Virus record (IMG/VR): IMGVR_UViG_2162886007_000107
Coordinates: 1-64,000 of that record
DNA length: 64,000 nucleotides
Direction: 5' to 3' (one strand)
Origin: a virus
Shown here: positions 1 through 64,000 of the stretch, one piece after another
How positions within the stretch are numbered: the first letter of the stretch is position 1
Layout: every line of letters starts with the position of its first letter
Position numbers and translations under genes: made by a program
Notes under the pieces: generated by a model
What the model was told of the DNA's origin: nothing
Databases searched by the model: none
The model's input: only the letters and a program-made list of their open reading frames with translations

Positions 1-11
1 TTTTTTTTGCT

Positions 12-851
12 TTAGTTAATGCAAAGGTTGTGGGTAACAATCCAGTCTTCTACTACAAACAACTTATCTTCACTGTCGATATTAATGCAGATCGTTTCAG
101 TCGGGTGTTCTTTAACGATGCCAACAATCTTTAAGCGACTTGCTGCAAATCTGGCAATGTCGTCTTGCTCGATGTCTCGATGTCTGGCAGTAACTACATA
201 ACCGTCTTCAACCTTTTGAAGATCAGCAATACCGCCAACACTCCATGCCAGGTGTTGGAAGTTAAGAGCACTTTGTTTGTGCTCGGTAATGTAGCGAACA
301 GTACCGTTGCTTGCTACGCAGCCTTCATTGGTGCGCATGGCTGTAGCAATAGCTCGACGGTCCTGGTAATGAAGTTCTTGTATTTCACGGTTAACAGTAT
401 GACGTTCGCCAATTAGCATCATGGCAATGTCTTTAACAAATTCATCGGCAATACGTTTCTCCGCACCACTGATCTCACCAACCAGAGGGATGGCGTATTC
501 GAACTCATTGAAGTGAGCAATGATGTCGGCGGTGGTAGTAACGTACGGAGCAACACTATTACCCTCGTATACTTCCCAAAGATGCAACGGATGACTTACA
601 GCCTCACGTCCGTCCTCAAAGATGAACTTGTAGCAGTCTGTGACGCCCTGTGGGATTACTTCGGTCACTGAGGCTATGTTACCCATAGGACCAATGACCT
701 TACTGCCCTCACGCAGTTCCTTTAAAGCTAGCCAACCGCCAGGTACTTTTACCTTTACGTTGTACGGCATGGCTTTACCCTTGCTAACCATATTAAGCTT
801 AGGTTCGTTATTAACCTTTAACCCTACCATGGATTTTAAGAGGTTGATCAT
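12..851 (-). CDS. Orphan class-3-type intein (Hint domain) protein
   Basis: A 279-aa protein that is almost entirely an intein. A 26-residue leader ending in SKGK is followed by a Hint domain from about residue 27 to N275, and only four residues (LCIN) remain before the stop. Block G reads VTHN, with T273, H274 and N275. Residue 27 is Ala, not Cys or Ser. The class-3 signature is present instead: Trp in block B (HLW, W92), Cys in block F (C255) and Thr in block G (T273). The middle (about 130-210) looks like a decayed LAGLIDADG endonuclease. The +1 residue is Leu, which cannot act as the usual Ser/Thr/Cys nucleophile, so full splicing is doubtful and cleavage is more plausible. An AGGA ribosome site lies about 8 nt before the ATG. 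A run of eight A on the coding strand follows the stop at the window edge. It could be a broken gene whose downstream extein lies outside the window. Confidence 0.75.
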   Translation of the reverse strand: MINLLKSMVGLKVNNEPKLNMVSKGKAMPYNVKVKVPGGWLALKELREGSKVIGPMGNIASVTEVIPQGVTDCYKFIFEDGREAVSHPLHLWEVYEGNSVAPYVTTTADIIAHFNEFEYAIPLVGEISGAEKRIADEFVKDIAMMLIGERHTVNREIQELHYQDRRAIATAMRTNEGCVASNGTVRYITEHKQSALNFQHLAWSVGGIADLQKVEDGYVVTARHRDIEQDDIARFAASRLKIVGIVKEHPTETICINIDSEDKLFVVEDWIVTHNLCIN

Positions 852-1011
852 CGTTAATGTCCTACGGGGAAATTTAATGGTTTATCCATATTAATGTTGT
901 GGTGAAGCGCTACAGCGTTGTACAAAATTGATGCATTCATATTAATTCTTTTTGGTGCTGGAACATCGGCATTGAAACTATTCCCAAAAGCTCTACCACA
1001 AGGAAAGCAGC
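852..1011. promoter_or_regulatory. Divergent intergenic region between the intein gene and the 532-aa gene
   Basis: A 160-bp AT-rich gap from which both neighbours read outward. It contains repeated TATTAA elements near 890 and 941, and an AAGGAAAG ribosome site just before the ATG at 1012. Promoters for both genes are expected here, but no element matching the TATATTAC motif was found. Confidence 0.4.
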
Positions 1012-2610
1012 ATGTCTGAACAAGCCGATAAAAACATTGGTGAAGCGGTCGCAGAAACCGTTGCTCAGGATAACGAAGCAATTCGTGAAGTCTTGGGTAA
1101 GGATGATCCCTTTGTACAAGCATTGGACGTGAAAAACCGTCCGGTAATCGATGAGACCAAAAGCGGTCCTGTCTGTGGTTGCCCGGGCGTGATTCACGAG
1201 AATCCAGAATGCCAGTTGCCGGATGCAGCGGTGGTTGCATTGGCGGCTGCTAAAGACGTTAGCCTTGCTTTGGCTCAATACGAACACAATATGCCGGCAT
1301 ACTGGGTGAGCATGATGCGCTTGCCAGGCATGCAGTCGTTCTATCCGTTCCACGATCACAGTAAAACTGGCGATCTCGGCGGTCTGTCTCTGACCCGTGA
1401 TGACAGTCCTGAACAGGCTGCTTATCTGGAAGACTATCTGGACCCCAAGAATGTCGAACCGGCATTCAAGAAGTTCTGGTCGACCTTTATGCCAAACGCT
1501 CCACAAACCGGTGCGGTGTTCGTTTACTATGGCCTGGTCGGTGACACTGAGGTTGTTTACCTCCGTTATCAGCAGGATCATGTTCACCCAATGGAGTTCG
1601 TACTGCCTCGTGCTGAACTCACCTACTTCCTGCGTGGCTGGACTGAAGCGATCACCAGCGATCACATGCAGACTGAGATGGAAGACTGGTGCAAACATCC
1701 GACCGGGTACAAAGATCTCCAGAAGAAAGGCTACCGCTATAATGTGAGTGCCCTGGCTCTGGTTCTTCCTTTGAGCTACTTCTTCGCTGATGCCTTTGGC
1801 ATTAAAGAAGATCAGTTTGCAAACATGGTCAATGGTGATTTCAAGATTCTGGAAGACATCAAGAAAGAACTGTCCAATCGCTTCGACCGTTACGTTGCCG
1901 ATATCAGCCGCTTTGCCATCACCCTGAAGGACAAGGTCAAGTTCAAAGACCACAACCTGATGCTGGCGTTCAAGGGCACTGATGACTTCCGTGGTCTGGT
2001 TGTTTCCCTCGACAAGATCTATCCGAAGTTCCCTGAAGGCGGTCAGTACGAGTGTGGCGTCAATCCACTCAAACTGGAAGACTGGAAGACCGAGGGTGAT
2101 AACGTCAAGGTTGTTATCCGCAAGCTGATTCGCCTGTCGACGAAAGTCAACGACATGCTGAACAAGATGTACCGTGAACTGCCAAACAACAAATGGTGCG
2201 AAACCTGGTTGGATGGTTTGGTTCGTGAACGTCTGCTGGCTGCGAGCCACTTCCTGAAAGAGCTGTACCAGGCTAACCCTACTGACATCCGTCCATACGT
2301 GGAAGAGATGGCCAACAAGGTTCTGTCCGCTCTGAACGAACGTGGTGGCAACATCGGTCTCGATCTGACCAGCTGGGTCGTCTACCAGTACTTCGATAAC
2401 GGCAGTCCTCCTATCCCTGTGGTGGCGGAAGGTCTGAACTTCAAGCAAGAACTGTATAACCAGCACACCGAGCGTTTCATGGAAGTGCTGTATCAGTACC
2501 TGTTCCACGTGCGTAGCCCGTACATTCGTCCATACGTCCATAAGGTCGTAGCAGACAAGAATGACGGTATCCCTGTCGGCTCGATTCGTCCGGTCAACAA
2601 AGAAGAATAA
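1012..2610 (+). CDS. Unassigned, probable abundant virion protein (532 aa)
   Basis: No family was recognised. The strong AAGGAAAG ribosome site, heavy use of C- and G-ending codons and stand-alone position between a divergent region and a strong terminator suggest high expression, as for a structural protein. Residues 31-46 (DPFVQALDVKNRPVI) nearly repeat residues 20-34 of the tail tube protein at 43.4-44.3 kb, with 12 of 15 positions identical, so the two may share an assembly partner or an N-terminal arm. A Cys-Gly-Cys pair lies near residue 55. The remainder is mixed, with charged helical stretches, and has no signal peptide or membrane span. It is followed by a 15-bp hairpin shared with the convergent gene downstream. 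Confidence 0.7.
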   Translation: MSEQADKNIGEAVAETVAQDNEAIREVLGKDDPFVQALDVKNRPVIDETKSGPVCGCPGVIHENPECQLPDAAVVALAAAKDVSLALAQYEHNMPAYWVSMMRLPGMQSFYPFHDHSKTGDLGGLSLTRDDSPEQAAYLEDYLDPKNVEPAFKKFWSTFMPNAPQTGAVFVYYGLVGDTEVVYLRYQQDHVHPMEFVLPRAELTYFLRGWTEAITSDHMQTEMEDWCKHPTGYKDLQKKGYRYNVSALALVLPLSYFFADAFGIKEDQFANMVNGDFKILEDIKKELSNRFDRYVADISRFAITLKDKVKFKDHNLMLAFKGTDDFRGLVVSLDKIYPKFPEGGQYECGVNPLKLEDWKTEGDNVKVVIRKLIRLSTKVNDMLNKMYRELPNNKWCETWLDGLVRERLLAASHFLKELYQANPTDIRPYVEEMANKVLSALNERGGNIGLDLTSWVVYQYFDNGSPPIPVVAEGLNFKQELYNQHTERFMEVLYQYLFHVRSPYIRPYVHKVVADKNDGIPVGSIRPVNKEE

Positions 2611-2622
2611 ATAGTCCAGTCT

Positions 2623-2656
2623 TATACCCTACCAGCCCAGTGGCTGGTAGGGTATA
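2623..2656. terminator. Bidirectional hairpin terminator between convergent genes
   Basis: A perfect 15-bp stem (TATACCCTACCAGCC with its complement) and a 4-nt loop separate the plus gene ending at 2610 from the minus gene ending at 2663. The symmetry and position suggest termination from both sides. Confidence 0.8.
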
Positions 2657-2662
2657 GCTGGG

Positions 2663-3307
2663 TTATGGCTGCTTACCCAACCTGATGATATCAGCTTCCA
2701 GTTCAGCGATGTACACATGAGCTGCGGTCAGATCCTTCTCCAACTTCAATGCGCGAGCTGCATCGTTGTTGTTATCAGTGATCTTGCTTTTACGAAGAGT
2801 TTCATATGCATCGGCTTGATCCTTGGAAACATACCCAATGGTAGGGATGGTACCCAAGGAAACCGTTACAGGGATACCCACGTTGGCTTCTGTGTATTCC
2901 TTGATGTGTTGCAAGGTCAGAGCCAGTGTGTCTTTCATCGACGGAGGAACAGCACCAAAGCTAACAATAGCGCACATGTTCTCATAGCTTACGCCATCAA
3001 CCATCGGCCAGCTTTTGAGATACGTGGTAAGGACGTAAGTAGCTACGTCACTGCGATCCAGGAGACTAAGAACCTTGGCTCCTTTATCCCTGGCTCGTTG
3101 CAGTACTCTGGGGAAGTCCTCTACGGAAACGCCTACCGGTTTGAAGACCAACTCGTACAAGTCGAGTTTGAGAGACTCCATCTCGTGGAGGTTACGGATT
3201 GCTTCTACTTTGTAGTAGACGTCCGTTTTAACCACCGAATCAAATGGAGCCAGTGCTTCGAACCGGCCTCTGGCGTCAATAGACGGAATGATGTTGTTGT
3301 CTGCCAT
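2663..3307 (-). CDS. Unassigned protein (214 aa), operon with the 447-aa gene
   Basis: No family was recognised. It starts with MADNNIIPSIDARGRFEAL and is mostly predicted helix, with a C-terminal stretch (about 170-210) of alternating charged and hydrophobic residues that could form a coiled coil. There is no membrane span or signal peptide. The start lies 1-2 nt from the end of the upstream minus-strand gene, so the two are probably cotranscribed and translationally coupled. A virion role is inferred only from the structural-gene neighbourhood. Confidence 0.6.
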   Translation of the reverse strand: MADNNIIPSIDARGRFEALAPFDSVVKTDVYYKVEAIRNLHEMESLKLDLYELVFKPVGVSVEDFPRVLQRARDKGAKVLSLLDRSDVATYVLTTYLKSWPMVDGVSYENMCAIVSFGAVPPSMKDTLALTLQHIKEYTEANVGIPVTVSLGTIPTIGYVSKDQADAYETLRKSKITDNNNDAARALKLEKDLTAAHVYIAELEADIIRLGKQP

Positions 3308-3308
3308 A

Positions 3309-4652
3309 TCAGAGACCTTCTACTCCATCCTTCTGCATCTGCCAGCGAGTAAGTACCAGCAGTTTGGCTTTACCTACACGACGAGCAGCGTACATCTGAC
3401 CAAAACGCATTACACGAGTAATACCAGGCTGAGGCAGGCTGATATCAGTCATGACTTCGGCAGCAGCCAGGAGATCTTCCATGTTGCGGATGAACTCTTG
3501 AGTACTACGGGACAGCAGATCGAAGTCGCTATCCAGAGAAGAGATCAAGGAATAGTCAGGGTACAGGTTCAAAACCTTCTTCATGCCTTCGCGGTTATTC
3601 AACTTACCGACGATCGCCGTGTTCACGGACTTGTACATGAATGGCACGAACTGGGTGGATTTTATGACATGGTCAGTAGACATGTTTGGGGTAAGGAACT
3701 TATTGACCAGATCCATTCGTGTTTCGTTATCAGTGATCGGGCTGTAGTTACGAGCGCCGTTCGTTTTGTTCTCCAGGCCATAACGGTTGAAGAACGGGAT
3801 AACGTAGTACTCAATCGGGTTGAACAGATCAGGAATCTTTTCTTCCCACTTCGACAACGGGTATTGGGAGTCTTTGAGGATCTCGTTGCGCATTTGCTCA
3901 AAGAGTTGATCGTCAGAGTCTACACCATTACCCCACCACACATAGCGCCACCAGCCAGTAGTGGACATGCCAACGTTGGTGAGGTCCATCATCTCGAAAG
4001 AGATAGTCTCGCCATCGGTAACAGGCCACGCCGCGTTGTCAGTAACCGCATGCATGCGCTTGCTAATTACGTCAGGGGTTTCCTTCTTCAGACGTTCTTC
4101 CATTTGTTGGAAGTTCATCGGCATCAGGGAATCCATGTCTGCAAGTGCAACTGGGTGTACGATCGCAAAGGAGACCTTAGGGTATTCCCGCTTGAAGTAC
4201 TCGTCCGCAAACCAAAGATAGAAAAGCTGCTGCTCACCATCTACGAGATGGTTACCTGTTACGAAGCTGGGGAGCCAGTAACGATTGTTGGTAACCATTT
4301 CACCGATATCTTTAATCTCGATACCGTTAGAGAACTGAGCCTTGAGCAAAGCCAGAGTGTTGGGACGGTTGCCGGTGACGTTGCCTTTCTTGGCCTGATC
4401 CACCAGCCAGTTGCTGATTTCCAATTGCTTGTTAGCAATTGCAGTTGGCATCACAATCTCAACATCGTCTTCGATGCTCAAGAAGTTATGCAGTACCGAA
4501 GAACTAGGCTGATCGTTAAAAGCGAAGATGCCTTGGTCTTTGGAATACGTTTTCGACTTGTTGCTGATTTCACCGATGGGTGATACACTTTTTACCCCGT
4601 TATTGGCGAACTCGGCAATAGCCGCAAACGATAAATAGTTTTTAACACTCAT
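3309..4652 (-). CDS. Unassigned, probable virion protein (447 aa)
   Basis: The best start is the ATG at 4652, which has AGAGGT six nt upstream; a GTG two codons earlier has worse spacing. No family was recognised. The protein is soluble, with aromatic-rich segments in the middle (TGWWRYVWWGNG around residue 230) and a basic C-terminus (ARRVGKAKLLVLTRWQ). It is first in a two-gene minus-strand operon and lies only 33 bp from the divergent membrane-protein gene at 4686. A structural role is an inference from context. Confidence 0.65.
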   Translation of the reverse strand: MSVKNYLSFAAIAEFANNGVKSVSPIGEISNKSKTYSKDQGIFAFNDQPSSSVLHNFLSIEDDVEIVMPTAIANKQLEISNWLVDQAKKGNVTGNRPNTLALLKAQFSNGIEIKDIGEMVTNNRYWLPSFVTGNHLVDGEQQLFYLWFADEYFKREYPKVSFAIVHPVALADMDSLMPMNFQQMEERLKKETPDVISKRMHAVTDNAAWPVTDGETISFEMMDLTNVGMSTTGWWRYVWWGNGVDSDDQLFEQMRNEILKDSQYPLSKWEEKIPDLFNPIEYYVIPFFNRYGLENKTNGARNYSPITDNETRMDLVNKFLTPNMSTDHVIKSTQFVPFMYKSVNTAIVGKLNNREGMKKVLNLYPDYSLISSLDSDFDLLSRSTQEFIRNMEDLLAAAEVMTDISLPQPGITRVMRFGQMYAARRVGKAKLLVLTRWQMQKDGVEGL

Positions 4653-4685
4653 TGCCACACCTCTAACTAGTAAGGGACATACGTT

Positions 4686-5150
4686 ATGCTTTTTGGGCTC
4701 TTAAGAGAGCTGACTGATAGATTCATAGAATTCACCCTAAAGATGGTGAAAGGGGACACTCCAGAAGCCCAACTAACCTCTGCGTTGAAGTCTTGCGTAT
4801 TGTTAATCGCCGGTCTATTGACTGTAGTAGTGACTCTCGCTGGGAACAACTGGGAGTTACATCAACAATACAAGGATTATGAGTCTACCGTCAGCAAGTT
4901 GGGTTTCATTCTTAATCCCGACAATTTGAACGGGACAAGTAAGGAAATCACTGCTTTGGTTAAGTCGATTGATGCTAACACCAATGCTATCCGTAAGGAG
5001 AACGCACGGTTGTCAGGAGTCAACATTGGTTTGGCTAGCGAGAACAATACCCTTCATCTCGTTCTCGGTAAGCAGTTGCAAGAACTCATCCGAATTCGAG
5101 CAAACAACGATACGTTGATGAAAATGTGCGTGTTCAAGGTTGGGGGATGA
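4686..5150 (+). CDS. Single-pass membrane protein with helical C-terminal domain (154 aa)
   Basis: One clear membrane segment at about residues 33-53 (CVLLIAGLLTVVVTLAG) is followed by a long helical, Asn/Leu-rich region (about 57-145) that may form a coiled coil. The N-terminal 30 residues are amphipathic. This N-anchored helical arrangement is seen in inner-membrane spanins and in some tail-associated proteins, but no outer spanin partner was found nearby, so a lysis role is only possible. The stop codon lies in the loop of the hairpin that follows. Confidence 0.6.
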   Translation: MLFGLLRELTDRFIEFTLKMVKGDTPEAQLTSALKSCVLLIAGLLTVVVTLAGNNWELHQQYKDYESTVSKLGFILNPDNLNGTSKEITALVKSIDANTNAIRKENARLSGVNIGLASENNTLHLVLGKQLQELIRIRANNDTLMKMCVFKVGG

Positions 5151-5166
5151 TTTAATACCCCCGACC
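5138..5166 (+). terminator. Hairpin overlapping the stop of the membrane-protein gene
   Basis: GGTTGGGGG pairs with CCCCCGACC across an 11-nt loop that holds the TGA stop. No strong T-run follows, so termination may be partial. Confidence 0.5.
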
Positions 5167-5204
5167 CAATCTTAATGGGTAGGTCATTTAAAAGAGTGAC
5201 GGTG

Positions 5205-6716
5205 ATGGAAGAGATTGAACCGATTAAGAACCTTGTGGCCTATTTGTGCGCAGGTTCTGTAAAAGTAGGTAAGAAAGAAGAATTTTCACTCGGTGGTTTT
5301 GGTTATTCGTACACCATTGCTAACGAGGGTAAGAAACAGCTTAAGAAGGACGTAGCAACTACTTCGGGTTATTACACTGGTAACAATCAGCGTTCTAACA
5401 CAGTGGTGGTAGTTGACGAAATCCTGACATTGGTTGCGTCGAACCGTCACAGTATGTTTGAAGTTATCATGGATGGTTTTAATGAGGTTCTGGAACAGTT
5501 CGTTATTGGCGGATCTGTATTCAAGAACCTTTGCTTGATCTCTTCGTTCACTGAACTTAATCTGGTTTGGAAACTCAAGCCAGAACAAGTTAAAGAAACA
5601 GGGATGAAGATCGGCAAGCATGAGTTAAGTACAGCTGACTATGCGGCACTCAGAAAGGTCATGAAGACTATCGCTGAGTTCCAGGCTCTTCCTGATCGTA
5701 AGGTTATCTTCGATTTCGCTCAGGCTGCTGAAGGTGGGTTCGGGAACAAGAACTCGTTTAAGCAGATGGAGCTGGCAGAAGTAATGACTACCTTTGGCAA
5801 CGAACCAGAGATTAGTCTAGGTCTTATTCCTCGCAAGCAATATGAGGAACCGGAAACTGATTTCAATAAGCTGGTTACTGGCTCGCGCTGGTATATTGAC
5901 TCGGTTAGTCCGGAAGATCATTACGCAGAGATTTACGGTTACAGGAAGTACGGTTTCGGTAAGGTTGAGCCGGATAAGAACTATTACGGGAAACAAACTC
6001 CTGATGTTACTTATTCAGCTCTCTTCACCAAGAAGCCTATTGCTTTCCTGGATAAGTTGTTTGACTTCGCTCACAAGCGGATCTACAACCCGGATGGTTA
6101 CTTGCTGGCTGGTGACTTGCGTCATTTGAACAGTAAAGAAGTAGCACGAATGATCGATACCTATCCAGCTATTAAGCAGGGTAAAGATTTGGTCAGTCCT
6201 GTTACTAAGCAGAACGGTAAGCCGGTTCTCATTGAACTCATTAGCCCGGTGTTGATGAGTTATCGTATTCGTGATCAACTGGACTCGATGAATGTCGTAC
6301 TGGACACCTTCCTTAAGAAGGACGAGAACAACCAGTCCGGCTACACCAAGTTCTACGACATCACGGATATGATCTACCTCAAAGAAGCCAACAAGAAAGG
6401 TGATATCAAGGTTAAGTTGAATCCTGAGTTCAACACTTTGAAGAATACCTTCTTGGTAAAGGTGGAACATCCGAAGGCAGTCAAGCCTGTTGCGTTGTTG
6501 TTGAGTGTTGGCTATGACATGCCCGAGCGGAATTCGTTTAACTCGGTAGATGACCCTAACGTTGAAGTGTGGGTGGCTACTGATACGCGTAATGCTCAAG
6601 GTATTCGTTACTGCACCGTTGTCAAGACCGATGACTGTATCTACATTCATACATCGGCCGTGGCTAATCTCAAAGTGCTCAGTCTAGCGGAACAAGGCCG
6701 AAGCAAAGAGAAGTAA
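5205..6716 (+). CDS. Unassigned protein, possible RNase H-like fold in the N-terminal third (503 aa)
   Basis: The ATG at 5205 is preferred because AAAGAG lies 8 nt upstream; an in-frame ATG at 5175 sits directly after a hairpin and has no ribosome site. The N-terminal segment has an RNase H-like order: a short hydrophobic strand plus CAGS turn with a Gly-rich hairpin (FSLGGFGYSYTI), then a helix with Glu (SMFEVIMDGFNEVL), then a strand (LCLISSFTEL) and a late Gly-rich loop. The usual catalytic Asp positions are not convincing, so this is a fold-level suspicion only. The remaining 300 residues have no recognised domain. It is convergent with the minus gene at 6781. Confidence 0.55.
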   Translation: MEEIEPIKNLVAYLCAGSVKVGKKEEFSLGGFGYSYTIANEGKKQLKKDVATTSGYYTGNNQRSNTVVVVDEILTLVASNRHSMFEVIMDGFNEVLEQFVIGGSVFKNLCLISSFTELNLVWKLKPEQVKETGMKIGKHELSTADYAALRKVMKTIAEFQALPDRKVIFDFAQAAEGGFGNKNSFKQMELAEVMTTFGNEPEISLGLIPRKQYEEPETDFNKLVTGSRWYIDSVSPEDHYAEIYGYRKYGFGKVEPDKNYYGKQTPDVTYSALFTKKPIAFLDKLFDFAHKRIYNPDGYLLAGDLRHLNSKEVARMIDTYPAIKQGKDLVSPVTKQNGKPVLIELISPVLMSYRIRDQLDSMNVVLDTFLKKDENNQSGYTKFYDITDMIYLKEANKKGDIKVKLNPEFNTLKNTFLVKVEHPKAVKPVALLLSVGYDMPERNSFNSVDDPNVEVWVATDTRNAQGIRYCTVVKTDDCIYIHTSAVANLKVLSLAEQGRSKEK

Positions 6717-6725
6717 GTGCAGCAT

Positions 6726-6762
6726 ATACCCCCTACCCCCTGCTTTAGGGGGTAGGGGGTAT
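6726..6762. terminator. Bidirectional hairpin terminator (16-bp stem)
   Basis: ATACCCCCTACCCCCT and its exact complement with a 5-nt loop lie between convergent genes ending at 6716 and 6781. It is one of the strongest stems in the window. Confidence 0.85.
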
Positions 6763-6780
6763 TACCTTATGACTGCTTTT

Positions 6781-7650
6781 TTAGTATTTCAAAGCGTCCA
6801 GGGATTTAACCTGAGCTTGGAACACCGCGGTAAGTTCGTTCAGGAGAACCATCATAACGCCAGCCACGTTGGTGAAATCACGGAAGCGATTCACGATACC
6901 TTCTACTTCGGCAATTGCCTCAGGAGTCAGTATGAGGTCATTGGCTTTGATCTTCTTGACTAAGAGTTGACCGATTTCGAAAACGTCAGTGATAATCTTG
7001 GAGATCATCTCGGCGTCACGGGAACCCAGGTTCTTTACAGCAACGTTGTAGGTGTGGATCACGTCCCACATTTCTTCGAAGCTGGAGTAGACCACACCGA
7101 GGTTCTGAGTAGTGGTACGGCCGTTGTCTGGGAGGCCCTTAATGAAGTTTTCAGCCTTGGTTAAGGCCTGACCAAAGTCACCAATAGACCAGCGGAATTC
7201 CTGTCCCATACGACCTTTGGACACGATATCTTTTAGCCAATCATATAGTCTTGAGGCCTCTGTTTTCAAACTGCTGACGATGTACACACCGAGGGCAACG
7301 TTCTTGGTGTAGAGCATCATCGAACCCATGCCAGGCAGGTAACCTTCAGGGGTCAGCATTGGAACAGTGGTGTTCTTGACGTAGAGGATATTCTCTTTTT
7401 TCAGACGAAGGCGGGTCTGATCAAAGTTGACAGTGTGAATGCTTTTCGCCAGAAGAGATAAACGCTTATCAATGGAGGTCGACAGTTCGGCAAAGAACAG
7501 GCTGAAGCTTTCGCCAATGGACAAAGATTCGAAACCAGCAACAGTTGTGATTGCTGGGTAGTGGATCTCGTGAAGCATTTCATTCACGAGGTTCTTGAGT
7601 TCTTGGCCAGCCGGTGGGTTAGCCTTACCCGGAGTTTGAGAGTGTTTCAT
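6781..7650 (-). CDS. Unassigned helical protein (289 aa)
   Basis: No family was recognised. The composition is helix-rich (Leu, Lys, Glu, Ile) with few aromatics, consistent with an elongated helical bundle. There is no signal peptide; the hydrophobic stretch VAGVMMVLLNELTAVF near the C-terminus is short and probably buried. It is a single-gene minus-strand unit between a bidirectional terminator and an 84-bp divergent promoter region. A virion or inner-head role would fit the neighbourhood but is not shown. Confidence 0.6.
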   Translation of the reverse strand: MKHSQTPGKANPPAGQELKNLVNEMLHEIHYPAITTVAGFESLSIGESFSLFFAELSTSIDKRLSLLAKSIHTVNFDQTRLRLKKENILYVKNTTVPMLTPEGYLPGMGSMMLYTKNVALGVYIVSSLKTEASRLYDWLKDIVSKGRMGQEFRWSIGDFGQALTKAENFIKGLPDNGRTTTQNLGVVYSSFEEMWDVIHTYNVAVKNLGSRDAEMISKIITDVFEIGQLLVKKIKANDLILTPEAIAEVEGIVNRFRDFTNVAGVMMVLLNELTAVFQAQVKSLDALKY

Positions 7651-7734
7651 TACGGACCTCTATATACGTATACGTCGGGTAGGGCAGTTTGCCCCTGTGC
7701 TTGAATTTTCATAAAATTAGGGACTACACGTAGT
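7651..7734. promoter_or_regulatory. Divergent promoter region
   Basis: An 84-bp AT-rich gap between outward-reading genes. It contains ACCTCTATATACGTATACG near 7658 and TAAAATTAGG near 7714. Promoters for both sides are expected but none matches the TATATTAC motif exactly. Confidence 0.4.
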
Positions 7735-9243
7735 ATGACTACTGCATTTAGCTTTACCAACGGCATTAAATCGTCAAATGCCATCATTCCGGCGTTTAAT
7801 GTTAACCCTATCTCGGACATGTTGAACGGGGAGTTCGTAGTAGGGCGGGATGGTATTACTTTTCTTAACGGGGGCGTGGTTCACAACAATGTGAACACTG
7901 GGGGCAGTAACACTCAGAAGACTGGTAAGACGCTGGATGACATCGTTACCACTCTGTGGCGGCACCCTATGTCGATTGCTTTCGTGATCGATATCGAAGC
8001 AACACTTCAAGTACAACGTGCGGCAAACCTGTATGACCGTCTGTGTGGTATTCCGGGCGAGTTCATGGCTAACGTCTTCAACAAGCGCTTCTTCTATTAC
8101 AACAAGAACGACTTCAACGCCAACCCATTCAACAACCCTAAGCTGGTTGGTAACCTGACTGGTGTTGACGGTACCTGGGTTCACCATTTCTTCAAGGATC
8201 TGAACGAAAAGGTTAAGCAGGATATCAAGGACAAGAAAGATATCTGGATGGAACTTCCATATCTGGATAACGACAACAAACCAATGCGTCATATCAATCC
8301 GATCATGTCTTTCGTAGACTCGATCTCGGAGATGCATTTCCACAAGGTATCCGCGCACTTCCAAGAAGGTGACGTGGACGAAGGCGGCGAGAAGCGTACT
8401 CGCGACATGCAGATCGGCAACATGCGCCGTATCGTGTATGAAGACGCCGACAACCTTGGTGGTGAAATCCACATGCTGCAATTCTGGACTGCGCAAGTAG
8501 TAGATGTGATGAACATCTCCGGCCGTCCACAAGAGAAAGAATCTGTATTCATTCGTCCTGGCAAAAAGCTCAAAGGTCCGAAGTCGCTTCTCCGTCTACC
8601 ACAAACTGGTTACGAGATCGTCAAGGGTTCTGCATTGAAGCAGGGTCAGGAATGGATGTACCCTAACCCATTCGGTAAAGACATTGTCCTCGATGCAAAT
8701 GCAAAAGAAAACCCTGATCTGCTGTGGTACCCGTTTACTATTTACCGTAACAAGAGTGGTGGCTCTGGTGGCGACTTTTTCTTTATTGGTTCCCAAAGTC
8801 TAGGGGTCCAGTACGGTCTCACCATGTACCACGCTTTGAAGACCGGCAAGATGTTTGGCCTGGAAGGCAGCATCATTAGCCACTGGTGCGTTCTTTACCC
8901 GGAGCTTAAAGTAGGTCGCACGACTTGCTGGGATAAGAGCATGAGCGATCCGAAGTTTTATCGGGCTCTCACCATCTGCTTCCAAATGGCGCACATGCAG
9001 AACGCATGGCTGGACTTGGACAACAAGTTCCGCATGACTCCGCAGGAGCTGTACGCCAAGATCAAGGATCAAGGTTACGACTGGAACGACATTTTGGAGA
9101 ACACTGTCGATTACTGGCACACCAACCCTCTGATCAAGAAACACAGTTTGAGCACCCAGGAACTTCTATTAATTGCACTGGGTGAACGCAAGCCTTACTG
9201 GCTGGAAAACAAGCCAACGCCTGCGGCGGTTAAGTCAGCTTAA
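7735..9243 (+). CDS. Unassigned, probable virion protein (502 aa)
   Basis: No family was recognised. It is a soluble protein of mixed alpha/beta character, with an Asn/Gly-rich N-terminus and a central basic or acidic patch (EGDVDEGGEKRTRD). Codon use is biased towards C-ending codons, as in the window's structural genes. It is followed by a strong intrinsic terminator with a T-run, which makes it a separate unit from the four-gene block downstream. A structural role is inferred from size, codon use and surroundings. Confidence 0.6.
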   Translation: MTTAFSFTNGIKSSNAIIPAFNVNPISDMLNGEFVVGRDGITFLNGGVVHNNVNTGGSNTQKTGKTLDDIVTTLWRHPMSIAFVIDIEATLQVQRAANLYDRLCGIPGEFMANVFNKRFFYYNKNDFNANPFNNPKLVGNLTGVDGTWVHHFFKDLNEKVKQDIKDKKDIWMELPYLDNDNKPMRHINPIMSFVDSISEMHFHKVSAHFQEGDVDEGGEKRTRDMQIGNMRRIVYEDADNLGGEIHMLQFWTAQVVDVMNISGRPQEKESVFIRPGKKLKGPKSLLRLPQTGYEIVKGSALKQGQEWMYPNPFGKDIVLDANAKENPDLLWYPFTIYRNKSGGSGGDFFFIGSQSLGVQYGLTMYHALKTGKMFGLEGSIISHWCVLYPELKVGRTTCWDKSMSDPKFYRALTICFQMAHMQNAWLDLDNKFRMTPQELYAKIKDQGYDWNDILENTVDYWHTNPLIKKHSLSTQELLLIALGERKPYWLENKPTPAAVKSA

Positions 9244-9252
9244 CCTTTTATA

Positions 9253-9300
9253 GAGGAGTTAGTGCTCTTACAGGCTAACTCCTCAATTAATTTCTTTTTT
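9253..9300 (+). terminator. Intrinsic terminator with T-run
   Basis: GAGGAGTTAG pairs with CTAACTCCTC (9275-9284) and is followed by a T-rich tract to 9300. An ATG at 9262 would place a start inside this hairpin, which supports the downstream start of the next gene. Confidence 0.85.
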
Positions 9301-9321
9301 GCATCAGGGGATTTAAGGGAT

Positions 9322-9708
9322 ATGGTACCTGTACAAAATTCGAGCATTATTCTGGTAGTTGCAGATAGTGGGTTTGCCAATCTCTGTGACGATCCTAATG
9401 CATACGTCATTCGTTTGAAGAAGATTCTGGGCGAGCGTGCTTTGGATACGCTAACCATCATGACCGTAAGTGGTAAGTACGGTATCGGTCCCTTGGCTGA
9501 AGATATCAAAGTGGTCGAAGTGGACGACAAGAACAAAACCATGTTCAGTCAAACACTGGAAAACGTTTCTGGTATCTTCGATGAACTCCTGGCTATCACC
9601 AATACCACCCAGGACAACTTTATCAACGCTGCTAAAGAAGTAATGGGTAACGCGAGCAAGACCATTACCACCTTCGGCTATCCACGGAAAAAAGACAATG
9701 GCCGGTAA
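9322..9708 (+). CDS. Unassigned small protein (128 aa) preceding RNAP beta C-fragment
   Basis: The start at 9322 (MVPVQNSS) is chosen because AGGGG/AAGGGA lies just upstream and because the longer frame would begin inside a terminator hairpin. The N-terminus looks like a parallel alpha/beta start (SSIILVVADSGFANL). No family was recognised. It overlaps the next gene by 11 nt, so translation of the RNA polymerase fragment is probably coupled to it. It could be a polymerase-associated or packaging factor, but nothing in the sequence says so. Confidence 0.6.
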   Translation: MVPVQNSSIILVVADSGFANLCDDPNAYVIRLKKILGERALDTLTIMTVSGKYGIGPLAEDIKVVEVDDKNKTMFSQTLENVSGIFDELLAITNTTQDNFINAAKEVMGNASKTITTFGYPRKKDNGR

Positions 9709-10381
9709 CAGAAAGGCCTTTGAAGCTTACGTGTTAGAGTTCATGGGAGCTTTAACCGAGGGTGGAGGCAACAAGATTATTTACGAACGTCTCTTTGCTA
9801 AGCTTAATGATAAGCAGATTGAAGAGATGGTCGTACGTATTGAGCAAGGTAGTCCGTTGAGTGTCTGGGTAAGTAACTGGAACAAGAAAGAGATGATCCA
9901 GTTCTCCAACATTCAGAAACTTGCCAAGAAGTACGGTATTCTGCTGGAGCAACGAATCATTGTTAAGGATCCTGAAACTGGGATTACTTCAATGTCTCCG
10001 TACAAAGCAACTGTTGGGACCATCCCGGTTCGTAAGCAACGGCAGATGCAGGTTACCAAGTTCTCTTATGCAATGCACGATTACGATATCGATGACTTGA
10101 CCGGTCAGGTAACTGGTGACAGTCGTAGTACCGGTATCAGTCAGCCTGAAATTACTGTACTACGAAACATGGGTCTGGAAACAATGGCCAATGAACTGTA
10201 CAACGTTAAGGGTGGTGATCTGGACGCATTGAAGGCTTACAAGAACAGCCTTATTACCACAGGTAGTGCAAACGTTAACGCAGCTCTGCGTAGCGGGACT
10301 ATTGCCAAGGTACTGAGCAGTGTTCACTTCCTGTTCCGTGGTCGTCATATCGACACGAACTTCAACAAGCGTTACGGGTAA
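9698..10381 (+). CDS. RNA polymerase beta subunit, C-terminal fragment
   Basis: The protein (227 aa) carries the end of a split beta subunit of a phiKZ-type multisubunit RNA polymerase. Residues about 90-190 follow the bacterial beta C-terminal order: a TVG strand, a KLHHLVDDK-like segment (here TKFSYAMHDYDIDD), then RSTG, then a GEMEVWALEAYGA-like helix (here PEITVLRNMGLETMANELY), then the MYKNIV-like AYKNSL. In the cellular enzyme this region contacts beta' and the RNA-DNA hybrid. The rest of beta lies about 16 kb away at 26.6-31.0 kb, matching the split seen in phiKZ-group polymerases. Assignment to the virion enzyme rather than the non-virion one is uncertain. It overlaps the upstream gene by 11 nt. 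Confidence 0.72.
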   Translation: MAGNRKAFEAYVLEFMGALTEGGGNKIIYERLFAKLNDKQIEEMVVRIEQGSPLSVWVSNWNKKEMIQFSNIQKLAKKYGILLEQRIIVKDPETGITSMSPYKATVGTIPVRKQRQMQVTKFSYAMHDYDIDDLTGQVTGDSRSTGISQPEITVLRNMGLETMANELYNVKGGDLDALKAYKNSLITTGSANVNAALRSGTIAKVLSSVHFLFRGRHIDTNFNKRYG

Positions 10382-10387
10382 ACCTGA

Positions 10388-10936
10388 ATGGATACTTCTT
10401 CTCCTGTCGTTATACCGGAACTACCACCAGTTCCGGTTACTCCTGCTGAAGGTCTCTCTCTTCTGCGGGACCTGGTAATCAGCTTATGGGTCGAATGGGG
10501 AGCTGATCCAGAAGATTACGTTGTCCAATTCATGTCAATCCTTTCCGATGTGGTCAAGAAGCCTTTGTTGAAGTTTGACGAAGGGGCCGGTGAATTTGTT
10601 AAGCAACTTAACGCTCATATAAACACCAACTGGATGCACGACTACTGGCGTATTTTCCAGCTGACATTCTTCACCGAACTAGGGAATGATCGCGAGCGCA
10701 TTCTGGATGAATTTGTTCGCATGGTTAACCGTGTGATGAGCGAGGCCACTGATGATGACAAACTCATCATTAAAGCCATCCAACCTTCACCAGGTAATGT
10801 TCCTGGAGTTGCTCCTGAATGGTTGAAAGGTGTTCGTACTAATCTGGGTCAGTTGGTTCTCCTAGCTGTCAAGATTTACGTCCAGAGTGTTCGTGTTACT
10901 ACTATTCCTAATGAAGGCAAGGAAGGTAGTAAATGA
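10388..10936 (+). CDS. Unassigned protein (182 aa)
   Basis: No family was recognised. A Pro-rich N-terminus (VVIPELPPVPVTP) is followed by an all-helical body of about 150 residues, with no membrane segment or signal peptide. The gene starts 6 nt after the RNAP beta C-fragment and ends in an ATGA overlap with the following gene, so all are cotranscribed. Confidence 0.6.
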   Translation: MDTSSPVVIPELPPVPVTPAEGLSLLRDLVISLWVEWGADPEDYVVQFMSILSDVVKKPLLKFDEGAGEFVKQLNAHINTNWMHDYWRIFQLTFFTELGNDRERILDEFVRMVNRVMSEATDDDKLIIKAIQPSPGNVPGVAPEWLKGVRTNLGQLVLLAVKIYVQSVRVTTIPNEGKEGSK

Positions 10937-11676
10937 ACAGGATAATCAACATCTATGCTGACGTGGAAGCTTTCTACGATTATCGTCGGGGATTGTTGCA
11001 GCACCTGATGACCAAGGGCAAGGAGTTCGAAACCCCTGAAGCTCGTAAGTACGAGGCAGACAGGCTCTGGGAACTGCACGTTGCGGATAACTACCGTAAG
11101 CGTCGTATGGACACGTTCAGTTATCCACAGTTCGACATTGATCGCGAGAAGTTCGACGAGATCTACAAGCAACGCAGTGTTGAGCATTGGGCTTCCGGGA
11201 TGTATTACCCAACTCCTTTGATCAAGAACCTGTTGGCTAAGGTTATTGACATGGAAGGTTTGGATGACAAGCCTATCGATATCAAAGAAGTTAAGCTCTA
11301 CGTTAATACCTACCCTTATGACTTCGGTCAAGAACTCACAGAGCTGTTGGTAGAACAGATTCGTGTGGGTATGCGGGGAATGGTTACTGTCTCGGCGATT
11401 CATGCTCCCCATGCTTTATTGGATGCAAAGTTCTACGGGCAATATCGTTATGTGTTCCGTTATGCGTTTATGCTGGATGCGGAAAGCACCCTCTTCATGG
11501 AAACGATGAAAGAGCACCCAAATCCAGAAACCACTTACATCATTCCAGATATCATTTCGCGTGATACCGACTTGTTCACTGGTCCGGTGAAAGATTGGAT
11601 GTTCGGTACCTTGGTTCCGTTGTCGCCTACTGGGCGTTTCATTCCAATCGAACGCATTCTCTACGATTACGCCTAA
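10933..11676 (+). CDS. Unassigned protein (247 aa)
   Basis: No family was recognised. It starts by ATGA overlap with the preceding gene. The protein is soluble and rich in Tyr, Arg and Glu, with a basic helical N-terminal third (about 15-65). The late part has a Pro/Thr-rich stretch before the end. It is last in the four-gene unit and is closed by a perfect palindromic terminator. Long head or tail completion proteins of myoviruses have this sort of size and context, but this is a guess. Confidence 0.6.
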   Translation: MNRIINIYADVEAFYDYRRGLLQHLMTKGKEFETPEARKYEADRLWELHVADNYRKRRMDTFSYPQFDIDREKFDEIYKQRSVEHWASGMYYPTPLIKNLLAKVIDMEGLDDKPIDIKEVKLYVNTYPYDFGQELTELLVEQIRVGMRGMVTVSAIHAPHALLDAKFYGQYRYVFRYAFMLDAESTLFMETMKEHPNPETTYIIPDIISRDTDLFTGPVKDWMFGTLVPLSPTGRFIPIERILYDYA

Positions 11677-11690
11677 GCAAACATATTCTT

Positions 11691-11722
11691 AATACCCTAC
11701 TGGCCTAGGCCAGTAGGGTATT
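11691..11722. terminator. Perfect palindromic bidirectional terminator
   Basis: AATACCCTACTGGCC, TA, then the exact complement: a 15-bp stem with almost no loop, between convergent genes ending at 11676 and 11737. Confidence 0.85.
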
Positions 11723-11736
11723 AGGGGAGACCATTA

Positions 11737-12273
11737 TTATTTTGCAACTTCACCATCAATATTCACCAGTTCGTTGCCCATTGTCAGTTCTTGTGCGAGG
11801 ATAGGTTTAACACCTACTTCGTCCGCGATTACCGACTTGTTTGGATCGAGCATAAAACTGGAAAGATCGAACACAGGCAAAGCAATAGCACCTTGTTTGA
11901 TCATGGACATTGCGTCGAGCATTTGTTTGAACGAGATAGCGTTATCCTGGTTCTCTTGTTTCTTCATCCGCTCTTTACGGTCATCACGGACTGCTTTCTC
12001 CATGTGGCCGAGAAGAGAAGTAATAACTTCCAGTTGAGAAGGGCTGGGACGTTCCATGTAAGCCTTCATTGCATATTCCAGGAGGAACTTGCGGTTCTTT
12101 TGAAGGGCTACCACGAAACCTACTTGTTCTTTATCCTCGTCGGTCGACTCCAACGTAGCGGCAAGAAGACTCAAAACCTCTTGAAGATTCTGGTCGTCTA
12201 TATTACGTTTGTGATCGACATCGGGGGTAGGCGAGTCTTGTACAACTTTAATCGTAGTAACTGGCTGTTCCAT
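11737..12273 (-). CDS. Candidate small terminase subunit (178 aa)
   Basis: The middle of the protein (about 65-125) has the T4 gp16-like pattern: a helix ending in ERPSPSQLEVITSLLGHMEKAV and then a charged helix DDRKERMKKQ. In T4-like small terminases a similar P.R.YEV..LI motif and coiled coil form the ring that contacts DNA and the large subunit. N- and C-terminal arms look flexible. The match is by pattern only, and the large terminase is 40 kb away, so confidence is moderate. The gene is transcribed alone, divergent from the 12326 gene across a 52-bp promoter region. Confidence 0.4.
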   Translation of the reverse strand: MEQPVTTIKVVQDSPTPDVDHKRNIDDQNLQEVLSLLAATLESTDEDKEQVGFVVALQKNRKFLLEYAMKAYMERPSPSQLEVITSLLGHMEKAVRDDRKERMKKQENQDNAISFKQMLDAMSMIKQGAIALPVFDLSSFMLDPNKSVIADEVGVKPILAQELTMGNELVNIDGEVAK

Positions 12274-12282
12274 AATTTTTTA

Positions 12283-12300
12283 AACCTATATTACTAGTGC
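12283..12300 (+). promoter_or_regulatory. Putative early (phiKZ-type) promoter
   Basis: ACCTATATTACTAG contains TATATTAC at 12287-12294, matching the AT-rich early element known in phiKZ. It lies 32 nt before the ATG at 12326 and recurs in close form at 40245, 58207 and 35986. Confidence 0.55.
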
Positions 12301-12325
12301 AGATAAGTAAAACGGAATTCTAGAA

Positions 12326-12970
12326 ATGGCATTGGCAAATCTGGTATCTAACGCTTTCGTTAATGTCCCTTACTTTGGTAAGCGGATCAAAATCGCTAGA
12401 CTCAATAGCGTACTGTTGGAAATTGAACATATCAAGAAACAGTTCAACAAACCAATGGTTCGCTTCGATGACAATATACATGCCCTATACGATTGCTTAA
12501 AAGGGCTTGATTTAACGCTACAGGAGGATATCGGATGGTTCTTAGACCTAGACATTACCTGCTACTCAAAGACGTCTACAGAGGCTGTCACGTACCTTAA
12601 ACGGCACGTTGAAAATGCCTTTCCGAAGGAAGAACATTTCTTCAAAAACACTTCGGTCGGTAGTTTAGAAACAGGCTTCATGGACTGGTACAGCAACTAC
12701 GATACCGCTCAAGAGTTCGTTGACACATTCCTTTATGTCATCGATCTTTACTGTGCGGAAAATCCAAGGTCAAGTAAACGTCCGGTGTTTGATGCCGAAG
12801 AACAAGACGATGTATTCGGTACTGATGTTTATACCGATAGTCGTAAACGTGAACTCACTCAAAGCATGATTGAGTTTTTCATTAACCAGCCATTCAGGTT
12901 ATTGCTTGACGATTTCCTGGTATTGGTTGAAGTCGTAATCTATTCGCAACTGCGGAGGCTTAATGGCTAG
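12326..12970 (+). CDS. Unassigned protein (214 aa)
   Basis: No family was recognised. It is rich in Phe, Asp and Leu, all-helical in appearance and soluble. The stretch FDAEEQDDVFGTDVYTD is acidic. It overlaps the next gene by 8 nt, so both are cotranscribed. The TATATTAC-type promoter just upstream suggests expression early in infection, unlike most of the structural genes around it. Confidence 0.55.
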   Translation: MALANLVSNAFVNVPYFGKRIKIARLNSVLLEIEHIKKQFNKPMVRFDDNIHALYDCLKGLDLTLQEDIGWFLDLDITCYSKTSTEAVTYLKRHVENAFPKEEHFFKNTSVGSLETGFMDWYSNYDTAQEFVDTFLYVIDLYCAENPRSSKRPVFDAEEQDDVFGTDVYTDSRKRELTQSMIEFFINQPFRLLLDDFLVLVEVVIYSQLRRLNG

Positions 12971-13499
12971 CCAACTCGTACCTAAAAGAAGACCTAAGCC
13001 ATCTCATGTAAAGAATGCCATCGAATTCGCAACTGAGCCCCCGTCAAGAAACGAGGTTAGAAGAAAGCCCAAGAGCACTTTGCTTAAAAGCATTTCACCC
13101 AAGTTCGTTCCTGATTCAGATCTGGAAGACTGTCCAGCTCGTCTATTCAGGCGTATTCTGAACAAGCTAGAAATGAACCCGTTTAAATGGAACAGTTTTC
13201 TGTCCCGATATCTTGATTGGGTTGTTACTAACCCGGATGAAGATAAAGCAAGACTTGAGCGTCAAACTCGTATTGGTAACATCAAAGAAACTTATTTTCA
13301 TAAGCCCACTCTTACGTTCAACAAACTCCTGGAAGGTTTATCCATTCTGGAGATTGAAGAATGCACAATTGATCTAACCGTGAAGGACATCCACGGAAAC
13401 ATCATACGTGTTTCAGACGTCATCCACATGGTGACTAAGTCTCGTAAGGAACTCATCATCAAAGCTCTTGAAGCTGAAGATGAAGACGGGGCCGAGTAA
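12963..13499 (+). CDS. Unassigned basic-N-terminal protein (178 aa)
   Basis: No family was recognised. The first 60 residues are strongly basic and Pro-rich (VPKRRPKPSHVKN, RRKPKS), suggestive of nucleic-acid or protein binding through a disordered arm. A folded helical domain (about 60-140) and an acidic C-terminal tail (ALEAEDEDGAE) follow. It overlaps the preceding gene by 8 nt and ends before a hairpin terminator. Confidence 0.55.
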   Translation: MASQLVPKRRPKPSHVKNAIEFATEPPSRNEVRRKPKSTLLKSISPKFVPDSDLEDCPARLFRRILNKLEMNPFKWNSFLSRYLDWVVTNPDEDKARLERQTRIGNIKETYFHKPTLTFNKLLEGLSILEIEECTIDLTVKDIHGNIIRVSDVIHMVTKSRKELIIKALEAEDEDGAE

Positions 13500-13504
13500 T
13501 ACTT

Positions 13505-13555
13505 AGGGGTAGGTCTTCCTACCCCTCCCTTTACCCTTTTTATTTTTTGTTTTTT
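13505..13555 (+). terminator. Intrinsic terminator with long T-rich tract
   Basis: AGGGGTAGG pairs with CCTACCCCT (13505-13526, TCTT loop) and is followed by a T-rich run to about 13555. The run also forms the leader of the next gene, whose ribosome site is GGGAG before the ATG at 13567. Confidence 0.8.
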
Positions 13556-13566
13556 GGGAGATCCAC

Positions 13567-14688
13567 ATGGATATCTTTGAGGGAGTAAACCTGGCTCCCA
13601 GCTTGGACTTATTCAAAAAGAATACCAACAACTCCATGCAGCGAGTAAAGGAAGACTCTCTTACTCCGGTGGACGTTACCACCAAGAACATGCAGAAGGG
13701 TACTGCTCTTAAGACTTCGAGGGATACCGGTCTTAAAGGCACTGTTACAAACTACCGCGACACTGTAGTTAACGCACTGGATGGCATCATTGGTGCAGTG
13801 TCGGGTGGCTTCCTGAACACCAAGGACATTACTCGTGCTATCAAGGTAGGACGAGACGGTGTAACCTTTGATGAGAACAACATCTTGCGAGCAGTGTCTA
13901 CGCAGATGGGTTATCCGGTTACCAGTGAATCTGGTGCTATGCGTCAAGTGGCCGGCGATATCTCCAAAGAGTTCAACCGTATTACTGGTTTGAATATTGG
14001 TCGTGTTCTTACTTCTGATGGTAAGTCGTTCAAGGTTAACAAGAACTGGCGTGGTCAAATGGGTGGTGAGGTATTCCGCCAGCTGACCAAGTTTGCTGGT
14101 ATGGATGATTTCCTGGACGTCAGTGTTAAGTCTTCTGTTTACAACAGCTTGTACTACAACTCTGCACGTTTTGGGATGAAGGATAGTTATCGCCGCATTT
14201 ACAACAGCTATCCTCTAGGCTTTGAAAGCATTCGTCGTGATGCCACGCTGGAAGCCCTCCAGTACATGATCACCAATGGTGACATCGACAGTATCGACGA
14301 GGTGTTGAAGATCCTGGACGAGGATGACGCAGGCTTACAGGCTAACCGCAAGATCATTGCAGCCAAGTTCCCTAACTTCATCGAGATTCTGTTCAGTAAC
14401 TTCCATTTCGACGATGACGTATTTCCTGAAGACTACCCACTTCTTCTTGTGAAACTTCTGAGTGTACTGGAACGAATCAAAGGAGATGACTGGTGGTTGA
14501 CTTACACCGAGTTTGGTATGGCTCACAACTTGTCGATCATGACTCACGTAAGTAAGGACATGCGTACTCTGCTGAGTGGTTATCCACCTCTGATTCCCTT
14601 ACTGTGTACTGTCGGTAAATACTCCGAAGAGAAAGCAACCAATATTCTCAAGCGTGACTTTAAAGGCGCTGCACAATTCCCGTATTGA
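13567..14688 (+). CDS. Unassigned, probable virion protein (373 aa)
   Basis: No family was recognised. The N-terminal 60 residues are polar and low-complexity (NNSMQRVKEDSLTPVDVTTKN). The middle has Gly/Ala-rich amphipathic helices (VVNALDGIIGAVSGGF), and the C-terminal half is compact and helical with several Phe/Trp residues. It is preceded by a GGGAG ribosome site and followed by a 15-bp convergent terminator. It lies immediately before the minus-strand tail block, so a tail or baseplate role is a reasonable guess. Confidence 0.55.
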   Translation: MDIFEGVNLAPSLDLFKKNTNNSMQRVKEDSLTPVDVTTKNMQKGTALKTSRDTGLKGTVTNYRDTVVNALDGIIGAVSGGFLNTKDITRAIKVGRDGVTFDENNILRAVSTQMGYPVTSESGAMRQVAGDISKEFNRITGLNIGRVLTSDGKSFKVNKNWRGQMGGEVFRQLTKFAGMDDFLDVSVKSSVYNSLYYNSARFGMKDSYRRIYNSYPLGFESIRRDATLEALQYMITNGDIDSIDEVLKILDEDDAGLQANRKIIAAKFPNFIEILFSNFHFDDDVFPEDYPLLLVKLLSVLERIKGDDWWLTYTEFGMAHNLSIMTHVSKDMRTLLSGYPPLIPLLCTVGKYSEEKATNILKRDFKGAAQFPY

Positions 14689-14697
14689 AATAGATAA

Positions 14698-14733
14698 CTA
14701 CTCCCCTAGCCCCGTTAAGGGCTAGGGGAGTAG
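14698..14733. terminator. Bidirectional hairpin terminator (15-bp stem)
   Basis: CTACTCCCCTAGCCC and its exact complement with a 6-nt loop, between convergent genes ending at 14688 and 14746. Confidence 0.85.
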
Positions 14734-14745
14734 TAGGACACTTTT

Positions 14746-16920
14746 TTATCGTGCCATTGGACGAGCGAAGAGTGTGGAGAAAGAACCAATGATGGAGTCA
14801 CTAACCTTACTGGCAATGTTGTCAGCACGGATACTGGTCTTCATTTCGTTTACCATGCCGGTGAGGCCACGGTTGATCCTCTGGTACTTGAGGATGGTAT
14901 CCAAGTAAGGCAGACCAGTTATACGACTGATGTAGTTGTTGTAAGCAGTGTCGTCAGTCAGGACCCGGCTAGCCAGACCGCTCAAGTTAGTTGCATCCAG
15001 AACACTGATGGAACGGTCGATTGGCACAGAGACCAGAGGTTCCAAGTCGTAGATCGAGAAGTCGATCTTCATAGTCAGTGGCTTACGGTCACGAGTCCAG
15101 CGGTCACCAACACCGAAGCTAATGGTGGCGTTGTCGATCATGCTTGTACGGCTAATCAAACGGCCCTGACTGAAAGCTCTGCACATGAAGGGGGAAGTGT
15201 ACGTACCAGCACCTGCCGAGAATGGGGCGACCATTGGCAGGAACAGCGCGAACGGAATCCAAATCTTCATGATCTGCTCATACGGGTGAGCATAGTTACA
15301 GTTGAAAAACATACTGAAACTTTCTTTGTGCAGGTTCGCAGTAGAACCATCCCAGTGATCGGGAATCTTCACGTAGGAGTTGTTAACCAACGCCAATGGA
15401 ATGTTACCAACTACTGTACCGGACAACATACCGGTGACACCTTCTTTCACCATGTTTACGACACCGTCAATGATGTCGATGCCAGTAGCGCCGTTAGCTA
15501 CGTCAAAACGGAAGTCGGTTGCAGCTTTAACCGCTGAGTTGAACTTACTGGCCATAGGTGATGCAGCGTGGCTGTTGTTGAAGGAGTCGCTGGTAGGACC
15601 AGTAGCGCCATCCACTTTCCAGGTAATCGCATCCATACCGCCATATGCAGCAGAACGCAGCAGGTCAAACACGTCGCCAGCCCAAGTACGTTTGTCTGGG
15701 TTGTCTTCGTAGTTAATCTGCTGCCCACCAGCAATGTTTGGATTATTGGTGAGGTTAGGAGAAGTAGCTGGACTAGGACGACCAGAAGGTTCGTTTGGGT
15801 TACCAGAACCATAAGAGCCATTGGTCATGGATTCGTTGAGAATCTGATCAAAGGATCTGTTTACAGTTCCATCCGCACCAGCCGATTGAGCAGAACCAAT
15901 TTGGTTAATCCCGCTTTCAGCATTGTTCACGTTTTGGTAAGCAGCTTTGTCGGTATAAGCAGAGTCTTGCTCTACATAGTTCGCTTCACCGTCACGATAG
16001 CGACCAACAGTACCCATTTCTTGTTCAATGAAATTCTGACTAGGTTCACCTACCCAAGTCGATTCATCGAACTCTACTTCCTGAAGAATCTGACGAGAAC
16101 GACTGATCTTCTCTTCAACAGTAGTAAGTGCTTCGTTATCCAGTTTTGCCAACTCATGCAACATCACGCGGTGCTTACGAGTACCTTTCATGATGAGGCG
16201 CATCAAGTCAATCGTCCCGTCTTCGTTCACCGAATCAGGAATAAGCAGGCGAAGGTCGGCCACTGCCTTGGTGTTATCGTAGTCAGGCTTCAGACCATAC
16301 AGCGGGTCGTGTTGCTCCTGGATACGTTTAGGCAGGATAGGGTCAATGTAACCCAGCTTCAACATGATGTCGTTGAGTACACCAGTTGACGCCATGGTGT
16401 ACGCGCCCATTGCCGGCTTAACAGACCAGAACGTATTCTTGGGGTTATCCAAAAGGAAGTTCAGGAACTGTACCGAAGCAGAAAGCATTTGCATACCAAC
16501 AAACGCAATCGAGGTAATCGCTTGACCCATGTAGAACGCAAAGCCTGGAGCGCGACCTTTGTTAGCAATGATCGCAGCACTAGGGCTAAACATACTGGAG
16601 ATGTATTGAAGTAACCCCGCAAACTGAGGAACACCAGGAGTGATCGTCAGCAGTGTGGCGTTGTCATCAATAGTGCGTTTGTAGTTCGGACCCATCCCGC
16701 CTTCACGAGTCTGCATGAAACGGCCGTAACGGGGATCGGTATAAGGACTGCTCTGCGGCACTGGGTTAACGTAGCGGTTGTCACCAGTGGCCGAACTGAA
16801 TACGTTGAAGTAGGTGTCCCAGTTCATCTGGTCCATCACTTCTGCCGGGTCTACACCACGGCTAAGAAGACGGAATGACTTCGAGATGATATCCCGGTCA
16901 CGAGTCGATACACTAGCCAT
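14746..16920 (-). CDS. Probable tail/baseplate structural protein downstream of the tail lysozyme (724 aa)
   Basis: It follows the giant tail lysozyme on the same strand after 66 bp. Two hydrophobic stretches stand out: about 130-165 (QAITSIAFVGMQMLSASVQF) and about 555-580 (IWIPFALFLPMVAPFSAG). The centre (about 320-410) is a low-complexity Asn/Ser/Gly/Pro-rich linker, and the C-terminal third is folded. It may be a tail-tip or injected membrane-interacting protein. This is inferred from position and hydrophobic segments, since no family was recognised. Confidence 0.55.
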   Translation of the reverse strand: MASVSTRDRDIISKSFRLLSRGVDPAEVMDQMNWDTYFNVFSSATGDNRYVNPVPQSSPYTDPRYGRFMQTREGGMGPNYKRTIDDNATLLTITPGVPQFAGLLQYISSMFSPSAAIIANKGRAPGFAFYMGQAITSIAFVGMQMLSASVQFLNFLLDNPKNTFWSVKPAMGAYTMASTGVLNDIMLKLGYIDPILPKRIQEQHDPLYGLKPDYDNTKAVADLRLLIPDSVNEDGTIDLMRLIMKGTRKHRVMLHELAKLDNEALTTVEEKISRSRQILQEVEFDESTWVGEPSQNFIEQEMGTVGRYRDGEANYVEQDSAYTDKAAYQNVNNAESGINQIGSAQSAGADGTVNRSFDQILNESMTNGSYGSGNPNEPSGRPSPATSPNLTNNPNIAGGQQINYEDNPDKRTWAGDVFDLLRSAAYGGMDAITWKVDGATGPTSDSFNNSHAASPMASKFNSAVKAATDFRFDVANGATGIDIIDGVVNMVKEGVTGMLSGTVVGNIPLALVNNSYVKIPDHWDGSTANLHKESFSMFFNCNYAHPYEQIMKIWIPFALFLPMVAPFSAGAGTYTSPFMCRAFSQGRLISRTSMIDNATISFGVGDRWTRDRKPLTMKIDFSIYDLEPLVSVPIDRSISVLDATNLSGLASRVLTDDTAYNNYISRITGLPYLDTILKYQRINRGLTGMVNEMKTSIRADNIASKVSDSIIGSFSTLFARPMAR

Positions 16921-16986
16921 ATGAAATCATCCAAAAAGAAAGAGGTGAGAGTAGAGACCCGAAGGCCCCTACCCTCTCCTAAGATG
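16921..16986 (-). terminator. Imperfect hairpin after the tail lysozyme gene
   Basis: On the minus strand an interrupted GAGAGGGTAGG...CTCTACTCTC stem with a TTCG loop is followed by a T-rich tract. It lies between two same-strand genes and may give partial termination. Confidence 0.35.
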
Positions 16987-19900
16987 TTACCGAACAGGGA
17001 CAGCTTTTGGAGCGGTCGTACTCTTCTTGTTAAGTTCTTCCAACTGAGCAACCTGCTGAGCAGCGATCTGGGCTTGAGTACCACCCGTCTCTCTGATCGC
17101 ATTAACAATTTTCTCAGCCAAGCCATCCAGGTCGATAAGAGGTCCCGGTGCAGCATTTGGGTTGGACCTAGTATCTACTGGTTGTGGTTTAGGCGTGAGT
17201 TTAGGATTGTCCTGGCCGATCTTTTGGAACGTGCCTGGATCAGTATCCATTTGAGGGTTGTTAGTTGAACCACCTTTACGATCAGGCAGAGGGACCGGAG
17301 TATAAGTCTTCTCTGGAGCATTAGCTTCCTCAGTACCACGAGGAACCGCTGCTTCTACTGGAACTTGCGGAGGAGCAGGAGGCTCAGGAGTGAGCTTCTG
17401 TTCTTGTTGTTGGACTGGACCACCACCAGTAGTAGTATCCTGACCATTTTCCGCATTACCACCTGCCGCTTGGTTGAACTTATTCGCAGCTTCTTCGTTT
17501 ACGAAACCGAAGTGGATGTGACCACCCGTTGCTCCAGCAGAAGCTCTCTTGTACTCGTTGAGCACCAGGAAGTCTTTAGGAGTCAAGCCTGCTTGTTGAG
17601 CCAGACCTTTCACGATAGCTACTGCGTAATCACTACTGGCTATTCCATTAGTCAGAGTGAAGTCAAGAGCAAGTCCTTTTGCGTGTTTGGAGTTAGGCTT
17701 CTTCTGCTTATGCCAAGCGTCGTTCAATGCAGTAAACTGTTTGAACGTCTTCACATTAGTCTGAATCAGCTGACACATACGTTTAATGCCAGAATGTACA
17801 TCACCCCCAGCCGTAGTCTCTGCACTCTTCAGACGCAGTCCGGAATTGTCACCAGTCCGGTTAAGAACCAATCCACCACCAGTAGTGTCGTAACCACCAG
17901 ATGGATCTCCACCACCAGTACCACCATTAGCTCCGCTAATAGCGCCACTACCATACCAACCACCAGGAGCGCTGTTATTAGGGGTACCGTATTGGCTACC
18001 ACCACCAGGCGCTGGAGAAAGAGGAGGCATAGATGGAGCACCTCCACCGTACATCCCAGCAGAACCACCGCCACCACTAGAAGTAGCGCTTGGTGAACCT
18101 ACTGAATCCTTGGATGCATCGACACCACTTTCTTCATCAGCTTTCAGAGTTCCTTTACTGAGCTGATCGAGATAGCTTAGGTACAGCTTGTAGCGATCCT
18201 GCATTCCTGGTAGTTCGTTACCTCCGTTCAGACCACGGGCAGAGTATCCAAAATCACCCTTATCGGTGATGGATTGTAACTGCTTCGAGTTCTTAAAGAA
18301 GTTAACTGCAACAGCAGCCATTACGTTAGGGTCTTCACCCAGTTTCTCTGGATTGTTAACCAGATCCACTCCGATCTCACGACCAGTCTTCTCGTAATTA
18401 GCCTTACCAGTCAGTTGGACAAAACCACGTCCACGATACAGGTAGCCATCCCCTGGAGCCAAGTTACCCAGGGACTTCCCTTTAGCACCGCCGTATACAG
18501 CGTTCCCAATTGCTACTTCCCCTCCTGCAACCAAAGCACGAGCCTGATCCAGACTAGTAACTTCCCTGAAGAGTTTCATCAACCGGGTAGGGTCGGTGTA
18601 TTTAAGGTTTTCGACTGTCTTGGAATAACCACCAGTTTCGTAGTTAGTGAGCGCAAGCATTTCTGCAATTGCTCGTGGGTCAGTAAAGCCTTGTTTCAGC
18701 ATCTCACGAATGATCAACTGTTCGGCCAACTTCCGCGGTACCTTAACGCCGGTATCCTTACCTTCGTTACGTTGGACATTCGACATATCCAAGTGACTGG
18801 TATCAGAATCCCCAGTCAATGCCTTGTAACCAAACTGGTTACTAGGAGTACCGTAAACCCCGTTCAAGGTGTACAGGTTACCTGTACCTGCACCTCTTGC
18901 TACGTTAGTTCCGTATTGACCGCCGGCAAGCATGTCTCTACGGCTCTTGTACTGGTCAGCTGTCTGGACGTTTGCGTAGTGAGGAGTATAACCACCACCA
19001 GTTTTGTGCGGGGAGATCGAGTCTGCCCAAGCCTTGGTATTGGTCTTCCCAGCTTCCTTCTCTGGATCTCTGAGTTTGGCTACAGTAGAAGCCTCACCCA
19101 GCATCTTCACCATACGGTCCACTTTATCTGGTTTACCCGGAGAGCTAGTCCCTTCAAAAGGAGAAGCCCGTACGTTCCAGATAGGAGTGATGATTGAATC
19201 GGTAATCTTCGCCTTGGTCTCTACCAGCCCCTTAGCGATCTCAAAGCGAGCAGTAGCGCTCAGGGACTTCCAGACAACACCTGGTTGACCTTTGCGATAG
19301 TTGTTCACCAAGAGCACGTAGTTACTCATTACAGGAGCGAACCTGTCACGGAACCAGCGGCACCATTCATCACCATCCCCGTCCTTCAGACGGAACGCAT
19401 CTTTAAAGAGGCCAAACAGATCGCCAATCTGTCCTTTGAAGACCACCTCTTTACCGTTGAACACAAACAACGACTCGCAGTAGCGTTCCAGTTTCAGAAC
19501 AGCTTCCACACGCCAATGCACATCATCTTCGTTACCATAGCAGGCCAAACGAATCGCCGTAAGGAGACTCACCGCACCTTCATCTGGTAACAGATCTTTG
19601 ATGTAAATGGCAGAGACTTGAGGACCAATTTTGAAGTTGGAATTAAGGTCTTTCAACCGACCATTAATATCATCCAACTCTACCTTGGCTTTGAACCTTT
19701 GGTCACCGGTCATCCCGGAGTCGTAAGGCTGAGCCAATTGTTTCTCAAGCACTTCTTTTCTGGCAGCGAGAGCCACGGCACCTTTCGGAAGATCAATGCC
19801 TTGTTTCTCAGAGTCAGGAGTCTTTTTGTCGATGAACTTCTTCAGTTCTTCCAGATAGTTGTTAACCCGAATGACCGTGTCTTTCTGAGCAAGGATCGGA

Positions 19901-22900
19901 ACAGACTTATCGATCTTCGCCACAATCGAGTAGGGGTAAGGAGCTACACTACTCAATGTGTTGTGCGTCTGGGACGCGACACGGTAAACGTTCTGACTGG
20001 TAGCCTTGTCGTATTCCTCAAGACTACTGATCTTCACGGTGTCGAGGCAAGCCATGTAGGTCAAGAAGACCGGCTTGAAACGACCATTGAACCAGGAGAA
20101 GACGTTAGCAAGCTTAGCCTTATCCTTAGGGTCATCCACAAACAGTCGGAGCACATCGGCCAACGGAGCATCCTTAGACAACGATGCACGACCGTTACCG
20201 ATTACTACAAACTTGGTTAATGCTTTCTCAGCATTAAGAACCTTCTCGGCAAGATCACTCTCTACGTCAGAAATACCGTATTGAGTAAGACGCAGTTTTA
20301 CCTGTGTGCCTTCACCTGCTTTATACAACCTGTACAGACCGTAACCTACAGCACCTACAGCAAGTGCACCGAGAACAAACGGACTAGACAGCAAAGCAAG
20401 TGCACCAGTACCCAACCAAGCAGCACCAGTAAGCAATGCACTACCGGTAGCGGCAGCAGCGGTGCCAGCGACGGCACTCAGTTCAAGACCTGCCAAACCA
20501 GCAGCAGCCGAAGCCAACTGATAACCACCGTAAACAGTAGCGGCTGTGTCAACTGCACCCATTACCGAACTAGTGAGATCTCCATCCTCAACTAACCCCG
20601 ATTCTTGCAGGCTAGCTAGCGCGGTGCCGGTTGCCATGGAAACACCAGCAGCCAAACCGAATTTCTTCAGCTTAGTACCAGGCTTCTTCCGGTGCTCTGC
20701 GCGATCTTCCTTACGTTTCTTCCGAACCTCTGGATGTTCATCCTTATTATCCAGAATGGTATCCATGATGCTACCACCAGCTGCAGTCAGACTCTTGGTC
20801 TTCATGAGGGTAAAGATACCCTTGGCAATAGCGGTAATACCTGTGGTCATCAGGGGCAGGGCCTTGAGACCCAATTGAGCAAACCAGATAACTGGCTTAA
20901 TACCAGACCAAAGTGTCTTGGTGAAGAATGTTCCAATACCAGCAATGGCACTGAAGATCATCCCGAAGATTCCTTTCTTCTCTGGTTTCTCGTTGTTCCC
21001 CATCTTCCCTGTAATAGCTTCGCCAATCTTGATGATGGCTTCGTCACGTTTGTCGTGCTTCTTCTCCTTCTTCTTCTCTTCCTGATCAGCGAGGGAGTTG
21101 AGACGGGAATCCTTCCCATTAACGTGTTCGAGTACTTTTCTGCTGAAGTCGTCTGTACGGTTGTGGTTGTCCACACCGCTGTTAGCCCGCTCTTGTTCCT
21201 TGCGTGCTTCTACGACTTCCTCAGGGGCCTTAGCAGCCACATCTGGGTTAATGCCCTTGTTGTGTTCAGGAGTGGCGGTAACTGCTTCCAGTTCACTGGT
21301 TTCTGGCATCAGTTTGTAACCCCAATGATCCAGCAACAAGTGGTAGATGCGGTCGATCGAGTTGGTGATTGGACTGTAGTCAGCCTTCATCATTGAAGCG
21401 CCTTTATCAAAGGCCTTGCCGCCATACTCAATCGCCTTTTGACGGGCAACCCCCAACTTATCCCACAGCCAACCAGCCGCTTTCTTAGTAGCAGAATTAA
21501 GCTTGTTGATACTTACACCCATCGAAGTAGTCAGACCACGATCGTACTCTTCTTGGGTAATAAGGACATTCCCTTCTCGGTCATAAACCGGACCATCGAT
21601 TTCATTCCAACCATTCAGCGCAACAGGCTGACCATCTTTGCCTTTCTTGTAGTAAGCGCCTCCTGCGAAGCTCTTACCGTACAAGGTAGGTTCGGATGAC
21701 CCTTCCTTATAAACGTTCATCTGATAGAAACGATCAGCGACACGTTTACCCATCGCTTTAAGACGACGAGTTGGATCAAGCCAATCCCAGGCTTTACCAA
21801 TCCATTCGCGCACCTTGTTCAGCCCACCAAGAATTACTTCCTTGTTCTCAGCAGTAAACAGTTTTCCTGCCAGACGTTTTGCACCAATAATCGCACCGTT
21901 GGTTTTATCCACGACACTGTTCTTGATGTCAGCCCAGCTTTCGATAACCTTATCTGTAACCGCATCGTAGTAGTCGCCACGCTTACGTTTCCAGACTTCC
22001 AGAATAGGACTATTAGAATCGGCCTCATAGAGGTCTTCCTCATCCTCAGCCAGCTTAGCCTTAGCCATACCGCGAAGCTTAAGGTAAGAAGCAGCAGCCA
22101 AACCACCACCAGCTACCAACATGGCCGTCTTCGGATCATGCAATGCAACACCGGCCAGACCGCCCAACAAGCCGCCCAAGATGAGAGGTTCGTTACGCAG
22201 GACAGTATCGACGGACTTATTGAAGAACTCCTTGAAGGAGAACTGTTTAATCCGATCAATGATCTTGTCTTTACCCGAGCGCATATCCTGTTCTTCTTCC
22301 TTGGACATCTTCTTGCGAGCAGGAAGACGTTCGTGGATAGCGGTCAGTGTTTGGTTACGGGCATTAGCCAGACGCAATAGATCCGAAGTATCCTTAACCA
22401 GCAGGTCAAGACTACTGTTAACCGGGGTAAGGTCCAAGTTCTTAAGCGATTCCAATCCTTGGAAAGTACTACCAGCAGACTTAAGGCTGTCGGCAATGTC
22501 TTTAATACCGTCGAGGCGTTTGAAGGCTTCGTCAATACCAACGATCTTGACCGGAACAGGGTTACTGTCACTTGGAGCATTGGCGTTAGCACCAGATGCA
22601 GCGACAATAGGACCAACGTACGGAGGAATCTTCAACCCACCAGCACCTGGACCCATACCACGGGTTGGGTAGTCTGGAGTATCTGGAGCAGCATCCATTG
22701 TCTGCTTGCGATCAGGGTTCTTCAGATAGTCCTTGAGGATCTTGTCAATGAGTCCTTCATTGATCTCGTCCGTGTTACCGTACTTGCTCTTGGTGATGAT
22801 ACCGGCTTCACGCATTGCATCGTAATAACCGTTGGCTTTGTACAGGTCGATCTTGTCAGACAAGTCGGTCCCGAACATTGACAGGGAGTTAGATGCTTCA

Positions 22901-24903
22901 GCGTATTGAGTCAGTTTAGACCGAGCTTTCTCACCCTTCATGTAGGTAAGCATCTTGGCCTTAGTAACTTCGTCTGCTTCGGAGAACTTTTCAAGATCCT
23001 CTTCAGAGATGTTGAAGTTAATCATCATCATCTTGCGAATAGCTTCAGCAGTTTTAGCGTCGTGACCCTCAGCCTTCAGATCCATGAAGTTGTAAGGGTT
23101 GAAGCCCAGGTCTTTGTCAGCATCCTTAATAAGCTGGAATGCCAAAGCCTGTTTGTGTGCTTTGGAAAGAGCGTTGCCCTCATCAATGTGTCCAGCCAGG
23201 CTTAGCGCTTGGTTGGCTTGAGTAGAGAACTCGCCGCGACCCAGGATGTTGTTTGTTACTTTCACCAACCGTTGTTTCGAGTTGATGAACTGAGCCTTGG
23301 TATAGTCGTAGGACAATGGCTTGATGTCGTCATTGCCTGTACGGAACTTTTCAAAGCTTTGATGAAGCAAGCTGAACCAACGAGGGATCTCCTCATTCAG
23401 CGTACGTTCAGAACGGCGAGTCCATAGGGACTGTTCGTGGCCGTCTTCCAGAGTACGTTGTTGCATCTGGTAAGTCGAGCCATTAGAAGCCCACATGTTT
23501 TCAAGCACCGCACCTGCAACCTTGTTACCGGTTTTACGGGCAGCCTTGAGAACAACCCATTGAGCCTTAGGCATTGGCTTAGCGTCAGGTGCCAGGGTCG
23601 TAAGGTAATCGTCGTAAGTACTGAAGTCATCGAAGCCAGTACCACCGGTGTAATGCTTAGCCAGTGTGTTGACGATCTGTTCACCATTGTTGGTGACGTA
23701 GCTTGCCACGTTGCCCAAGTCTTCAAGACGCTTGTAGGCATTTTCAGCCCATTTGCTCAGATCAGGGAAACGTTTCTTGAACGCAGCAACGAGTGCTTTA
23801 CCTTTACCGCTCTCCATGGCTTTGGGAAGCTGATTAAGGAAGATACCGGCAGCAGCGTTACCCATGAGACTACCTACGTTGATAGGCATCCCTTCAGTCA
23901 TCTCAGCAACCATACGCAGGCTGCTGGTAACGTCTTGGATAGTGCTCATGGTTTCATTACGAGCGTCAGCCCCAAGTTTATCGTTCAGGAATTCACTGAA
24001 GCCACCGAACTTGCTCTTAACCGTACTGAATACCGACTCACGAATACTTTTACGCATTGCCTGGCTATGCGTGGTTTTCTCGTAGTCCGACATCTGCGAG
24101 TACTTATTAATAGCCCGCAGTTCTGTGATGGTCCGATGTTGAGCCGCTTCCTGGAACTTAAAGAAGGCAGCAGAGGTCAGGTGATGACGAGCAGTAATGT
24201 TGATCAGCAGCGAATCGTTCCGCTGTTGCACACGACGCTGGTAATCGAGCAAGTGTTCCAAGAGCTGGTTGGTACGAACGGTAGCCTGAACAACAGAGTG
24301 CATACTGGCGATCTGACGACCACCAATCTCTGTCATCATGGATACTTGTTCTTTACCTACCGCCTTAAAGGTTTCCCGAGTAAGTGCTCCGTTGGCGTTT
24401 TCCGAGTTGATCAGACTGCTGACTTCTTCGTCAGAAGTTTGTTTCATCTGCTCGTCATTGTCACCAGAATGACTAGAAGCTTCCCAGTCAGAAAAGTCCC
24501 GAGTAGAGAACTCAGTGAGGGCTTCCGGGATTTTATTAGGAACCTTCCCGGTAATAGCTCCGGCTGCCCGCTTAGCCAAATATTGAAGGTCCTGAACAGT
24601 TTCGTAGCTACCTTCTTGGAGTTCCCGCATGATCTCGTGACGACGTTGGTCAAAGTCACGGAGACTACGGAAAGTAGGTGCCCAGGTGCCCGGGAGAACG
24701 CGCTGGAGCGTTCTTATCTTTGCATCGGTGCTACCGGCAGTCCTTTCAACCAGGCCGTCCAGAAAGCCGCTGGTGAAGCTGCTGAAGAAACCCTTCTTTC
24801 CACCGGGATTGTCGAAATCCATATCGAAGCCCATGTCGCCTTCAAACGGATCTGGTCCCCAGTCGCTGAAGTCTGACATGTCTTCAAAATCATTATCACT
24901 CAT
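16987..24903 (-). CDS. Tail-associated lysozyme / tape-measure-like giant with GH19-like and M15-like domains
   Basis: Starting at the ATG at 24903, with AGGAG 7 nt upstream (a GTG two codons earlier is too close), this is about 2,638 aa. It corresponds in position to phiKZ gp181 beside the RNA polymerase genes. The N-terminal 900 residues are helical. Membrane-like segments occur near 905-940, 1310-1360 and 1455-1520, as in tape-measure proteins. Near residues 2080-2240 lies a GH19 chitinase/lysozyme-type domain, with catalytic Glu in NYETGG and the YRGRGFVQLTGKANY substrate segment. A Gly/Pro/Ser linker separates it from a D-Ala-D-Ala peptidase (M15-like) domain near 2380-2470, with SKHAKGLALDF and GGHIHF supplying metal-binding His and Asp. 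A Pro-rich tail and short helix end the protein. It probably opens the peptidoglycan during DNA injection by two chemistries, cutting glycan and peptide. Confidence 0.85.
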   Translation of the reverse strand: MSDNDFEDMSDFSDWGPDPFEGDMGFDMDFDNPGGKKGFFSSFTSGFLDGLVERTAGSTDAKIRTLQRVLPGTWAPTFRSLRDFDQRRHEIMRELQEGSYETVQDLQYLAKRAAGAITGKVPNKIPEALTEFSTRDFSDWEASSHSGDNDEQMKQTSDEEVSSLINSENANGALTRETFKAVGKEQVSMMTEIGGRQIASMHSVVQATVRTNQLLEHLLDYQRRVQQRNDSLLINITARHHLTSAAFFKFQEAAQHRTITELRAINKYSQMSDYEKTTHSQAMRKSIRESVFSTVKSKFGGFSEFLNDKLGADARNETMSTIQDVTSSLRMVAEMTEGMPINVGSLMGNAAAGIFLNQLPKAMESGKGKALVAAFKKRFPDLSKWAENAYKRLEDLGNVASYVTNNGEQIVNTLAKHYTGGTGFDDFSTYDDYLTTLAPDAKPMPKAQWVVLKAARKTGNKVAGAVLENMWASNGSTYQMQQRTLEDGHEQSLWTRRSERTLNEEIPRWFSLLHQSFEKFRTGNDDIKPLSYDYTKAQFINSKQRLVKVTNNILGRGEFSTQANQALSLAGHIDEGNALSKAHKQALAFQLIKDADKDLGFNPYNFMDLKAEGHDAKTAEAIRKMMMINFNISEEDLEKFSEADEVTKAKMLTYMKGEKARSKLTQYAEASNSLSMFGTDLSDKIDLYKANGYYDAMREAGIITKSKYGNTDEINEGLIDKILKDYLKNPDRKQTMDAAPDTPDYPTRGMGPGAGGLKIPPYVGPIVAASGANANAPSDSNPVPVKIVGIDEAFKRLDGIKDIADSLKSAGSTFQGLESLKNLDLTPVNSSLDLLVKDTSDLLRLANARNQTLTAIHERLPARKKMSKEEEQDMRSGKDKIIDRIKQFSFKEFFNKSVDTVLRNEPLILGGLLGGLAGVALHDPKTAMLVAGGGLAAASYLKLRGMAKAKLAEDEEDLYEADSNSPILEVWKRKRGDYYDAVTDKVIESWADIKNSVVDKTNGAIIGAKRLAGKLFTAENKEVILGGLNKVREWIGKAWDWLDPTRRLKAMGKRVADRFYQMNVYKEGSSEPTLYGKSFAGGAYYKKGKDGQPVALNGWNEIDGPVYDREGNVLITQEEYDRGLTTSMGVSINKLNSATKKAAGWLWDKLGVARQKAIEYGGKAFDKGASMMKADYSPITNSIDRIYHLLLDHWGYKLMPETSELEAVTATPEHNKGINPDVAAKAPEEVVEARKEQERANSGVDNHNRTDDFSRKVLEHVNGKDSRLNSLADQEEKKKEKKHDKRDEAIIKIGEAITGKMGNNEKPEKKGIFGMIFSAIAGIGTFFTKTLWSGIKPVIWFAQLGLKALPLMTTGITAIAKGIFTLMKTKSLTAAGGSIMDTILDNKDEHPEVRKKRKEDRAEHRKKPGTKLKKFGLAAGVSMATGTALASLQESGLVEDGDLTSSVMGAVDTAATVYGGYQLASAAAGLAGLELSAVAGTAAAATGSALLTGAAWLGTGALALLSSPFVLGALAVGAVGYGLYRLYKAGEGTQVKLRLTQYGISDVESDLAEKVLNAEKALTKFVVIGNGRASLSKDAPLADVLRLFVDDPKDKAKLANVFSWFNGRFKPVFLTYMACLDTVKISSLEEYDKATSQNVYRVASQTHNTLSSVAPYPYSIVAKIDKSVPILAQKDTVIRVNNYLEELKKFIDKKTPDSEKQGIDLPKGAVALAARKEVLEKQLAQPYDSGMTGDQRFKAKVELDDINGRLKDLNSNFKIGPQVSAIYIKDLLPDEGAVSLLTAIRLACYGNEDDVHWRVEAVLKLERYCESLFVFNGKEVVFKGQIGDLFGLFKDAFRLKDGDGDEWCRWFRDRFAPVMSNYVLLVNNYRKGQPGVVWKSLSATARFEIAKGLVETKAKITDSIITPIWNVRASPFEGTSSPGKPDKVDRMVKMLGEASTVAKLRDPEKEAGKTNTKAWADSISPHKTGGGYTPHYANVQTADQYKSRRDMLAGGQYGTNVARGAGTGNLYTLNGVYGTPSNQFGYKALTGDSDTSHLDMSNVQRNEGKDTGVKVPRKLAEQLIIREMLKQGFTDPRAIAEMLALTNYETGGYSKTVENLKYTDPTRLMKLFREVTSLDQARALVAGGEVAIGNAVYGGAKGKSLGNLAPGDGYLYRGRGFVQLTGKANYEKTGREIGVDLVNNPEKLGEDPNVMAAVAVNFFKNSKQLQSITDKGDFGYSARGLNGGNELPGMQDRYKLYLSYLDQLSKGTLKADEESGVDASKDSVGSPSATSSGGGGSAGMYGGGAPSMPPLSPAPGGGSQYGTPNNSAPGGWYGSGAISGANGGTGGGDPSGGYDTTGGGLVLNRTGDNSGLRLKSAETTAGGDVHSGIKRMCQLIQTNVKTFKQFTALNDAWHKQKKPNSKHAKGLALDFTLTNGIASSDYAVAIVKGLAQQAGLTPKDFLVLNEYKRASAGATGGHIHFGFVNEEAANKFNQAAGGNAENGQDTTTGGGPVQQQEQKLTPEPPAPPQVPVEAAVPRGTEEANAPEKTYTPVPLPDRKGGSTNNPQMDTDPGTFQKIGQDNPKLTPKPQPVDTRSNPNAAPGPLIDLDGLAEKIVNAIRETGGTQAQIAAQQVAQLEELNKKSTTAPKAVPVR

Positions 24904-24929
24904 TACCACACTCCTAGTGAGCTTAAGCC

Positions 24930-26555
24930 ATGAAGCCTAGTAACTTAACCCTGTTAGATCCCAGGACGATTGTCCCTGGGATCTACAAACCTGTTACGTC
25001 TACTGACGCTTTCGAGGGCATGACACAGAACCTTAACGAACTGGGTCTCTACTCCCCTGAAATCTTCGGCAAGATGGGTACCAAAGAAAGGGATAGCACC
25101 GAAGCCTACATCGATGTAAAATTGCCTATCTTTAACCCGACCTACTTAAAAGCGTTAGGGCAAATAAAATCTTTGTACCTTGGGATTCTCAAAGGTTCGG
25201 AATACGCCGTATGGGACGATAAGTCCAAGGATTTCATAAAATCCAACATCATCGACGGCGAGACCGGCTTTAGTTTCTTTAATCGTCACTTCCTGGAATT
25301 GGTAGTAACGACTACCGACTCGCAAATGCGGAAGATCCGGGTTAAAGCTGTTAATATGTTCCGTCACATTGCCCTGACTGATAAGGTCTTGGTTATCCCA
25401 GCTGGGATGCGTGACATTCAGTTTATGCCAAACGGTTCTGTCAGTGAACCCGAGATGACCGAGTACTACCGCAAACTCATGTTCCGTACTGGGGTTGTTG
25501 CAATCGGTAGTAAGGAAGACAAAGAAAACCCAATGTACGACAACGTGCGCTGGGGTCTGCAATCTTCCTTTAATGACATCGACGAATACATCTTTGGTCT
25601 GCAAGGTGGTAAAGGCGGTATTCTCCAACGCCGGATGTCTACTCGTGGTGTTGTCGGCGGTACTCGTAACGTTATTACTGCACGACGTGTTAGCCGTAGC
25701 AACCTCTTTGAGGATGATGGTGTAAACCCTAACAGTGTGGACATGGGTCTGATGCAGGCCATGATGAACTACAGCTTTGTCTGTATTCACGCCATGACCA
25801 CTAAGTACCTGGAAGGGATCTTTACCATTGGTTCGCAAACAGCCAAACTGGTTAACTCCAAGACACTCGAATTTGAGTACGTGGAGATCCTGCCAGCGAC
25901 TGTGGACAAGTGGACTACTGCTACTGGCCTTACCAAACTGTTTAACGGTTTCTCTAACGTTAACCTGCGCAGCAAGCCTATCGTTATCAGCGGCCATTAT
26001 CTGGCTTTGATTTATGACGACGGTAAAGAAGTTATAGTTCTCAACGATATCAACGACCTACCAGAAGGGCGCGACAAGAAGCTGGTAACTCCTATCACGT
26101 ATATGGAGTTGTTCTACTTGTCCTGTCAGGAAGCGATCCGTCGGCAAATGAGCCAGCAGACTCGTTACCCTATTACTGGTTTGGGTTCCATCTTCCCGGC
26201 TAACGTTAACCTGCTGACTACAGTAGGTGCTAAGCCACGGATCTTGATGGAGATCGATGGGAGTGTAATTGGTACGTTGCCAAGGTTCCCTCTTAAAGTT
26301 GGTAAGGTCGATTACTTTGATGCAATGAGTATTGACCCGACTCGTGAAGCACTGGCAGGTTCTGACCACGATGGTGACGCCCTCAACAGTAACTCGTTGT
26401 GTGGCGAAGACTCCAAAGCAGAAGTCAAGGACTTGTTCGGCAAACGCGAGTATTACATCAGCGGTAGTGGTCAGTTCCTTTATGACCCTGTCAACGAGCC
26501 CGCAATGTTTGCACTGAAAGCCATGACCAGTGGCTTAAGGAAGCGTAATAAATGA
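24930..26555 (+). CDS. RNA polymerase beta' subunit, N-terminal part (virion RNAP)
   Basis: A 541-aa fragment of beta' with the catalytic loop near its end. SDHDGDALNSNS (D479, D481, D483) matches the NADFDGD motif that binds the catalytic Mg. Upstream, RYPITGLGSIFPANV and PRILMEIDGSVIGTLPRFPL fit the double-psi-barrel context. As in phiKZ gp180, the beta' chain is split and this piece stops soon after the active site; the C-terminal part is not in the window. The gene lies 26 bp from the divergent tail lysozyme gene and overlaps the beta gene by ATGA. Position next to a gp181-like lysozyme argues that this is the virion enzyme that transcribes early genes after injection. Confidence 0.88.
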   Translation: MKPSNLTLLDPRTIVPGIYKPVTSTDAFEGMTQNLNELGLYSPEIFGKMGTKERDSTEAYIDVKLPIFNPTYLKALGQIKSLYLGILKGSEYAVWDDKSKDFIKSNIIDGETGFSFFNRHFLELVVTTTDSQMRKIRVKAVNMFRHIALTDKVLVIPAGMRDIQFMPNGSVSEPEMTEYYRKLMFRTGVVAIGSKEDKENPMYDNVRWGLQSSFNDIDEYIFGLQGGKGGILQRRMSTRGVVGGTRNVITARRVSRSNLFEDDGVNPNSVDMGLMQAMMNYSFVCIHAMTTKYLEGIFTIGSQTAKLVNSKTLEFEYVEILPATVDKWTTATGLTKLFNGFSNVNLRSKPIVISGHYLALIYDDGKEVIVLNDINDLPEGRDKKLVTPITYMELFYLSCQEAIRRQMSQQTRYPITGLGSIFPANVNLLTTVGAKPRILMEIDGSVIGTLPRFPLKVGKVDYFDAMSIDPTREALAGSDHDGDALNSNSLCGEDSKAEVKDLFGKREYYISGSGQFLYDPVNEPAMFALKAMTSGLRKRNK

Positions 26556-29500
26556 ATGATATCGACTTGGATGCGGTAGATGGCTCTGAAGCCCTCGCTG
26601 CGTTCTACGAGCAGTTCTTCCGTTACTTTGTAATGCGGAAGAAGCAGGACCTGGTTAATCCCCGGTTTCTGCCGGTAGGTGAGATCAGCCTGCCTCGTCG
26701 TTCTCTGCTGCATTACTTCCCCAAGGACACTGTTGAAATCGGTCCTAGTCGTAGTGAAGGGTTTGTTAGTAACTTCCAGGGTGAAGTATTCCTGGAGTTT
26801 GTTACTGAATACAACCCAGTGTTGGGTAATGGCCGTCGATTGGTGGTTGAGATTCGTAAAGCCATTCAGGCTTATCGTGCCAGCCACTATGACTACTTCT
26901 GGACCAAAGACATCAAGACTGTGTACAACAAGGATAAGGTCCTGATTGTTCGCAGTTACGGTTTCATTGACAAGATGTATCTCCAGCGTGCCGGCATCTT
27001 CATCAACTACGAACGGTTCTACAACCACTTCCATGCTCTGATCGAGGGTATTAAGGAAGAGCACAATCGTGTTGGTGTTGAGGCTCGTCGTCAGTTCATT
27101 CGGATTGACTTGCCTATCAACTTCCCTGGTTTTGTCGACATGTCTACCGACTACGACAACTGGGTACACAACTTTGATCTGGAGAAAGGACTGCCTGTTC
27201 CTACCAACCAAGCCGTGCGGATGACTAAAGCCGAAGGCAGTTACTGGTTGCTGGAATTCATGGCATTCCTGTTTGGCGACTACGAGTACACTCAGTTCGG
27301 GAAACTGAACGAAGAAGAACTCAACGCTACACACCTGATCTTTGTGTTTGATAGTCGTTCGCTCATCATTAACCTTGGCGTAGTTAAAGGCTGGTTGGAT
27401 GGTGAACACGACAAAGGTTATACCGCCCGTATTGAAAAGGAAGACGCCGCCCGTGCTGCTAAAGGCGAGAAGCGTAAACCAGTAAGTCATCGGGCTGGTC
27501 ATGGTAAACGTTTAAACGCATCGAAGCGTTTTTACTTGGCATTGATGAACCTGTCTCGTGGCGGGATCAGCGAAGAAGAGAAGGATAACCCAAATGGCGT
27601 TACGACGGCCGAAGATGCCCCAGTGGCTGAAGGAACGCAGGGAGTTCAGAAAGAATCAGCACAAAAACCCGAAAGCCGTAAGGAACAAGAACTTCTTGCG
27701 AACGCTAACGCTGCCGGGACTGATTCTGACGATGGTTCTCTACTCGATGTCTTCCGGGACCCTGTCAAACCTGTGGCATCGGTTGATAACACCGCAGGAG
27801 AAATTGGAGGCAGAACTCATACTCAAGATGATCAAGAATGGAACTCTGAAGTAGACGAAACTCTACTCGTCCAGGAAAAGGTTGAGACTGCGGTAGTTGC
27901 TCGTAAGGATCAGTTTGCTAATCCTGAAGATGGTATCCGGTTGGCTCTGGAGCAAAGGGCTCGGGAAACCAACCTGAGTGTTGCTGAATATGCTTTCTTC
28001 ATGAAGAAGGGTACTCAGTACAAGACCATCAAGATGAATAATGGTCAGACTATGGAGGAGTTCATCAAGATCACTCCAGAGGAAATCGCTGCGCTTAAGG
28101 AAGACGCGACGGTTACTGGTCAATTCACCACCATCTTGGATGAGAGTCAGCTCCAGTCCAAAGCAATGGTGTTGAAGAAAGGTTATGTTGAACGAATCAT
28201 GTACAAGGACGTGGCTTCCATGTTCTTGGGTATACAGAACGCAGGTTTTGCGCTCAACAACTACAAGCATGAAGAGATCAACAGCGTTGAAGGTGAGTAT
28301 GACGTATTCTCGGTTCAGTTCCATGAAGTAAATGGTGAACAGAGTACTCACGTCATTCGTGTGTCCAAGGTGCAGAAGGACGGTACGTTTACTGTTGATG
28401 GTGTAAAGAACCACATGCAGCTGCAACGCCGTGAACTTCCTATCCGCAAGATCAATGGCAACCAGGTAGTCTTGAGTAGTTACTACCCGAACCGCCTGAT
28501 GGTCCAACGCACGAAGAAGATGGCTGAGAACCAGTCGGTATGGATGGGGAAACAAATCCTGCTCAGAGGTAAGGCAGGTACGTTGACCTTTAACCGAGGG
28601 ACCAAGTTCAACCGGGACTATCCGGCTCCTCGTGTGTACAGTGCTTTGGCCACCAAGTTCCAGTGGATCAAAACCAAGGACTATACCTTCGACTTCCGTA
28701 TCGATGACTTGCTGGAGCAATATCCTGACTTCAAGAAATACACCAAGAAGGAAAGCTTCCTGGTAGGGGTCAAGAACGGCAAGCCACTCACCATTGACGG
28801 TTATGGTTACGTTTATTTGGATGGGGCTGAAGTAGGTACCATCGAAGGACTGATGGATATCAGCCTGAAGAAAGCTCCTGTTGAAACTGTGAACATCAAC
28901 ATCAGCGGTTTCAACTTCCCTATTGGTGTGGTTCTGTGCTGGTACTTTGGTATCGACGAACTCATCAAGTTGACTAAAGCTACTACCCGCACAGTTCCAG
29001 CTGGGACTCGTCCTAAGTTGGATGACGATGAGTACGCTATCACCTTTAACGACGAGTTCTTGATCTTCAACCGTCGTGAAAAGTTGCAAGCCATGATCTT
29101 TGGTGGTTTGGTTGATCTGGGGAATATCAGTAACTTCAGTCGCAGTGATCTGAACGGCAACGGTATTTGGGGTCCCCTCATGGCGGAGCCTAAAGTTCGG
29201 GCTCGTCACTTCCAGGAGATGAAGAACCTTAACGACCTGTTCCTCGATCCGATTCACAAGAAACTGCTGCAAGAGATGAAGTACTCGGAGAACTTCCCTG
29301 AGCTTCTGATCGACGCCGTACGGCTTCTGGAAACAGACCAGACCCGTAATGAGGTAGAACTGGAAGAACAGCGCATCGTGGGTTATGAGCGCTTCCCAGG
29401 GCACATCTACACTACATTCTGCGAAGGCGTTCGCGCTTACCGTGGTAAAGGTACTGATAGAAAGCACAAGCTGGAAATCAATCCTGATGCAGTGACGATG

Positions 29501-30952
29501 AAGATTCTTACTGATACTTCGGTTAACTTGGTTGAAGAGGTAGGACCAGTTCACCAGTGCAAGGATCAGGAGGAACTTACCTTTGGTGGTACTGGTGGTC
29601 GCAGTGAGATTACTGTAACCAAGTCTGGACGTGGTATGAAGGCCAGTTATCGTGGTCGTCTTGGCGAGGCTCACAAGGATAGTGGTAAGGTAGGTTTTGT
29701 TACCTACACCACAAGTGACCCGTTGGTTGCCAACTACCGTGGTCTGATGGATATGAAAGGTAAGGTAACTGATACCGGACTTCTGTCCGTTACTGGTAAT
29801 CTGTCCGTGTCCATTACCAAGGATGATGCCAAGCGTCAGGTGTTCGTGTCTACACAGTGGTCTCAAGCTGTTAGTGCACAAAACTACACCTGGGGTATCG
29901 TGCGTACTGGTTATGATTCGATTCTTCCGCATCGCACAAGCGAGCTGTACAGCAAGGTGGCTGCCCGTAAAGGTAAGGTTACTAATGTTGAGTCGGATCA
30001 ATTGACTGTTACTTACGACGACGGTAGCGTTGATAAATATCCGCTGGGTCTGGTTGTCGGTGAGGCAAGTGGTGAATACCACCGCCACACTCGTGTAACC
30101 GATTTGAAGGTAGGGGATAAGTTCGATAAGGGCGACATTATCGGATGGGATGATCAATGGCTGGCACGTGACCCGTTCAACCCTGGTCAGGCTGTTCTGA
30201 AGAAAGGCCAGATGGTTCGAATGATTCTGGTAGAGGACCAGGATACTTACGAAGACTCCATTGCTGTTTCGAAGGAGTTTGCGGAAGGTTCTATTACTCC
30301 TTATCTGAACCCTGCTAAGTTCAAGATGAGGGCTGATCAATCGATCAACCTGATGGTAAAAATAGGTGATGAAGTCGATTATGACGCGATTTTATGCGAA
30401 ATCGATGACAGCCATGTCGATAGCGACGTGAGTGATAATTCTGGTATTTCTAACGAGATCAATCGACTCGGCATCAAGCAGCATCGTTCCAGAAACCACG
30501 GCAAAATTGTGGCGATCGATGTCAAATACAACGCACCTGCTGAAGACATGACTCCTTCGGTGAAGAAGCTCATTGCTACTGCGGATAAGGCGCGCAAACG
30601 GACCATGGAGACTGAAGGTAAAACTCCTGTTACTGGTGCTGTAAACAGTAACCTGAACGTAGCCAAGCCAGTTATTCCTCCAGGGCTCGTAGAGGTTTCG
30701 ATCATGATCGAGACTCTCGATGGTAGTACCACTGCGGATAAATTTGTTGTAGGCAACCAGATGAAGGCCACTACTGGTTTCATCATGCCTGAACCGATCT
30801 ACACCGAAGATGGTAAAGCTGTGCACCTGAAACAAAGTTACAAGGGTGTATTGAACCGGATCGTTAACAGTCTGAGGGACGAGGCTTGCACAAACGAAAC
30901 CGTAATTGGTTTCAGTGATGCCGCGGCTAAAGTGTACAGAGGAGTTAAATAG
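26552..30952 (+). CDS. RNA polymerase beta subunit, main part with extra N-terminal domain and linker (virion RNAP)
   Basis: A 1,466-aa gp178-like beta chain. The second half carries beta motifs: the GMKASYRGR segment (about 1030), VEDQDTYEDSIAVSKEF (about 1225-1240, the bacterial EDS/ISE region) and FVVGNQMKATTGFIMPEP (about 1395-1410, the GRHGNKG equivalent). The chain ends without the GEMEVWALEAYGA helix, which is encoded at 9698-10381. Residues 1-340 form a separate folded domain of unknown function. A hydrophilic linker of about 115 residues (about 340-455, Glu/Ala/Asp/Gln-rich) joins it to the beta part. A basic membrane-type ORF is overprinted on the linker in the +1 frame, so the gene may be a fusion. 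It overlaps beta' by ATGA and the endolysin start by one base. Confidence 0.87.
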   Translation: MNDIDLDAVDGSEALAAFYEQFFRYFVMRKKQDLVNPRFLPVGEISLPRRSLLHYFPKDTVEIGPSRSEGFVSNFQGEVFLEFVTEYNPVLGNGRRLVVEIRKAIQAYRASHYDYFWTKDIKTVYNKDKVLIVRSYGFIDKMYLQRAGIFINYERFYNHFHALIEGIKEEHNRVGVEARRQFIRIDLPINFPGFVDMSTDYDNWVHNFDLEKGLPVPTNQAVRMTKAEGSYWLLEFMAFLFGDYEYTQFGKLNEEELNATHLIFVFDSRSLIINLGVVKGWLDGEHDKGYTARIEKEDAARAAKGEKRKPVSHRAGHGKRLNASKRFYLALMNLSRGGISEEEKDNPNGVTTAEDAPVAEGTQGVQKESAQKPESRKEQELLANANAAGTDSDDGSLLDVFRDPVKPVASVDNTAGEIGGRTHTQDDQEWNSEVDETLLVQEKVETAVVARKDQFANPEDGIRLALEQRARETNLSVAEYAFFMKKGTQYKTIKMNNGQTMEEFIKITPEEIAALKEDATVTGQFTTILDESQLQSKAMVLKKGYVERIMYKDVASMFLGIQNAGFALNNYKHEEINSVEGEYDVFSVQFHEVNGEQSTHVIRVSKVQKDGTFTVDGVKNHMQLQRRELPIRKINGNQVVLSSYYPNRLMVQRTKKMAENQSVWMGKQILLRGKAGTLTFNRGTKFNRDYPAPRVYSALATKFQWIKTKDYTFDFRIDDLLEQYPDFKKYTKKESFLVGVKNGKPLTIDGYGYVYLDGAEVGTIEGLMDISLKKAPVETVNINISGFNFPIGVVLCWYFGIDELIKLTKATTRTVPAGTRPKLDDDEYAITFNDEFLIFNRREKLQAMIFGGLVDLGNISNFSRSDLNGNGIWGPLMAEPKVRARHFQEMKNLNDLFLDPIHKKLLQEMKYSENFPELLIDAVRLLETDQTRNEVELEEQRIVGYERFPGHIYTTFCEGVRAYRGKGTDRKHKLEINPDAVTMKILTDTSVNLVEEVGPVHQCKDQEELTFGGTGGRSEITVTKSGRGMKASYRGRLGEAHKDSGKVGFVTYTTSDPLVANYRGLMDMKGKVTDTGLLSVTGNLSVSITKDDAKRQVFVSTQWSQAVSAQNYTWGIVRTGYDSILPHRTSELYSKVAARKGKVTNVESDQLTVTYDDGSVDKYPLGLVVGEASGEYHRHTRVTDLKVGDKFDKGDIIGWDDQWLARDPFNPGQAVLKKGQMVRMILVEDQDTYEDSIAVSKEFAEGSITPYLNPAKFKMRADQSINLMVKIGDEVDYDAILCEIDDSHVDSDVSDNSGISNEINRLGIKQHRSRNHGKIVAIDVKYNAPAEDMTPSVKKLIATADKARKRTMETEGKTPVTGAVNSNLNVAKPVIPPGLVEVSIMIETLDGSTTADKFVVGNQMKATTGFIMPEPIYTEDGKAVHLKQSYKGVLNRIVNSLRDEACTNETVIGFSDAAAKVYRGVK
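27594..27854 (+). CDS. Possible overprinted small membrane protein inside RNAP beta (86 aa)
   Basis: This is in the +1 frame relative to beta, exactly over its disordered linker. The ATG at 27594 has AAGGA eight nt upstream (27581-27585). The product begins MALRRPKMPQWLKERREF, is very basic for 45 residues, has one hydrophobic segment (LPGLILTMVLYSM, about 52-64) and ends in a charged helix (EKLEAELILKMIKNGTLK). Basic character can arise as a shadow of a Glu/Lys-rich frame, so this could be spurious. The ribosome site, the membrane segment and the lack of constraint in the beta frame here argue for a real or formerly real gene. Confidence 0.4.
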   Translation: MALRRPKMPQWLKERREFRKNQHKNPKAVRNKNFLRTLTLPGLILTMVLYSMSSGTLSNLWHRLITPQEKLEAELILKMIKNGTLK

Positions 30953-31863
30953 TGAACTATCGGATGCTTAATGCCATCCGGGATATCCAGGTCGCCTCGA
31001 AAGAGTGCGGCCTTTATCTCGCAGGGGCAATTGACGGTAAGTGGGGCATGGGTTCATCTTCAGCAGTGAAGGTGATTCTGGATGATTACAACTATCGGGT
31101 CAATGGTAGTCGTGCGCAGACTTCGCCTCTTCCTGTTGTCGCGGCAACGCTGACCGAAGTAGACGCACTGAAGGCTATTCAAACTAACCTGAAGTTGCTT
31201 AAGCTTTATTCCGGTGAAGCTGACGGCGTGATGGGTCCTGGTACCTGGGGTGCTTTCGTTAAGGCGGTTAATAGCTTCAAAGCTTATAACCGTATTCCTT
31301 ATCTGAGCCTGTGCTGGAGTAAACGTGTTGGCCAAGCGTTCATCGACAAAGTCGTTGCTGGTTGCCGTGCTCGTGGTTGGTATGACCGTGCTCCGCATGA
31401 TCTCATGGGTTGCATGTACTTTGAATCCGGCGGCACCTTCGATCCTGCTAAGCAGAACAACGGTGGCTCCAAGTACTTCGGTCTGATTCAGTTTGGTGCT
31501 CTGGCTGCTAAAGACCTGGGTATCCCTCTGGAGAAAATCATCGCCATGTCTCAACTGGAGCAGTTGGATCTGGTATTCACTTACTTCGACATGTGGGCGA
31601 AACGCGGCAAGAAATACACTCGTCTGGAAGACTTCTACCTGACCATCTTCTACCCAGCTGCGGTTGGCAAGAAGCCGGATGAAGTGCTGTTCCGTAAAGA
31701 CGGTGCTACCGACATTGAAGTCAAGTCGTATCTCCAGAACAACGGGTTCGATTTCAACAAGGATGGTGCAATCACTGTTGGCGAGATCAACGACCGTCTG
31801 TACAAAGTTTATTACGAAGGGATGCTGCCCAGCAACCGTTCGCCATCCACTGTGCTCTACTAG
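30952..31863 (+). CDS. Endolysin (KZ144/EL188-type, N-terminal peptidoglycan-binding repeats + transglycosylase)
   Basis: It starts at GTG 30952 with GGAG 7 nt upstream and overlaps the RNAP beta stop. The 303-aa protein has two peptidoglycan-binding-like repeats at the N-terminus (about 20-50, AGAIDGKWGMGSSSAVK; about 85-112, SGEADGVMGPGTWGAFVKAV). A lytic transglycosylase/muramidase domain follows from about 140, with the likely catalytic Glu at E158 in MYFESGGTFDP and then the YFGLIQFG strand-helix. This inverted order (binding domain first) and the size match the phiKZ- and EL-group endolysins. No signal peptide is present, so release would depend on a holin, which was not identified. It probably lyses the cell late in infection by cleaving glycan strands. 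Confidence 0.85.
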   Translation: MNYRMLNAIRDIQVASKECGLYLAGAIDGKWGMGSSSAVKVILDDYNYRVNGSRAQTSPLPVVAATLTEVDALKAIQTNLKLLKLYSGEADGVMGPGTWGAFVKAVNSFKAYNRIPYLSLCWSKRVGQAFIDKVVAGCRARGWYDRAPHDLMGCMYFESGGTFDPAKQNNGGSKYFGLIQFGALAAKDLGIPLEKIIAMSQLEQLDLVFTYFDMWAKRGKKYTRLEDFYLTIFYPAAVGKKPDEVLFRKDGATDIEVKSYLQNNGFDFNKDGAITVGEINDRLYKVYYEGMLPSNRSPSTVLY

Positions 31864-31874
31864 TTGAGGCAAGC

Positions 31875-32048
31875 ATGTCCAAAGAAAAAATCATTGGTGA
31901 CGTTGTCACCGTTTCCAACGCCGTCGAATTCATCAAGAATACTCTTGAAGGTGTCGGCCTGGTTTACCTCGCCCCTTTGGAAGAATCCGTGAAGGACGAA
32001 AAGATCAGCAAGGCTATCATCAAGGCCATCAAGAAGGAAGGTAAGTAA
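31875..32048 (+). CDS. Small unassigned protein (57 aa) between endolysin and 504-aa gene
   Basis: ATG at 31875 with TGAGG a few bases upstream; the stop TAA at 32046-32048 overlaps the ATG of the next gene (TAATG). The product starts MSKEKIIGDVVTVSNAVEF and ends KAIIKAIKKEGK. It has a hydrophobic N-terminal half and a Lys-rich amphipathic C-terminal helix, with no membrane segment. The tight coupling on both sides and C-biased codon use support a real gene. The function is unknown. Confidence 0.7.
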   Translation: MSKEKIIGDVVTVSNAVEFIKNTLEGVGLVYLAPLEESVKDEKISKAIIKAIKKEGK

Positions 32049-33562
32049 TGATCCGCGAATCCAGCATCGCCCTGGCAGAGCCGATTGCGGTAGCCGGTTT
32101 CGACATCAAGCCTTCCATCATCATTGAAGGTCTGAATGGCGAAGTCGCTGCCCTGGGCTCGTTCACCGACAATTTCCGTCAGGAGATCGTCGAAGTTACT
32201 TCCAGTGAAGACTCCGGTCACACGGCCTTCACCAAGGAAGGTTCCGATCGCATGGCTGCGATCATCCGTACCACTCTGAGCAACATCAGTGAATACGGTA
32301 AACCTCTGGCTATGGCCATCGCACGTAGCGCCAGTAACTGCTACAGCCGTGATGAGCTGAAGTCTCTGGCTATGTCTTCGTTCACTCACAGTTTCGTTCA
32401 CCTGGACGATCCGTTCTTTGACTCTCCTCTCTTCCCGAAAGAAGTAAAGGAAAAAGGCCTGAACTTCACCAACGTCAACCTCGACGTATTGAAGTCGCTG
32501 GTCTTTGAAGATCCGACCCGTGAGCAGATCGTTGACTTCATCGGCACCAACCATGCTGACGTTGCAGAAGTAATGCGCGAGCGTGACTTCTCGATGAACG
32601 ACGCTGCTTTCACCCTGGGTAACTTCGAAAGCCTGGCAGGCATGTTTGTCAAGGGTCCGAATGGTAACTTCGACTTCTCCAAAGTCAAGTCCATGGCTTC
32701 CGAGAAGTTGATCAAGGTCTACGTGCTGCTGACTCGCATGTATGCCAGCGAAGATATCCCTGCCTGGTTCAAAGGCGGCGAGCTGAGCAAGTATCGCGAA
32801 TACGTTAACCTGCTGTGGAACGGTATGACCCTGTACCTTCTGAAGCTTCAGCAAAACGTCAACGCTCTGCGCGCTCGTGACCTGGTTCTGGTTGATGCTC
32901 ACCCGGTTGCTTTCACTGATATCCGTGGCGATTCGAAAGCCCGTATCGTTAAAGCAGAAGTTACCTGCTACTACACTGACAAAGCGCTGAACGCCATCAC
33001 TGGTGCTGACTGCTCGATGTCGGAAGTACTGCTGGGTTACTACTGGGAGAAACTCCAGGGTCGCACCCACCCACTGGCTGAACTGACTGGTGAACCTACC
33101 AAGTTCCAGGAAGCCAGCGAGAAGTATTTCAATTACGTTCACGAGAAACTCCTGGTGCATGCACGGGATCGTTTCATCGAGTCGGCGTTGAAGGCAATGG
33201 AAGAATTCATTGTCGGTAATCCACTGGTTCTGGAACGCGTACAGGCATCAGGTCAACTTCCAGGCAACTGGTTGCGTGCTCGTTTCCTCGGCGAACTGGA
33301 GCGTGGTTACTACACCATCAACAGCAAGAACGCCAACCTGGGTGGCTTGACTATTGACGGTGAAGCTGGTTGCTCTATGGAAGACGCAATCATGGGCACT
33401 CACATCGTTCCCGTATTCCTCCGGGAGATCGGTTGTGAGATGGCTGCGGAGATCATTGAAGATACCTTCGTAAGCCAAGCAGAAGAAGACAATGTGGCGG
33501 ATAAGAAGGAGCGCATTAGCGTTGCTGTTATCAACCTCATTGCCCGGAAGTGCTTCGTCTAA
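32048..33562 (+). CDS. Unassigned head-associated protein candidate (504 aa)
   Basis: The position, between the polymerase/endolysin genes and the prohead protease, corresponds to the phiKZ gp177 neighbourhood. No family motif was recognised. The protein is soluble and helical, with Phe/Asp-rich stretches (SFVHLDDPFFDSPLFPKEV) and strong C-ending codon bias, so it is probably an abundant virion protein. It starts by TAATG overlap with the 57-aa gene and ends by the same kind of one-base overlap with the next, so the whole block is one translation-coupled operon. Confidence 0.65.
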   Translation: MIRESSIALAEPIAVAGFDIKPSIIIEGLNGEVAALGSFTDNFRQEIVEVTSSEDSGHTAFTKEGSDRMAAIIRTTLSNISEYGKPLAMAIARSASNCYSRDELKSLAMSSFTHSFVHLDDPFFDSPLFPKEVKEKGLNFTNVNLDVLKSLVFEDPTREQIVDFIGTNHADVAEVMRERDFSMNDAAFTLGNFESLAGMFVKGPNGNFDFSKVKSMASEKLIKVYVLLTRMYASEDIPAWFKGGELSKYREYVNLLWNGMTLYLLKLQQNVNALRARDLVLVDAHPVAFTDIRGDSKARIVKAEVTCYYTDKALNAITGADCSMSEVLLGYYWEKLQGRTHPLAELTGEPTKFQEASEKYFNYVHEKLLVHARDRFIESALKAMEEFIVGNPLVLERVQASGQLPGNWLRARFLGELERGYYTINSKNANLGGLTIDGEAGCSMEDAIMGTHIVPVFLREIGCEMAAEIIEDTFVSQAEEDNVADKKERISVAVINLIARKCFV

Positions 33563-34293
33563 TGAGTGTCCATCTCCTCCCTCGGGAAGAGAGCGGTAAG
33601 TTCCTCAAGAAAGCATTCACCATCATGGAAGATAATTCCGTTATGGCAAACCGAAAGCTGGAGATTTATCTCCCGAAGAAGTTTGTAGATAACGGAATGG
33701 CGGTGGTTACGGACAAAGTGCTTTCTGCTGCTGTATTGGGCTTGGTGATTCCAGGGGAGTGCTTCGCTCCCTTGGTAGCCATGATGGACATCACTCTGCT
33801 TCCTTTGAACATCAGAGAAAGTAACGTGTTGGGCGTTCAGTATTTCGTGTTGGAGTTTGAGGAAGGCGACACGGTTATTGAAAACCTTGAGGTCATCCAA
33901 GACCCCAACAAGCCTTATACGTACACTCTGGAGTTTTACGATTACGCTCGGATCCCTTGGTATTTGAGCGAGAAAGAAATCATGGGGTTGTTTGACAATG
34001 CTCCGGCTGAGTGCGGTGGTCGTGTTGGCAGTACTCGCCAAGTTCCACGTGTATTGACTTCAACTATGTTCAGGGACCCAGATAACCCTAACCAGGCTTA
34101 CCGTTACAGTGAAGCAATGAAAGAAGGACGTCCACCACTCATCATGGGGCTTAACAATGGCGCTATGTTGATTGACGGCACGTTCTCCAAGATTACTGGT
34201 GGTTACCTGCGGGATAACACGTTGGCTGCTATGGTAAACCCTGATACCAAAGTAACCGACAACGAAAGGATCATGCGGGGCATTCCATCATGA
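33562..34293 (+). CDS. Unassigned protein preceding the prohead protease (243 aa)
   Basis: The ATG at 33562 is used because it overlaps the previous stop by one base (TAATG); an upstream GTG four codons earlier would overlap more. No family was recognised. The first half is rich in beta strand and the protein is soluble (EESGKFLKKAFTIMEDNS near the start). It overlaps the protease gene by ATGA. By position it would be the gp176-like neighbour of the phiKZ protease gene. Its role in head assembly is inferred from position only. Confidence 0.6.
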   Translation: MSVHLLPREESGKFLKKAFTIMEDNSVMANRKLEIYLPKKFVDNGMAVVTDKVLSAAVLGLVIPGECFAPLVAMMDITLLPLNIRESNVLGVQYFVLEFEEGDTVIENLEVIQDPNKPYTYTLEFYDYARIPWYLSEKEIMGLFDNAPAECGGRVGSTRQVPRVLTSTMFRDPDNPNQAYRYSEAMKEGRPPLIMGLNNGAMLIDGTFSKITGGYLRDNTLAAMVNPDTKVTDNERIMRGIPS

Positions 34294-35138
34294 GCAGAAT
34301 CATTACCTTCGGTAGTACCGTTCTCGAAAAGAGCGGTAAGCAAGGTATCTTGAAACCGATGGAAGAAGGGGGTTTGTACTACCTCATCAACTCCGGTGGT
34401 TTCAACATCGAAAACCGGAGCGGTATTAGCTATCGCTTCAACGATTACCTGCGGGAATGCATGCATCCTGATTCTGATCTGAACCGTCGTGTCAGTGAAG
34501 GTCAGTTGCAGTGTGAAGCAGGTCATCCGCCTCAGTACTTCTGGGAACGGGTTGATGGTCGTATTGTCCAGACCAAGATCACCGACATCTTCCAATGGAT
34601 TCAACGTCTGCGCACCATCCTGGAGCCAAACGTTTGCGGTTCGGTCCGCAAGATCCACTGGATCATGACTGGTGGCGAAAACGATCCTGTGTACAACAAG
34701 ATCGAAGTTCGTCCTTATGGTCAGCTCGGCTACCTGCTGGAAGAAAGCATCAAAGACCAGTACATGAACACCGCTTTCAGTATCCGTACTGTTACGGCGC
34801 CTCAGAAGCTTGGTCAACGTGTCCGTGAAGTTGAATTCTTCACTGGTTACGACCTGGTTATCGAACAGGGTATGCTGGATGCTTGCAAGTACCGTACTGC
34901 TGGTCTGGAAGATCTCATGAACAACATTCTGGTTGCTGCTCCGGCAGAGATGAATGTTTCCGTAGACGAAGCTATTTACGTCTGCGAACGTGAGATGCAA
35001 AAAGAAGACTTCCTGGTTCGTTTTGCTGGTACCGAGTCGTACACCCAGCTTTCGACCATGATCAACCAACTGAAGAAGACTCACCGTCATACTCAGAAGG
35101 TTCAACTGAAGACTTCCAACAGCCTCAGTGTGTTCTGA
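34290..35138 (+). CDS. Prohead maturation protease (S80/T4 gp21-like, phiKZ gp175-type)
   Basis: The 282-aa protein shows the order of the gp21/S80 prohead proteases. An ENRSGISY segment (NRNGRIY-like) is followed by EAGHPPQ with catalytic His H79, a run of strands, then RPYGQLGYLLEE and NTAFSIRTVT with catalytic Ser S164 in the SIR turn. In phiKZ the homologue cleaves scaffold and inner-head proteins after S-X-E type motifs during capsid maturation. It is the last gene of the plus-strand operon that starts with the RNA polymerase genes, and is coupled by ATGA to the gene before it. A strong hairpin ends the operon. Confidence 0.8.
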   Translation: MSRIITFGSTVLEKSGKQGILKPMEEGGLYYLINSGGFNIENRSGISYRFNDYLRECMHPDSDLNRRVSEGQLQCEAGHPPQYFWERVDGRIVQTKITDIFQWIQRLRTILEPNVCGSVRKIHWIMTGGENDPVYNKIEVRPYGQLGYLLEESIKDQYMNTAFSIRTVTAPQKLGQRVREVEFFTGYDLVIEQGMLDACKYRTAGLEDLMNNILVAAPAEMNVSVDEAIYVCEREMQKEDFLVRFAGTESYTQLSTMINQLKKTHRHTQKVQLKTSNSLSVF

Positions 35139-35148
35139 TACACCACTT

Positions 35149-35180
35149 AACCAGGACTAGGGGCAACCCTAGTCCTGGTT
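35149..35180 (+). terminator. Operon-ending hairpin terminator (14-bp stem)
   Basis: AACCAGGACTAGGG pairs with CCCTAGTCCTGGTT around a 4-nt loop and is followed by ATTTATTTTA. It closes the RNAP-to-protease operon. Confidence 0.85.
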
Positions 35181-35251
35181 ATTTATTTTAGCCGCATTCT
35201 TATCATATACCCTCAGTGGGCAAATTCACCCTTAGCCATCAAAGGAACATA

Positions 35252-35977
35252 ATGATGCAAATTTCCGAACAAAACCAGATTGCTCTGAACGAACAACTGG
35301 CTTTCGTTTCCTGCCTGCGCGAAGCTGTCGGTTCGATTGTCTTTCTGAATTCCATTCTGTCTACCTCCAAGAAAGAATGGGACGCCTGTTCCAACATCGA
35401 CAACGACGAACACCTGATCCGTGGCATTGCTACAAGCCCGATCAAAACCGACGCTTGCAACACTTATGTGTCCAAGCTGATCAAGCACTACCTGACCAGC
35501 GAAGGTACTCGGGCCACCGCCTGGACCAAGAACACCATCTCCAGCGAAAACTTCACCAACAAGTCGATCGCTTCGATCATCGCCGCCCACACCTTCTACG
35601 AACACACCGAGTTGTTCAAGATCGTGGCTACTCGCCTGATGGGCTTCGACGATACTCTGATCGATCTGGCTCTGGCCCTGGGTTCCGAAGCTCAAGCTGA
35701 ACAGCTGGTCATCTACCTGGGCGGTCGTTTCGATCTGGTAGAAGCTCTGCAAGTCGTGGAAGTGGAAGACGTCAAGTTCTCCGACTCCGTGAACAAGGCT
35801 CTGCTGGATCGTTACAGCCATGCGGTGGCTTACTTCAAAGCTGCTCTGGACGAAGGTCGTTTCAACGAGACTTTCTACATCAACAAATCTCAGGCTGCTA
35901 TCCAGCACTTCACCACCGAGCCTGAGCCGGGTGATCTGTATATCTACGATCGGCTTGACCTGCTGACCCAAGAATAA
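35252..35977 (+). CDS. Unassigned, probably abundant soluble protein (241 aa)
   Basis: The start at 35252 has AAAGGA five nt upstream (a second ATG follows directly). The protein is all-helical in appearance, soluble and acidic. It uses mainly C- and G-ending codons, unlike the accessory genes downstream, which suggests very high expression. No family was recognised. Neighbouring genes are small metabolic and unassigned genes, so a host-takeover or virion role are both possible. Confidence 0.6.
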   Translation: MMQISEQNQIALNEQLAFVSCLREAVGSIVFLNSILSTSKKEWDACSNIDNDEHLIRGIATSPIKTDACNTYVSKLIKHYLTSEGTRATAWTKNTISSENFTNKSIASIIAAHTFYEHTELFKIVATRLMGFDDTLIDLALALGSEAQAEQLVIYLGGRFDLVEALQVVEVEDVKFSDSVNKALLDRYSHAVAYFKAALDEGRFNETFYINKSQAAIQHFTTEPEPGDLYIYDRLDLLTQE

Positions 35978-35979
35978 TT

Positions 35980-35996
35980 CAGACCTATATCACTTA
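35980..35996 (+). promoter_or_regulatory. Putative early-type promoter
   Basis: CAGACCTATATCACTTAG holds TATATCAC (35986-35993), one base different from TATATTAC. It shares the CAGACCTA lead-in with the copies at 40241 and 58201. Confidence 0.5.
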
Positions 35997-36020
35997 GATG
36001 ACCAAGCAGTCTTATGACTG

Positions 36021-36043
36021 AGGGGAAGTGACACACTTCCCTT
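36021..36043 (+). terminator. Hairpin in the leader of the 146-aa gene
   Basis: AGGGGAAGT pairs with ACTTCCCTT (one G-U) around a 5-nt loop. It lies between the promoter-like element and the ATG at 36094, so it could be the terminator of the previous gene or an attenuator or leader structure. Confidence 0.45.
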
Positions 36044-36093
36044 TCTGGTCTCGAACAATTTTACCAAAACCTAGATAGAAGTGAGAACTAGCA

Positions 36094-36534
36094 ATGTCCT
36101 TGAATGAAGAATACGCAAAGCTGATGGGTAACGGTGTAACTGCTCTGGTGGAAAACCACACCTACGAGAAGACCACCAACCACGCAACTTTCGACGCTTC
36201 GAAGCTGGTACTCCCAGAAGGTATCACTGAAGACTCGGTGAAGAACGTTGTGAATTTCATCAACAACACCGGCGGTCAGGTGCGCAATGCAACTGCCGAA
36301 ATCGCTCGTCAGCAATTCGCTGACAACAAGAAACTCACCACCGTCGACGGTACTCTGTCCTGGGCTGGTGTGACCTGGAACTCGCAACACAACCTCAGCC
36401 AGAAGGCTGGCGAAGACACTCTGTACGGCCACTCGGTGACCACTACTGATTACGCGCATTCCTCTGACTTCTCTCAGTGGACTGCCGACCAGGACAAGGC
36501 CAACATCGAACTGGCAACCAAGCTGTTCAGTTAA
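36094..36534 (+). CDS. Unassigned small abundant-type protein (146 aa)
   Basis: No family was recognised. It is rich in Thr, Asn and Ala and is probably a compact soluble protein. Codon use is strongly C-biased, as in the 35252 gene. It is preceded by a promoter-like TATATCAC element and a hairpin leader, and followed after 12 bp by the next gene. Confidence 0.55.
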   Translation: MSLNEEYAKLMGNGVTALVENHTYEKTTNHATFDASKLVLPEGITEDSVKNVVNFINNTGGQVRNATAEIARQQFADNKKLTTVDGTLSWAGVTWNSQHNLSQKAGEDTLYGHSVTTTDYAHSSDFSQWTADQDKANIELATKLFS

Positions 36535-36546
36535 TTCGGGGGTTAC

Positions 36547-36948
36547 ATGCCTTTACCTGCGATTATTAAAATCTTCGATAAAGGTGCTGTGACCTACGAA
36601 GATCCTTACACCAGGAAGCCAGGAGTTTCAATCGAACTCAATCGCTTCTTCAAGGACGAGACTCAAACTGTTGCGGATTGTCTCCGTGAAGTAAAGGTCG
36701 CTCTGGAAGAAGTCGATACCTGGCCAGAAGGACAAAAGTCTCCTTCTGAACTGGTCGATGAAGTTGCCGCTCATCTGGAACGTGAAGCACTGTATCTCAA
36801 CATCTTCCGGGATGCTGAAGAATATCATCTGCTCATTGCTCCGGTATCGGAAGGTAATCTGCAATGGTTCCCTGATCGTGCAATCGGTGAAACCTACGTA
36901 ATGCCTCGGCAGAAGTGGTTCCTCCGGTTGGTCTTTACGAAAAAGTAA
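36547..36948 (+). CDS. Unassigned protein (133 aa)
   Basis: A GGGGGT ribosome site precedes the ATG. The protein is acidic in the middle (REVKVALEEVDTWPEGQ), soluble, and ends in a basic PRQKWFLRLVFTKK. No family was recognised. A hairpin terminator follows. Confidence 0.5.
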   Translation: MPLPAIIKIFDKGAVTYEDPYTRKPGVSIELNRFFKDETQTVADCLREVKVALEEVDTWPEGQKSPSELVDEVAAHLEREALYLNIFRDAEEYHLLIAPVSEGNLQWFPDRAIGETYVMPRQKWFLRLVFTKK

Positions 36949-36965
36949 CATTGTTCGCAGTGAGT

Positions 36966-36995
36966 CCTATCCCCGGGTTAACTCCTGGGGATAGG
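36966..36995 (+). terminator. Hairpin terminator
   Basis: CCTATCCCCGGG pairs with the TCCTGGGGATAGG arm (about 12 bp with one G-U) around a short loop, followed by a T-rich leader before the next gene. Confidence 0.75.
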
Positions 36996-37025
36996 GTTTA
37001 TACTGCATTTTTATTTGGGGGTTAT

Positions 37026-37253
37026 ATGTGGTGGATTGTTGCCGCAATTCTGTTGGTTATTTTCTGGGGTGTATTGTTTCGTGCATTCGCTCCTGCGATC
37101 AACATGATCTTGCATGCCCACGCTATCAGCTATAACAAAAAGCATCAGCTCGCCGCTAAGCTGGTGTCAAAAGGAATTGATGTTTGTTTCTATCTTTCCT
37201 GTATTTACGTCGTACTTGTAATTGTCGTGTGCCTTGTTAACTACTTTAAGTAA
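37026..37253 (+). CDS. Small two-pass membrane protein (75 aa)
   Basis: The ATG at 37026 is preceded by GGGGG at 37016-37020; a longer frame upstream would run through the terminator. The product has two hydrophobic segments (about 3-22, WWIVAAILLVIFWGVLF; about 52-72, FYLSCIYVVLVIVVCLV) joined by a basic loop. A host membrane role is likely. Holin-like topology is possible, but the endolysin is 5 kb away, so lysis is not shown. Confidence 0.6.
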   Translation: MWWIVAAILLVIFWGVLFRAFAPAINMILHAHAISYNKKHQLAAKLVSKGIDVCFYLSCIYVVLVIVVCLVNYFK

Positions 37254-37266
37254 TTGGAGCTAAACC

Positions 37267-38175
37267 ATGTCTTTTGATGAAAAGCAATATGAAATGATCT
37301 TCGGTCTGCACGAAGATGGTATCGTCGATACTTTCGGTGGTAAGACTTTTGACCTGACAGGCACTTATACCAGTGAAGCCAGAACACTGGATGCTTGCTT
37401 GATGGGTGTTTCTCGTCGTAATGCTTCTGCTGTTGAAGGCTTTGTTCCTCTGGTGACCTATGGTATCACCGTAAAGAAAGTGCCAGAGCAGCATAACCAC
37501 TATGCAAGTCTCATGGATATACGCGGCCAAAGTAATCTGCATGAACCCAGGATCGCTGTTTACAAACAGCGTAAAGTAGACAATAACCTGAAGGAATATT
37601 TCGTACTGTCCATTGGAGTAAGTGGCGAAGTATTTAAAGGTGACCTTATTTCTAACCTGGTTACGCGATTGGGTCTTATTAATCAAAACGTTATTGATCT
37701 AACCACTGTGTTGCAGAATGCTTCGTACCGCAATTACACCGACAAGATTAACAACATGGTCGTAGATCCGGAGCACTTCAATAACTCTATTTTGGTTGGT
37801 CTCTCTACCCCATTCACTTTCATACGCGACGGTGTGAAGAAACCTGGTTATTTTGGTCCTGCCCACATTGGTGCGGTATACGTTCTTCCAATCAGCCTTG
37901 AAAATGAAGTAAGTTACAACGATACCAATTGCGTACATATGGGTTGGTTTACTCTTGAGGAATTGCGTACCGTTGTTGCTGCACAAGAAGGAATGGCGGC
38001 GGTCGGTCAGCCAATTACTCCAGAAACATTTGGCTTTGCTAATCCGGGGTATCAACAACGGCTTGGGCAACTGGTCCTGGTTAATTTTGAACCATGGTCG
38101 GAGCGACTGATTATGGATTCAACGGATGAGTTTGAAAACTTGCTCCGGCACGCTCCTTCTTCAACCGACTTTTAA
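37267..38175 (+). CDS. Nudix-fold-like protein (302 aa)
   Basis: The C-terminal half has the strand pattern of phage MutT/Nudix-like proteins: HIGAVYVLPISLENEVSYND, then MGWFTLEELRTVV and FEPWSERLIMD near the end. The classical Nudix box (GX5EX7REUXEEXGU) is not found, so any hydrolase activity is doubtful. The N-terminal part has no recognised domain. It starts 13 nt after the small membrane protein, sharing its unit. Confidence 0.4.
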   Translation: MSFDEKQYEMIFGLHEDGIVDTFGGKTFDLTGTYTSEARTLDACLMGVSRRNASAVEGFVPLVTYGITVKKVPEQHNHYASLMDIRGQSNLHEPRIAVYKQRKVDNNLKEYFVLSIGVSGEVFKGDLISNLVTRLGLINQNVIDLTTVLQNASYRNYTDKINNMVVDPEHFNNSILVGLSTPFTFIRDGVKKPGYFGPAHIGAVYVLPISLENEVSYNDTNCVHMGWFTLEELRTVVAAQEGMAAVGQPITPETFGFANPGYQQRLGQLVLVNFEPWSERLIMDSTDEFENLLRHAPSSTDF

Positions 38176-38216
38176 ATAACGAGGACAAGGACGTCCACTT
38201 TACTAGAGTCTTCGTG

Positions 38217-38420
38217 ATGATTTATGAATTGCGATTAGCCTTGTGTGTTATATTCTTTACCTTAGTGTGTCTTTACGACAAGAAGATCGTGCTCGTACTA
38301 AGGAAAGCTATTCCTAGTCTTCTGTGGCGTAACGTTGCAAACATTGCACTCATGGTTGTGGCTATGCAGGTTGGTCTTTACGCTATTAATTTGATCGGGC
38401 TTATTTTGGGGGTTAAGTAA
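38217..38420 (+). CDS. Small two-pass membrane protein (67 aa)
   Basis: The ATG at 38217 follows a GTG; AGAG lies 9 nt upstream. Two hydrophobic segments (about 3-21 and 43-63) flank a basic loop (DKKIVLVLRKAIP). It overlaps the PP-loop gene start by one base. It is the second small membrane protein within 1.2 kb and could have a related function to the one at 37026, but no similarity is evident. Confidence 0.5.
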   Translation: MIYELRLALCVIFFTLVCLYDKKIVLVLRKAIPSLLWRNVANIALMVVAMQVGLYAINLIGLILGVK

Positions 38421-39445
38421 TGTCGACTGTTAACTTGGCTTTTTCAGCCGGGATTGAATCCACCTATCTGCTGCAAAAATTGTTATCTGATAACAATCGT
38501 GTACACATTGTGTTTGCTAACCTTTGTGGTGGTGCACAGGGTTATGCCGGTGAGATGTTGCGGGCCAAACAGATCCTCGACTATTTTCGGAAGAAGATCG
38601 ATGAGCCAGACAGCCCTTACACCAGAAGTCGCCTAGGGGAGGTCTTCTGGCATATTGGTGAACCTTATCTCAATGGGGTTTCTCGTTTCAAGTGTAGCAA
38701 TAATACTTGCAACGAAAACGCTACCACCAGTGTTACTCAGCAGTTTGCAATAACTGAAGTCATGATGAACTTCCGTAAGGAGCGCATCGCCAAACATTAT
38801 CCGACTACTGTTCTGGGGTGGATTAAAGAAGACGCTACCGAGTACAGTCTCAATGAATACGACTTCACCGAAGCTGAATATCAAGAGCTGTTGAATCTTC
38901 CAGTGCGGTTAGGTCGACTTACTAATTCTGATCTCATCGCCAAACCTTTCCGGGCACCTTTGTGGGAAATGCGTAAGGCCGACATCTGGAGAGATTTGGA
39001 TACGGACCTTAAGCAGTTGGTGCTGCCGAATGGTAAAGGCGAGTTGTATGACGACCATTTTCTCCACAACATCTCCACTGCCAAACGTTTGGAACTTGAG
39101 CATCATCGACTTCCGTTTAACGAAACTTACAAGATCCCAGTTCCCGACGATGGTTTTGGTTTCTTTGTTCGTCTGTTGTTAGACGCAATTCATCCTAGTG
39201 AGTTTGGATTGCCTAATGAAGCAAGTGGGCTTGTAAATACTTGCCGGACCACCTTTATCCAGAAACTTGGAAACATGGTTGAAGACGAAAGGGTCAAAGG
39301 TCTGAAGAAAAGCTTTGAGAATCACATGAAGACGGTCTACGAATATGCCACTAAATTTGTCTGGCCTGTTCCTGTTCCAACGATCGAAGTATTTGCTGAT
39401 GTGGGCGAAGGTGCTGAACGAGTTGAATTAATAGGGAATCAGTAA
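38420..39445 (+). CDS. PP-loop (QueC-like) ATPase family protein
   Basis: The 341-aa protein begins with the pyrophosphate-binding loop, here LAFSAGIESTYLL (residues 6-18), a variant of SGGxDS with Ala and Glu replacing Gly and Asp. A strand-helix arrangement and the APLWEMRKADIWRDL segment (about 175-190) fit the PLxxxxKxEIxxL pattern of 7-cyano-7-deazaguanine synthase. QueC makes preQ0, which some phages put into DNA to resist restriction. The usual QueC zinc-binding Cys cluster is not clear. It is coupled by a one-base overlap to the small membrane gene and lies 37 bp before thymidylate kinase, so it sits in a nucleotide-metabolism segment. Confidence 0.5.
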   Translation: MSTVNLAFSAGIESTYLLQKLLSDNNRVHIVFANLCGGAQGYAGEMLRAKQILDYFRKKIDEPDSPYTRSRLGEVFWHIGEPYLNGVSRFKCSNNTCNENATTSVTQQFAITEVMMNFRKERIAKHYPTTVLGWIKEDATEYSLNEYDFTEAEYQELLNLPVRLGRLTNSDLIAKPFRAPLWEMRKADIWRDLDTDLKQLVLPNGKGELYDDHFLHNISTAKRLELEHHRLPFNETYKIPVPDDGFGFFVRLLLDAIHPSEFGLPNEASGLVNTCRTTFIQKLGNMVEDERVKGLKKSFENHMKTVYEYATKFVWPVPVPTIEVFADVGEGAERVELIGNQ

Positions 39446-39482
39446 TCGTATTGTTCAGTTCTCACATTCAAGCAGGTGCAAG

Positions 39483-40169
39483 ATGAGCAAGGGCTTCTTT
39501 CTCGTAGTAGGTGGCATTGGTGGTAGTGGCAAGACCGGTCTCTGTAAAAAGATCGCTGGGTTTTTTGAAGAGGCTGGTTTCTCTTATATTCAGACGTTTG
39601 AGCCTGGTGGTACTCCTGCTGCTAACTACTTGCGGACACTATGTCGTCAAGGGTTGCCAGATTGCGAGCCACTTACTCCAATGGCTGAAGCTATGCTGTT
39701 CAATGCTGCTCGTGCCCAACACGTTGAGACGGTGATTCGTCCTGCACTTGCTGAAGGCAAGGTGGTTATCTGTGATCGTTATGCAGAGACCACCTATGCT
39801 TACCAGGGTGCCGCTCGTGGCGCAAATATCTTCAATCTGCAACAAGTGCATCATTACGGTATTGGCTTGGATCCTGATCTGACCATTATCCTGGATGGTG
39901 ATGCTGAAGTGTTCATGAGTCGCGTCAGTGATCAAGAGAAACTCACTGACAAGTTCGATGCGATGGCTTTGGCTACTCAAGAGCGCATGCAAGAATATCT
40001 GGCTCATTTGGTTGAACGAGATAACACCGGCAAGTTTGTTGATGTAGAGGCAGACGGTACTCGCGAACAACTGTGGGAGCAAGTCCTCCCTCATTTGGAA
40101 AAGATCAAGAAGCATCTGTTCCTCAACACCATTCCAAATAATAAATTGGAAGTGGGCATTAAAGATTAA
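39483..40169 (+). CDS. tmk: Thymidylate kinase
   Basis: The 228-aa protein converts dTMP to dTDP with ATP. The N-terminal P-loop reads GIGGSGKTG (residues 11-19). The EPGGTP motif (about 41-46) and the DRYAETTYAYQG segment (about 98-109) are the substrate-binding DR(Y/F) motif of TMP kinases. A lid-region basic patch is less clear. The length fits the family (about 200-230 aa). It would supply dTTP for replication, along with the QueC-like gene just upstream. A hairpin and T-run terminator follow. Confidence 0.88.
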   Translation: MSKGFFLVVGGIGGSGKTGLCKKIAGFFEEAGFSYIQTFEPGGTPAANYLRTLCRQGLPDCEPLTPMAEAMLFNAARAQHVETVIRPALAEGKVVICDRYAETTYAYQGAARGANIFNLQQVHHYGIGLDPDLTIILDGDAEVFMSRVSDQEKLTDKFDAMALATQERMQEYLAHLVERDNTGKFVDVEADGTREQLWEQVLPHLEKIKKHLFLNTIPNNKLEVGIKD

Positions 40170-40178
40170 GTCATCCTG

Positions 40179-40230
40179 CCTCCTGCTCCTCACGGGGCAG
40201 GAGGTGGGTACTTTTCTTATTTAACTTTTG
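40179..40230 (+). terminator. Intrinsic terminator after thymidylate kinase
   Basis: CCTCCTGCTCC pairs with GGGGCAGGAGG (40194-40204, one G-U), followed by ACTTTTCTTATTTAACTTTTG. Confidence 0.8.
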
Positions 40231-40238
40231 TGTTGTTT

Positions 40239-40255
40239 CAGACCTATATTACTCG
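40239..40255 (+). promoter_or_regulatory. Putative early promoter (TATATTAC)
   Basis: CAGACCTATATTACTCGG with TATATTAC at 40245-40252, directly after the tmk terminator and 56 nt before the ATG at 40308. It is identical in its core to the copy at 12287. Confidence 0.6.
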
Positions 40256-40307
40256 GGTAACATGAATTAAACAAATCATTTTAACCGCCTTGTGCAAGGA
40301 GCAATTC

Positions 40308-40751
40308 ATGGTTCTCGCTGATCCTTCTGCTGAGTTACGCCAACGTTTTGAAACCGCCTTTGACAACATCAAAGTAACGGTGTCTTTTAATAAAGACTGG
40401 CGTGATGAACATGGTCGGCTCAGTGGAGCCGTCCAAACCGATCTCAAGATTGGGGAAGTTGTAAAGACCACCTGCCCTGATTCCGCTCGTCGGATCATCA
40501 TGGTCGGTACTCCAATGGATACCGTAGTGGTGTACGAACGTCACAGCCTGAATGAAGGGCGTACCTTCAAACTGGTTTACGACGCTAACCCAATCCTCGA
40601 TCGTTTGCTTGGGAGCAGTTTCCTGAGCATTGCCCAATTCAGTCTGGTCGTTACTGACTACGACGTAAAAGAAAACATGGGTACGTTCCTGGACAAGATG
40701 TATGTCAGCATGCGTAATCATGCTCAACCTTCTGTAAAGAAAGTAGGCTAA
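40308..40751 (+). CDS. Unassigned protein (147 aa), early-promoter unit
   Basis: The ATG at 40308 has AAGGAG 8 nt upstream; a TTG earlier would ignore it. The protein is soluble, mixed alpha/beta, with a central strand region (RRIIMVGTPMDTVVVYERHS). No family was recognised. It starts an accessory block of four or five genes driven by a TATATTAC-type promoter, so it is likely early or middle in timing. Confidence 0.6.
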   Translation: MVLADPSAELRQRFETAFDNIKVTVSFNKDWRDEHGRLSGAVQTDLKIGEVVKTTCPDSARRIIMVGTPMDTVVVYERHSLNEGRTFKLVYDANPILDRLLGSSFLSIAQFSLVVTDYDVKENMGTFLDKMYVSMRNHAQPSVKKVG

Positions 40752-40760
40752 GAGGTAGTC

Positions 40761-41189
40761 ATGAAAAAGTTTGCAATCGTTGCACTGGTAATGGGGTTGT
40801 TCACTGGTTCTGCAATGGCTACTGAAGTCCAGAGCGTGATCTCGTGCAAAACAGGTGACGGAGTTAATCTCTCTGTTACCTGGGAACCAAAGTCCGGCAA
40901 TGTAGTTCTCAATCATGGGGACTACACCGCCACCCGCAATACCAATGACATGGGATGGAGCAAGATCATCCGTGTCGAAGTGGAAGACACCGAAGTCTAT
41001 CTGGACAAAGGTGATATCCACAACATCATCTCTGTTACCGATACTGGTAATATGAAGGTGGTGAGTCTTAAACAAAGCAAGGTCAGTAATCCAGACGACA
41101 TTCTGTCCATGGATGCATGCATTGCTGATATCCGACTGAACATCACCGACGCGTTCCTAGCAAACATGATTAACGTCGACGACGAGTAA
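40761..41189 (+). CDS. Sec-exported small protein (142 aa)
   Basis: The N-terminus has a clear signal peptide: KK, then a hydrophobic core (FAIVALVMGLFTGSA) and an AMA cleavage site after residue 20. The mature protein has Cys near residue 29 and near 117, which could form a disulphide in the periplasm. No family was recognised. Host-like secretion signals on a phage gene suggest action in the periplasm, for example at the envelope or against competing phages. That idea is inference. Confidence 0.65.
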   Translation: MKKFAIVALVMGLFTGSAMATEVQSVISCKTGDGVNLSVTWEPKSGNVVLNHGDYTATRNTNDMGWSKIIRVEVEDTEVYLDKGDIHNIISVTDTGNMKVVSLKQSKVSNPDDILSMDACIADIRLNITDAFLANMINVDDE

Positions 41190-41230
41190 GTCTTCCTTCT
41201 TTCAACACCACTGTTATTAAGGATCGTTCC

Positions 41231-42022
41231 ATGCCAATTCTTCCAAGCAAAGATATTCCGATGGGTGCTCAAGACCAACCTTTTGCTTACTGCAATCGTT
41301 GGAAAGTCAACCCTGACTGGCTGCATGAACTTGTACAACTCAACCCAAGCATCGGTCTTATGACCGCTCCTCTGGAACATCGGGTAGTGGTACAGGCCAT
41401 TACCATGGCTGCGCTGCAAATGGTCGGCCGGGACAAGCTGACCTCGGACATCTGCATCGTTGTGGACTGGGATGCTTTCCATTGCGCGGAATATCGCGGT
41501 GACGGCGTAAGCGGTCCAGGCGATCTGTACTTTGTCAGCAGCAACCCGCAGTTCAAACTGACTGAATGGGAAACTGAGCCTACCTTCGGTCATCACCATC
41601 AGGCAGGGTGGGGATATGGCGCCTGGGCAATCAGCAATGAGTGGTTGCGGTGGGCGCTCAAGAAACTGGCGATCGACAATCTTCGGGAGTCCCGTAACTC
41701 TCGTCTTCGCGTATCGAGTTTTGTTATCGACAAGGTTGCAAAACTTGCCGGACAAGATCCCAATACGGTCAGCGTAATCATCGACTGGGATCTATACGTC
41801 AACGAAGGTAGTCGATTCGACAGCGACATTCCTACAGTGATCTTCATGACCAGTGTGGAAATCGATCTTCGTCAAGTTGCCGAACCCCATGGTTCTGGTG
41901 AGCTGATGGAAAAAGCCGCGCAATCTTCCGTGATCTCTACTCAAGAAGGCGGAATCAACCACACCCAACTCCAGGGCGTGGAACTCAAGGGCTTGAAGAA
42001 CGATCCTTCTGGACTTCGGTAA
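41231..42022 (+). CDS. Unassigned protein with an internal repeat (263 aa)
   Basis: Two segments are alike: about residues 53-80 (MAALQMVGRDKLTSDICIVVDWDAF) and about 165-192 (DKVAKLAGQDPNTVSVIIDWDLY), each ending in an IxxDWD strand followed by a polar loop and another strand. This suggests a duplicated domain of about 100 residues. No family was recognised. Between the copies is a His-rich stretch (FGHHHQAGWGYG). It is soluble and preceded by an AAGGA ribosome site. Confidence 0.55.
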   Translation: MPILPSKDIPMGAQDQPFAYCNRWKVNPDWLHELVQLNPSIGLMTAPLEHRVVVQAITMAALQMVGRDKLTSDICIVVDWDAFHCAEYRGDGVSGPGDLYFVSSNPQFKLTEWETEPTFGHHHQAGWGYGAWAISNEWLRWALKKLAIDNLRESRNSRLRVSSFVIDKVAKLAGQDPNTVSVIIDWDLYVNEGSRFDSDIPTVIFMTSVEIDLRQVAEPHGSGELMEKAAQSSVISTQEGGINHTQLQGVELKGLKNDPSGLR

Positions 42023-42039
42023 GCAATCCTTAGAGAAAC

Positions 42040-42080
42040 CTACCGGCCCTTATGGGTCGGTAGTGTTCTTTTATTTTTTT
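42040..42080 (+). terminator. Intrinsic terminator with T-run
   Basis: CTACCGGCCC pairs with GGGTCGGTAG (one G-U) around a 4-nt loop, followed by TGTTCTTTTATTTTTTTG. Confidence 0.85.
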
Positions 42081-42109
42081 GTTTCCATTCTGTGTAGGAG
42101 GACGGAAAT

Positions 42110-42850
42110 ATGACTATGCGATTCACACTAGCAGACAGTAAGGAATACAAAAACTTTAACTCGATTCTTTCTTCTTTGGAAGGTCTTCTTCCATTGGACT
42201 TTGTAGTCGCCATTTACAACCATATGAAAACAAACCCTCAGGGATTTGATAATACTTGGTTGCAACGCGCTCTTGTAACAGCCTGTGAGGTTGCTGAGGC
42301 TCATGATCTTAACGACCATGGTCGTGGTATCCTTTTGGCTACCGTCTGTCTCATGGAGGCTGGCAGAGGCTTTAAGGGAGCATCCAGTAAAGAAGCAAGC
42401 GCGGCTTTTGCTCTCACCTTCATCAATCAAGTAGCACCCCGCTATTTTGAGGAAGAAGAGATCAAAGTTATATATAACTGTTGCCGTTACAACAGTGAAC
42501 GTTTTAAAAGAGGAGTCGACGGTGCTTTTGTCATCATGGCTGACTCTGTTCGAGTTCTTACCAACGTACGGTTCAACGATATGGACAATACGGTGGTTAA
42601 GTTCGTAAGGGATATTAAGAACACCGAGGTTTGTCAGATAGAATCTGCCTCTATTGACGAATGGCATAACACATTGGCTGTTGCCTTTGATAATGCGTAC
42701 GGTCACACCGGCACTGAATGGCGTCGGGTATCTCTTGCAGCACTAAAAGCGTTTGAGCCTTATGTCACGGCATTCAAACGTCAGGCGGCAAACAAGGTAG
42801 TAGTGAAAACTCTTGTTGGTCAAAATTATCCACAAATCTTTTGCAGGTAA
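42110..42850 (+). CDS. Degenerate HD-domain-like protein (246 aa)
   Basis: Residues about 50-150 follow the helix order of HD phosphohydrolases (a helix ending VAEAHDLNDHGRGILLATVCLMEAG, then the KEASAAFALTFI helix, then EEIKVIYNCCRYNSER, and a late ADSVRV). The HD pair expected after the second helix is ME, and the HE of the third helix is KE, so the metal site appears lost. A pseudo-enzyme or nucleotide-binding role is possible. A GGAGGA ribosome site precedes the start. The next gene starts 6 nt after the stop, so they are cotranscribed. Confidence 0.4.
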   Translation: MTMRFTLADSKEYKNFNSILSSLEGLLPLDFVVAIYNHMKTNPQGFDNTWLQRALVTACEVAEAHDLNDHGRGILLATVCLMEAGRGFKGASSKEASAAFALTFINQVAPRYFEEEEIKVIYNCCRYNSERFKRGVDGAFVIMADSVRVLTNVRFNDMDNTVVKFVRDIKNTEVCQIESASIDEWHNTLAVAFDNAYGHTGTEWRRVSLAALKAFEPYVTAFKRQAANKVVVKTLVGQNYPQIFCR

Positions 42851-42855
42851 GGACT

Positions 42856-43281
42856 ATGCCAGAAGCTGTATTGAACGGCGCTGTTACTATTATCTGGGCG
42901 CTTGTCATGCTCTACTTGGTAATACGGTTCATGGAATCCAGAGCCTTCGAGTACAGCCTAAGACACACAGAGACCGGGTTGGTCTTTGAGTATCGACTGG
43001 GAGTCTACAGCGGACGCATCACCATGGTGCGAGACAGTAATGCTGTAATCCCCACCATCCAGCAAGTCATGGGTGGTTGGAAGCTGAAGTTCCCCACGGA
43101 CTACAGTTTCAAGGAAATGTGTCTATTCGCCCAGGGACATATCAAACGAGGCATGGAGTCAGCTTCACATTCCAAGGATCTGTTGATCTTCGACGAGGTT
43201 GTCAATAAGCACAATGACGCTTTAGTCTCGATCAATGGCAGAGTTTATTGTTACGATAACTCTGATCACAAACCTTACTGA
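42856..43281 (+). CDS. Single-pass membrane protein (141 aa)
   Basis: The ATG at 42856 follows GGTAAGGA; a TTG five codons upstream is weaker. One hydrophobic segment (about 9-25, VTIIWALVMLYLVIRF) anchors a soluble C-terminal domain with several Cys and Tyr residues. No family was recognised. It ends close to a stem TCTGCA-TATG-TGCAGA (43285-43300) and the strong terminator that follows. Confidence 0.5.
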   Translation: MPEAVLNGAVTIIWALVMLYLVIRFMESRAFEYSLRHTETGLVFEYRLGVYSGRITMVRDSNAVIPTIQQVMGGWKLKFPTDYSFKEMCLFAQGHIKRGMESASHSKDLLIFDEVVNKHNDALVSINGRVYCYDNSDHKPY

Positions 43282-43306
43282 GAATCTGCATATGTGCAGA
43301 CATAAC

Positions 43307-43341
43307 CCTACCCCTACTCCCACTAAGGGAGTAGGGGTAGG
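43307..43341. terminator. Bidirectional hairpin terminator (15-bp stem)
   Basis: CCTACCCCTACTCCC and its exact complement around a 5-nt loop, between convergent genes ending at 43281 and 43367. A second small hairpin at 43285-43300 precedes it. Confidence 0.85.
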
Positions 43342-43366
43342 AATGTCTAACTTAACTACTTGGCTA

Positions 43367-44266
43367 TTAACCGAGGTAGCTTGGGTTATCCACGCGGACC
43401 GCTTGCTCAACCATGCGCTCGATGTTACCCGCTTGCGAGTTTTCAACGATAGCAGTACGCTGAGTGAAGCCGATCGGAGCAGTGGTTGCATCCGGGTTGT
43501 GAAGAGGCATCAGCTTCAACATCTGACGTGCAATCTCGATCACCGCATAGGTGTCGAATTCGATAACGCCAGTGAACTCCATGGCGATGTCACGGATGAC
43601 GTTATCTTCGTCTTTGTTGCGCTTCAGATCGATCTTCACGTTCTGAGTTGGCTGGCCACCAACCAGGATTGCGGCGTGCGCAATGTCCCGGAAGTTGCGA
43701 GTCGGCTCGAAGTAGATAGCCGAGTAACCAGTTTCGTCCAACATCATGTCACCCGGATCGTCCAGAATCACCATCTTGGCGTTCAGGATTTCGGCGTCCA
43801 TCACCAGCCACTGTTGCCATACCTTGAACATCTTGGTGAATGGTTCACCTTCAACGTCATAACCGGTGTGGGTCACAGCACCGAGGGTACGCTGAGCGCC
43901 CACGGCGATGGCCATCCGGTGACCAGTCCAACGCATGTCTGCGAAGTTGATCACGGTTTGATCGGAGAGACCCTCGAAGATCCGCGTACGGTTTTCGAGG
44001 AACGATTTGCACAGGGAGTGCAGCTGGTCACCAGCAGGCAGGCGCGAGAACCCAGCAGGGGTGCTGAGCACGATACACCATGCTTGTTGGGAGACGTGTG
44101 GCTGAGTGGAGACGTAATCGAATACGTTACCAGCCCAGCCGTACTGACCGCCCCGTACGGGGTTGATAACCGGACGGTTACCAATGTCCATTGCCTGGAC
44201 AAATGGGTCGCTCTGTGGGAGCAACGTTTCACTGTCGCGATGCGGCAGGTTAGTATCAGAAGCCAT
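43367..44266 (-). CDS. Tail tube protein (phiKZ gp30-like)
   Basis: The 299-aa protein lies directly downstream of the sheath gene, the order seen in phiKZ (gp29 sheath, gp30 tube). It has the expected size and a beta-rich middle, with heavily optimised codons. Residues 20-34 (DPFVQAMDIGNRPVI) are nearly repeated in the unassigned 532-aa protein at 1.0-2.6 kb. It would stack as rings to form the channel through which DNA leaves the head. The identification rests on synteny with the sheath gene and on size. Confidence 0.75.
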   Translation of the reverse strand: MASDTNLPHRDSETLLPQSDPFVQAMDIGNRPVINPVRGGQYGWAGNVFDYVSTQPHVSQQAWCIVLSTPAGFSRLPAGDQLHSLCKSFLENRTRIFEGLSDQTVINFADMRWTGHRMAIAVGAQRTLGAVTHTGYDVEGEPFTKMFKVWQQWLVMDAEILNAKMVILDDPGDMMLDETGYSAIYFEPTRNFRDIAHAAILVGGQPTQNVKIDLKRNKDEDNVIRDIAMEFTGVIEFDTYAVIEIARQMLKLMPLHNPDATTAPIGFTQRTAIVENSQAGNIERMVEQAVRVDNPSYLG

Positions 44267-44281
44267 GACTTCCTATCTCCC

Positions 44282-46441
44282 TTAGTTGGTGCCCAGTTCT
44301 TCTTCGTTGTGAGCGAAGAGGTCCATGGTCATCATGTATTTAGCCTTGTTGAAGTAGGCGTGTACTTGGGTCTGCATGATAGCTTTGCTACCAACAGTGC
44401 CTTCGAAGTAGCCAGGTTCAACGCGAATGTTGCGAGCCAGAGCACCCACACGGTCACGGCACTCACGTTCTGCGCGGTCCTTGAACAGCGAGACGTAGTT
44501 GTTGGCCGAGTAGTTGGTGTCACCGCACACGTAGTTCCAGCAGTCCTGGCAGATCTTCTCGATGCATACGCAAATGAAGTTCGTGATCAGATCCTTGAGG
44601 ACGGAGTCCACGTTGGAGTAGATCGTTACCAGAGCAGGACGGAACAGACGATCGCCGGAGTCGTACGGACGCAGTGTGATGCAACCACGTTCGAAGTTGT
44701 CGGCGCTTTGCACGTCGCTCTCGAACTCGATGTTCGGAGAGTGCATGGTGCGCAGGATGCGGTTGTCCGCATGACCAGGAGACTTCGATGGGACGATAAC
44801 GCCCTGATCGTTACCAGCGAACTGGGCAAAGGCATAAGCCAAGTCCAGGTTACCGGAGAAGTAATCACCAGTCAACTCGTCGATTGCCAGAGCTTCAATC
44901 AGGTTGATCGACGCACGGCAGGACGGGGTACCCCAGTATTCCGATTCAGGGTACATGCGGGTCATGTTGTTCAGCTGAACCGAACGCGAGTAGACCTGCG
45001 CCAGGGCGTTAGCCTTGGACGGCTCGTAGATGGTGGCGCAAGGCATCACGATGATGTCCTTACGGGCAGCCAGCAGACGGATAGCAGTGTCCTTCACGTC
45101 CTGCGAGTAGCCGACGTCCCAGAAAACCGACTGGCGGTTACGGGTAACGTTGGACTGCTCGATGCCGGAGACGTAACCTTCCATGTCTTCAGCGATCAGG
45201 GCGTTGTTGATCTGCCACGCCTCACCACGAGTCAACGGCTGCTCGGCATCACCCAACAGGTTGAACGGGTCATCCACAGGCTCACGTACCAGATAGTCTG
45301 GCAGTTTGCCTTCGTTGTCGTAGAACGGATTGATACCGCCCGATGCCTTGACCGCGTAGGTCATGTCCCAGGTGGTGGTATCTTTCACGGTCACCGCGTA
45401 GTACGGGATACCGGAATGGTTCTGAGCAGTGAACGGGTTCATCTGCTTGTACGGACGTACGTTCAGAACTTCAACCAGGCTGGTGTTGTTCGGCTTCTCT
45501 ACAGCGTAGAGGGCCTGGCACAGCGCGTCGATCGACTGCTGGTACACATGAACACCAGAGTACGGAGCAGGGATCGGAACAACCTTACGGTTGGCGTTGG
45601 TACCGGTGTACTCACCGAAGGCCAGCTTCAGGTTGTAGCGAGTGCTCAGATACAGGGTATCGAACAGAGTCGCTTCAACGCTTTCACGACCACGCTGGGT
45701 TTTGGCATAAATGCGCTTACCAGCTTTGTTGTCGCGGAAGGTCTTCAGGTTAAAAGGGAAGACGCCGGTCGCTTTCACGAACTTGGCAACTTCGCCGAAC
45801 TGGAACGCGGTTGGAGAAACACCGAAGTTCATGCCGGAGTCGTTGTAAAGGTCGCCCACGCCCGCCATGCCGTCGTAGATCGGGAACACTTCAGTGACAG
45901 GGTCATCTTCAGTGGCACCAGCAATCGAACGGCGAGTCAGATTACCGACCGCTTTGGTTTTCGCGTCTGGGTCGAGTTTGATCTCGATGCTCAGGCCGTC
46001 GAATTCCTTACCAGGAACCGGGATCTTGTTGCCATCCTGGTCACGGACGAAGTTACCGGCCATGTCACGTTCGAAATCCGGAACCTTGATTTTCTGTACG
46101 AAGGCCGAAACGGCAGTACGTGCCATTGCGTTGTTCGCAGACAGACGACGGATACCAACCGAAGCCTGACCGCCAGCGATGAGCCGTTGGATCAGAACAG
46201 AGGTTGGGCCGTAGTAGGACGAGTCCGGATCATTGATGTCGCCGAATACAGCAGCGATGTCTTTGGTCTGGAGCCAAACAGTACCCACTTCACTGGCCAG
46301 TTTGCCTTTAGGGAAGACCCCATGGATTACTGGGCAGTGCAGTGGACGTGTAACCTGGACGGGGGTGTATTCCGGGATCGAATCGTCTTTGATCCCCCGG
46401 TTATCCACCTTACCAGGGATGATACTGGTGAGAGAAGTCAT
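44282..46441 (-). CDS. Contractile tail sheath protein (phiKZ gp29-like)
   Basis: The 719-aa protein begins with a sheath-type N-terminus (MTSLTSIIPGKVDNRGI, then YTPVQVTRPLHCPVIHGVF), and its C-terminal part has the usual strands and a long helix. An AGAGG ribosome site lies 7 nt before the ATG. Codon use is heavily optimised, as expected for a protein present in hundreds of copies. It wraps the tube and contracts to drive the tube through the outer membrane. The gene starts the minus-strand sheath-tube operon, divergent from the unassigned plus-strand genes that lead to the terminase. Confidence 0.82.
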   Translation of the reverse strand: MTSLTSIIPGKVDNRGIKDDSIPEYTPVQVTRPLHCPVIHGVFPKGKLASEVGTVWLQTKDIAAVFGDINDPDSSYYGPTSVLIQRLIAGGQASVGIRRLSANNAMARTAVSAFVQKIKVPDFERDMAGNFVRDQDGNKIPVPGKEFDGLSIEIKLDPDAKTKAVGNLTRRSIAGATEDDPVTEVFPIYDGMAGVGDLYNDSGMNFGVSPTAFQFGEVAKFVKATGVFPFNLKTFRDNKAGKRIYAKTQRGRESVEATLFDTLYLSTRYNLKLAFGEYTGTNANRKVVPIPAPYSGVHVYQQSIDALCQALYAVEKPNNTSLVEVLNVRPYKQMNPFTAQNHSGIPYYAVTVKDTTTWDMTYAVKASGGINPFYDNEGKLPDYLVREPVDDPFNLLGDAEQPLTRGEAWQINNALIAEDMEGYVSGIEQSNVTRNRQSVFWDVGYSQDVKDTAIRLLAARKDIIVMPCATIYEPSKANALAQVYSRSVQLNNMTRMYPESEYWGTPSCRASINLIEALAIDELTGDYFSGNLDLAYAFAQFAGNDQGVIVPSKSPGHADNRILRTMHSPNIEFESDVQSADNFERGCITLRPYDSGDRLFRPALVTIYSNVDSVLKDLITNFICVCIEKICQDCWNYVCGDTNYSANNYVSLFKDRAERECRDRVGALARNIRVEPGYFEGTVGSKAIMQTQVHAYFNKAKYMMTMDLFAHNEEELGTN

Positions 46442-46556
46442 GCTTAACCTCTTTAGCGTTTAGGATTGGGGTCCTTAAACAATCGTATGCAAGCTTTTTA
46501 GGCTACTCAGCTATTATTTAACTGGCCTATAACATATCCTCCGAGGGGTTCGAAGA
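46442..46556. promoter_or_regulatory. Divergent promoter region of the tail and packaging blocks
   Basis: A 115-bp gap between sheath (minus) and the 296-aa gene (plus). It is AT-rich with TATAACATATCC near 46531-46542. Late promoters for both blocks are expected, but the exact elements cannot be named. Confidence 0.4.
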
Positions 46557-47447
46557 ATGCTTATTAACGCCTACGACACGACCGTAGGGAAACCTTTTAA
46601 GGTAACCGACCAGGTTGAGGCCACAATTAAGGCCTTGCACATTGCTCGAACCTTGGTCCCCACCAAGAAAGAGGGTGTGTTTTGTATCGACTACAGCGCT
46701 GAAGTGTCAGTGAAGATTTTCGCCTTTCCGATTACTCTGCGTGCGTACAACAACAAGAACATTACTGTTCATGATGAACGTCCTTATCGCAACAAGAGTA
46801 ATAATCAGGTAGTCAACAGTAACGAGCTGACTGCTTTGCGTTTGGCTTCCTTTTTACAGCATGATGTGGCAGAAGGAGATCCTGGTCCTCTGAAAAAAAT
46901 GCGAGCTGTTGCTTGCAAGGGTTTCTCTGAGTCGATCAGTAACCGTATTTCCAAGCCTGCTGGTCTGAACGCTAACGAATCGATGACCTTGAAGATCTTG
47001 CTGGGTCATTACTTTGTTTCGTTGATTGAGCCACAAGGTAATGACGTTGAGCTGGTAACCACCAACGTTATGCGTGAAGTCTACGGTGCAGATAAAGGCT
47101 TTGTACTTGGTATCATTGACGATATTCAAGACATCGGCCATTTGCACAACCTTGAACAGTTGCTTCAGGCTATCAACAGAAACCCAACGCTGTACAAGTT
47201 GAAGGGTTACGAGCTGAAAGATTTGATTGCGGCTTATTCAGGTATTACCTTTGCTGCTTTGGGTAGTAAGGTAATTGGTGCTGCTTGTGAGGCTCCTTGT
47301 CTCTTCTCAGCTCTTACCTACGTGGCTGCTAAATTCACCAGTTCCTATTCCAGGACAAAACTGGGTGAAGCCCTGGATATCAAATACAACAAAGAACTGT
47401 TGAAGAACTTTACCCTCAACGTCGAATGTACCTATGATCTTTGGTGA
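46557..47447 (+). CDS. Unassigned protein in the gp28 position (296 aa)
   Basis: Position between the sheath and the large terminase matches the phiKZ gp26-gp28 block. No family was recognised. The protein is soluble, Ala/Leu-rich and mostly helical, with the basic stretch YRNKSNNQVVNSNE near residue 77. It ends in an overlap with the next gene around GTGA. A structural or packaging role is inferred from position only. Confidence 0.55.
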   Translation: MLINAYDTTVGKPFKVTDQVEATIKALHIARTLVPTKKEGVFCIDYSAEVSVKIFAFPITLRAYNNKNITVHDERPYRNKSNNQVVNSNELTALRLASFLQHDVAEGDPGPLKKMRAVACKGFSESISNRISKPAGLNANESMTLKILLGHYFVSLIEPQGNDVELVTTNVMREVYGADKGFVLGIIDDIQDIGHLHNLEQLLQAINRNPTLYKLKGYELKDLIAAYSGITFAALGSKVIGAACEAPCLFSALTYVAAKFTSSYSRTKLGEALDIKYNKELLKNFTLNVECTYDLW

Positions 47448-47452
47448 TACCT

Positions 47453-50119
47453 ATGAACGAAAGGAGCCCGGTAGACGACACACCATTGGTGCGTCACGCC
47501 GAAAGTCGCCTCTGGGCTAACCCGGAGGAGAATGGTCAGTACCAAGTAAAAATGGTGCGCATTACTCCAGATGAAGGGGTAGTGGTGAACTTCGGTTACA
47601 TGGGGAAGTGGCGGTCATTACCTCGTGAAAAACGTACCTTCCACATCTTTACCGTAGCAGGCTTGGTTCCGGGGTATTGGAACTTCCGTAACAACGTCCT
47701 GTTGCGTAACCCGTTGGACCGTTGGGTCAATGCGGGTCGCTTGTGTAAGACTCGTGGTGTAATGCTGGATCTCTACGACGAGAAGGGTTTCCAGTATCCT
47801 CGCAGCTATGCTTGGATCATGCACACTTACGACGGCCTTACACTGATTGCTTTTGAGAAGTTCCCACAATACCCTATCCCTTCCAAGAAGGCGATGTGGT
47901 TCCGCTGCTACACCCCAAGTAGCCCAGTGGATAAGTGGGAGAACTCCACTCCAGATCGTAACCCCTACGAATACGAGTGTATGCGTTACTCCCGTCCTGA
48001 TGAAATGCAGACCTTCATGGCCATGTACAACAGGATGAAGAGCAAGCCAGGCTACACAGGGGTGTTCCATAACGGTGCTTTCTTTAAGGGTGCTCCGAAC
48101 GCTATCCCTGACCTGAAGTCGAATGACCTGGTAGAGATCTGGCACGATCCAACCGTACTGCGTGTTGAAACCTACGCTTACAGCAGCATGTTCGACTTCT
48201 ACTCGGAGTTGGATAAGAAGCGCAAGGTTATCGTGCATCCGCCGAAACGTAAGGGTGATTTCACTCTGCGTTACTTCGATGACAACGATTACTTCATGAC
48301 CGCCCGTAACAACCGAGGCTTGATGCTTCCTCGTTACGACGTTACTGCTGTACGGCAGTTAACTCATGCTGACGTTGCGATTGCGGATGAGTTTGTCCAG
48401 AACGCTGCTACTTACCACCCTGACCTGGCCAAGGTGGAGAATATCCAGATTACTGTGTTGGTTCGGAAGAGTAGTTGGCAGTTTGATTGGCCTCAAGAGC
48501 ATCAGCGTTTCCGTTACCTTTATCGGTTGCCGGATGCGGATATCTTGCGAGCCATGACAGGTCCTCGGGCTCTTGTCCCTGAGTGGGAAGCCAAGACCTT
48601 GGAGGCGGGAGCAGTCAGTTCCTTCACTCGTCTTCAGTGGAACAAGATCAATCGTGAGAACTCTGCTTTGGCGGAAGGTTACAACGCGGCTACGCGTGTG
48701 CTGGCTGAAACTCCATTGCCTGCAACTTATGCTCCTGGTACCTTGGGGATTGATGTTCCTTACAGTTACCGTGAAAGCTACACAGCTTGGGAGTATGACG
48801 ACAAGGGTCATTTGATTGGTTACTACAACGCCTACAACCGCTCTAAGTACAGCCCGGTCAATCCGGAATGCGTGATGGTTGAATTCGTAGTAGGTGAAGC
48901 GGGTCGTGAGTTCGATATCACAATCACCAACGTTACCACCAAGGTAGATCCTAATTGGGACCTGCGAGTTTACACGGTGGGTTGGAGCATTGTTACCAAC
49001 ACCACGGTAGGTGATTGGATAGACGTTACGGATGACAAGACTGTCTACGATATCGAAGACGGGAACGTGGTGTGGAAAGGTTTGGACACGGTTAACAAAC
49101 GCGGCATCCTTGTTACCAACAAGAAGAGCATCGCGTATACCTTCCAGCTTGAACACATTGACCACAGTCTCTCGTTTGCTCTGACAGACATTTACGTTGG
49201 CGGTGGACATCTCTTCCCATACAGCCCAGCCGAGTTCGATCTGTGGATGAACAAACATCCCCTGATTGAGAACGTTGACTGGTTGTGGAGAGACGGTCGT
49301 ATCTACGTCCACAACAAGGAGTTCATCGTAGATGGCCCGCAAGAGTTCACTGTACGAGCGCATTCTTTCTACGATAATCTGGTTAGACCTAACTCTGACA
49401 CCGAGCTTGGGTTCGTGGACGGTGGGTGTATTGGTCGCACTGATCGTTATAACCTCCGCGGCGATCGAGTTACTCGTACGGTTATTAATGGGGCGTTGTA
49501 TTTCAGTGATTCTGTTCCTCGCACTGAGCGGCTCGTACCCGCAGACCAATGGGCCGAGCTTAATGGTCGTCCCTATTGCGTCAAGCACATCTACGCTCCC
49601 ATCAAAAGCGTGGTGGACTACAAGCACTTCCCATTGAGGGCTCGTAGTCGGGAAACGGATCAGAACGTTAGCGATTACCTTACTGAATATCTGCCTAAGC
49701 CTCGTACTCTTGCTGAAGAGATTCATTACGAGAAAGGGGATAGTCCTGGTCCAATCGGGACGAAGGCAGCCATTACCAACATCCAGGATAAATACCGTCT
49801 GTTCAGTCCGTTCATGAATGCCGTGACAAACGCCATTCTGAATAAGCTGCTGACAGTACCTGAGTTCGGGGATGGGGAAACCACGTTCAGTGAGCAGCAA
49901 GTCCGTGATCTGGTTAAGCAGTACATCTGGTGGTTGGAGTTTGATCCACTCATCCTGAACTATGATCTGCGGTTCTTTGCGGTAATGCCTTACGCAAACT
50001 TCGAGATGGTTGAAGTAACAGCTCCGGAATTTGTTTTCCTGAAGATTGTGAACCGACTGTTCCTTAAATCCGCCTGTCACATTGAAGGGCATTATGGAGT
50101 AACCAAGTATGGCAGGTAA
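47453..50119 (+). CDS. Large unassigned virion protein (888 aa, gp27 position)
   Basis: The ATG at 47453 is used; a GTG at 47444 overlapping the previous stop is an alternative. The protein is Tyr/Trp/Asp-rich and beta-rich with few helices, and could be a multi-domain tail or head-decorating protein. No family was recognised. Codon use is mixed. It overlaps the next gene by 11 nt. Position in the sheath-to-terminase block suggests a tail or connector part. Confidence 0.6.
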   Translation: MNERSPVDDTPLVRHAESRLWANPEENGQYQVKMVRITPDEGVVVNFGYMGKWRSLPREKRTFHIFTVAGLVPGYWNFRNNVLLRNPLDRWVNAGRLCKTRGVMLDLYDEKGFQYPRSYAWIMHTYDGLTLIAFEKFPQYPIPSKKAMWFRCYTPSSPVDKWENSTPDRNPYEYECMRYSRPDEMQTFMAMYNRMKSKPGYTGVFHNGAFFKGAPNAIPDLKSNDLVEIWHDPTVLRVETYAYSSMFDFYSELDKKRKVIVHPPKRKGDFTLRYFDDNDYFMTARNNRGLMLPRYDVTAVRQLTHADVAIADEFVQNAATYHPDLAKVENIQITVLVRKSSWQFDWPQEHQRFRYLYRLPDADILRAMTGPRALVPEWEAKTLEAGAVSSFTRLQWNKINRENSALAEGYNAATRVLAETPLPATYAPGTLGIDVPYSYRESYTAWEYDDKGHLIGYYNAYNRSKYSPVNPECVMVEFVVGEAGREFDITITNVTTKVDPNWDLRVYTVGWSIVTNTTVGDWIDVTDDKTVYDIEDGNVVWKGLDTVNKRGILVTNKKSIAYTFQLEHIDHSLSFALTDIYVGGGHLFPYSPAEFDLWMNKHPLIENVDWLWRDGRIYVHNKEFIVDGPQEFTVRAHSFYDNLVRPNSDTELGFVDGGCIGRTDRYNLRGDRVTRTVINGALYFSDSVPRTERLVPADQWAELNGRPYCVKHIYAPIKSVVDYKHFPLRARSRETDQNVSDYLTEYLPKPRTLAEEIHYEKGDSPGPIGTKAAITNIQDKYRLFSPFMNAVTNAILNKLLTVPEFGDGETTFSEQQVRDLVKQYIWWLEFDPLILNYDLRFFAVMPYANFEMVEVTAPEFVFLKIVNRLFLKSACHIEGHYGVTKYGR

Positions 50120-51845
50120 CATGTTTGATAGCTCGCCGGTGACGAACCTCCTCACCGGTGCAGCTCCTGCTACTCAACCCACTGGGTTGAACAAGGGGGA
50201 ACGACGTTCTATCCTCTACATTGAGGACATGTACGACCCAGACATTCACCCGGTTAGCGAAAAAGAGAACTACGTGGTTCCTTTTGAGAACCAGGCGATC
50301 ATCGATGTGGTCAACGGCATGTGGTATCGCTGTATCCATGTGGACACCGAGGGGACCTTGAAGGCTACCTTGGTTCCTCTGGTCTGGCAGAACCCGACTG
50401 ACGTTAACGTGGTTGAGCAGGATTGGTTGTTTGGCATGAAGGGCGGCCCATTCATTGGTGAAGCTCTGCTGGCTATCGATTTCAGTGTTCGTCCGAACGT
50501 AGCACGTGTGGATAGTACCATCATGCGTCCTGGTGCTGACTATGCGCTGCTTTATCGTGGTCAGACCCCTGATGGTAAGGGTCGGATCATTTCGGCCGTA
50601 TACAACCAGAACGGGGACCTCATCACCAATGAGATTCCTACCCCTTTGGCAGAGATTATCGATCGCACCAACTCGATGATCAAAACCACTGGTCAGTTCA
50701 GCGTTACTGAAAACGAGGAAGCCCTACCTAACGGTACTCAGGCTGTCTTGTGCTTCTACGCTACTGGTGGTGTCTTCATTCCTCCGGCCCAACTTGTACG
50801 TGTGCAACATTCTGCATACATGAAGGATCATCGGATCGGGATTAAGTACATCGATCGGATTCAACTCATCTCGCCATGGTTCACCAACAGTAACCAACCG
50901 GATACCTTGGTGCTTCCTATCAACACGCCGATCAGTCAGATCGAATTCCGTGCTGAGAAGATCTACAACGATGGGTCGAGTTCTGGTCCTCTACCAGTAA
51001 ACGGTACTGTGTTCACGCTGCATGGTTTGAACGAGTATCGTCCGTCCTATCCTGGTCAGAGCGCAGAAGTGGTGTTGATTGCCGAGTTGGCTGATGACGA
51101 ACGCATGCTCTTGCCTCAACCTGGTAGTCCGAACTTTGCTCGGGCAACTTACACCATGGTTGCCGGTGCGGTGGAAGGAGCCTACTCTCCACGCGTCTTC
51201 ACTTACCCACAGTGGGATTCGGCGATCAACGGTTACAGTCTTCAGCACTTCCTGTATGACCTGGACCGTAAGGCTTGGGTTGATGTCACTCAACAGGTTA
51301 CGCTCAATGACAAGAGCCCGGCATGGCGTCCAGCCGCTTACGGTACGGCGCAGAGCATGATCTTCAACATCAACCTGCGGGATGTTGCTCCTACCTACAA
51401 GTCGGAGACCTTCATCCAGTACACCGAGATCGTGTTGTATCGCGACCTCAACACCGCAGGCAAGAAGTGGGACGTCAGCTTCGTGTTCGACAAACCTACT
51501 TACGGTGCTCTCAACTTGAAAGCCACCAACAATGGTGCTGCAAGTAAAGCGAACATCCGTAACGAGATCTGGTATCAGAAGGACTGGATCGACGCAATGT
51601 ACTGGGGTGTGTACCCAAGCTACAACGTGTGGGATGAAGACAAGGCTCCTGAACCAACGCACTTCTACCTGCGTCATCCAACCGATGGTCGCAAGTGGTT
51701 GTTCCCGTTGGAACAATGGTCTGAAGATCTGCCAATGCCTATCTCGATGCAGCCTGGTACTACCTGGTACGTTGACTGGGTACGTCGTGATTCGACCGGT
51801 AGTGAATTGCAGCTCGCAACAACTGGCGTTACCGTTACGTTGTAG
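50109..51845 (+). CDS. Unassigned beta-rich virion protein (578 aa, gp26 position)
   Basis: It overlaps the preceding gene by 11 nt. The protein is beta-rich with many Tyr, Trp and Pro residues (for example WYQKDWIDAMYWGVYPSYN and TWYVDWVRRDS) and no hydrophobic helix. This is typical of receptor-binding or decorating proteins, although no fibre family was recognised. It ends just before a weak hairpin (51871-51890) and the terminase gene. Confidence 0.6.
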   Translation: MAGNMFDSSPVTNLLTGAAPATQPTGLNKGERRSILYIEDMYDPDIHPVSEKENYVVPFENQAIIDVVNGMWYRCIHVDTEGTLKATLVPLVWQNPTDVNVVEQDWLFGMKGGPFIGEALLAIDFSVRPNVARVDSTIMRPGADYALLYRGQTPDGKGRIISAVYNQNGDLITNEIPTPLAEIIDRTNSMIKTTGQFSVTENEEALPNGTQAVLCFYATGGVFIPPAQLVRVQHSAYMKDHRIGIKYIDRIQLISPWFTNSNQPDTLVLPINTPISQIEFRAEKIYNDGSSSGPLPVNGTVFTLHGLNEYRPSYPGQSAEVVLIAELADDERMLLPQPGSPNFARATYTMVAGAVEGAYSPRVFTYPQWDSAINGYSLQHFLYDLDRKAWVDVTQQVTLNDKSPAWRPAAYGTAQSMIFNINLRDVAPTYKSETFIQYTEIVLYRDLNTAGKKWDVSFVFDKPTYGALNLKATNNGAASKANIRNEIWYQKDWIDAMYWGVYPSYNVWDEDKAPEPTHFYLRHPTDGRKWLFPLEQWSEDLPMPISMQPGTTWYVDWVRRDSTGSELQLATTGVTVTL

Positions 51846-51870
51846 TTGTAATTTTATACACTTACGCACT

Positions 51871-51890
51871 CAGGAGGGGAAACCCTCCTG
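51871..51890 (+). terminator. Weak hairpin before the terminase gene
   Basis: CAGGAGGG and CCCTCCTG with a GAAA loop (8 bp). No T-run follows, so partial termination only. Confidence 0.45.
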
Positions 51891-51927
51891 GGGACGTATG
51901 CCGTTTATATATTCGGGGTATTTCATT

Positions 51928-54900
51928 ATGTCTTTGGACCGCTCTGAAATTCTGAAGATCGCTAAGGATATGCAGAATTACTTGGGGGCGCATTTACTTC
52001 CCAAGAAACTGATCGACGATGAATTGAACCTTGTCGACTCAGATGCCAGGACAGATGACGATACAGTTTTGGCGCATTTTGAAGAAGACAGTCTGCACGG
52101 TATCAAGACTGTTCGTTTTCTGAAAGACTTTGCTCGCTATCGAGCAACAGCTGACACAGAGACAAAGAACACCAGCTTTAAACGTACCGCAGAGATCTTC
52201 CGGCAACAGGGGATTAAGAACTATTTCTTCCTGTTGCAGTTGAACAACCCGATGCTCAAAGGTGTTGACCCTTACTCGGAGAATTTGACTAACGAGCAAG
52301 TTCTCTGGATTGCTGAGGAATGCCGGACCAACTTCTGGTACTTCCTTCGTGAGGTTTGTAAGGTTCGTGCTGACCGGTTCTTCCAAGCTAACCGCGGCAA
52401 CATCAGCTTTATCTGGAACTATCTGAACCACATCACCAGTTACATGATCATGCCTCGGCAGCAGGGTAAGTTCCAAGAGAACGAAACTCCTGTACGGATC
52501 ATTCCTCGTGAGATCGTTGGTAACACTAATCCTGCTGACCATTGGACAACTATTGGTCAGTTGCGCATCGGTGATCAGGTAGTAGACCATCACGGTGAGG
52601 CTAGTACTGTTATCGGTGTTCACCCACAAGGTAAAAAGCGTCTTTACAAGATTACCTTCAGTGACGGTCGTTCTACCAATGCTGGTGCTGAGCACTTGTG
52701 GTTAATTGGTGATCATTCGGATACTCTCAATGGAGAATGTATCTGGGACGAGAAGACCACCGCTGAATTGCTTTACAAGTGGCAGAACGGTGTCAAGATT
52801 GAACTGCCGTTGATCAAGCCTGAGGACAACTGCAAGAACAACTTCATCATCAAGCCTTACATCATGGGCCTGATGTTTGCAAACGAAGTTGTGGATGGAA
52901 AGATCTACGTAGATCCGATCAAGGAGATCACGGCTAATGTTCTGCGTCATGGCACACCTACTCATCTGACCTATCGGGTTGATAATGGTAGTCAGTACCT
53001 GGAACGGGCTGATAAATCGCCTCTGACCCTTAATCAGGAAGCTGGTCTCCCAGCAGACTACCTGGAAGGTTCTTTGCAGGACCGTAAGGACCTCTTAGAG
53101 GCGTTTCTACACAAATCTCGCACTACCTCTGAGGGTCGGTTCCTACCATCCTCTAACAACGTTCTAATGACTCAGATTCAATATCTGATTCGTGGCTTGG
53201 GCGGTACTGCCAAGAAAGTTGAAGGTGGGTTGCAGTTCACTCTGCAAGGCGATGCTGGTAACGAACTCTTCATTTCCGATATCAGTTATTTGGTCGATGC
53301 GGATTGTACTTGCATTGAGGTGGATAACGAGGAACATCTGTATTTGGCGGAAGACTTCATTGTCACGCACAACACAGTATCAGTTCAGGTAATTAACTTC
53401 TGGCTGACGTATATCAACGGCCGTGGTTACAAGACTCATGTCATTACCTTGAAGAGTGATAACCGTGCTCAGTTCATTGACGCGGTTAAACGGATGAGGG
53501 CCTGTGTTCCTAAGTATTTGGTTAACTCCACGTACAAGGACAAGGACGCAGGTACTTATCTAACGTATAAAGCTTTTGGTGATGAGCTGGTAAACACCTT
53601 AACCATTAGCGTTCCTCAGATCGGTAAGGATGCCGCGGGGGACATGGGTCGTGGTTTGACGGTAGGGACAACCTTCCTCGACGAACCGGCCTACATTTCG
53701 TGGATCGAGGAAATCGTCAACGGCGCGATGCCTTCTGCTTTGACAGAGATGGAGTTGATGAGGGCCAACGGGTTGCCGTACGGGATTGGTTACATTACAA
53801 CACCAAACACAACTCTGCACCCATCTGGCGACTACATGTTCAAGAAACTCATGTCTGCTACCGAGTGGCGTGAGAAGTTCTTTGATTCGTACAGTGAGAG
53901 TCATCTCAAAGACAGGCTCATTCGGGCTTCTCCAGAGAAGACGACCAGTCCGGCGATCAGCATGGTTTACAACTACATGCAGCTTGGCAAGAACAAGGAC
54001 TGGGTGAAGCGAACCATTGACGATCTGAAACTTAGTTTGTCTAAGGCTAAGATCGACTTGCTGTTGATGTGGGTTGAAGATGGCGAGAACCGATTGTTTG
54101 ACGACCTTACTCGTGAAGCGATCAGTAACGTTAAACGACAACCAGTGTGGAGTAAAGAGTATCGGAACAGTGGGTTGTTCATGGACTTCTTCTGTACCCA
54201 GGAAGAGTTAATCCGAATGGGCAAGAAAGAGTACAACGATCACTTCCTTATTGGGGTCGATACCTCCTCCGCTATCAACAAGGACGCCTGTACGCTCATC
54301 ATTCGCTCTATGAAGACTGGTAAGGTCATTGGCGTAGGTCGCTATGCCCTGGCTATGCTGGACGACGTTACAGCGATTATTGTGGACATGCTGGAAACCT
54401 TGCAAAACAGTCTGTTGGTCATTGAACGTAACTACGCTCACCACATGATCGATAGTCTGCTGATCCTTCTGCCTGCAAAAGGCATGGATCCATTCATGCG
54501 TATCTACAATCAGGTTTACCAAAGCCCGATTGACCATCAGAAAGAACTGGAGCTAGTGCAGTCAACCAAGTTCGCCTACAGAGATAAGAACTTCTACCTG
54601 AAGCTCAAGCATCTGTTTGGTTTCGTTACCACTGCTAACTCTCGGAAGATTCTGTATGGCTTGATTCAAGAAGCCGTGGCTGTGACTGGTTATGGTATCA
54701 ATTACGACAAGTTGGCTGATGAACTGATTAACCTCAGGACTAAGGGCGACCGTATTGACCACGACGCGAAACAGCACGATGACTTGGTAATCGCATGGCT
54801 GCTCACTTACTGGTTCATTAAGCTGGGTGCTAACAAACCGTTCTACGGAATCATGGGTGCGTTGGCTCTTAGCGATACACAGAACCTGTTGGATGCTGGC

Positions 54901-55158
54901 AAAGAAAGTAAACAGGCTCCGATGGATCCGAGTATCAAACTGTTCTTTGAACAAGTAAGGTTGAAAATCAATAACCTTACCGAGGAGCTGCTGCGTACTA
55001 CGGACAACATCCTGGCACTGCGGTTGGAAGCAGAGATTATGAAGTACTCTAAACTCCTGCCCCCAGAAACTGCCAAGCTGCTTACTATCGATACATTGCT
55101 GGAAAAGGCGCGTCTCGAAAGAACGCGTCGAGTTATGGAAAACAGAAGAGCAGCATAA
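51928..55158 (+). CDS. Large terminase subunit with an intein in its Walker A motif
   Basis: A 1,076-aa precursor, of which 775 residues are the phiKZ gp25-like packaging motor. ATPase motifs are RQQGK (K181) then T483 (split Walker A), Walker B FLDEP (D585, E586), and the ITTPN coupling segment. The nuclease domain has GVDTSS (D778), LVIERN (E833) and HDDLVIAW (D951/D952), an RNase H-like set that cuts the genome at each packaging end. Residues 182-482 are an intein (separate entry) that must be removed to restore GKT. Without splicing the motor cannot bind ATP. The gene is preceded by GGGG nine nt before the ATG and ends at a strong hairpin. The start at 51928 is preferred because the longer frame runs through the previous gene. 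Confidence 0.88.
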   Translation: MSLDRSEILKIAKDMQNYLGAHLLPKKLIDDELNLVDSDARTDDDTVLAHFEEDSLHGIKTVRFLKDFARYRATADTETKNTSFKRTAEIFRQQGIKNYFFLLQLNNPMLKGVDPYSENLTNEQVLWIAEECRTNFWYFLREVCKVRADRFFQANRGNISFIWNYLNHITSYMIMPRQQGKFQENETPVRIIPREIVGNTNPADHWTTIGQLRIGDQVVDHHGEASTVIGVHPQGKKRLYKITFSDGRSTNAGAEHLWLIGDHSDTLNGECIWDEKTTAELLYKWQNGVKIELPLIKPEDNCKNNFIIKPYIMGLMFANEVVDGKIYVDPIKEITANVLRHGTPTHLTYRVDNGSQYLERADKSPLTLNQEAGLPADYLEGSLQDRKDLLEAFLHKSRTTSEGRFLPSSNNVLMTQIQYLIRGLGGTAKKVEGGLQFTLQGDAGNELFISDISYLVDADCTCIEVDNEEHLYLAEDFIVTHNTVSVQVINFWLTYINGRGYKTHVITLKSDNRAQFIDAVKRMRACVPKYLVNSTYKDKDAGTYLTYKAFGDELVNTLTISVPQIGKDAAGDMGRGLTVGTTFLDEPAYISWIEEIVNGAMPSALTEMELMRANGLPYGIGYITTPNTTLHPSGDYMFKKLMSATEWREKFFDSYSESHLKDRLIRASPEKTTSPAISMVYNYMQLGKNKDWVKRTIDDLKLSLSKAKIDLLLMWVEDGENRLFDDLTREAISNVKRQPVWSKEYRNSGLFMDFFCTQEELIRMGKKEYNDHFLIGVDTSSAINKDACTLIIRSMKTGKVIGVGRYALAMLDDVTAIIVDMLETLQNSLLVIERNYAHHMIDSLLILLPAKGMDPFMRIYNQVYQSPIDHQKELELVQSTKFAYRDKNFYLKLKHLFGFVTTANSRKILYGLIQEAVAVTGYGINYDKLADELINLRTKGDRIDHDAKQHDDLVIAWLLTYWFIKLGANKPFYGIMGALALSDTQNLLDAGKESKQAPMDPSIKLFFEQVRLKINNLTEELLRTTDNILALRLEAEIMKYSKLLPPETAKLLTIDTLLEKARLERTRRVMENRRAA
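52471..53373 (+). other. Class-3-type intein inside the terminase P-loop (301 aa)
   Basis: The intein lies exactly between Lys181 and Thr483 of the Walker A motif (QQGK, then T). It starts with Phe, not a nucleophile. Block B has HLW (W258), block F has Cys (C462 in CTCIEV), and block G has VTHN (T480, N482). Trp-Cys-Thr is the class 3 signature, in which the block F Cys replaces the N-terminal nucleophile. The +1 residue Thr is suitable for splicing. The central YIMGLMFANEV segment (about 311-321) looks like a decayed LAGLIDADG endonuclease motif, so homing is probably lost. Confidence 0.8.
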
Positions 55159-55162
55159 AGAC

Positions 55163-55201
55163 TATAACCCCTCCCACCCTTCTGGGGTGGGAGGGGTTAT
55201 A
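55163..55201. terminator. Bidirectional hairpin terminator (17-bp stem)
   Basis: TATAACCCCTCCCACCC and its exact complement around a 5-nt loop. It lies between the terminase and the minus-strand gene ending at 55214, and is the longest stem of this family in the window. Confidence 0.85.
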
Positions 55202-55213
55202 TCTGACTAAAGC

Positions 55214-55507
55214 TTATCGGCGGTTACGGATGCAATGCTCAGTGAAGCTACCCAGGTCGCGGCCTTGCAGAGCCCCTTCCAGTTTAAGACCTTGGGACAG
55301 GTCTTTGAAAGCTACTTCAGACACCAGGGCGGTGCTGTAGAACTGTGTACCAGGAACTTCCACATCGGTCTCTTCGAAGACCTTGCCCGGGACAGCGACA
55401 GGGGCTACGAAGAAGGCAGCGTCTTCACCACTTTTGTGAGTGAGGGTGACGGTACCCAACATGTGAGTGTCACTGGAAGTTTTGATCTGAGCGTTGGAGA
55501 GTTTCAT
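55214..55507 (-). CDS. Unassigned small protein (97 aa)
   Basis: No family was recognised. It is beta-rich with a basic C-terminus (EHCIRNRR). It lies 13 nt downstream of the 450-aa gene on the same strand, so they are cotranscribed, and it is last in its unit before the shared terminator. Confidence 0.5.
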   Translation of the reverse strand: MKLSNAQIKTSSDTHMLGTVTLTHKSGEDAAFFVAPVAVPGKVFEETDVEVPGTQFYSTALVSEVAFKDLSQGLKLEGALQGRDLGSFTEHCIRNRR

Positions 55508-55520
55508 GGATGGATAGTCC

Positions 55521-56873
55521 TTAGTCGTAAAGGTCTTTTGATAGGATTCGGATAACGATGTAGAGACTCAGACCTGCCCGAAGCGATTGGACCGTAATGG
55601 GGGTCTTAACGCCAGATAGTTCCTTAACGATCTCTTCACCGAGTGTACGTACTTCTTTAACGGTATCGTTCTTGCTCTTTGGAGCACCGTAAGCTCCACG
55701 AAGTCTGACCAGCACATCATAGACGTTTGTCTTCTTGATGTTGTTTGCGTGTAGATACTCGATCATGTGAGTGATCACGGCGTCGATGAATTGCTTGCCT
55801 TTAGGCTTCTTGGGATTCTTGTAGTACCCAGGGAGCTGTTGGACAATATACTCCAGCTTGGTCGTGTTCGGATGTTCAAGTACCGATGACGCATACTTAA
55901 CAAGCTCTGGTTTAAAGAAAGATGTTTCCTCTGTGAGGATGCGCTCAATGTACGTGTTGTACGCCACTGCGTCTTTCTGGACAGACTTGATTGTCACCTC
56001 ATCCTTAAGGTTGACCTTTGCCCCTTCAATGCTCACGATGTCAGTTTTGTTCTTAACGTCGTGGAAGACTTTGTTGATATCGTTGATGAGCCGGCGGAAC
56101 CGGTTCTGGATATCACCGACCATGTAGATGATCTTCTTGTCATCTTCCATTCGGCTGTAAGCTTCGAAGTGAATACCGGTCTTGGGATCGAGGATAAACT
56201 CAGCGCGAGCCTCGATAAGCTTCTTCCAAGAACCGTAACGCTTGATGTCATACTTCAGACTCAAGCGGTTGTAGGTCTCAATCACCACCTCACGACGAGC
56301 CTGGTAGGGATAGTCGTTATGGATGATGCTGGTAAAGCACTTGTAGTGGTACATGCAGATGATATCCACCAAAGCCTGGTGTTTAGTCTTCTGGTCCAAC
56401 TTCGAGTGATATACCCGGAACAACAGATAAGGAATAGTCAGGTTAAAGACATCCCCTACTACGTTCCATTCCTTCTCTACAGCCTTAACCTCGTGGAGGT
56501 TCTCCTTGAGTTCCTCTTCATCAACGTCGAAGATCTCAGAGAACCAAAGGTTACGGTCCCCAGTAGTGAAGGTAATCTTCTGCAACCCCAAATAGGGACT
56601 ACCGAAGAATTCCTGGTAATCGACAACCCCTACACGACGAGTGATGAAGTTGTAGACATACCGACGCAGTTGCAAAGCCCATTTGTTATCGATGTCCAGG
56701 TACTTACCGAACTTATCACAAACAGCTTTGATCGCGTTAGAGCTTTCATAGTTGATGTCGGAGAACAAAGCCTCCATACCGTCAACACAACCAGGGCCGT
56801 GATCGGACTTGGGTTCAAACCAGCTGAGGATATCCAGCTTGTCACTAGGTGGTAGCTCTTGGTAGATCGACAT
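55521..56873 (-). CDS. Unassigned, probable virion protein (450 aa)
   Basis: No family was recognised. It is mostly helical and strongly charged, with many Lys/Asp/Glu repeats (about 300-400, including YKNPKKPKGKQF). There is no signal peptide or membrane span. It lies 9 nt after the 282-aa gene on the minus strand. A structural role is inferred from size and proximity to the terminase. Confidence 0.55.
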   Translation of the reverse strand: MSIYQELPPSDKLDILSWFEPKSDHGPGCVDGMEALFSDINYESSNAIKAVCDKFGKYLDIDNKWALQLRRYVYNFITRRVGVVDYQEFFGSPYLGLQKITFTTGDRNLWFSEIFDVDEEELKENLHEVKAVEKEWNVVGDVFNLTIPYLLFRVYHSKLDQKTKHQALVDIICMYHYKCFTSIIHNDYPYQARREVVIETYNRLSLKYDIKRYGSWKKLIEARAEFILDPKTGIHFEAYSRMEDDKKIIYMVGDIQNRFRRLINDINKVFHDVKNKTDIVSIEGAKVNLKDEVTIKSVQKDAVAYNTYIERILTEETSFFKPELVKYASSVLEHPNTTKLEYIVQQLPGYYKNPKKPKGKQFIDAVITHMIEYLHANNIKKTNVYDVLVRLRGAYGAPKSKNDTVKEVRTLGEEIVKELSGVKTPITVQSLRAGLSLYIVIRILSKDLYD

Positions 56874-56882
56874 GGAAGCTCC

Positions 56883-57731
56883 TTAGATTCGACGAGGCAC
56901 TGCCATGCGTACGTTGTTGTTAACGTTAATCCGATCGTTCCAAGCCATGCAACGAGTCCAGTCTTCTTTCAGGAAGCGCTTGTACTCATCCCATGCATCC
57001 TTGAAGTCGTTAATGTCATCACGGATATCGTCGAGAGGAACGCCACTACGCTGAATAGCCTCGCTTGTAGGGCGTCTGCAGGTGCGATAGATGTAAGCCT
57101 TGACCGCCAGCTCAACCAGGTCAGCAAATTGCTCCCAGTGACGCTCATTGATGTTGGAGAGACCTTCGTCGTACTCCATGGTCATCTTGGCACTCATGCT
57201 CATTACTCCGGAGTTCAAACCGAAGATAACGAAGGAGTTGTGACCGGTCATGTGGATGTTGGTGTAGGTAATCGGGAAGTTACGGTTAGGCGACAGACCA
57301 TCCATCAAGGATTGAGTCATATCACTTACTACACCTTGACCACAGGTAGCGCCATCGTTGATACCAATGCCCAGCATACCGGTAGCGGATGTCATGCTAC
57401 CCAGGTAGACCTCTGCTACGGAAATGATCTTGCGACCACCAGTAACGATGTCAGGGACGTTGATTTCAATGCAACCGTTACCCAGGTCACGAATCTTCGA
57501 CCCGCTCAGGTCAATGTACTCTGTCTTACCACCACGAGTGTTACAGGCGGGGAGGACGATACGGTGGATAACCTTGTCAAGGATACCCTGGTCAACCGTG
57601 GTTTGGTTTACTGTGTTGTACCAGTTACCAGACCAGTTACGGTTGGGGTTCTGTTCGAAAGCCAGCTTAAGCAGGTACTCATCGATGTTAGAACCATGAA
57701 GTCTGTTAATAGCGTAGTTAACGCAACTCAT
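56883..57731 (-). CDS. Unassigned, probable virion protein (282 aa)
   Basis: No family was recognised. The N-terminal half is beta-rich with several Gly/Asn turns. The C-terminal third is helical and Arg/Glu-rich (VKAYIYRTCRRPTSE, DDIRDDINDFKDAWDEYKRF). It is first in a three-gene minus-strand unit that begins at the 58-kb non-coding gap. Confidence 0.55.
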   Translation of the reverse strand: MSCVNYAINRLHGSNIDEYLLKLAFEQNPNRNWSGNWYNTVNQTTVDQGILDKVIHRIVLPACNTRGGKTEYIDLSGSKIRDLGNGCIEINVPDIVTGGRKIISVAEVYLGSMTSATGMLGIGINDGATCGQGVVSDMTQSLMDGLSPNRNFPITYTNIHMTGHNSFVIFGLNSGVMSMSAKMTMEYDEGLSNINERHWEQFADLVELAVKAYIYRTCRRPTSEAIQRSGVPLDDIRDDINDFKDAWDEYKRFLKEDWTRCMAWNDRINVNNNVRMAVPRRI

Positions 57732-57939
57732 GTGTGTGTCCTCTAGCCCGGCTGCGCTTCAGCGGACCGGTCTGGGTTAATACATTTTTCCAGGTAACTC
57801 CTTAAGGAGAAAATGGTTTTCTTACCTAATTAAGGAAATTGGTTTAAAGGTTCTTATAGCATCTTTACAAGAGGACTTTTTGTTAACGGAGTTGTATCCT
57901 ATACATAATCGGGAAGAGAGAGCAGAGGAAGATAGTGAA

Positions 57940-58018
57940 GTAGGATACCGGGAAGAAGCCCTAGTAGACTACGAAGCAAAGCGGAGTGGGATACTAGAGA
58001 GCCTTCCTGGTATACTAC
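57940..58018 (+). ncRNA. Candidate structured RNA with a 16-bp closing stem
   Basis: Bases 57940-57955 pair with 58003-58018 over 16 positions with one G-U and one G.A mismatch. An inner stem CTAGTA (57961-57966) pairs with TACTAG (57992-57997). No protein or known RNA family was recognised. The strand is chosen only because the downstream hairpin and T-run would terminate a plus-strand transcript. Confidence 0.45.
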
Positions 58019-58036
58019 TGAACGACTAGAAGCGGA

Positions 58037-58052
58037 GTAATCTTTAGATTAC
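58037..58052. repeat. Palindrome GTAATC-TTTA-GATTAC
   Basis: A 6-bp perfect inverted repeat with a 4-nt loop between the candidate RNA and the hairpin at 58070. It could be a protein-binding site or part of the same transcript. Confidence 0.4.
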
Positions 58053-58069
58053 GACCTCCTGCTATCTCT

Positions 58070-58103
58070 GTAAGGCCGCAGGCCTTACTATAGTGTATTT
58101 TTT
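58070..58103 (+). terminator. Hairpin followed by a T-run
   Basis: GTAAGGCC-GCA-GGCCTTAC (58070-58088) followed by TATAGTGTATTTTTT: a plausible intrinsic terminator for the candidate RNA. Confidence 0.65.
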
Positions 58104-58198
58104 AACCTCACTTATTATCTTATTATTCAAAGTATAAAATCTTGTCTCAGTCCTACGGGATTGGGGTAAGGGGTTTATTTTGCATTTCGTTAGAAATA

Positions 58199-58217
58199 TT
58201 CAGACCTACATTACTAA
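58199..58217 (+). promoter_or_regulatory. Putative early-type promoter (TACATTAC)
   Basis: TTCAGACCTACATTACTAAGG with TACATTAC at 58207-58214, about 100 nt before the HslV-like gene. It shares the CAGACCTA lead-in with the copies at 35980 and 40239. Confidence 0.5.
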
Positions 58218-58317
58218 GGTGAAGTGAAAACAAGATTTATTAACTAACAATGTAATCATATTACTAACCTATTCAACATTCCGTTTAAGTTAGGTTAGAG
58301 AAGAGGAACTTGGGATA

Positions 58318-58944
58318 ATGACTACCGTAGCCGTTACCGACAAACAACTGGCAACTGATAGCCAGGCTACTCGTGCCATGACAGCTATGCCGTCGAATTT
58401 CCAGAAGATCTTTACTCCGGAAGAGGACAAGGAGTACTGGGAAGTAAATGGCGTCAAAATCATCGCATTCGGTCTGTGTGGCAATTACCACGCAGCAGAC
58501 TTCATCAAGCACTACCTGGCCAAGGGCATCGACTACCGCAGTCGTGTGGAACACGAAGATGAGCTGGACTTCGAAGCACTGATCATTGACGAGAACCACA
58601 ACATCTTCACCTGGAGCGTTTACGCCAACAAAGAAAAGCGTGGCGAAGATCAGTTCCTGGTGCGTGTACAACCACCGATCGCTGCTGGTAGCGGTTTCAA
58701 GTTTGCACTGGCAGTAATGTGCAACGGTCGGACCGCTGAGAAAGCAGTCCAGGTTGCAATTAAACTGGATCCGTTCAGCGGTGGTGAAGTGCAGGTCTTC
58801 GACTTCCCTGCCAAACCTGAGGTACCAAGTGTTCGTCCAGAGCACCTGAAACCGAAGGAAGAAGAGAAGAAAGACGACCCCAAGGCTGCTGAAGAAAAGC
58901 CGAAGGGTAAGGGTAAGAAAGAAGAACCAGTTAAGGCCGCGTAA
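58318..58944 (+). CDS. HslV/proteasome-like Ntn hydrolase protein
   Basis: The 208-aa protein starts MTTVAVTDKQLATDSQAT, the N-terminal Thr pattern of 20S proteasome beta and HslV subunits after Met removal. The inner part follows HslV: VKIIAFGLCGNYHAADF, a second strand block, then PIAAGSGFKFALAVMCNG and TAEKAVQVAIKLDPFSGG. The last 35 residues are a disordered Lys/Glu/Pro tail (for example KPKEEEKKDDPKAAEE). The usual catalytic Lys is not clear, so activity is unproven. It may degrade or process host or scaffold proteins. Codon use is optimised, so it may be abundant. A TACATTAC-type promoter lies 104 nt upstream. Confidence 0.72.
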   Translation: MTTVAVTDKQLATDSQATRAMTAMPSNFQKIFTPEEDKEYWEVNGVKIIAFGLCGNYHAADFIKHYLAKGIDYRSRVEHEDELDFEALIIDENHNIFTWSVYANKEKRGEDQFLVRVQPPIAAGSGFKFALAVMCNGRTAEKAVQVAIKLDPFSGGEVQVFDFPAKPEVPSVRPEHLKPKEEEKKDDPKAAEEKPKGKGKKEEPVKAA

Positions 58945-58960
58945 GGCACCTACCTGGCGT

Positions 58961-58995
58961 ATAACCCTACCTACCCCTGGGGTAGGTAGGGTTAT
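58961..58995 (+). terminator. Hairpin terminator after the HslV-like gene
   Basis: ATAACCCTACCTACCCC pairs with the exact complementary arm, with almost no loop. Confidence 0.8.
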
Positions 58996-59034
58996 TACCT
59001 TTATGTTTGTTAAATCGTTTTGGAGGGCTTTATC

Positions 59035-59679
59035 ATGTACATCATTCTTGAGCAACCTGATGGTTCTTTGAACGTTACCGATACTGGTGACAGCTATACC
59101 AAGACGGAGATCATTCCGGCTACTGCTAACCAGGATCCGTACATTCGGGTTACTAACTTTGGGGGCAATGCTGTTCTCAATGAGAAGATTACTGGATCGG
59201 TAGAAATCGTTGGGGTACACGGCAACATCCTGGTGAGCAAGACCTTCAGAGAACTGGCCAAGGCAATCATCGAAAAGCCTCCGGCACATTGTTTCCATCC
59301 AAAGAAAGCATTGCTGGAATGGATGTCTATCAACGGCAACATTAACGAAGAAAAGATCCAAGCACTACTGCACAACTTTGTGCAGGGAGTGGATGTAAGG
59401 CTGGATGAAGTTCGATTGATTGTGCTGGATCCAAAGTTTGAAGAAAACCATTTGGTCTGCTTCATCGCCAAACAGGAAGGTGACTCTAACTTACTTCCTT
59501 TGGTTGCATTAAACGATCAGGGCGAAATCCACATGATTGGATATGCCGCTGATGAAGTCTTAAAGGCAATGGGGATGACCAGACACAGTAAAGTATCTGT
59601 TGGCTGGCAGCACAGTGGTGATCTGAAAAGTTACGAGCTTGTAACCGATCGCTATCAACAAATCTGGATTAAGGGATAA
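59035..59679 (+). CDS. First member of a tandem paralogue family (214 aa)
   Basis: The ATG at 59035 is used because GGAGG lies 8 nt upstream. Residues 1-75 share a strand pattern with the next three genes: an N-terminal MxxIxL strand, a polar loop with DP-Y-I-R-V-T, a GSVEIVG strand, then HGNILVSKTFREL. The C-terminal 140 residues are unique. Function unknown. The tandem arrangement indicates duplication of one small domain. Confidence 0.55.
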   Translation: MYIILEQPDGSLNVTDTGDSYTKTEIIPATANQDPYIRVTNFGGNAVLNEKITGSVEIVGVHGNILVSKTFRELAKAIIEKPPAHCFHPKKALLEWMSINGNINEEKIQALLHNFVQGVDVRLDEVRLIVLDPKFEENHLVCFIAKQEGDSNLLPLVALNDQGEIHMIGYAADEVLKAMGMTRHSKVSVGWQHSGDLKSYELVTDRYQQIWIKG

Positions 59680-59682
59680 GCA

Positions 59683-59931
59683 ATGGCACTCAAAGTAATT
59701 CTGGAAGCACATAGCGGCAACGTAAAGATCTTGGGCTTTACTGAACACGGCCTTGAACTGGACATTCATAGAGCACAAAATACAACACCCGACCCCAAGC
59801 TTTACGTCTCCTACCATGGGTCGGCTGCCAACAGTTATGGTATCTACGGGTCTATCACCATCATTGATGACCACGGTAATGTCATTTACACGAAAACTCG
59901 TGAAGAACTGGGATGGAAGCCTAAACAATGA
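59683..59931 (+). CDS. Second tandem paralogue, stand-alone domain (82 aa)
   Basis: Essentially only the shared domain: GSITIIDDHGNVIYTKTREEL is the clearest match to the first gene's SVEIVGVHGNILVSKTFREL. It begins 3 nt after the first gene and overlaps the next by 4 nt. It gives the domain boundary of the family. Function unknown. Confidence 0.55.
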   Translation: MALKVILEAHSGNVKILGFTEHGLELDIHRAQNTTPDPKLYVSYHGSAANSYGIYGSITIIDDHGNVIYTKTREELGWKPKQ

Positions 59932-60629
59932 TTGTACTCAATCGAGATGATCGTGGGGTAGCTGTAGAGTCCATGCAGGTACCAAACGGAACAGCCATCA
60001 ACATTACTTCTGATGGCAACGGTGTTCCCAAAGTCCTTATCGGTAAATCCTCGTCAATGCTGGTAAAACACACGTTAGTCATTATGACCGACACCGGGGT
60101 GATTATCGAGGAGCACAAAAGAGAATCGTTGATTGAAAAACAATTTGTGCGTTTTAGCAAGGACTTTTATTTCGCAACGTCTATTTGCTTAACTCCAGAA
60201 GGGCGAATCCTGGGAGGTCATCGAACTAAACAGGTTGCGATTTATACAGGCTCAACTTTGGCAGAGGGGTATGAAAAACCTCTTAAAGATTTGCTCGACA
60301 ACATTGTCCTGACAACCAAACAGGACGGACCTTGGAGAGCAGTAAATAAATTTAACAATGCTTCTATCCTTGATTTGAGTGATGAGATCAAATCAACACA
60401 CACATTCTGGGGATGGTCGGAAGAACCAGGTCATTTTAGTACTGGCGACTACACCAGCAACTACGTGGGCCTGAACATGATTAAACATAGTGAGGAAACT
60501 TGGGCTTTTTGGCAAGCAAACCTCAACACCAATCCAGAAGCAATTATTGATGCTATCAAACAAGACATCGTTGAGTCTACCCGACAAGCGCATGTAAAAG
60601 CTATCCTTTTGGAAACCGGTCGTAGTTAA
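59928..60629 (+). CDS. Third tandem paralogue (233 aa)
   Basis: Starts by ATGA overlap. The first 75 residues repeat the family pattern more distantly (TLVIMTDTGVIIEEHKRESL). The remaining 160 residues are unique, with Trp-rich stretches (THTFWGWSEEPGHF). Function unknown. A hairpin follows. Confidence 0.5.
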   Translation: MIVLNRDDRGVAVESMQVPNGTAINITSDGNGVPKVLIGKSSSMLVKHTLVIMTDTGVIIEEHKRESLIEKQFVRFSKDFYFATSICLTPEGRILGGHRTKQVAIYTGSTLAEGYEKPLKDLLDNIVLTTKQDGPWRAVNKFNNASILDLSDEIKSTHTFWGWSEEPGHFSTGDYTSNYVGLNMIKHSEETWAFWQANLNTNPEAIIDAIKQDIVESTRQAHVKAILLETGRS

Positions 60630-60645
60630 CTGGCTTTCCATATTA

Positions 60646-60669
60646 AAGATCAGGGGCGGCTCTGATCTT
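60646..60669 (+). terminator. Hairpin terminator
   Basis: AAGATCAG pairs with CTGATCTT around GGGCGGCT, followed by GTTTC. Confidence 0.65.
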
Positions 60670-60742
60670 GTTTCACCAGCACGCACACAATACTCCGAAA
60701 TACCCAAGCAATACCTACTAATCAATAAACAGGAAATAGATC

Positions 60743-62155
60743 ATGTCCGTACATGTAAAGATGCTCGACAAAGATGGTGTAGGCTTCCGCTTCGTAACTG
60801 TGGAAGACCCAGTTTGTATTCAACTGATTCCAACCGATCCAGATATCGGCGGTTATCCAGTTCTGCGTATTGGCCGCACTCCAGCACCAATCATCAACTA
60901 CCCACTCACCAATGACGCCTATGTCATGAACGATGCGGGCGAAACCATTTCCAAGGTGTCCCTGAAGGAATGCCTGCGGGAAGTTGGTAAAGAACAATTC
61001 CGTCCTGACCGTAAAGGTTTGGCCGAACTCCCACCGTTTGAAGAACAACATCGGAAAGTCATCTCCGATAGTCTTCGTATGGGCTCCCTTTCCGTAAACA
61101 TTAAGACCGACGACCCTGTTGGCCTGGTTAAAGAAATGCGTGAAGCATTCAACGGGACGGACAAGAATCCAAATGGTAACCGCCCGCGTCAAATCCAACT
61201 TGATCCTAGCTTCAGACGCATCGAAGCTAGTGAAGAAAAGTGGTGGGTGTACAACGGTGATAAGCTCATAGACGTCCTCATGCTCGGTGCAAGAGACCTT
61301 GCAACGCTCAATGCATGCGTCTCTCCAAATGACCGTGTTGCATTTGACGAGTACCTAATCCTTAACTGGTCGGGTAAGGCTGAAACCCTTCAAGGATTTC
61401 AGAAAGAGATTGCCCGTAATAACAAACTCTACGATGCCTACATGTTGGTAGCGGGTACTACCGTTTGTACAGCCACATCTTTTACTCCATTGATGCCTGA
61501 TCCAGAATTGGGTGCTCATTTGTACGCCTTAATCAATGGGCAGAAAGTCCACGTTTCTGCCCTGACTATGGGCGACGTCATAATCAACAATGTGTTCTAT
61601 CTGAACCCGTTGTCGGTTGATCCAACAGTTGTTGATTGTGATCCAGAAATCATGACGTACATGTTGGCTGCATCTACCGTGTATTTCCATGCTCGTCCAG
61701 AAGAACGTACCGATGAAACAGGGATCAAAGGCTGGATTGATTACGCTTTCCATGATTCCAAGTACAACGTAACCTTGCCAAAGAGTGCGGTCGGTGAAGA
61801 AATCGACTCTACTATTGAAGCTGCTTCTACAGGGCTTTGGAAGAACGCCATCTTATCTTTGACCCAATACACCAAAAATCTTCTTGGCAACCCGGCTCTT
61901 TCTGACAAGATCCAGTTGTTACAGATTCGGGTTACAAAAGGTAGCGTGCAAAGTTTCAGAACCTTCATTACCAGAAATGGTGTGGCGGTCCGTATGTTCT
62001 GGGAAGATAGGGAAGACGCGGTAACTGACGAAGCAATCGAATTAATCAAGAAAGCTTTCGATAACCCTCGCAATTACTTCTGGTTTAACGTTTACCTGGA
62101 TGTAAAGGAAGGTTACGATAGTGATCTGATTGTCAAAGAAGTAAAAAGCAACTGA
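60743..62155 (+). CDS. Fourth tandem paralogue with a large C-terminal part (470 aa)
   Basis: The N-terminal 75 residues match the family (VLRIGRTPAPIINYPL, then AYVMNDAGETISKVSLKECL). The other 390 residues are soluble and mixed alpha/beta, with several Asp- and Lys-rich regions. No family was recognised. It is the last protein gene in the window before the tRNA cluster and has its own GGAAATAG leader. Confidence 0.5.
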   Translation: MSVHVKMLDKDGVGFRFVTVEDPVCIQLIPTDPDIGGYPVLRIGRTPAPIINYPLTNDAYVMNDAGETISKVSLKECLREVGKEQFRPDRKGLAELPPFEEQHRKVISDSLRMGSLSVNIKTDDPVGLVKEMREAFNGTDKNPNGNRPRQIQLDPSFRRIEASEEKWWVYNGDKLIDVLMLGARDLATLNACVSPNDRVAFDEYLILNWSGKAETLQGFQKEIARNNKLYDAYMLVAGTTVCTATSFTPLMPDPELGAHLYALINGQKVHVSALTMGDVIINNVFYLNPLSVDPTVVDCDPEIMTYMLAASTVYFHARPEERTDETGIKGWIDYAFHDSKYNVTLPKSAVGEEIDSTIEAASTGLWKNAILSLTQYTKNLLGNPALSDKIQLLQIRVTKGSVQSFRTFITRNGVAVRMFWEDREDAVTDEAIELIKKAFDNPRNYFWFNVYLDVKEGYDSDLIVKEVKSN

Positions 62156-62778
62156 CAGTTGTTATGTTATACAAGAGGTGTGCTTTCTGAACCTCTAACC
62201 CAATTCCCCGAGAGGGAATCTTTGGTCCCTTAAGGGTGGAGCCGAAGTACGTAAGGGGATATGCTATTTCGTGACTGCTTGTGTATATCCGAACCCTATG
62301 GTGGTATGTCAAAGCCACAAGTCACAACTGTTTCTATTACATGCCCGCTGGACTGGGAGCCGTTGGCCGATAGGCGAATGCGGCAAAGCACGGTCTGGTA
62401 GGATTCTGAGATAGTTGAGGCGAACCTTTACGCCTGGGGGTGATTCTAGAAAATCCCCGGGGGTCTAGGTCTTGCCCGGATGGTTCCGGGTTTTCCGGGG
62501 GAGGGGACGGCAAAGGACGTTCTTTTCCCCGGCGCTATTTAAAGGTAACGTTTATGACGGGACCTAACGAATCCGTGTAAGAGACGGTATCTGGATAAAC
62601 CTAATGTTGCGGTCTTCTCTTTAGTCTGAATAAGACGGTCAGAGTTGTGCTAGATGTTAGGATGAAAAGCCTCATGACAGAGGGCGATTCAGACTAAGCG
62701 TATTCAGTACGTCTTAGAGAGCAGGGCGTCAATCCTGTGATCTGTCCCGATTTCCTATGTTATACGAAAAAGTGTTTT
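62156..62778. other. Structured non-coding region before the tRNA cluster (623 bp)
   Basis: No protein gene is seen. It is full of inverted repeats: AGAGGT/ACCTCT (62174-62196), ATTCCC/GGGAAT (62203-62219), GTGACT/AGTCAC-type pairing near 62272-62330, and TAGTCTGAAT/ATTCAGACTA (62622-62631 with 62687-62696). TATGTTATAC occurs at 62163-62172 and at 62756-62765, just before tRNA-Tyr. It probably carries a leader transcript or RNA of unknown class and the tRNA promoter. Confidence 0.55.
62622..62696 (+). ncRNA. Candidate structured RNA (10-bp stem, possible pseudoknots)
   Basis: TAGTCTGAAT pairs with ATTCAGACTA. TAAGACG (62631-62637) could pair with CGTCTTA (62710-62716) and CCTAAC (62563-62568) with GTTAGG (62656-62661), both crossing the first stem. 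No known RNA family was recognised; it is not tmRNA or RNase P by sequence. Confidence 0.35.
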
Positions 62779-62866
62779 GGAGAGATTCCCGAGTGGCCAA
62801 AGGGATCAGACTGTAAATCTGACGTGCGATCGCACTTCGTAGGTTCGAATCCTTCTCTCTCCACCA
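62779..62866 (+). tRNA. tRNA-Tyr (GTA)
   Basis: Acceptor stem GGAGAGA pairs with TCTCTCC and is followed by ACCA, so CCA is encoded. Anticodon loop CTGTAAA gives GTA. A long variable arm (GTGCGATCGCAC) is present, as expected for bacterial tRNA-Tyr. The T-arm GGTTCGAATCC is intact. A TATGTTATAC element lies 14 nt upstream. Confidence 0.95.
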
Positions 62867-62870
62867 TGTT

Positions 62871-63010
62871 TATTCATAAGCCAAGTATCCAACAAGCGTA
62901 AGCCTGGATGCAGGGAACCACAAAGCCAACGCGCTGCCAGTGATTGGTTAGGCAAGCAGAAAGTAACATTACAGCCGATGGTACGGTGAAATCTACTTGA
63001 CTTATGAATA
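62871..63010 (+). repeat. Inverted repeat right after tRNA-Tyr (17-bp stem)
   Basis: TATTCATAAGCCAAGTA (62871-62887) pairs with TACTTGACTTATGAATA (62994-63010), one mismatch. It begins 5 nt after the tRNA CCA end and fills the spacer to tRNA-Asp. Confidence 0.7.
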
Positions 63011-63018
63011 GCTTTATT

Positions 63019-63095
63019 GCGGCCATAGTTCAGCTGGTTAGAATACCCGCCTGTCACGCGGGTGGTCAGGGGTTCGAGTCCCCTTGGTCGCGCCA
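63019..63095 (+). tRNA. tRNA-Asp (GTC)
   Basis: Acceptor GCGGCCA pairs with TGGTCGC (one G-U) followed by GCCA. Anticodon loop CTGTCAC gives GTC. D and T arms are complete. Confidence 0.95.
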
Positions 63096-63098
63096 AAC

Positions 63099-63161
63099 GT
63101 GTAGCTCTTGGCCCTGTGGGTCTCCTTGGTTGGTGTGGTGTTGTTACGCCAAGAGCTACAC
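63099..63161 (+). repeat. Inverted repeat right after tRNA-Asp (14-bp perfect stem)
   Basis: GTGTAGCTCTTGGC (63099-63112) pairs exactly with GCCAAGAGCTACAC (63148-63161), starting 4 nt after the CCA. Confidence 0.75.
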
Positions 63162-63511
63162 CCTATATTCGACGCCCCGCTACCCCGCGCCCTCGCCCGA
63201 AGAAAACACTTCCTGATTGTGGTGAGTCAGGTTCTGAGCATTTAATGCAGTGTAGTAAGAGTCTATATCGCCACGCATATTCCTTCTTCAGGTTTCATCT
63301 AGGTTTCCTGGAGAGAATCTTTGCCATTGTCCCCTGGTCCGGGCTGACGTTAACCGTGTCTATGGCAGAGTAAAGTTGTCCTGGCAAATAAGCCGGATAG
63401 AGCAAACGGTAGTTTCGTATTAAAAGTTGAAAGCAGCCTGGGATGCAGTTTGAGGTGGGTCCCCTATCGACAAGGCTAGGTTTAAAGCACTTACACTGAT
63501 CCGATTTATTA
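63162..63511. other. Spacer between tRNA-Asp and tRNA-Trp (350 bp)
   Basis: No gene is supported. A small CCTGA...TCAGG hairpin occurs near 63211-63230. Short open frames lack ribosome sites. No additional tRNA fold was recognised. Confidence 0.5.
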
Positions 63512-63587
63512 GGCCTAGTAGCTCAACTGGCAGAGCATCGGTCTCCAAAACCGAAGGTTCCAGGTTCGACTCCTGGCTACGCCGCCA
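63512..63587 (+). tRNA. tRNA-Trp (CCA anticodon)
   Basis: Anticodon loop CTCCAAA gives CCA. Acceptor GGCCTAG pairs with CTACGCC with one C.C mismatch at the fourth pair, followed by GCCA. T-arm CCAGG-TTCGACT-CCTGG is intact. The mismatch might lower stability but does not prevent the fold. Confidence 0.9.
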
Positions 63588-63592
63588 AATTC

Positions 63593-63630
63593 CCTTACCA
63601 GATCCATTGATCAAGGACAACCTGGTAAGG
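63593..63630 (+). repeat. Inverted repeat right after tRNA-Trp (9-bp stem)
   Basis: CCTTACCAG (63593-63601) pairs exactly with CTGGTAAGG (63622-63630), starting 6 nt after the CCA. Confidence 0.7.
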
Positions 63631-63731
63631 TAAGAAAACACGTAGGAGCGTGCGACGGTCTACCTCCCTTGACTTAGGTCATGAGCAACGTGCGGTATAA
63701 GTCCGAAGACACGTCAAGATTTTTGTTACAT

Positions 63732-63807
63732 TCCGTGTTAGCTCAGTTGGTAGAGCAAACGACTGTTAATCGTTTGGTCCCTGGTTCGAGTCCAGGACAC
63801 GGAGCCA
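63732..63807 (+). tRNA. tRNA-Asn (GTT)
   Basis: Acceptor TCCGTGT pairs with ACACGGA, followed by GCCA. Anticodon loop CTGTTAA gives GTT. All arms are complete. Confidence 0.95.
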
Positions 63808-63814
63808 ATTCTTT

Positions 63815-63858
63815 AAACCTGTGCGTAATCACCCGAGATGCACCGCCCTCACAGGTTT
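63815..63858 (+). repeat. Inverted repeat right after tRNA-Asn (9-bp stem)
   Basis: AAACCTGTG (63815-63823) pairs exactly with CACAGGTTT (63850-63858), starting 8 nt after the CCA. The last 140 bp of the window hold no recognised gene. Confidence 0.7.
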
Positions 63859-64000
63859 TCATAGCTACATTCAAAATTGTCAGTCCGATCGTTGAGGTGG
63901 TCTAAACTGATAAGGCAACGCATCGTATCCGAAGGCATGTTAACTCTAGGGACCTTACCCCTACGTTAACCGCAGCCAAACCCGCCTGAGCGTTAGAAGG

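What the first reader, a model, noticed from the sequence alone, without database searches (positions are those of the whole stretch)
12..851. Orphan class-3-like intein with Leu at +1 and almost no C-extein
A second Hint domain with the same WCT signature (W92, C255, T273) has a ribosome site and start codon, but after N275 only LCIN remains. A Leu +1 cannot be the acceptor in splicing. It may be a relic, a cleaving protein, or a gene whose C-extein is reached by frameshift: an A8 tract on the coding strand lies just beyond the stop.
Basis: partly seen in the sequence, partly recalled or inferred. Interest (0 to 1): 0.75.

Follow-up and report, generated by a model that had tools for sequence, protein, structure and literature searches.

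The report
Intein that outlived its host gene
In this giant bacterial virus the DNA-helicase gene has been deleted around its self-splicing insert (intein), leaving the insert as a small gene of its own; the same happened separately in at least three related virus lineages, and natural selection still preserves the leftover protein, so a supposed parasite of a gene seems to do a job by itself.

Summary
The 279-aa ORF at 12-851(-) is real and carries a class 3 intein (His90, Trp92, Cys255, Thr273, His274-Asn275) between a 26-residue N-peptide and LCIN. It sits at the locus where phage EL and its relatives encode a helicase carrying the same intein. Its helicase exteins are absent from the whole 236-kb record. 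The frameshift idea fails: the A8 is the record end, and collinearity with relatives shows that beyond it lie only a terminator hairpin and convergent genes.

It is not a unique accident. Three further lineages (IMG/VR loci L024/L025, L034/L035, L129) carry the intein alone at the same locus. Phage, intein and helicase trees favour at least three independent extein losses. All four keep the N-side catalytic residues; the +1 residue is Leu, Gly, Ser or absent, and L129 lost His-Asn too. Stand-alone copies are under purifying selection (16 synonymous : 0 replacement changes, P~1e-8; 7:2, P~0.004). In intact phages the dead-endonuclease insert is about as constrained as the helicase.

Best reading: a stand-alone, selected class 3 intein that cannot splice here, probably keeps N-cleavage chemistry, and has a role independent of splicing. 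That role is unknown; nothing was tested experimentally.

The parts
12..851 (-). Stand-alone class 3 intein gene, 279 aa (orphan intein)
   Evidence: ORF; homology; catalytic residues
860..863 (-). Shine-Dalgarno-like AGGA, 8 nt before ATG; corresponds to the AAGGAC element before the helicase/orphan start in several relatives
774..851 (-). 26-residue N-peptide MINLLKSMVGLKVNNEPKLNMVSKGK; its start M-I-N-L-L resembles the helicase start M[LF]NLF, its end GK the Walker A GSGK of the lost N-extein
27..773 (-). Intein proper, residues Ala27-Asn275 (249 aa)
   Evidence: alignment
132..566 (-). Insert between the Hint halves (about residues 96-240); its second part (about residues 158-208) aligns with the LAGLIDADG motif region of endonuclease-bearing inteins but LDTDG is RTNEG here: endonuclease remnant, predicted dead
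15..26 (-). Residual 'C-extein' Leu-Cys-Ile-Asn followed by TAA (12-14)
1..8 (.). T8 at record start (A8 on the coding strand); the other record end is also T8, preceded by hairpin CCTACTCTTAGCCCTGAGGCTAAGAGTAGG
1012..2610 (+). Divergent neighbour (EL gp167 / RisingSun gp212 homologue), synteny marker of the helicase locus
2663..3307 (-). Conserved small gene (EL gp168), synteny marker used to find relatives
3309..4658 (-). Virion structural protein (EL gp169, PHROG 3293), synteny marker used for the phage tree

Best explanation
A free-standing, selected class 3 intein. The ancestor carried the intein in the Walker A loop (GSGK|intein|T) of an SNF2-type helicase. In this phage the N-extein was removed, apparently by in-frame deletion that kept the native ribosome site, start and first few codons, and the C-extein was removed by truncation after the intein. 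The same happened independently in related phages. [Shown by sequence: locus, homology, absence of exteins, recurrence, purifying selection on stand-alone copies of two other lineages.] The protein is translated as N-peptide + Hint + LCIN. It cannot splice because Leu is at +1. The conserved Cys255-His90-Thr273 triad with Trp92 should still attack the Lys26-Ala27 bond as in other class 3 inteins, and water would then release the N-peptide, giving a mature protein that starts at Ala27 [inferred from published class 3 chemistry, PMC7664689]. What is selected is the intein protein itself, Hint plus the endonuclease-derived insert, doing something that requires neither splicing, nor homing, nor (in L129) the C-terminal His-Asn. 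Because the insert is similarly constrained in phages that still have the helicase, that role probably existed already for the spliced-out intein, for example nucleic-acid or protein binding by the insert [inference, role unidentified].
For: Same locus and gene order as the EL/RisingSun helicase; exteins absent from the record, with positive controls. Three more stand-alone lineages at the same locus: L024/L025 ...LVTHN|GEC*, L034/L035 ...VVTHN|SFS*, L129 ...IVTR*. Intein and helicase trees follow the phage tree; on the phage tree well-supported branches force at least 3 changes of the orphan state. Orphan pairs: 16 synonymous/0 nonsynonymous (P 1e-8) and 7/2 (P 0.004) against neutral expectation with observed ts/tv. 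H90, W92, C255, T273 invariant in all aligned helicase-locus inteins including every orphan, whereas +1 (always Thr in intact) is L/G/S/absent. In intact phages intein omega 0.04-0.11, insert 0.05-0.14, helicase 0.06-0.08. Start region kept. Class 3 inteins hydrolyse the N-junction when the +1 nucleophile is absent (PMC7664689).
Against: No expression, processing or phenotype data. No close relative of this particular ORF, so selection is measured on sister orphans, not on it. The insert could be constrained only because the Hint fold needs it. Retention of the N-side residues is not itself exceptional (41 of 51 sites invariant in intact inteins are also invariant in orphans). The similarity of this ORF's own N-peptide to the helicase start is not significant on its own.
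Confidence: 0.6

Rival explanations
1. Decaying relic: the helicase was lost recently and the intein ORF simply has not been erased yet (like the Arthrobacter Arth_1007 class 3 intein pseudogene).
For: Exteins gone, splice acceptor gone, L129 has lost the C-terminal His-Asn; precedent Arth_1007 with 66 aa of exteins, inactive (PMC3196547).
Against: 16:0 and 7:2 synonymous:nonsynonymous changes between stand-alone copies; all 6 stand-alone ORFs intact with the N-side catalytic residues; at least three independent lineages; no sign of relaxed rates in the intein tree. Arth_1007 had lost both B:10 His and F:4 Cys; these have not.
Confidence: 0.2
2. The short flanks are still spliced: the gene encodes a micropeptide precursor (N-peptide ligated to the C-tail) and the intein is its maturation device.
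For: L034/L035 keep Ser at +1 (MVNIFASGK-SFS) and HN.
Against: Leu, Gly and nothing at +1 in the other lineages; N-peptides and tails not conserved between lineages.
Confidence: 0.04
3. C-extein in another frame or place (frameshift at A8, or trans-splicing / a split helicase).
For: A8 next to the stop and record end.
Against: Record ends are adjacent by collinearity with EL, L025 and L026; beyond the A-run is a hairpin terminator and convergent genes, all three frames closed; no helicase N- or C-extein in the record.
Confidence: 0.02
4. Selection acts on the stand-alone protein for a role acquired only after the helicase was lost (or only for its fold), with no role of the spliced-out intein in phages that keep the helicase.
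For: Stand-alone copies are selected.
Against: Insert is similarly constrained in intact phages; three or more independent retentions argue for a pre-existing role.
Confidence: 0.14

Closest known systems
Class 3 intein in the SNF2/DarB-like helicase of Pseudomonas phage EL (gp166) and relatives
   Same: Same locus, same insertion point (GK|A...HN|), WCT and B:10 His, same degenerate insert; 35-48% identity
   Different: EL-type has full N- (149 aa) and C-extein (about 525 aa) and Thr +1; here both are gone
Arthrobacter FB24 Arth_1007 class 3 intein (PMC3196547)
   Same: Class 3 intein with almost no exteins, of phage origin
   Different: Arth_1007 has lost His B:10 and Cys F:4, is inactive, a pseudogene; here the residues are kept and stand-alone relatives are under purifying selection, in several lineages
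Yeast HO endonuclease / WHO elements (PMC7282813)
   Same: Independently expressed stand-alone gene derived from an intein-type element, no exteins, no splicing
   Different: HO is an active LAGLIDADG endonuclease with a zinc finger; here the endonuclease motif is degenerate and no extra domain is seen
Bacterial intein-like (BIL) domains
   Same: Hint domains that cleave rather than splice
   Different: BIL domains sit in larger bacterial proteins (from general knowledge); this is a phage helicase intein with class 3 residues
MchDnaB1 / Msm DnaB class 3 inteins (PMC7664689; 6bs8)
   Same: Cys-His-Thr triad plus Trp; sequence match by profile; N-cleavage when the +1 nucleophile is absent
   Different: Those splice replicative helicases in mycobacteria

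Membership tests
Class 3 intein | Trp B:12, Cys F:4, Thr G:5 | tested here: met
   W92, C255, T273; invariant in A5
Class 3 intein | His B:10 | tested here: met
   H90
Class 3 intein | First residue not Cys/Ser/Thr | tested here: met
   Ala27 after SKGK
Class 3 intein | C-terminal His-Asn | tested here: met
   H274 N275 here; not in orphan L129
Class 3 intein | Ser/Thr/Cys at +1 | tested here: not met
   Leu276
Class 3 intein | Interrupts a host protein whose halves it joins | tested here: not met
   26 aa and 4 aa flanks; helicase absent
Class 3 intein | Splicing activity | not testable with these tools
   needs expression
Homing endonuclease intein (LAGLIDADG) | Two LAGLIDADG motifs with acidic residues | tested here: not met
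   Second motif LDTDG aligns to RTNEG, first half largely missing; no Pfam LAGLIDADG hit
Intein pseudogene (Arth_1007 type) | Loss of catalytic residues and of selection | tested here: not met
   residues kept; omega about 0-0.08 in sister orphans
Split intein / fractured gene | Other half with the remaining extein elsewhere in the genome | tested here: not met
   no extein match in the record; intein itself is complete
BIL domain | Hint domain without endonuclease in a variable bacterial protein | not tested
   phage helicase origin makes it unlikely

The most novel reading that the evidence does not exclude
In EL-like jumbo phages the intein excised from the helicase is itself a trans-acting phage protein. 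Its dead-endonuclease insert is under about as strong selection as the helicase, and when the helicase became dispensable in several lineages evolution deleted everything except the intein. This would be an intein with a splicing-independent function, cut down by nature to a stand-alone, N-terminally self-cleaving Hint protein.
Probability: 0.4. Interest if true: 0.88.

Novelty: new variant of a known kind. Interest (0 to 1): 0.74.

Why it matters
Inteins are usually seen as parasites or, at best, as switches of the protein they interrupt; whether any intein matters in its own right is an open question. Here nature has run the deletion experiment several times: remove the host protein, keep the intein. 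Purifying selection on the stand-alone copies turns 'do inteins have functions of their own?' into a question testable in phage EL. The only comparable published prokaryotic case found in the papers searched (Arth_1007) was a dead pseudogene.

Tried and rejected
C-extein by frameshift at A8: rejected by synteny of the joined record ends and by whole-record searches. Assembly truncation of an intact helicase: rejected, because the N-extein is missing inside the contig (only 160 bp to the next gene) and sister phages show the same structure in mid-contig. Origin from the TerL intein of the same genome: rejected, 24% identity against 35-48% to helicase inteins. Single-protein scan of IMG/VR with the ORF or structural protein: nothing; alignments were needed. 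Pfam/NCBIfam scans of the single protein: no informative hit. Genome-contig scan with the structural protein: none. EL promoter motif upstream of the orphan: no match there and window count at chance. Rfam: none in 1-3000. Literature phrases 'orphan intein' and 'stand-alone intein': no paper in the held library.

Full report
Observation. The ORF at 12-851(-) is 279 codons, starts with ATG, has AGGA 8 nt upstream and ends THN-LCIN-stop. The window is bases 1-64000 of a 236,430-bp virus record classed as linear. The best named matches are the inteins inside the 'DNA helicase / DarB-like' gene of Pseudomonas phage EL and its kin: 35% identity over residues 25-275, E down to 7e-41. A profile of the family hits solved inteins: gp41-1 (6riz, E 1e-18) and mycobacterial DnaB class 3 inteins (6bs8, 6rix, 6riy). 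Residues: Ala27 (first), His90 (B:10), Trp92 (B:12), Cys255 (F:4), Thr273 (G:5), His274-Asn275, Leu276 at +1.

What it is. The genes beside it are, in order, homologues of EL gp167, gp168 and gp169, exactly as beside the EL helicase gp166 and the intein-free RisingSun helicase gp211. The ORF therefore occupies the helicase locus in the helicase's orientation. Searches of the whole record with the EL helicase, and with a helicase C-extein, find only the inteins, while the same kind of query finds the helicase in control phages. EL has GSGK|AMPL...VTHN|TFTSLAW; here it is SKGK|AMPY...VTHN|LCIN*.

The A8. The record begins TTTTTTTTGC and ends ...ATTCTTTTTTTT. The tail-gene block and small + strand genes at the record's far end correspond to those that lie next to the helicase in EL. 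The last small gene (52 aa) has its homologue directly and convergently downstream of the orphan in L047 (45%) and downstream of the helicase in L051 (55%). The two record ends are therefore adjacent, although the exact length of the T-run is not known. Reading past the stop: A-run, hairpin CCTACTCTTAGCC-TCAG-GGCTAAGAGTAGG, then convergent genes, with all three frames closed. Sister orphans have the same layout (stop, A-rich spacer, hairpin). There is no hidden C-extein.

Recurrence. Scanning IMG/VR with synteny markers, so without bias towards the intein, gave 18 and 25 loci; scans with the intein profile added more. At this locus 15 records carry helicase plus intein, 3 outlying records (RisingSun, L039, L125) carry the helicase without intein, and 6 records in 4 lineages carry the intein alone: this window; L024/L025 (GEC* tail); L034/L035 (SFS* tail, N-peptide MVNIFASGK still showing the Walker A SGK); L129 (ends IVTR*, so penultimate His and terminal Asn are lost). 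No record with the locus fully visible inside the intein-bearing clade had neither gene. L118 and L131 are cut by contig ends.

Independence. A tree of structural protein + gp168 homologue puts the window's phage with L026 (intact) and L024/L025 (orphan), L034/L035 as sister to six intact phages, and L129 apart. Well-supported branches force at least three changes. The intein tree has the same groups, with weaker support, and the helicase-extein tree of the intact phages is congruent, so regain of the helicase or sideways spread of an orphan is not favoured. Most likely the exteins were lost three or four times.

How it was made. Intact helicases of the nearest relatives start M[LF]NLF; in several phages, orphan and intact, an AAGGAC-type ribosome site precedes the start. 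The orphans start M-V-N-I-F (L035), M-L-N-L (L129), M-I-N-L-L (window). I read this as in-frame deletion from about codon 6 to the Walker A motif. It is suggestive, not proven: only L035 and L025 beat most shuffles, and the L025 match is to another part of the N-extein.

Selection. Both members of each close pair are stand-alone, so their differences post-date the loss. L024/L025 differ at 16 synonymous and 0 nonsynonymous sites; with the observed transition bias the neutral chance is 1e-8. L034/L035: 7 and 2, P 0.004. In intact phages the intein has omega 0.04-0.11 and the insert 0.05-0.14, against 0.06-0.08 for the helicase C-extein. The insert aligns by profile with LAGLIDADG inteins (hhalign probability 100, E 5.6e-48 over the whole intein) but its D-D-G is gone (LDTDG to RTNEG) and the first motif is largely deleted. 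A dead homing endonuclease part under such constraint suggests either a fold requirement or another function.

Chemistry. H90, W92, C255 and T273 are invariant in all helicase-locus inteins compared, orphans included. What the orphans have lost is the C-side: +1 Thr is Leu, Gly, Ser or absent, and L129 lacks His-Asn. [quoted passage not shown] C-terminal cleavage is tightly coupled to earlier steps (PMC5222942). The predicted activity is therefore single-turnover N-terminal self-cleavage, not splicing. This is inference. Retention of N-side residues is in line with general conservation (41 of 51 sites) and is not by itself proof.

Known and new. Arth_1007 is the one published class 3 intein with nearly no exteins that I found; it lacks His B:10 and Cys F:4 and is an inactive pseudogene. 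HO is a stand-alone intein relative without exteins, but an active endonuclease. A recurrent, selected, stand-alone, endonuclease-dead class 3 intein in phages matches neither. Only the open-access library was searched, so an earlier report in a subscription journal cannot be excluded.

Bottom line. Shown: a real class 3 intein, helicase locus, exteins lost, recurrence, purifying selection on sister copies. Inferred: expression, N-cleavage, and a splicing-independent role that probably pre-dates the loss of the helicase.

Noticed in passing
window 51928-55158 (+), intein about 52480-53371: Second intein of the window: class-3-type, in the terminase large subunit between PRQQGK and TVSV; its first residue appears to be Phe.
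   Followed up: partly
window 884-895 and 935-946 (-): Two copies of ATTAATATG[G/A]AT 51 bp apart in the 160-bp gap upstream of the orphan, the only ones in the window; possible operator or phage promoter elements.
   Followed up: no
L129:10202-11059: Stand-alone intein that has lost the C-terminal His-Asn (ends IVTR*) but keeps His B:10 and W, C, T.
   Followed up: yes
records of L028, L026, L035, L049, L037: Several relatives carry three or more class-3-type inteins per genome (helicase locus, a ~770-830-aa ORF, a ~1100-aa ORF); the window's record has only two.
   Followed up: no
record end (L003:19792-20000) against window 1-8: Record ends in T8 and begins in T8; gene order shows the ends adjoin, so the record is probably a complete genome opened at a homopolymer.
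   Followed up: partly
L003:12587-16168 (-): 1193-aa tail-fibre-like protein with many collagen-like G-x-x-G stretches near the record end.
   Followed up: no

Follow-up and report, generated by a model that had tools for sequence, protein, structure and literature searches.

The terminase large subunit gene of the giant bacteriophage studied here very probably carries a class 3 intein of long standing that is no longer mobile, has become fixed in the TerL P-loop of the EL-like jumbo phages (phiKZ superfamily) and splices to leave a 775-aa terminase. The DNA analysed, hereafter called the window, comprises the first 64 kb of a virus record of 236,430 bp. The precursor encoded by the gene matched the terminase large subunit family phrog_2 (E=2e-43, PHROG search) and is the orthologue of Pseudomonas phage EL gp11. 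The features of the gene are as follows, with the basis of each assignment in brackets.

51928..55158, + strand: terminase large subunit precursor of 1076 aa (775 aa once spliced), from the start ATG at 51928 to the stop at 55158.
51928..52470, + strand: N-extein, 181 aa, with the C-terminal end MPRQQGK containing the Walker A Lys, K181 (translation, alignment).
52471..53373, + strand: class 3 intein, 301 aa, F1 to N301, precursor residues 182-482 (translation, alignments).
52471..52812, + strand: N-terminal splicing half of the Hint domain, intein residues 1-114 (all-beta in the model; PDB alignments).
52693..52701, + strand: block B, H75-L76-W77, the catalytic His and the class 3 Trp (B:12) (alignments).
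52813..53256, + strand: LAGLIDADG-type endonuclease domain, residues 115-262, catalytically dead (model, alignment).
52855..52887, + strand: LAGLIDADG helix 1, with Asn138 instead of the catalytic Asp (allele alignment).
53083..53121, + strand: LAGLIDADG helix 2, LLEAFLHKSR, with Ser216 instead of the catalytic Asp (allele alignment).
53257..53373, + strand: C-terminal splicing half of the Hint domain, blocks F and G (TIGR01443 in the genome search, PDB alignments).
53311..53313, + strand: Cys281, block F:4, the initiating nucleophile; Cys279 is adjacent, giving C-x-C (alignments).
53365..53373, + strand: block G, T299-H300-N301 (alignments).
53374..55158, + strand: C-extein, 594 aa, beginning TVSVQVINF, with the Walker A Thr as +1 nucleophile (translation, alignment).

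A sequence-only reading of this DNA had put the insertion point of the intein precisely at the Lys-Thr junction in the Walker A loop (QQGK/T), and empty sites in relatives establish these boundaries. Intein-free homologues were aligned, namely VP4B, Kc263 and AH04 together with phiKZ-type, Agricanvirus and Erskinevirus terminases. The terminases of VP4B, Kc263, AH04, the phiKZ-type phage OMKO1, Ea35-70 and EaH2 have no insert and read RQ[QSTH]GK-[TS]V, with the alignment gap falling exactly between GK and T/S, that is, at the proposed boundaries. These exact empty sites rule out a chance in-frame insert. The 301-residue length of the insert, its end VTHN and the spliced length of 775 aa were borne out by translation (exteins of 181 and 594 aa). 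Full-length relatives were found by tblastn in Pseudomonas phage EL (60%), Erwinia RisingSun, Shewanella FishSpeaker, Klebsiella Miami, Vibrio Aphrodite1 and Aeromonas D6. The base composition is equal in intein and exteins (47–48% each), which suggests a long residence.

Curated profiles barely detected the terminase intein, so that automatic annotation could easily overlook it: Pfam Hom_end_hint gave an E of 0.017, below the cut-off, and TIGR01443 was slightly under the cut-off in the protein scan and over it in the genome scan. Several RefSeq records name terminases and helicases of this kind 'DarB-like antirestriction'; we rejected this name, as family searches gave terminase and intein matches. 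The same name stands in RefSeq for intein-containing terminases and helicases in NC_070950, NC_042100, NC_070936, NC_048747 and others, and is probably a misannotation via the shared intein.

The assignment to class 3 proposed earlier was upheld. The intein has W77, C281 and T299 and no nucleophile at position 1 (Phe1), and the motifs on which the proposal was based (HLW, CTCIEV and VTHN) are all present. A PDB sequence search gave the class 3 DnaB inteins 6bs8, 6rix and 6riy as best matches; these three share its W, C, H, T and HN columns, C281 being aligned with the catalytic Cys of 6bs8/6rix. An alignment of 22 inteins shows no variation at W77, C281, T299, H75, H300 or N301, and the triplet W77/C281/T299 is likewise constant in 42 distinct relatives. 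None of 42 distinct inteins begins with Cys, Ser or Thr; the first residue is Phe in the window and F, Y, M, L, Q, P, A, E, N or D in the relatives. When the family profile was compared with the gp41-1 structures, the F65W/D107C variant scored 60.1 bits and the wild type 46.6, and the difference was located in the aligned segments with the Trp and Cys columns. The class is less rare than had been stated, since 1701 class 3 inteins are listed in PMC7891396.

Phe1 and the invariant class 3 triplet make the class 3 route the best reading of how the terminase intein would splice. The boundaries, motif residues, predicted fold and constraint are observations on this gene and its relatives; the chemistry we infer from the family. 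In class 3 inteins the block F Cys attacks the N-terminal junction, followed by transfer to the +1 residue and Asn cyclisation (PMC4031507, PMC7664689, PMC5222942), and every residue needed for this is present in the window intein, including the C-terminal Asn (N301) and a nucleophilic +1 residue (Thr). The open reading frame would thus yield a precursor of 1076 aa with an interrupted Walker A motif, in which the Lys181-Phe1 bond would be attacked by Cys281 of block F (C462 in precursor numbering) with help from H75, T299 and W77. The N-extein would then be transferred to Thr+1, Asn301 would cyclise, and ligation of Lys181 to Thr would give the 775-aa terminase with the loop RQQGKT. Terminase inteins of mycobacteriophages are described as splicing competent in PMC5050341. 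The window allele carries T293A and D294E just before block G, at positions conserved in the other 32 EL-like alleles, and forms the longest branch in its close group; its splicing could therefore be slower. In two related contigs (L054 and L055) the intein begins with Pro, and the first scissile bond would be Lys-Pro, which is unusual for splicing.

In the AlphaFold model of the terminase intein (pLDDT 89.6) a LAGLIDADG-type domain interrupts a Hint domain. A Foldseek search with this model gave PI-SceI and VMA inteins as best matches, followed by class 3 mini-inteins over the Hint part. The endonuclease core had been judged decayed, and indeed both catalytic acids are replaced, by Asn138 and Ser216; neither motif 1 (MGLMFAN) nor motif 2 (AFLHKSR) of the window retains one. 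Among the distinct EL-like alleles the second acid is lost in 33 of 33 and the first in 32 of 33; the allele that keeps the first acid (L044) has a deletion directly after it. Since the endonuclease has lost its ability to cleave, homing of the intein has ceased and it passes on together with its gene. In the terminase inteins of L044 (272 aa) and of KpGz_1 (L032, 257 aa) the endonuclease domain is partly lost, which places them en route to mini-inteins.

The distribution of the intein was determined in 46 contigs found with a profile of the C-extein, to which presence of the intein makes no difference. The intein is present in 40 of these and the site is empty in 6, all six empty-site terminases being at most 53% identical to that of the window. 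The 33 EL-like rows form one clade with the intein in every row, in agreement with the earlier suggestion that it may be fixed. Intein and extein distances are correlated (Mantel r 0.907; 0 of 2000 permutations), indicating vertical descent of the intein. The extreme branch of KpGz_1 was left out of later trees. In the Vibrio phages USC-1 and Aphrodite1 (L078, L079) the C-extein has a pS of 0.15 versus 0.4–0.5 for intein plus N-extein, which suggests recombination within the terminase gene.

Selection was estimated as dN/dS from related alleles that form eight close pairs. In the dead domain there were 291 synonymous and 107 nonsynonymous differences (dN/dS 0.088), the splicing halves gave values of 0.067 and 0.034, and the exteins 0.051 and 0.039. 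Purifying selection thus acts even on the dead endonuclease domain. Endonuclease domains may persist by assisting splicing irrespective of nuclease activity (PMC8966425), and such an aid is a sufficient explanation for this constraint. Two reasons probably account for retention of the terminase intein: nothing short of a precise deletion can remove it, and the dead domain continues to aid folding of the splicing domain.

Alternatively, the intein could act as a regulatory switch, splicing and hence packaging being held back under some condition, for example oxidation via Cys279-x-Cys281. Its fixation in 33 of 33 EL-like alleles though the endonuclease is dead, the purifying selection on a non-splicing domain and the C-x-C motif in 24 of the 33 alleles are in line with this, and a disulfide on the catalytic Cys reversibly blocks the class 3 DnaBi1 intein (PMC6195587). 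However, the second Cys is absent from 9 of the 33 alleles, so that it is no clade-wide requirement, and the constraint on the dead domain is already accounted for by aid to splicing. We consider the switch unlikely; splicing-controlled packaging is a possible lead, for which the case is circumstantial. Still less probable, and hardly credible for this gene, is that the intein is mobile and spread recently by homing. In its favour, relatives with intact LAGLIDADG motifs at the same site do exist (only Miami, N1M2 and PS2), and presence is patchy outside the EL-like clade (Aphrodite-type Vibrio phages have the intein, VP4B and pTD1 do not). Against this, both catalytic acids are gone in the window and in practically all EL-like alleles and the intein tree mirrors the extein tree, and we reject recent endonuclease-driven spread for the EL-like clade on these two grounds. 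A non-splicing relic in a dead or replaced terminase gene is very improbable too, for beside some unusual residues near block G, none of them direct evidence, stand an open frame with all catalytic residues kept and strong purifying selection on both exteins in relatives.

The old, fixed terminase intein adds to a known kind, the same-site intein of EL gp11 and other phiKZ-like jumbo phages and the published K/T terminase inteins. The gp11 intein of Pseudomonas phage EL (NC_007623) is orthologous, with the same Lys/Thr site, the class 3 triplet and a dead endonuclease; it differs in sequence (inteins ~40% identical, precursors 60%), and the window allele is the shorter by 12 residues, its second endonuclease motif having decayed further. 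Phage EL (L002, L087) has four inteins of the family, in gp11, near 45.5 kb, near 48.5 kb and in gp166. InBase lists PhiEL inteins in ORF11, ORF39 and ORF40. The mycobacterial class 3 DnaB inteins match in Hint fold and in the aligned columns given above, but they are mini-inteins, whereas the window intein carries a dead LAGLIDADG domain. The Lys/Thr P-loop is the 'classic' TerL intein site (mycobacteriophage TerL1-a) according to Kelley et al. 2016 (PMC5050341). The TerL1-a intein, however, belongs to another terminase family and other phages, and the terminase inteins there are distantly related (~23–25% in tblastn). The window intein is a well-resolved case of fixation in an essential motor, at the single position where ATP binding is blocked, and since the endonuclease is dead clade-wide it lends itself to studying why such inteins persist.

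An intein-profile search of the record located a second intein at 27-764 (− strand), in an open reading frame that stands where a helicase gene would be. The features of this locus are listed below.

12..851, − strand: free-standing class 3-type intein ORF, 279 aa, where the helicase gene would be (profile search, comparison).
27..773, − strand: intein part of this ORF, 249 aa, then LCIN and the stop (translation).
1012..2610, + strand: EL gp167 homologue, a conserved neighbour of the helicase/orphan locus.
2663..4658, − strand: EL gp168 and gp169 homologues, likewise conserved neighbours.

The ORF has 26 residues followed by AMPYNVKV...HPLHLW...TICINI...VTHN, and its match is the intein that interrupts the phage EL helicase gp166 at GSGK/T. 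Helicase exteins were not found anywhere in the 236,430-bp record, which also lacks a Helicase_C domain; EL and the relative G002 have two each. The same orphan intein stands at the same locus in G004 (L124), G011 (L163) and its sister contig L165, G009 (L167) and G035 (L168), giving four orphan lineages: the window, G004, G011/L165 and G009/G035. Helicase and intein occur together in 15 relatives, and an intact helicase without intein in 4. An assembly artefact at the record end was rejected, since the same arrangement with the same neighbours lies inside contigs G004, G011, L165 and G035.

The orphan intein is complete in the window, G011 and G009/G035, with C-flanks LCIN, SFS and GEC, respectively; that of G004 ends VTR plus stop and has lost the final Asn. 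HLW or HQW and the block F Cys are kept in all four lineages, and recognisable endonuclease acids were not found in these phage orphans. The AlphaFold model of the window orphan has a moderate pLDDT of 76 and shows a Hint part and a LAGLIDADG-like part. An AGGAC ribosome-binding site precedes each orphan start, as it does many intact helicases, and in three of the four orphans a stem-loop lies within tens of bases past the stop, resembling the terminator that follows the intact helicase gene of G002. The window orphan has only a poly-A stretch before the record end, with a stem-loop at the other end of the record. These start and terminator signals indicate that the helicase body was removed on both sides of the intein, leaving an expressible gene. 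By eye, the G011 ORF (MVNIFA-SGK/AMP) resembles a fusion of the helicase start, which reads MFNLFSV in relatives, with the codons that flank the intein.

Between the G009 and G035 orphan inteins 16 of 756 sites differ, all synonymously, and between L163 and L165 there are 9 differing sites, 7 of them synonymous. Over both pairs 23 of 25 differences are synonymous, versus ~23–32% expected without selection (P below 1e-9). Since each pair consists of two orphans, the constraint must date from after the loss of the helicase. Two orphan lineages (G011/L165 and G009/G035) are thus under purifying selection; the window orphan has no close pair, and selection on it is suggested solely by its open frame and kept motifs. 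Decayed pseudogenes of the kind described below were rejected on the catalytic residues kept in 4 of 4 lineages and on the 23 of 25 synonymous differences in the two non-window lineages. A single origin of the orphans followed by horizontal spread is compatible with the intein tree (AU p 0.107), although the terminase tree calls for 4 changes in orphan status.

A search of literature outside the subscription journals for orphan or free-standing inteins gave nothing, and the only precedents found were a pseudogene and a protein that has kept its nuclease. Arth_1007 of Arthrobacter FB24 is an intein without host protein, with exteins of 52 and 14 aa (PMC3196547), and in this resembles the window orphan; it is, however, a drifting pseudogene without the block F Cys, whereas the phage orphans retain the W and C and two lineages are under purifying selection. 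The yeast HO endonuclease is thought to be an intein-derived, domesticated, free-standing protein (PMC7282806); HO retains endonuclease activity, whereas the phage orphans retain splicing residues. The orphans matter more than the terminase intein, as an intein is expected to drift after loss of its host protein (argued in PMC3196547) and yet purifying selection persists in two lineages; gain by an intein of a function of its own thereby becomes directly testable. The orphans appear to be inteins that survived the loss of their host gene and gained a selected function, the obvious candidates being DNA binding by the nuclease-dead LAGLIDADG fold and self-cleavage by the Hint domain. The wider proposition, which we regard as evenly balanced, is that EL-like class 3 inteins are useful in their own right: the helicase locus would repeatedly have lost the helicase and kept the intein as a free-standing expressed gene (12-851 in the window and three further lineages), under selection other than for restoring a host protein, and the terminase intein, fixed and with a dead nuclease, may in the same way have a use to the phage other than splicing.

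Four tRNA genes (Tyr, Asp, Trp and Asn) are clustered at 62779-63807 of the window.
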